From Candidatus Sumerlaeota bacterium (GTDB lineage: Bacteria; CG03; SLGR01): DNA of 8,644 nucleotides. The translations under genes and the position numbers were made by a program. Under the pieces are notes generated by a model that saw nothing but the letters and a program-made list of their open reading frames with translations, did no database searches and was not told the DNA's origin. The stretch spans positions 1-8,644 of the forward strand of contig SLGR01000195.1 in the NCBI GenBank assembly GCA_007136585.1, read 5' to 3'. Position 1 is the first letter of the stretch, and every line of letters begins with the position of its first letter. This document shows positions 1 through 8,644 of the stretch, piece by piece.

Positions 1-1
1 T

Positions 2-1021
2 AGAGACGATAATGTAAAAGATAATACCCCCTTTATGAAACTTGACGGACGCGTGAAGAGGGATCCCGGAGAAGGCGGGTTCAGCGGTATAATAAATTGG
101 GCCGGGGTACATAACAGGTATTTTGCCTCCATACTTATTGATATGGACGGGTTTTTTGACCGGGTCAGGGTGGAGGAGGGAAGAACTTCCGGCTTCTTCA
201 ACCGCGGAGGTGAGGAGTATTACCCCGAGATAAGTATTTCCGGGTCAGCCGGGGTTTCCGGGGAAGATCCGGCCACCTTTACCAAGCTCATATATGCCGG
301 GCTTAAAGAGTATAATACTCTCACCGGTATAGACCCGGATATGGCAGAGGTATTCTCATTCGGAGTATTCGGATTTCTAAGCAGGCTTTTTCTGAACTTT
401 CTTATCAGGCTCAACGCTGTACTGGGCAATTACGGGGTAGCGATAATAATACTTACCCTGATACTTCAGGTCTTTATGTTTCCCCTTAATAAGAAAAGCT
501 TCAAATCAATGAAGGCGATGAAGGAGATACAGCCTAAAATGACGAAGCTGAGGAAAAAATACAAGGATAACCCGCAGAGAATGAACCAGGAGATAATGGC
601 GCTCTACAAGAAACACGGCGTAAACCCCCTGGGCGGATGCCTGCCTATGCTTCTTCAGCTGCCGATATTCATAAGTCTCTTTACAATGCTCCGGAGTTCT
701 GCGGAGCTAAGATACTCTGCTTTCTTGTGGATAAGAGACCTTGCTTCGGCGGATTCTCTTTTCTCGCAGGTTCCGGGCTTAAGCTCGGTCCCCGTAATAG
801 GCGGCGGCGGTCCTCTGCCCCTTCTTATGGGCGGGGCAATGTTCATTCAGCAGAAGATGATGGGATCTTCCGAAGGACCGCAGAAGAGTATGATGTATAT
901 GATGCCCATACTCTTTACGATAATGTTTATGAACTTTCCCGCAGGGCTGGTCCTGTACTGGTTTTCTAACAGTGTGTTTACGATAATTTCCCAGTACTCT
1001 ATCAGCAGGAAAATGGGATAA
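2..1021 (+). CDS. yidC: Membrane protein insertase YidC, 5'-truncated
   Basis: YidC inserts and folds inner-membrane proteins, alone or with the Sec translocon. The frame is open to the left edge, so the ATG at 35 is probably internal; the first membrane helix and most of the periplasmic domain lie outside. What remains starts with the end of the periplasmic beta domain (NRYFASILI, then YAGLKEYNTL). Next come a helix over 428-487, a charged cytoplasmic hairpin over about 488-646 ending in VNPLGGCLP, a helix at 647-691, one near 812-859, and a last hydrophobic stretch near 890-966 containing FPAGLVLYW. All of these are family hallmarks, and the periplasmic domain marks the Gram-negative type. 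One oddity: where E. coli YidC has Arg366 in the hydrophilic groove, the codon at 467-469 is CAG (Gln). The C-terminus is short, ending SRKMG. The stop codon overlaps the jag ribosome binding site, so the two genes are probably co-transcribed. Confidence 0.96.
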   Translation, partial: RDDNVKDNTPFMKLDGRVKRDPGEGGFSGIINWAGVHNRYFASILIDMDGFFDRVRVEEGRTSGFFNRGGEEYYPEISISGSAGVSGEDPATFTKLIYAGLKEYNTLTGIDPDMAEVFSFGVFGFLSRLFLNFLIRLNAVLGNYGVAIIILTLILQVFMFPLNKKSFKSMKAMKEIQPKMTKLRKKYKDNPQRMNQEIMALYKKHGVNPLGGCLPMLLQLPIFISLFTMLRSSAELRYSAFLWIRDLASADSLFSQVPGLSSVPVIGGGGPLPLLMGGAMFIQQKMMGSSEGPQKSMMYMMPILFTIMFMNFPAGLVLYWFSNSVFTIISQYSISRKMG

Positions 1022-1032
1022 AGGAGAAAAAT

Positions 1033-1674
1033 ATGGAATGGGAATTCTCAGGAAAGAATGTAGAGTCAGCTGTAAAACGCGGGCTCGGTGAGCTGAAACT
1101 CTCCCGCGAGGATGTGGAGATCAAGATACTTGACGAGGGGAAAGCCGGTCTCTTCGGGCTTATGGGAGCTGTTCCGGCCAGGATAAAGATAATCTCTGAT
1201 AAGAAACCAGATACCGTGGACTGGGATAAGACCTCGGAGAAGGCCCGGGAGCTCTGCCTTCTACTTGCCGGTTCCGTGGATAAAGAGGTAAGAGCCGAAG
1301 TTTCCAGGTCCGGCCGGAAAATTAAGATAAGGCTGGAGGGGGGAAACAGCGCGCTTCTTATAGGCAGGAAGGGGGCTACCCTTGAGGCCATCAGCTACAT
1401 ACTGAACCTGATGATGAAGAGAGACCCCGCCACCCGCGCGGATATTATTGTTGATATCGGAGATTACCGGAAAAAAAAGCTCTCTGAATCGCTGGGAAAG
1501 TTCAGGGAGGCTGTAAGCAGTGTCAGGAACTCAGGGAGATCCGTTGAGCTCGAGCCTATGGAGCCCTCCGAAAGGAAGGCACTTCACAAAGAGGCCGGCG
1601 AGATGGATGATATTGAGACGGAAAGCAGGGGTGAAGGCCAGTCCCGGCGGGTCGTTGTAAAGAAGAAAAGCTGA
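1033..1674 (+). CDS. jag: RNA-binding protein Jag/KhpB (Jag-N, KH, R3H domains)
   Basis: This 213-residue protein has the three-part layout of Jag (SpoIIIJ-associated protein, also KhpB), an RNA-binding protein typically encoded beside yidC. The Jag-N domain spans about residues 1-54 (MEWEFSGKNVESAVKRGL, with a KAGLFGLMG turn). A type II KH domain follows, with its GxxG loop as GRKG at 111-114 inside ALLIGRKGATLEAISYILN. The R3H domain is C-terminal and has the expected R-x3-H as RKALH at 181-185, followed by ESRGEGQSRRVVV. The start is supported by AAGGAG at 1021-1026, directly overlapping the yidC stop. In other bacteria KhpB works with KhpA in RNA binding and cell-envelope control; whether it does so here is inference. 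No key residues appear to be missing. Confidence 0.95.
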   Translation: MEWEFSGKNVESAVKRGLGELKLSREDVEIKILDEGKAGLFGLMGAVPARIKIISDKKPDTVDWDKTSEKARELCLLLAGSVDKEVRAEVSRSGRKIKIRLEGGNSALLIGRKGATLEAISYILNLMMKRDPATRADIIVDIGDYRKKKLSESLGKFREAVSSVRNSGRSVELEPMEPSERKALHKEAGEMDDIETESRGEGQSRRVVVKKKS

Positions 1675-1700
1675 GCCCCGCTCCCCCGTAAATACGGGGC
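1675..1700 (+). promoter_or_regulatory. GC-rich hairpin just before mnmE start
   Basis: CCCCGT at 1684-1689 and ACGGGG at 1694-1699 form a 6-bp stem with an AAAT loop. A second GCCCCG at 1675-1680 could pair instead with CGGGGC at 1695-1700, so two alternative stems exist. The GGGG of the right arm is the only Shine-Dalgarno-like run before the mnmE ATG at 1704, so pairing could reduce mnmE translation. There is no T-run after it, so it is not an intrinsic terminator. The pairing is seen in the sequence; the regulatory role is inference. Confidence 0.4.
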
Positions 1701-1703
1701 GTA

Positions 1704-3074
1704 ATGAACCTGTTTTATGATGATACCATAGCCTCCGTGGCAACACCGCCCGGGAAGGGGGCCCTGTCCGTTATAAGGATAAGCGGCGCAGATACTTTCG
1801 GGGTTCTTTCCAGGGTCTTTCATCCCGCCTCCGGTTCCGAACCTGCGGGGTTTAAATCACATACAATACATTACGGCATTATCAGGACCGGGGGAGAGGT
1901 CCTGGACGAGGTTATGGTCTCTGTTATGCGGGGTCCGGCAAGTTATACAGGAGAGGATACTGCCGAGATAACCTGCCACGGAGGGGTTTATGTTACCTCG
2001 GCGGTCCTGGACGCCGTCCTCGGAAGCGGCGCCCGCGCGGCTATGCCCGGGGAGTTTACCATGCGCGCTTTCCTGAACGGAAGAATTGACCTTGCTCAGG
2101 CCGAGGCTGTAAACCAGGTTATAAACGCCCGATCTGAAAAAGCCCTGAAGGGGGCTGTAAGGAACCTCAAAGGGGAGCTGGGCGAGAGACTCCGGGAGGT
2201 GCGCGAGCAGGTTAGCAGGGTAAGGGCCAGGATAGACGCGGAGCTTGAATGGGGTCAGACCCAGCAGATAGAGGCCTTTGATCCCACAGAAGGCCGAGAG
2301 GCTCTGGAAAAGGTCCGCTCCTCGGTTTTAGAGCTCTTGGAAGGGGCCGCCTCCTTCGAGAAAGTATCGGAAGGGCAGAGGGTTGTAATATGCGGACGCC
2401 CCAACGCGGGGAAATCATCTCTTTTCAATCTCATCCTTAAAAAATCAAAAAGCATAGTAAGCCCGGAACCCGGAACTACCCGGGATACGGTGGAAGGGGA
2501 TATCTCCCTGGATGGTATCCCCCTGCGCCTTTCCGATACGGCAGGGTTGGGGCTGGTTACTCCGACGGAAGTGGAGAAGGCGGCCCTGGAGAAGGCTTCC
2601 GAAGAGATCTCACGGGCCGATATAATAATATATGTAATAGACGGTCACACCGGCATATCGGTTGAAGATACGGAGGCCTTAAAGAGCTTATCGGGGCATC
2701 ACCTCATAGCTCTTATAAATAAATCCGACCTGGGACTGAAACAAGGCATAACGGAGCAACTCCCCGGGGGGGCAAAGAGAGTGGTATTCTCTTGTCTCCG
2801 CGGGACGGGAATGCGGAAGCTTACCGGGATAATAAGGGATATAACGGATAGAGAATGCGGTGACGGGGTTATGATCAACGCCAGGCAGCGTCAGCTCCTG
2901 AAGAATCTTGAAGGGTCTCTGGGCCGGGCCCTGGAGAACCTTGAGAGAGAGATGGCGGAGGTTGCTTCGGCCGAACTTTCAAGCGCTGCTTCAACCCTCG
3001 GAGAGTTTGACGGATCCCTTGCTGAAGAAGATATACTTGACAGGATATTCTCTGATTTCTGTATAGGGAAATGA
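1704..3074 (+). CDS. mnmE: tRNA modification GTPase MnmE
   Basis: MnmE is a GTPase that, together with MnmG, installs the carboxymethylaminomethyl group at C5 of U34 in certain tRNAs, using a tetrahydrofolate derivative. The 456-residue length is normal. The N-terminal domain opens with DDTIASVATPPGKGALSV, as expected for the family start, which supports the ATG at 1704 despite a poor ribosome binding site. The G domain has a P-loop GRPNAGKS at 231-238, G2 GTTRD at 257-261, G3 DTAG at 278-281 and G4 NKSD at 339-342. The protein ends in CIGK (453-456) with the conserved cysteine. The segment after DTAGL is unusual: E. coli has Arg there, here it is Gly283, and the segment up to the likely catalytic Glu (E291) is one residue longer. 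The gene overlaps the next one by ATGA. The partner gene mnmG is not in this window. Confidence 0.97.
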   Translation: MNLFYDDTIASVATPPGKGALSVIRISGADTFGVLSRVFHPASGSEPAGFKSHTIHYGIIRTGGEVLDEVMVSVMRGPASYTGEDTAEITCHGGVYVTSAVLDAVLGSGARAAMPGEFTMRAFLNGRIDLAQAEAVNQVINARSEKALKGAVRNLKGELGERLREVREQVSRVRARIDAELEWGQTQQIEAFDPTEGREALEKVRSSVLELLEGAASFEKVSEGQRVVICGRPNAGKSSLFNLILKKSKSIVSPEPGTTRDTVEGDISLDGIPLRLSDTAGLGLVTPTEVEKAALEKASEEISRADIIIYVIDGHTGISVEDTEALKSLSGHHLIALINKSDLGLKQGITEQLPGGAKRVVFSCLRGTGMRKLTGIIRDITDRECGDGVMINARQRQLLKNLEGSLGRALENLEREMAEVASAELSSAASTLGEFDGSLAEEDILDRIFSDFCIGK

Positions 3075-3859
3075 TACACTGGGCATCAATGGCGTGTTTT
3101 TATCTCAGGCGGGATGCCGCGGGTGCCGCGGCCTGGGCTTCTGAAAACGGGTTCAGCGGGATTGAGGTATGGGGTGATGTGCCCTTTTTGCACTCAGATG
3201 AGACAAGTTCCGTAGATATAAAAAATCTCATTTCGGCCGGACGGGGAATCAGGTATAGTCTTCACGGTCCGATCTACGGGGTAAACCTATCCTGCGTTAA
3301 CCCGGGAATACTGAAGGAGTCGATGAGGCAGACCCTGAAGACACTTGAATGGGCGGGAGAGCTTGGGGCTGAGCGGATGGTGATCCATCCCGGGACATCT
3401 CCGACCGCCAGGTGCGATGTGAAAGATATGGTGAGGAAGATCCTTGACTCCAGCATATCCAAGCTGAGCAAAGCTGCCGGAAAGGCGGGTGTTGAGCTCC
3501 TTTTAGAGAACGCCGGGTTAAGGGCTGAGGATACCGGGTACTCCCTGGAAGAGTTCCGCGGCATACTGGAGGATCACGGGATCGGGTGCTGCCTTGATGC
3601 CGGTCATGCAAACCTGACCTGGGGGGCTTCCGCGGCCGTATCCGCTCTGGGCCCGATGATAAAACAGTTTCATATAAGCGACAACTCGGGAGAAAATGAC
3701 GAACACCTCCCTGCGGGGAGCGGAACCGTAGAGTGGGAGGAGTACGGGAAGCTCTCAGGTGTTAATAATATCCCGCTGGTTCACGAGGTCCAGGGTTCTG
3801 AGGATCCCGAAAGGGGTATGATTGAGAGCCGGGGGTTCATAGAAAAATGTTTCACGTGA
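3071..3859 (+). CDS. Endonuclease IV-like TIM-barrel metalloprotein (AP endonuclease 2 / sugar phosphate isomerase superfamily)
   Basis: This 262-residue protein belongs to the xylose isomerase-like TIM-barrel superfamily, which includes endonuclease IV, sugar-phosphate isomerases/epimerases and CbiR-type cobamide enzymes. By motif comparison with E. coli endonuclease IV, all nine metal-ligand positions have counterparts: H65 (SLHGPIYGVNLS), H106 (VIHPG), E146 (LLLENAG), D176 and H179 (LDAGHAN), H201 (FHISDN), D210 and H212 (NDEHLPAG) and E239 (VHEVQ). That suggests a trinuclear metal site and possibly phosphodiester or AP-site cleavage, but the substrate cannot be set from sequence. The protein is slightly shorter than endonuclease IV. 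Its ATG overlaps the mnmE stop (ATGA), so translation is probably coupled. Its last codons (TGT TTC ACG TGA) lie within a parS site, so the C-terminal Cys-Phe-Thr is dictated partly by the centromere sequence. It occupies the place where mnmG often lies. Confidence 0.85.
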   Translation: MIHWASMACFYLRRDAAGAAAWASENGFSGIEVWGDVPFLHSDETSSVDIKNLISAGRGIRYSLHGPIYGVNLSCVNPGILKESMRQTLKTLEWAGELGAERMVIHPGTSPTARCDVKDMVRKILDSSISKLSKAAGKAGVELLLENAGLRAEDTGYSLEEFRGILEDHGIGCCLDAGHANLTWGASAAVSALGPMIKQFHISDNSGENDEHLPAGSGTVEWEEYGKLSGVNNIPLVHEVQGSEDPERGMIESRGFIEKCFT

Positions 3860-3863
3860 AACA
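3848..3863. promoter_or_regulatory. parS: parS site 1 (ParB binding), overlapping a stop codon
   Basis: TGTTTCACGTGAAACA is a perfect match to the 16-bp chromosomal parS consensus, fully palindromic and extended by A/T to 18 bp (3847-3864). The TGA at 3857-3859 inside it is the stop codon of the preceding TIM-barrel gene. ParB binds parS as a dimer, loads with CTP and slides outward to build the segregation complex. The cognate parAB genes lie about 1.1 kb downstream. Confidence 0.97.
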
Positions 3864-3883
3864 TCCCTGGGGGTGGCGCAGAA

Positions 3884-3899
3884 TGTTTCACGTGAAACA
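3884..3899. promoter_or_regulatory. parS: parS site 2 (ParB binding)
   Basis: A second perfect copy of TGTTTCACGTGAAACA, again extended to an 18-bp palindrome (3883-3900). Its centre is 36 bp from that of site 1, on the order of three to four helical turns. It lies in non-coding DNA. No other CACGTG core was found in the window, so these two make up the local parS cluster. Confidence 0.97.
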
Positions 3900-3915
3900 T
3901 CTATGACTTCAAACT

Positions 3916-4021
3916 CAGTCGCTGCCGGGAACCGTTTTCTCATTCTCTCAGCCTATGGCTGCTCCGAGGGGCTCCTCCCTGCGGTCAGAACAAACCCGAA
4001 AACAGATCCCGTCAGCGCCTG
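3916..4021. repeat. Structured repeat, copy A (long inverted-repeat ends)
   Basis: The ends form an imperfect inverted repeat: 3916-3939 against 3998-4021, 20 of 24 positions paired. Inside are an unpaired TCATTCTC (3940-3947), a perfect 5-bp hairpin CAGCC-TAT-GGCTG (3949-3961), a second hairpin (CCG-AGGG at 3964-3970 with CCCT at 3977-3980 and CGG at 3982-3984, one bulged G), and AACAAACCCG (3989-3998). Copy B, directly downstream, has the same order of parts. The pairing is seen in the sequence; whether it acts as RNA, as DNA, or is an intergenic repeat family is unknown. No known RNA family is recognised. Confidence 0.75.
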
Positions 4022-4029
4022 TAAGAGCA

Positions 4030-4133
4030 TACAGCCCCCGCCGGCACGGTTTTCCTCATTCTCGCCTCCGGCTCCGAGGGGTTCCGTCCTTCGGCCGCAA
4101 CAAACCCGGAAACCCGTACCGGCGGGGACTGTA
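4030..4133. repeat. Structured repeat, copy B (long inverted-repeat ends), abutting rsmG
   Basis: The ends 4030-4055 and 4108-4133 pair at 23 of 26 positions, a stronger stem than in copy A. It shares with copy A the blocks TCATTCTC (4056-4063), CTCCGAGGGG (4072-4081) and AACAAACCCG (4099-4108), and both inner hairpins: GCC-TCC-GGC (4064-4072), and CCGAGGG (4074-4080) with CCTTCGG (4088-4094). Some outer-stem pairs differ between copies yet stay paired, for example G3921-C4016 in A against C4037-G4126 in B. The right arm contains GGCGGGGA (4121-4128), the likely rsmG ribosome binding site, so folding of the transcript could hide it. Confidence 0.75.
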
Positions 4134-4134
4134 G

Positions 4135-4854
4135 ATGTATTTGGGGTATTATCAGGTGAATAAAGCGGTTCAGGAAATATACAGATGGTACAGGGATAAC
4201 CCGTCTTCCAGGAGGGAGGCTCCGGAGCTTACGGCCCTTTACCTGGAACTTCTTCTCGGGGCCAGGGAGAAGGAGAGTATAATCGGGACCCGGGAGCCGG
4301 AGGAGATACTCAGGGTTCATATAATCCCGTCTCTTCTTCTTGCCCGCAGGATAGCGGAGAGAACCGGGGCGGATATAGGTTCTGGGAACGGTCTCCCAGG
4401 CATACTCATCGCCATATACTCCCCCGGATCGGAGCTCACGATGCTGGAGCCTAAAAAAGGGCGGGCGGCCTTTCTCAGTAAGGTCATAGCGGAGACGGGG
4501 ATTGAGAATGCACAGGTCCTGCGGAAGCGGGGCGAGGATGCCGGGAGGGACCCGCTATTCAGGGAGAGGTTCGGTTTTGCCTGCGCGCGGGCTGTCGCAC
4601 CCCCGGAGGTCTCGCTTGAGCTTGCCCTTCCCCTGCTTACTGAGGGGGGAAGGTATTATGCCCAGCCGGGAGAGGAGGGTGCCCCCCTGCTTACGGATAA
4701 GCACTGCCCTCTTATAAGGGAGATGGGGGGAGAGGTGGAAGAAAAAAGCGGCGGGGTGGTGATAATAAGAAAAGTTTCTGCGACCCCTTCGAGGTTTCCA
4801 AGAAGCTGGAGGTCCATAACCGCCGCTTCGCGCTTGAAAAAGAGAAGAAATTAA
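4135..4854 (+). CDS. rsmG: 16S rRNA (guanine-N7) methyltransferase RsmG, divergent
   Basis: RsmG (GidB) transfers a methyl group from S-adenosylmethionine to N7 of a guanine in the 530 loop of 16S rRNA (G527 in E. coli). The 239-residue protein has the SAM-binding loop GSGNGLPG at 82-89 (family usually GSGaGfPG), an acidic residue after the next strand (E105 in MLEPKKGR), and ARAVA at 151-155 with LALPLL after it. The tail IRKVSATPSRFPR fits the usual IRK..TP.kyPR. It is divergent: the usual W..NLT motif before the H-x-x-(D/P)-S segment is not recognisable (EKESIIG instead), and the tail after FPR is unusual. The start is uncertain. ATG 4135 has GCGGGGA upstream but lies against repeat copy B; GTG 4156 has GGGG at 4143-4146. 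Its position between parS and parA agrees with common origin-region gene order. Confidence 0.88.
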   Translation: MYLGYYQVNKAVQEIYRWYRDNPSSRREAPELTALYLELLLGAREKESIIGTREPEEILRVHIIPSLLLARRIAERTGADIGSGNGLPGILIAIYSPGSELTMLEPKKGRAAFLSKVIAETGIENAQVLRKRGEDAGRDPLFRERFGFACARAVAPPEVSLELALPLLTEGGRYYAQPGEEGAPLLTDKHCPLIREMGGEVEEKSGGVVIIRKVSATPSRFPRSWRSITAASRLKKRRN

Positions 4855-4921
4855 AGTACCCTTTATTTTGGATATAAAAACGGCGTATATGATGGATGCA
4901 ATTTTACAGAGATACCTTAAT

Positions 4922-4936
4922 AAACCCGGAAACCCG
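4922..4936 (+). repeat. Short copy of the repeat right-arm motif before parA
   Basis: AAACCCGGAAACCCG here is identical over 15 bases to 4102-4116 in repeat copy B, and related to AAACCCGAAAAC (3992-4003) in copy A. In both the rsmG and parA leaders it is followed within a few bases by a G-rich ribosome binding site. It may be a remnant of a third copy, or a shared binding motif made of the word AAACCCG(G) twice. Confidence 0.5.
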
Positions 4937-4942
4937 GAGGGG
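4936..4942 (+). promoter_or_regulatory. parA ribosome binding site supporting a TTG start
   Basis: GGAGGGG lies 8 bases before the TTG at 4951. There is no in-frame ATG nearby, and a start here gives the usual ParA N-terminus (a few residues before VITVINQKGGVGKTT), so the TTG is very likely the true start. Confidence 0.75.
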
Positions 4943-4950
4943 AAGCCGGC

Positions 4951-5742
4951 TTGAGAGGCAAGGTTATAACGGTTATAAACCAGAAAGGCGGGGTCGGAAA
5001 GACGACAACCGCGGTAAACCTTGCTGCCGGACTGGCAGGGGCTTTCTATGATGTCCTTCTGGTAGACCTCGACGGGCAGTCAAACGCTACCCAGGGGCTT
5101 GGGTGCGGAAAGAACAGCGTTTCCAGGTCGGTATACGAGGTTCTGATGGGTGAGTCTTCGCCTTCGGAGGCTCTCATAAGCACCGGGGTTGATCTGCTGG
5201 ACCTTCTCCCGGCCCATATAAATTTGAACGGGGCGAAAGTGGAGCTTGTAGGGATGGAGGGGAGAGAGTACAGGCTGAGGACCGCCCTGGAGGAGATAAG
5301 AGAGCGGTATAATTTCATTATAATAGATTCTCCTCCCTCGCTTGATCTTCTCACCATAAATGCGCTTGCCGCAAGCGGTTCTGCGGTTATCCCCATACAG
5401 TGCGAGTACTACGCCCTTGAAGGGCTCGGGCAGCTCATAACCACGCTCCAGAAAGTAAAGAGAGGGCTTAACAGCTCTCTGGGTATCGAAGGGGTCCTTA
5501 TGACAATGCACGACAAGCGGACCAGCCTCTCGTATCAGGTCATGGACGAGATAAGAAAGCATTTCCGGGGGGCGGTTTATGAGACCTATATTCCCAGAAA
5601 CGTACGCCTTGCCGAGGCGCCGAGTTTCGGAAAGACGATATTTGAACACGCTCCGCTCTCCAGCGGGGCCCTGGCTTACGAGAGGCTTGTAGAGGAGTTT
5701 CTTGAGAGGAATTTTGCTGTAAAAGAAAGGAAACCGGCATGA
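4951..5742 (+). CDS. parA: Chromosome partitioning ATPase ParA (Soj)
   Basis: ParA is a P-loop ATPase that dimerises with ATP, binds DNA non-specifically, and is stimulated by ParB-parS complexes to move origins apart. The 263-residue size with no N-terminal helix-turn-helix marks the chromosomal Soj type. The deviant Walker A is KGGVGKTT (12-19) with signature lysine K12. Walker A' is DLDGQSNAT (39-47; many relatives have DLDPQGNAT). Walker B is FIIIDSPPS (D126). CEYYALEGL (151-159) and IPRNVRLAEAPSFGK (214-228, with likely DNA-contacting arginines R216 and R219) are also typical. The start is TTG with a good ribosome binding site. The stop overlaps the parB ATG by ATGA, indicating translational coupling and balanced synthesis. 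Both parS sites lie upstream, on the far side of rsmG. Confidence 0.97.
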   Translation: MRGKVITVINQKGGVGKTTTAVNLAAGLAGAFYDVLLVDLDGQSNATQGLGCGKNSVSRSVYEVLMGESSPSEALISTGVDLLDLLPAHINLNGAKVELVGMEGREYRLRTALEEIRERYNFIIIDSPPSLDLLTINALAASGSAVIPIQCEYYALEGLGQLITTLQKVKRGLNSSLGIEGVLMTMHDKRTSLSYQVMDEIRKHFRGAVYETYIPRNVRLAEAPSFGKTIFEHAPLSSGALAYERLVEEFLERNFAVKERKPA

Positions 5743-6605
5743 AAAAGGTGCTCGGACGGGGACTGGATTCGCTTATTCCGGAGGAGAGCGGTTCGCAGCA
5801 GGTCAGAATGATAAAGACGGCTGAGATAACGCCCAACAGGTACCAGATGAGAACCCGGTTTGAAGACGGGAAGATTGATGAGCTTGCTTCCACTATAAAG
5901 GAGAACGGGGTCTTCCAGCCTCTTGTAGTAAGGCCTGAAAACGGAAGATATATGCTTGTAGCCGGAGAACGGAGGCTAAGGGCGGCCCGTAAAGCAGGGC
6001 TTGAGGAAGTTCCCTGCATAGAGAAGGACGTGGATGACGACAGCGCCCTTATCCTCTCTCTTATAGAGAATATTCAGCGCGAGAACCTCTCCCCGGTCGA
6101 GGAGGCCTCGGCCTACGAGAGAATGTCAGAAGAGTTCTCCATGTCGCAGAAAGAGATAGCCGCCAGGGTGGGAAAGAGCCGTTCCGCGGTGGCAAATATA
6201 ATGAGGCTCCTTACCCTTCCCGAAGAGCTGATAGATCTTGTGGCGGAGGGGAGTATTTCGGCCGGTCACGCCCGCGCCCTTCTTGCCGTCCCCGATCCGG
6301 AAAAGCGCCGGAGGCTTGCCGGGAGGATCGTTCGGGAGAAACTTACTGTCAGGGAGACAGAGTCCCTGGCCTCTTCGATGACAGGAAAGAAAAAGAAACC
6401 CGGGAGAAGAAAAAGCGGTTCGGCAGACGGAGAAACCGCAAAGATGGAAGATAAGCTTGAGAAGGCCCTGGGAACAAAGGTAAGGATCAAACTTAAGAAA
6501 AGCAAGGGCTCCGGAGATACCGAAGGAACCCTTCTGATAGATTTCTACTCACTGGAAGATTTTGAACGTATCTCGGATAAGATCTGCGGGAGCTCCGGCA
6601 GTTGA
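5739..6605 (+). CDS. parB: Chromosome partitioning protein ParB (Spo0J)
   Basis: ParB is a CTP-dependent clamp that binds parS and slides along DNA. This 288-residue protein is complete. The N-terminal KKVLGRGLDSLIP is the ParA-stimulating segment. The ParB/Srx-type CTP-binding region carries GERRLRAA (76-83) and ENIQREN (110-116). The helix-turn-helix that reads parS is about 132-158 (SQKEIAARVGKSRSAVANI). A lysine-rich linker (about 215-226) leads to the C-terminal dimerisation domain, about 232-283. AAAGGAAA at 5726-5733 is the ribosome binding site, inside the end of parA. The two perfect parS sites upstream are its predicted targets. The stop codon lies within a 17-bp palindrome. Confidence 0.97.
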   Translation: MKKVLGRGLDSLIPEESGSQQVRMIKTAEITPNRYQMRTRFEDGKIDELASTIKENGVFQPLVVRPENGRYMLVAGERRLRAARKAGLEEVPCIEKDVDDDSALILSLIENIQRENLSPVEEASAYERMSEEFSMSQKEIAARVGKSRSAVANIMRLLTLPEELIDLVAEGSISAGHARALLAVPDPEKRRRLAGRIVREKLTVRETESLASSMTGKKKKPGRRKSGSADGETAKMEDKLEKALGTKVRIKLKKSKGSGDTEGTLLIDFYSLEDFERISDKICGSSGS

Positions 6606-6617
6606 CAGTATGTCAAC
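6601..6617. promoter_or_regulatory. Perfect 7-bp inverted repeat over the parB stop
   Basis: GTTGACA-GTA-TGTCAAC is a perfect dyad with a 3-base spacer; its left arm contains the parB TGA. It looks like an operator or a small hairpin. TTGACA inside it matches a -35 box, but no -10 box lies at the right distance. No second copy was seen in the window. A role in control of the downstream acidic-protein gene is inference. Confidence 0.45.
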
Positions 6618-6632
6618 AATAAGGCGCAGCAC

Positions 6633-6646
6633 CCTGCAGTTGCAGG
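6633..6646. promoter_or_regulatory. Short palindrome in the parB to acidic-protein gap
   Basis: CCTGCA-GT-TGCAGG is a perfect inverted repeat (a 5-bp stem with an AGTT loop if folded as RNA). The downstream TATTTT is too far and too interrupted to make a convincing intrinsic terminator. With the 17-bp dyad just upstream, this 81-base gap holds two palindromes. Confidence 0.35.
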
Positions 6647-6675
6647 AGAGTATTTTAAGTTAAGACAATAAGACC

Positions 6676-6682
6676 GGAGGAG
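6676..6682 (+). promoter_or_regulatory. Strong ribosome binding site of the acidic-protein gene
   Basis: GGAGGAG, 4 bases before ATG 6687, is the best Shine-Dalgarno match in the window together with that of parA. It fixes the start of the acidic membrane protein and suggests strong translation. Confidence 0.7.
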
Positions 6683-6686
6683 TAAT

Positions 6687-8228
6687 ATGAACGACGAAAT
6701 GGATAAAGACCGTCCCCCTGAAAATGAAGACTCAGGCTCTGAGGGATTAGATTCTGAGCTCGATGGAGTAAAAGGTCCCGGGGGAGAACCGGAAATAAGC
6801 GGGGAGGGGGAAAAGAAAGAAGAACCCTCAATAGAGATCCCCGGATTGGAAGACCTGGAGGATGCCGGGAGCCCACCGGATACCCCTGAAGGAGCCGCTC
6901 CCGGCCCGGAGAAGGAAGGCGGGGAAGAGACGGAGGGGGGCGCATACAGCCTTGATGATATTTCACTGGATGATATGCAGGAAGTTCCGGATAAACCCTC
7001 CGGGGAGAAAGAGCCCTCCGTCGAACCTGAAAAGGAGCCGGAGGAGGCAGGGGAAACCCCGGAAGTCCCTGAAGGATCCGCCCCCGGTCCGGAGAAGGAA
7101 GGCGGGGAAGAGACGGAGGGGGGCGCATACAGCCTTGATGATATTTCACTGGATGATCTGCAGGAAGTTCCGGATAAGCCCGCCGGGGAGAAAGAGCCCT
7201 CCGGGGAACCTGAAGAGGAACCGGAGGAGGCTCCGGAAACCCCGGAAGTTCCTGAAGGAGCCGCCCCCGGCCCGGAGGATGATGAGGAGACGGAGGATGA
7301 ATCCTTCAACCTTGATGATATTTCTCTGGATGATTTCAAGGATATATCCCCTGATACCCCCGGAGATGAGGATATTGAAGATTTTGACCTGGAGAGTTTT
7401 AACATAGATGATGAGATAGAGGCTCTTACATCCGGGGATGCCCCCCCCTCGGACGATCTGCCCGAAGACCTGAAAGAGGATCCGGGAGACCTCCCGGAAC
7501 CCGGGGGGGTTTTTGACCTGACCGGAGAAGAGATTGAGGATACACCCGGGGAAAAGGATACTGAGACTCCCTCTACGGAACCCGTTCCGGAGGTTTCCGA
7601 GCCGGTCCGTGAAGAGTCTCTGCCGGAAGATGAATCTCCGGAAGATCCAGGAGCTGAGGAAGAGACCCGGGAAGAAGATCCTGGAGAGGATCCGTCCGGA
7701 AATGAATCCGAAAAGGATGAGACCGGGGAGGAAGAAAACGATGCAGATGAAGATGATAAGCTCTCTGGAAAACGCCGGTCGCGGGTTCTGCCGGTTCTTA
7801 TTCTGCTTATCCTGGCGGGAGCCGGGGTTTATTACTATCATACTGAGGTCCAGGAGATAGAGTTCATTTCATCTATGGTTCCGGGTCCGCCTCCCCGGGC
7901 ACCGGAGGTTCCCGAGGATGAGGTAAGGGTTGAGCCCTCGCGGAGAGAGCCTGCGCATCCGCTCGCCTACTATGACGCGCGCGGTCTTTTCAGGGACCGC
8001 AGGGACGGTGTGACCTCCCTGACCTATGAGGCCCCTGCCAGTCTTGGGGATGTCCGCGCATATTACAGGGAGAACCTCTCCGCCCGTGATTACAGCATAA
8101 CTGTGGATGAGCTTCGTGCAGACGAGGAATACGCCTATATGGTATTTACCAGGGACGGGCGCGACATGCATATAATTCTCAGGGAAGAGAGCGGCCGGGT
8201 CAGCGCTTACCTGAGTTACCTGGATTAA
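6687..8228 (+). CDS. Acidic Pro/Glu-rich repeat protein with one membrane helix, function unknown
   Basis: I do not recognise this 513-residue protein. Residues 1-360 are extremely acidic and rich in Pro, Glu, Asp and Gly, most likely disordered. They contain a 61-residue repeat: 69-129, 130-190 and a partial third copy from 191. Each carries EGxAPGPE and then (S/N)LDDISLDD. Related acidic words (FDLESFNIDDEIE, GVFDLTGEEIED) continue to about 285. A basic cluster KRRSR (362-366) precedes a single membrane helix (about 367-384). By the positive-inside rule, the acidic part is cytoplasmic and the C-terminus extracytoplasmic. After a Pro-rich linker (about 399-425), residues 428-513 form a small domain with TYEAPASLGDVRAYYRENL and AYMVFTRDGRDMHIIL, which resembles alpha/beta domains seen at the end of other anchored proteins but matches nothing I can name. 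Its place after parB suggests a link to the origin region or envelope, which is inference. Confidence 0.85.
   Translation: MNDEMDKDRPPENEDSGSEGLDSELDGVKGPGGEPEISGEGEKKEEPSIEIPGLEDLEDAGSPPDTPEGAAPGPEKEGGEETEGGAYSLDDISLDDMQEVPDKPSGEKEPSVEPEKEPEEAGETPEVPEGSAPGPEKEGGEETEGGAYSLDDISLDDLQEVPDKPAGEKEPSGEPEEEPEEAPETPEVPEGAAPGPEDDEETEDESFNLDDISLDDFKDISPDTPGDEDIEDFDLESFNIDDEIEALTSGDAPPSDDLPEDLKEDPGDLPEPGGVFDLTGEEIEDTPGEKDTETPSTEPVPEVSEPVREESLPEDESPEDPGAEEETREEDPGEDPSGNESEKDETGEEENDADEDDKLSGKRRSRVLPVLILLILAGAGVYYYHTEVQEIEFISSMVPGPPPRAPEVPEDEVRVEPSRREPAHPLAYYDARGLFRDRRDGVTSLTYEAPASLGDVRAYYRENLSARDYSITVDELRADEEYAYMVFTRDGRDMHIILREESGRVSAYLSYLD
6891..7073 (+). repeat. 183-bp coding repeat, unit 1
   Basis: First of the direct repeats in the acidic-protein gene, with a period of 183 bp (61 codons). 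Bases 6906-6974 are identical to 7089-7157 in unit 2 (69 bases with no change), so the duplication is recent or has been kept alike by recombination. Confidence 0.9.
7074..7256 (+). repeat. 183-bp coding repeat, unit 2
   Basis: Second unit, in frame with the first. Differences from unit 1 are scattered in the second half, for example 7158 (C instead of A, changing Met to Leu in the LDDMQEV/LDDLQEV segment) and the KEPSVEPEKEPEEAGE/KEPSGEPEEEPEEAPE segment. Confidence 0.9.
7257..7340 (+). repeat. Partial, diverged third unit
   Basis: Starts with the same EGAAPGPE segment and keeps (N)LDDISLDDF, but lacks the KEGGEETEGGAYS stretch (replaced by DDEETEDESF) and does not continue into the EPEKEPEE half. 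It looks like an older unit from which the two intact copies may have been amplified. Confidence 0.75.
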
Positions 8229-8257
8229 ACGGCGCAGGGGCCCCGGGAACGCAGCTT

Positions 8258-8644
8258 TTGAGCGCCGTCTTTACCGCGGACCTGCACCTGAAACTCTCCG
8301 GGGATCCGGAGCATTACCGCAGTTTCAGGGATTTTCTTGAACATATCAGCGGAAAGTTCAGCCGTCTTTACATTCTGGGTGACCTTTTCGCCTACTGGTA
8401 CGAGCACCCTGGGGTTGACCTCTGTTCGGCAAACCCCGGGCTCCGGGCCCTGAAGGATTTTTCCGAGAGTGGACACGAGGTATACTTCATATACGGAAAC
8501 CGCGACTTTACAGCCGGCGAATCTTTCCGCCGGTACTCGGGTGTGAGTTTCATAGGTCCCGAGCTTGATATAACCTCCGGGGGAAAGAAGATACACCTGT
8601 GTCACGGGGATTCGCTTGCGAAGCGGGATATACGTTACAGGATA
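8258..8644 (+). CDS. lpxH: UDP-2,3-diacylglucosamine diphosphatase LpxH-like, 3'-truncated
   Basis: LpxH cleaves UDP-2,3-diacylglucosamine to lipid X and UMP, an inner-membrane-surface step of lipid A synthesis. The first 129 residues are present and the frame runs off the right edge. The calcineurin-like metal site is clear: D8 and H10 in TADLHL, D42 in LGDLF, N81 in GNRDF and H116 in CHGD. The GNRDF word, with Arg after the metal-binding Asn, is typical of LpxH rather than of general phosphoesterases. The histidines of the last motif lie beyond the window. TTG at 8258 is chosen because it places DLHL at the usual distance from the start; GGG at 8245-8247 may be the ribosome binding site, but it is weak, and the frame is also open upstream. 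The gene begins 29 bases after the acidic-protein stop, so they may be one operon. The partial length leaves other members of the family possible. Confidence 0.85.
   Translation, partial: MSAVFTADLHLKLSGDPEHYRSFRDFLEHISGKFSRLYILGDLFAYWYEHPGVDLCSANPGLRALKDFSESGHEVYFIYGNRDFTAGESFRRYSGVSFIGPELDITSGGKKIHLCHGDSLAKRDIRYRI

Follow-up and report, generated by a model that had tools for sequence, protein, structure and literature searches.

Bacterial operons are usually thought to be hostile to insertions, owing to polarity. HEARO, the IscB-associated mobile RNA, is a structured mobile element that integrates at ATGA/GTGA. Rickettsia palindromic elements (RPEs) are dispersed repeats of ~150 bp with an open frame that is compatible with the genes they have entered (reviewed in PMC10969869), and Chunjie of Geobacter uraniireducens and ERIC are small non-autonomous palindromic elements, some of which lie in operons (cited in PMC10969869). 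REPs are palindromic, lie near coding regions and occur in many phyla; the tagged REPs are hairpins of 20-40 bp with a GTAG or CGTC tag, and GTAG REPs often give flanking genes their TAG stop (PMC3733652). Here we describe a dispersed palindromic insertion family whose copies in the window genome lie at gene junctions, starting from two members found between parS and rsmG.

Results

Two structured units between parS and rsmG

The window, the whole stretch of 8,644 nucleotides that was analyzed, is contig C155 of a draft genome of 1,882,076 bases in 257 contigs, 88% complete; its features are collected in Table 1. A preliminary description had placed two adjacent units of one architecture upstream of rsmG, and we found that their positions, stems and common words all check out. 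A repeat finder placed the arms of unit B at 4030-4055/4108-4133, with a complementarity of 88%. The folding of both strands, also proposed earlier, gave z scores against dinucleotide shuffles of -3.7 and -4.1 for units A and B on the plus strand and -4.3 and -6.0 on the minus strand, with 0 of 200 shuffles as good in any of these comparisons. The words TCATTCTC and AACAAACCC are common to A and B, and over 28 genomic copies the majority of their positions vary little or not at all. While the two units stand as placed, the conserved unit of the family is longer, ~190 nt in the order RTGAAACGTCCATGAGTATATACTCRCAAAAAGAAATGAAAATACTGAGTCAGCC - structured core - CTGTAAATGTATTGGAGGGTATTTTCAG-RTGA, and this extent, the position at a stop/start junction and the open frame had been missed.

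Table 1. Coordinates of the units and neighboring features in the window.
Feature	Position	Strand	Remarks
TIM-barrel gene, sugar-isomerase-like (name read from sequence)	3071-3859		upstream of units
parS site 1	3846..3865	+	overlaps stop of upstream TIM-barrel gene
parS site 2	3882..3901	+	G002 has one parS here
MFHVKHL* stub at second parS	3883..3906	+	matches rsmG N-terminus in relative G002 (MFHVKHISLIREFF...)
Open frame through A (other frame, FLIL) and B (standard frame)	3903..4163	+	translation
Unit A	3912..4025	+	outer stem 3916-3939/3998-4021; without the family's usual 5' and 3' flanks
Unit A hairpin 1 with CTC/GAG clamp	3945-3968	+	
Unit A hairpin 2 region	3969-3997	+	
Unit B with 3' flank GGGGTATTATCAG	4028..4155	+	outer stem 4032-4055/4108-4131
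Unit B hairpin 1	4061-4078	+	
Unit B hairpin 2 region	4079-4107	+	
rsmG (GidB)	4156..4854	+	Pfam PF02527, E 3e-28

The frame that runs through both units begins at an ATG (3903) overlapping the TGA of the MFHVKHL* stub and ends at a TAA (4161-4163) overlapping the GTG of rsmG. Relative G002, from the same taxonomic family, has the TIM-barrel gene directly followed by one parS and then by rsmG, which starts at the parS ATG. That start persists in the window as the stub, and rsmG of the window genome most probably starts at GTG 4156, at the RTGA boundary of the element. The two parS palindromes of the window (3846-3901) are identical and lie 36 bp apart; the TGA of the TIM-barrel gene (3857-3859) sits inside the first, and the one parS of G002 doubles as the rsmG start codon. 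Farther along the window, at 6852-7342, are tandem 183-bp repeats (two full copies, 89% identical, and a partial one at 71%) within an acidic repetitive ORF (6687-8228) that has long overlapping antisense frames.

A dispersed family and its empty sites

Units A and B belong to a family of palindromic insertions dispersed over the genome. BLAST of the window genome, an incomplete sequence of 1.9 Mb, returned 32 matches, and a covariance model built from 28 own-genome copies (R2) returned 51, about 34 of them on the sense strand of the element and the remainder antisense echoes produced by the palindrome. The covariance-model search suggested in the preliminary description thus turned up many dispersed copies, not confined to parS-rsmG, and its conjecture of an intergenic repeat family was right. 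Another of its conjectures, an origin-proximal DNA element, is refuted: an origin or parS element is ruled out by the genome-wide dispersal together with the empty parS-rsmG site in the relative. The family has two subfamilies that differ in hairpin 1 (GCAGCCnnnGGCTGC versus GCCTCCGGC), the same contrast as between units A and B, and further tandem pairs occur on contigs C11, C78, C109 and C217. Within the taxonomic order of the window genome, two other genomes have three copies, two in G007 (one degenerate) and one in G005, each between genes. At L180:20-260 (G000:C238), hairpin 1 is replaced or enlarged by ~60 nt of unrelated sequence and the frame is still open.

Empty sites were found in relatives for both of the 2 sites examined, rsmG (G002) and tyrA-aroA (G002 and G005). 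A tyrA-like gene (name read from sequence) and aroA overlap at ATGA in G002 and G005, where the junction reads ATATATGAATG and TTATGAAC, respectively, with no insert (overlap sequences AATATATGAATGAC and GAATTATGAACTTT). In the window genome, copy L023 lies between the two genes as GGATGA-insert-TTGA. RTGA flanks the insert at either end, where the empty sites have a single ATGA; this may reflect a target-site duplication or an RTGA that the element itself carries. Like MITEs, the family is small, dispersed and without a transposase gene of its own, and no autonomous copy was present among the loci retrieved.

Position at stop/start overlaps and an open frame

The window genome has its copies between co-directional genes and in the orientation of these; wherever a copy, terminal ones included, has a following gene, that gene comes directly after the unit on the sense strand. 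Most of the near-complete copies have the TGA of the insert's frame overlapping, as RTGA, the ATG, GTG or TTG that opens a long frame downstream, usually one of 175-954 codons. On the upstream side, the overlap between the previous gene's stop and the start of the insert is exact in five copies (L022, L023, L030 and two in L021); in others, this start lies within ~25 nt of that stop. The insert also supplies the downstream gene with a Shine-Dalgarno-like GGAGGGT. The genes downstream are unrelated housekeeping genes, among them those for EPSP synthase, UvrA, 5-FTHF cyclo-ligase, a FliG-like protein, an efflux protein, an amidohydrolase and GidB. Copies thus lie between genes with stop/start overlaps and not inside genes, with one possible exception at uvrC (L017). 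There, at L017:2788-2942, the FLIL frame of a copy upstream of the uvrC-like gene continues open into the gene, a possible RPE-like N-terminal fusion.

The ~55-codon frame is stop-free in 20 of 24 near-complete copies, while the other two frames are open in 0/24 and 5/24 and shuffles in 13%. Random placement of substitutions on the consensus would leave 7.0 of 17 copies open, against 14 observed (P about 5e-4, an optimistic value, since the copies share ancestry and the open frame is partly inherited). Full-length copies differ in length by 6, 12 or 18 nt. The C238 copy is longer by 54 nt, and even so its frame is open and kept in register. A frameshift is present in two copies; stops or frameshifts in the standard frame occur in L019, L021 at 4820, L029, L030 and the second L017 copy. 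Together, the stop/start overlaps and the stop-free frame would let ribosomes pass from gene to insert to gene, and with RTGA at both ends, an open frame and the Shine-Dalgarno-like stretch, the upstream and downstream genes would stay translationally coupled.

A divergent branch in another phylum

We found an exact match of a longer pattern in 1 of 84,980 named genomes, a MAG labelled Gemmatimonadetes (JABHFS01, G061), which is not among the 16 genomes of the window's phylum. The core pattern CTCATTCTCGC-N1-20-GCTCCGAGG occurs 23 times in G061, in 11 of 291 genomes sampled around it (G061 included, 1-25 times each) and in 3 of 386 genomes around G142; a reversed control pattern was absent from all 291 genomes sampled around G061. 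This divergent branch, with the same fold and unpaired words, is present in at least one other phylum, where a genome may contain as many as 25 copies. Its order is outer stem, CTCATTCTCGC, covarying hairpin 1, GCTCCGAGG, covarying hairpin 2, AATCCG, outer stem; the sequence of the outer stem differs among copies, and hairpin 2 is missing in a few. A covariance model built from foreign copies only (R1) recovers own-genome copies with E down to 4e-7, including unit A at 3917-4020 (E 1.9e-3) and unit B at 4031-4132 (E 3.6e-4). Conversely, R2 recovers foreign copies with E down to 1e-10, and loci without the element gave no match with R1 or R2. By sequence and fold, this is a cross-phylum class. 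At L141:1420-1470, another palindromic repeat (CATTGCGAGGGAGCGCAGCGACCGTGGCAATCTCCCGCAATGCGGGG) adjoins an element of the class.

Read-through is not shared by the whole class, since elements in the other phylum lie in intergenic DNA in either orientation relative to genes. At one orthologous intergenic site in G079 and G083, where the flanks are 93-96% identical, the core is oppositely oriented between similar outer arms. This site corresponds to L085 and L091 around 1412-1576, and L085 has ~180 bp extra.

These observations bear on the likeliest of the alternatives, although we consider it improbable: that the copies are a shared cis-regulatory leader, a structured translated segment that would control downstream translation, perhaps through a factor binding the junction words. 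In the window genome the element does always immediately precede a gene start on the sense strand, and it has both a Shine-Dalgarno-like motif and unpaired words that are conserved. However, the downstream genes have no common theme, relatives lack the element at rsmG and aroA, and in another phylum it is found without regard to gene orientation and can be inverted in place.

Pairing: RNA or DNA

Over the family, 87.4% of cells were paired, compared with 82.5% after column shuffling and 32-44% when partners were slid, and both sides had changed in 54 cells versus 18.7. Conserved pairing, first noted from the two units, therefore holds over the family, but the example then chosen, G3921-C4016 against C4037-G4126 (columns 10/105), proved atypical: over 28 copies these columns are Watson-Crick in 9, G-T in 4, A-C in 3 and mismatched in 12. 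The pairing, first read as the mark of selection on structure, need not reflect selection on RNA structure: in the other branch departures from pairing are balanced between G-T (67) and A-C (63) and the core of one orthologous copy has been inverted in place. In the window genome A-C exceeds G-T, 46 to 27, mostly at two column pairs. The balance and the in-place inversion in the other branch point to a palindrome at the DNA level, which may act there as DNA rather than RNA; function of a transcript strand is hard to reconcile with them. Stems could also stay paired in the absence of selection for an RNA, through correction templated by the hairpin or through recombination of one arm with the other, which makes covariation by itself weak evidence in this case.

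A free structured RNA of unknown family, made from either strand, would account for the strong folding of both strands, the compensatory changes and the conserved AUCCU hairpin loops of the other branch. We regard it as very unlikely, given the balanced departures, the orthologous copy inverted in place and the location of copies inside gene junctions. No Rfam family was found at gathering score, nor anything relevant in permissive Rfam scans of the window and five class loci. In L042-L060 and L079-L104, from the other branch, both hairpin loops are mostly ATCCT/ATCCCT (AGGAT/AGGGAT on the opposite strand). A CsrA-type decoy RNA, for which the minus-strand AGGAU loops of that branch might speak, was rejected because own-genome loops are without the motif and the class is dispersed and invertible.

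Searches for a mobilizer and for a product

No match was found in IMG/VR or in phage and plasmid collections, and the motif letters matched only unrelated papers in the literature. Neither a transposase nor a recombinase could be linked to the element. Likeness to attC, group II introns and HEARO was considered as well. Slightly less likely than a free RNA is a repeat of the REP/REPIN type, mobilized by a REP-associated tyrosine transposase (Y1, RAYT). The window genome has one Y1 gene, of 307 aa, and the minus strand reads GGAGC-hairpin-GCGA, which resembles tagged REPs. Yet no element copies flank that gene, and PF01797 (Y1) was undetected in five element-bearing genomes with up to 25 copies (G061, G066, G069, G079 and G085), on which ground we reject RAYT as a general mobilizer. 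At >100 bp with a three-way junction, the element is also larger than the 20-40 bp of REPs (PMC3733652).

Diversity at the three codon positions is equal (0.25/0.21/0.25), indicating that no peptide is conserved while openness is kept. In unit A, L017 and G007 the conserved words fall in a different frame (FLIL); words read in different frames are evidently kept at the nucleic-acid level. Pfam and NCBIfam scans of three frame translations gave no match, RPE peptide families included. The least probable alternative, a coding family in which the ~55-aa peptide is the selected product, would fit the open frame, the similar peptide ends in most copies (MSIYSQK...GIFR*) and a related peptide in G007, but founders on the even variation of codon positions, the shift of the motif to another frame and the lack of a Pfam or NCBIfam match.

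Discussion

With dispersal, two empty sites, sense orientation, open frames and stop/start overlaps observed, we favor, at a probability of roughly 0.7, a dispersed non-autonomous palindromic element that inserts at RTGA gene junctions and carries a stop-free frame, so that ribosomes can cross it and polarity is avoided. A single strand of the element would fold into a three-way junction with a long outer stem, two hairpins and fixed unpaired junction words. Copies would occupy the RTGA stop/start overlap between two co-directional genes and leave RTGA at both ends, such that the upstream stop overlaps or adjoins the start of the frame and the stop of the frame overlaps the next start. Ribosomes would pass from gene to insert to gene, melting the hairpins on the way, and the operon would escape polarity. 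The frame is presumably translated, and ribosomes probably read through the insertion into the next gene. The element would be selfish palindromic DNA recognized as a folded single strand, perhaps by an enzyme that reads the junction words, and the copies surviving in this phylum would be those that ribosomes can cross; being translated through may be why copies survive here. A broader proposal, which we put forward tentatively, is that a cross-phylum mobile class is recognized as a folded three-way junction by way of its fixed unpaired words and that one lineage of it inserts a coupled mini-cistron at RTGA overlaps.

If this is true, a repeat family that occupies the stop/start overlap at either end and keeps its frame open would show how selfish DNA can live in operons, a mobile class colonizing them without breaking or uncoupling genes. 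It would also account for the runs of small orphan ORFs and the unusual start codons of such genomes, and it would provide a natural system of translationally coupled spacers. That the junction words are common across phyla points to a recognition machinery.

Among known systems, HEARO differs in that the element described here is smaller and has no Rfam match. RPEs, operon-tolerated MITEs and tagged REPs are the nearest analogues, and as far as tested none of them shares sequence, fold and position with the present family. Tagged REPs and REPINs differ in that the element described here is a three-way junction of >100 bp with other words and is present where Y1 is undetected. Fixed junction words and the precise RTGA stop/start position distinguish it from operon-tolerated MITEs such as Chunjie and ERIC, and no cognate transposase or shared terminal inverted repeat was found among the loci retrieved. 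Like an RPE, it is a dispersed palindromic repeat that carries an open frame. Many RPEs, however, are in-frame insertions within genes that lengthen the host protein, whereas copies of the window family stand between genes as a cistron of their own.
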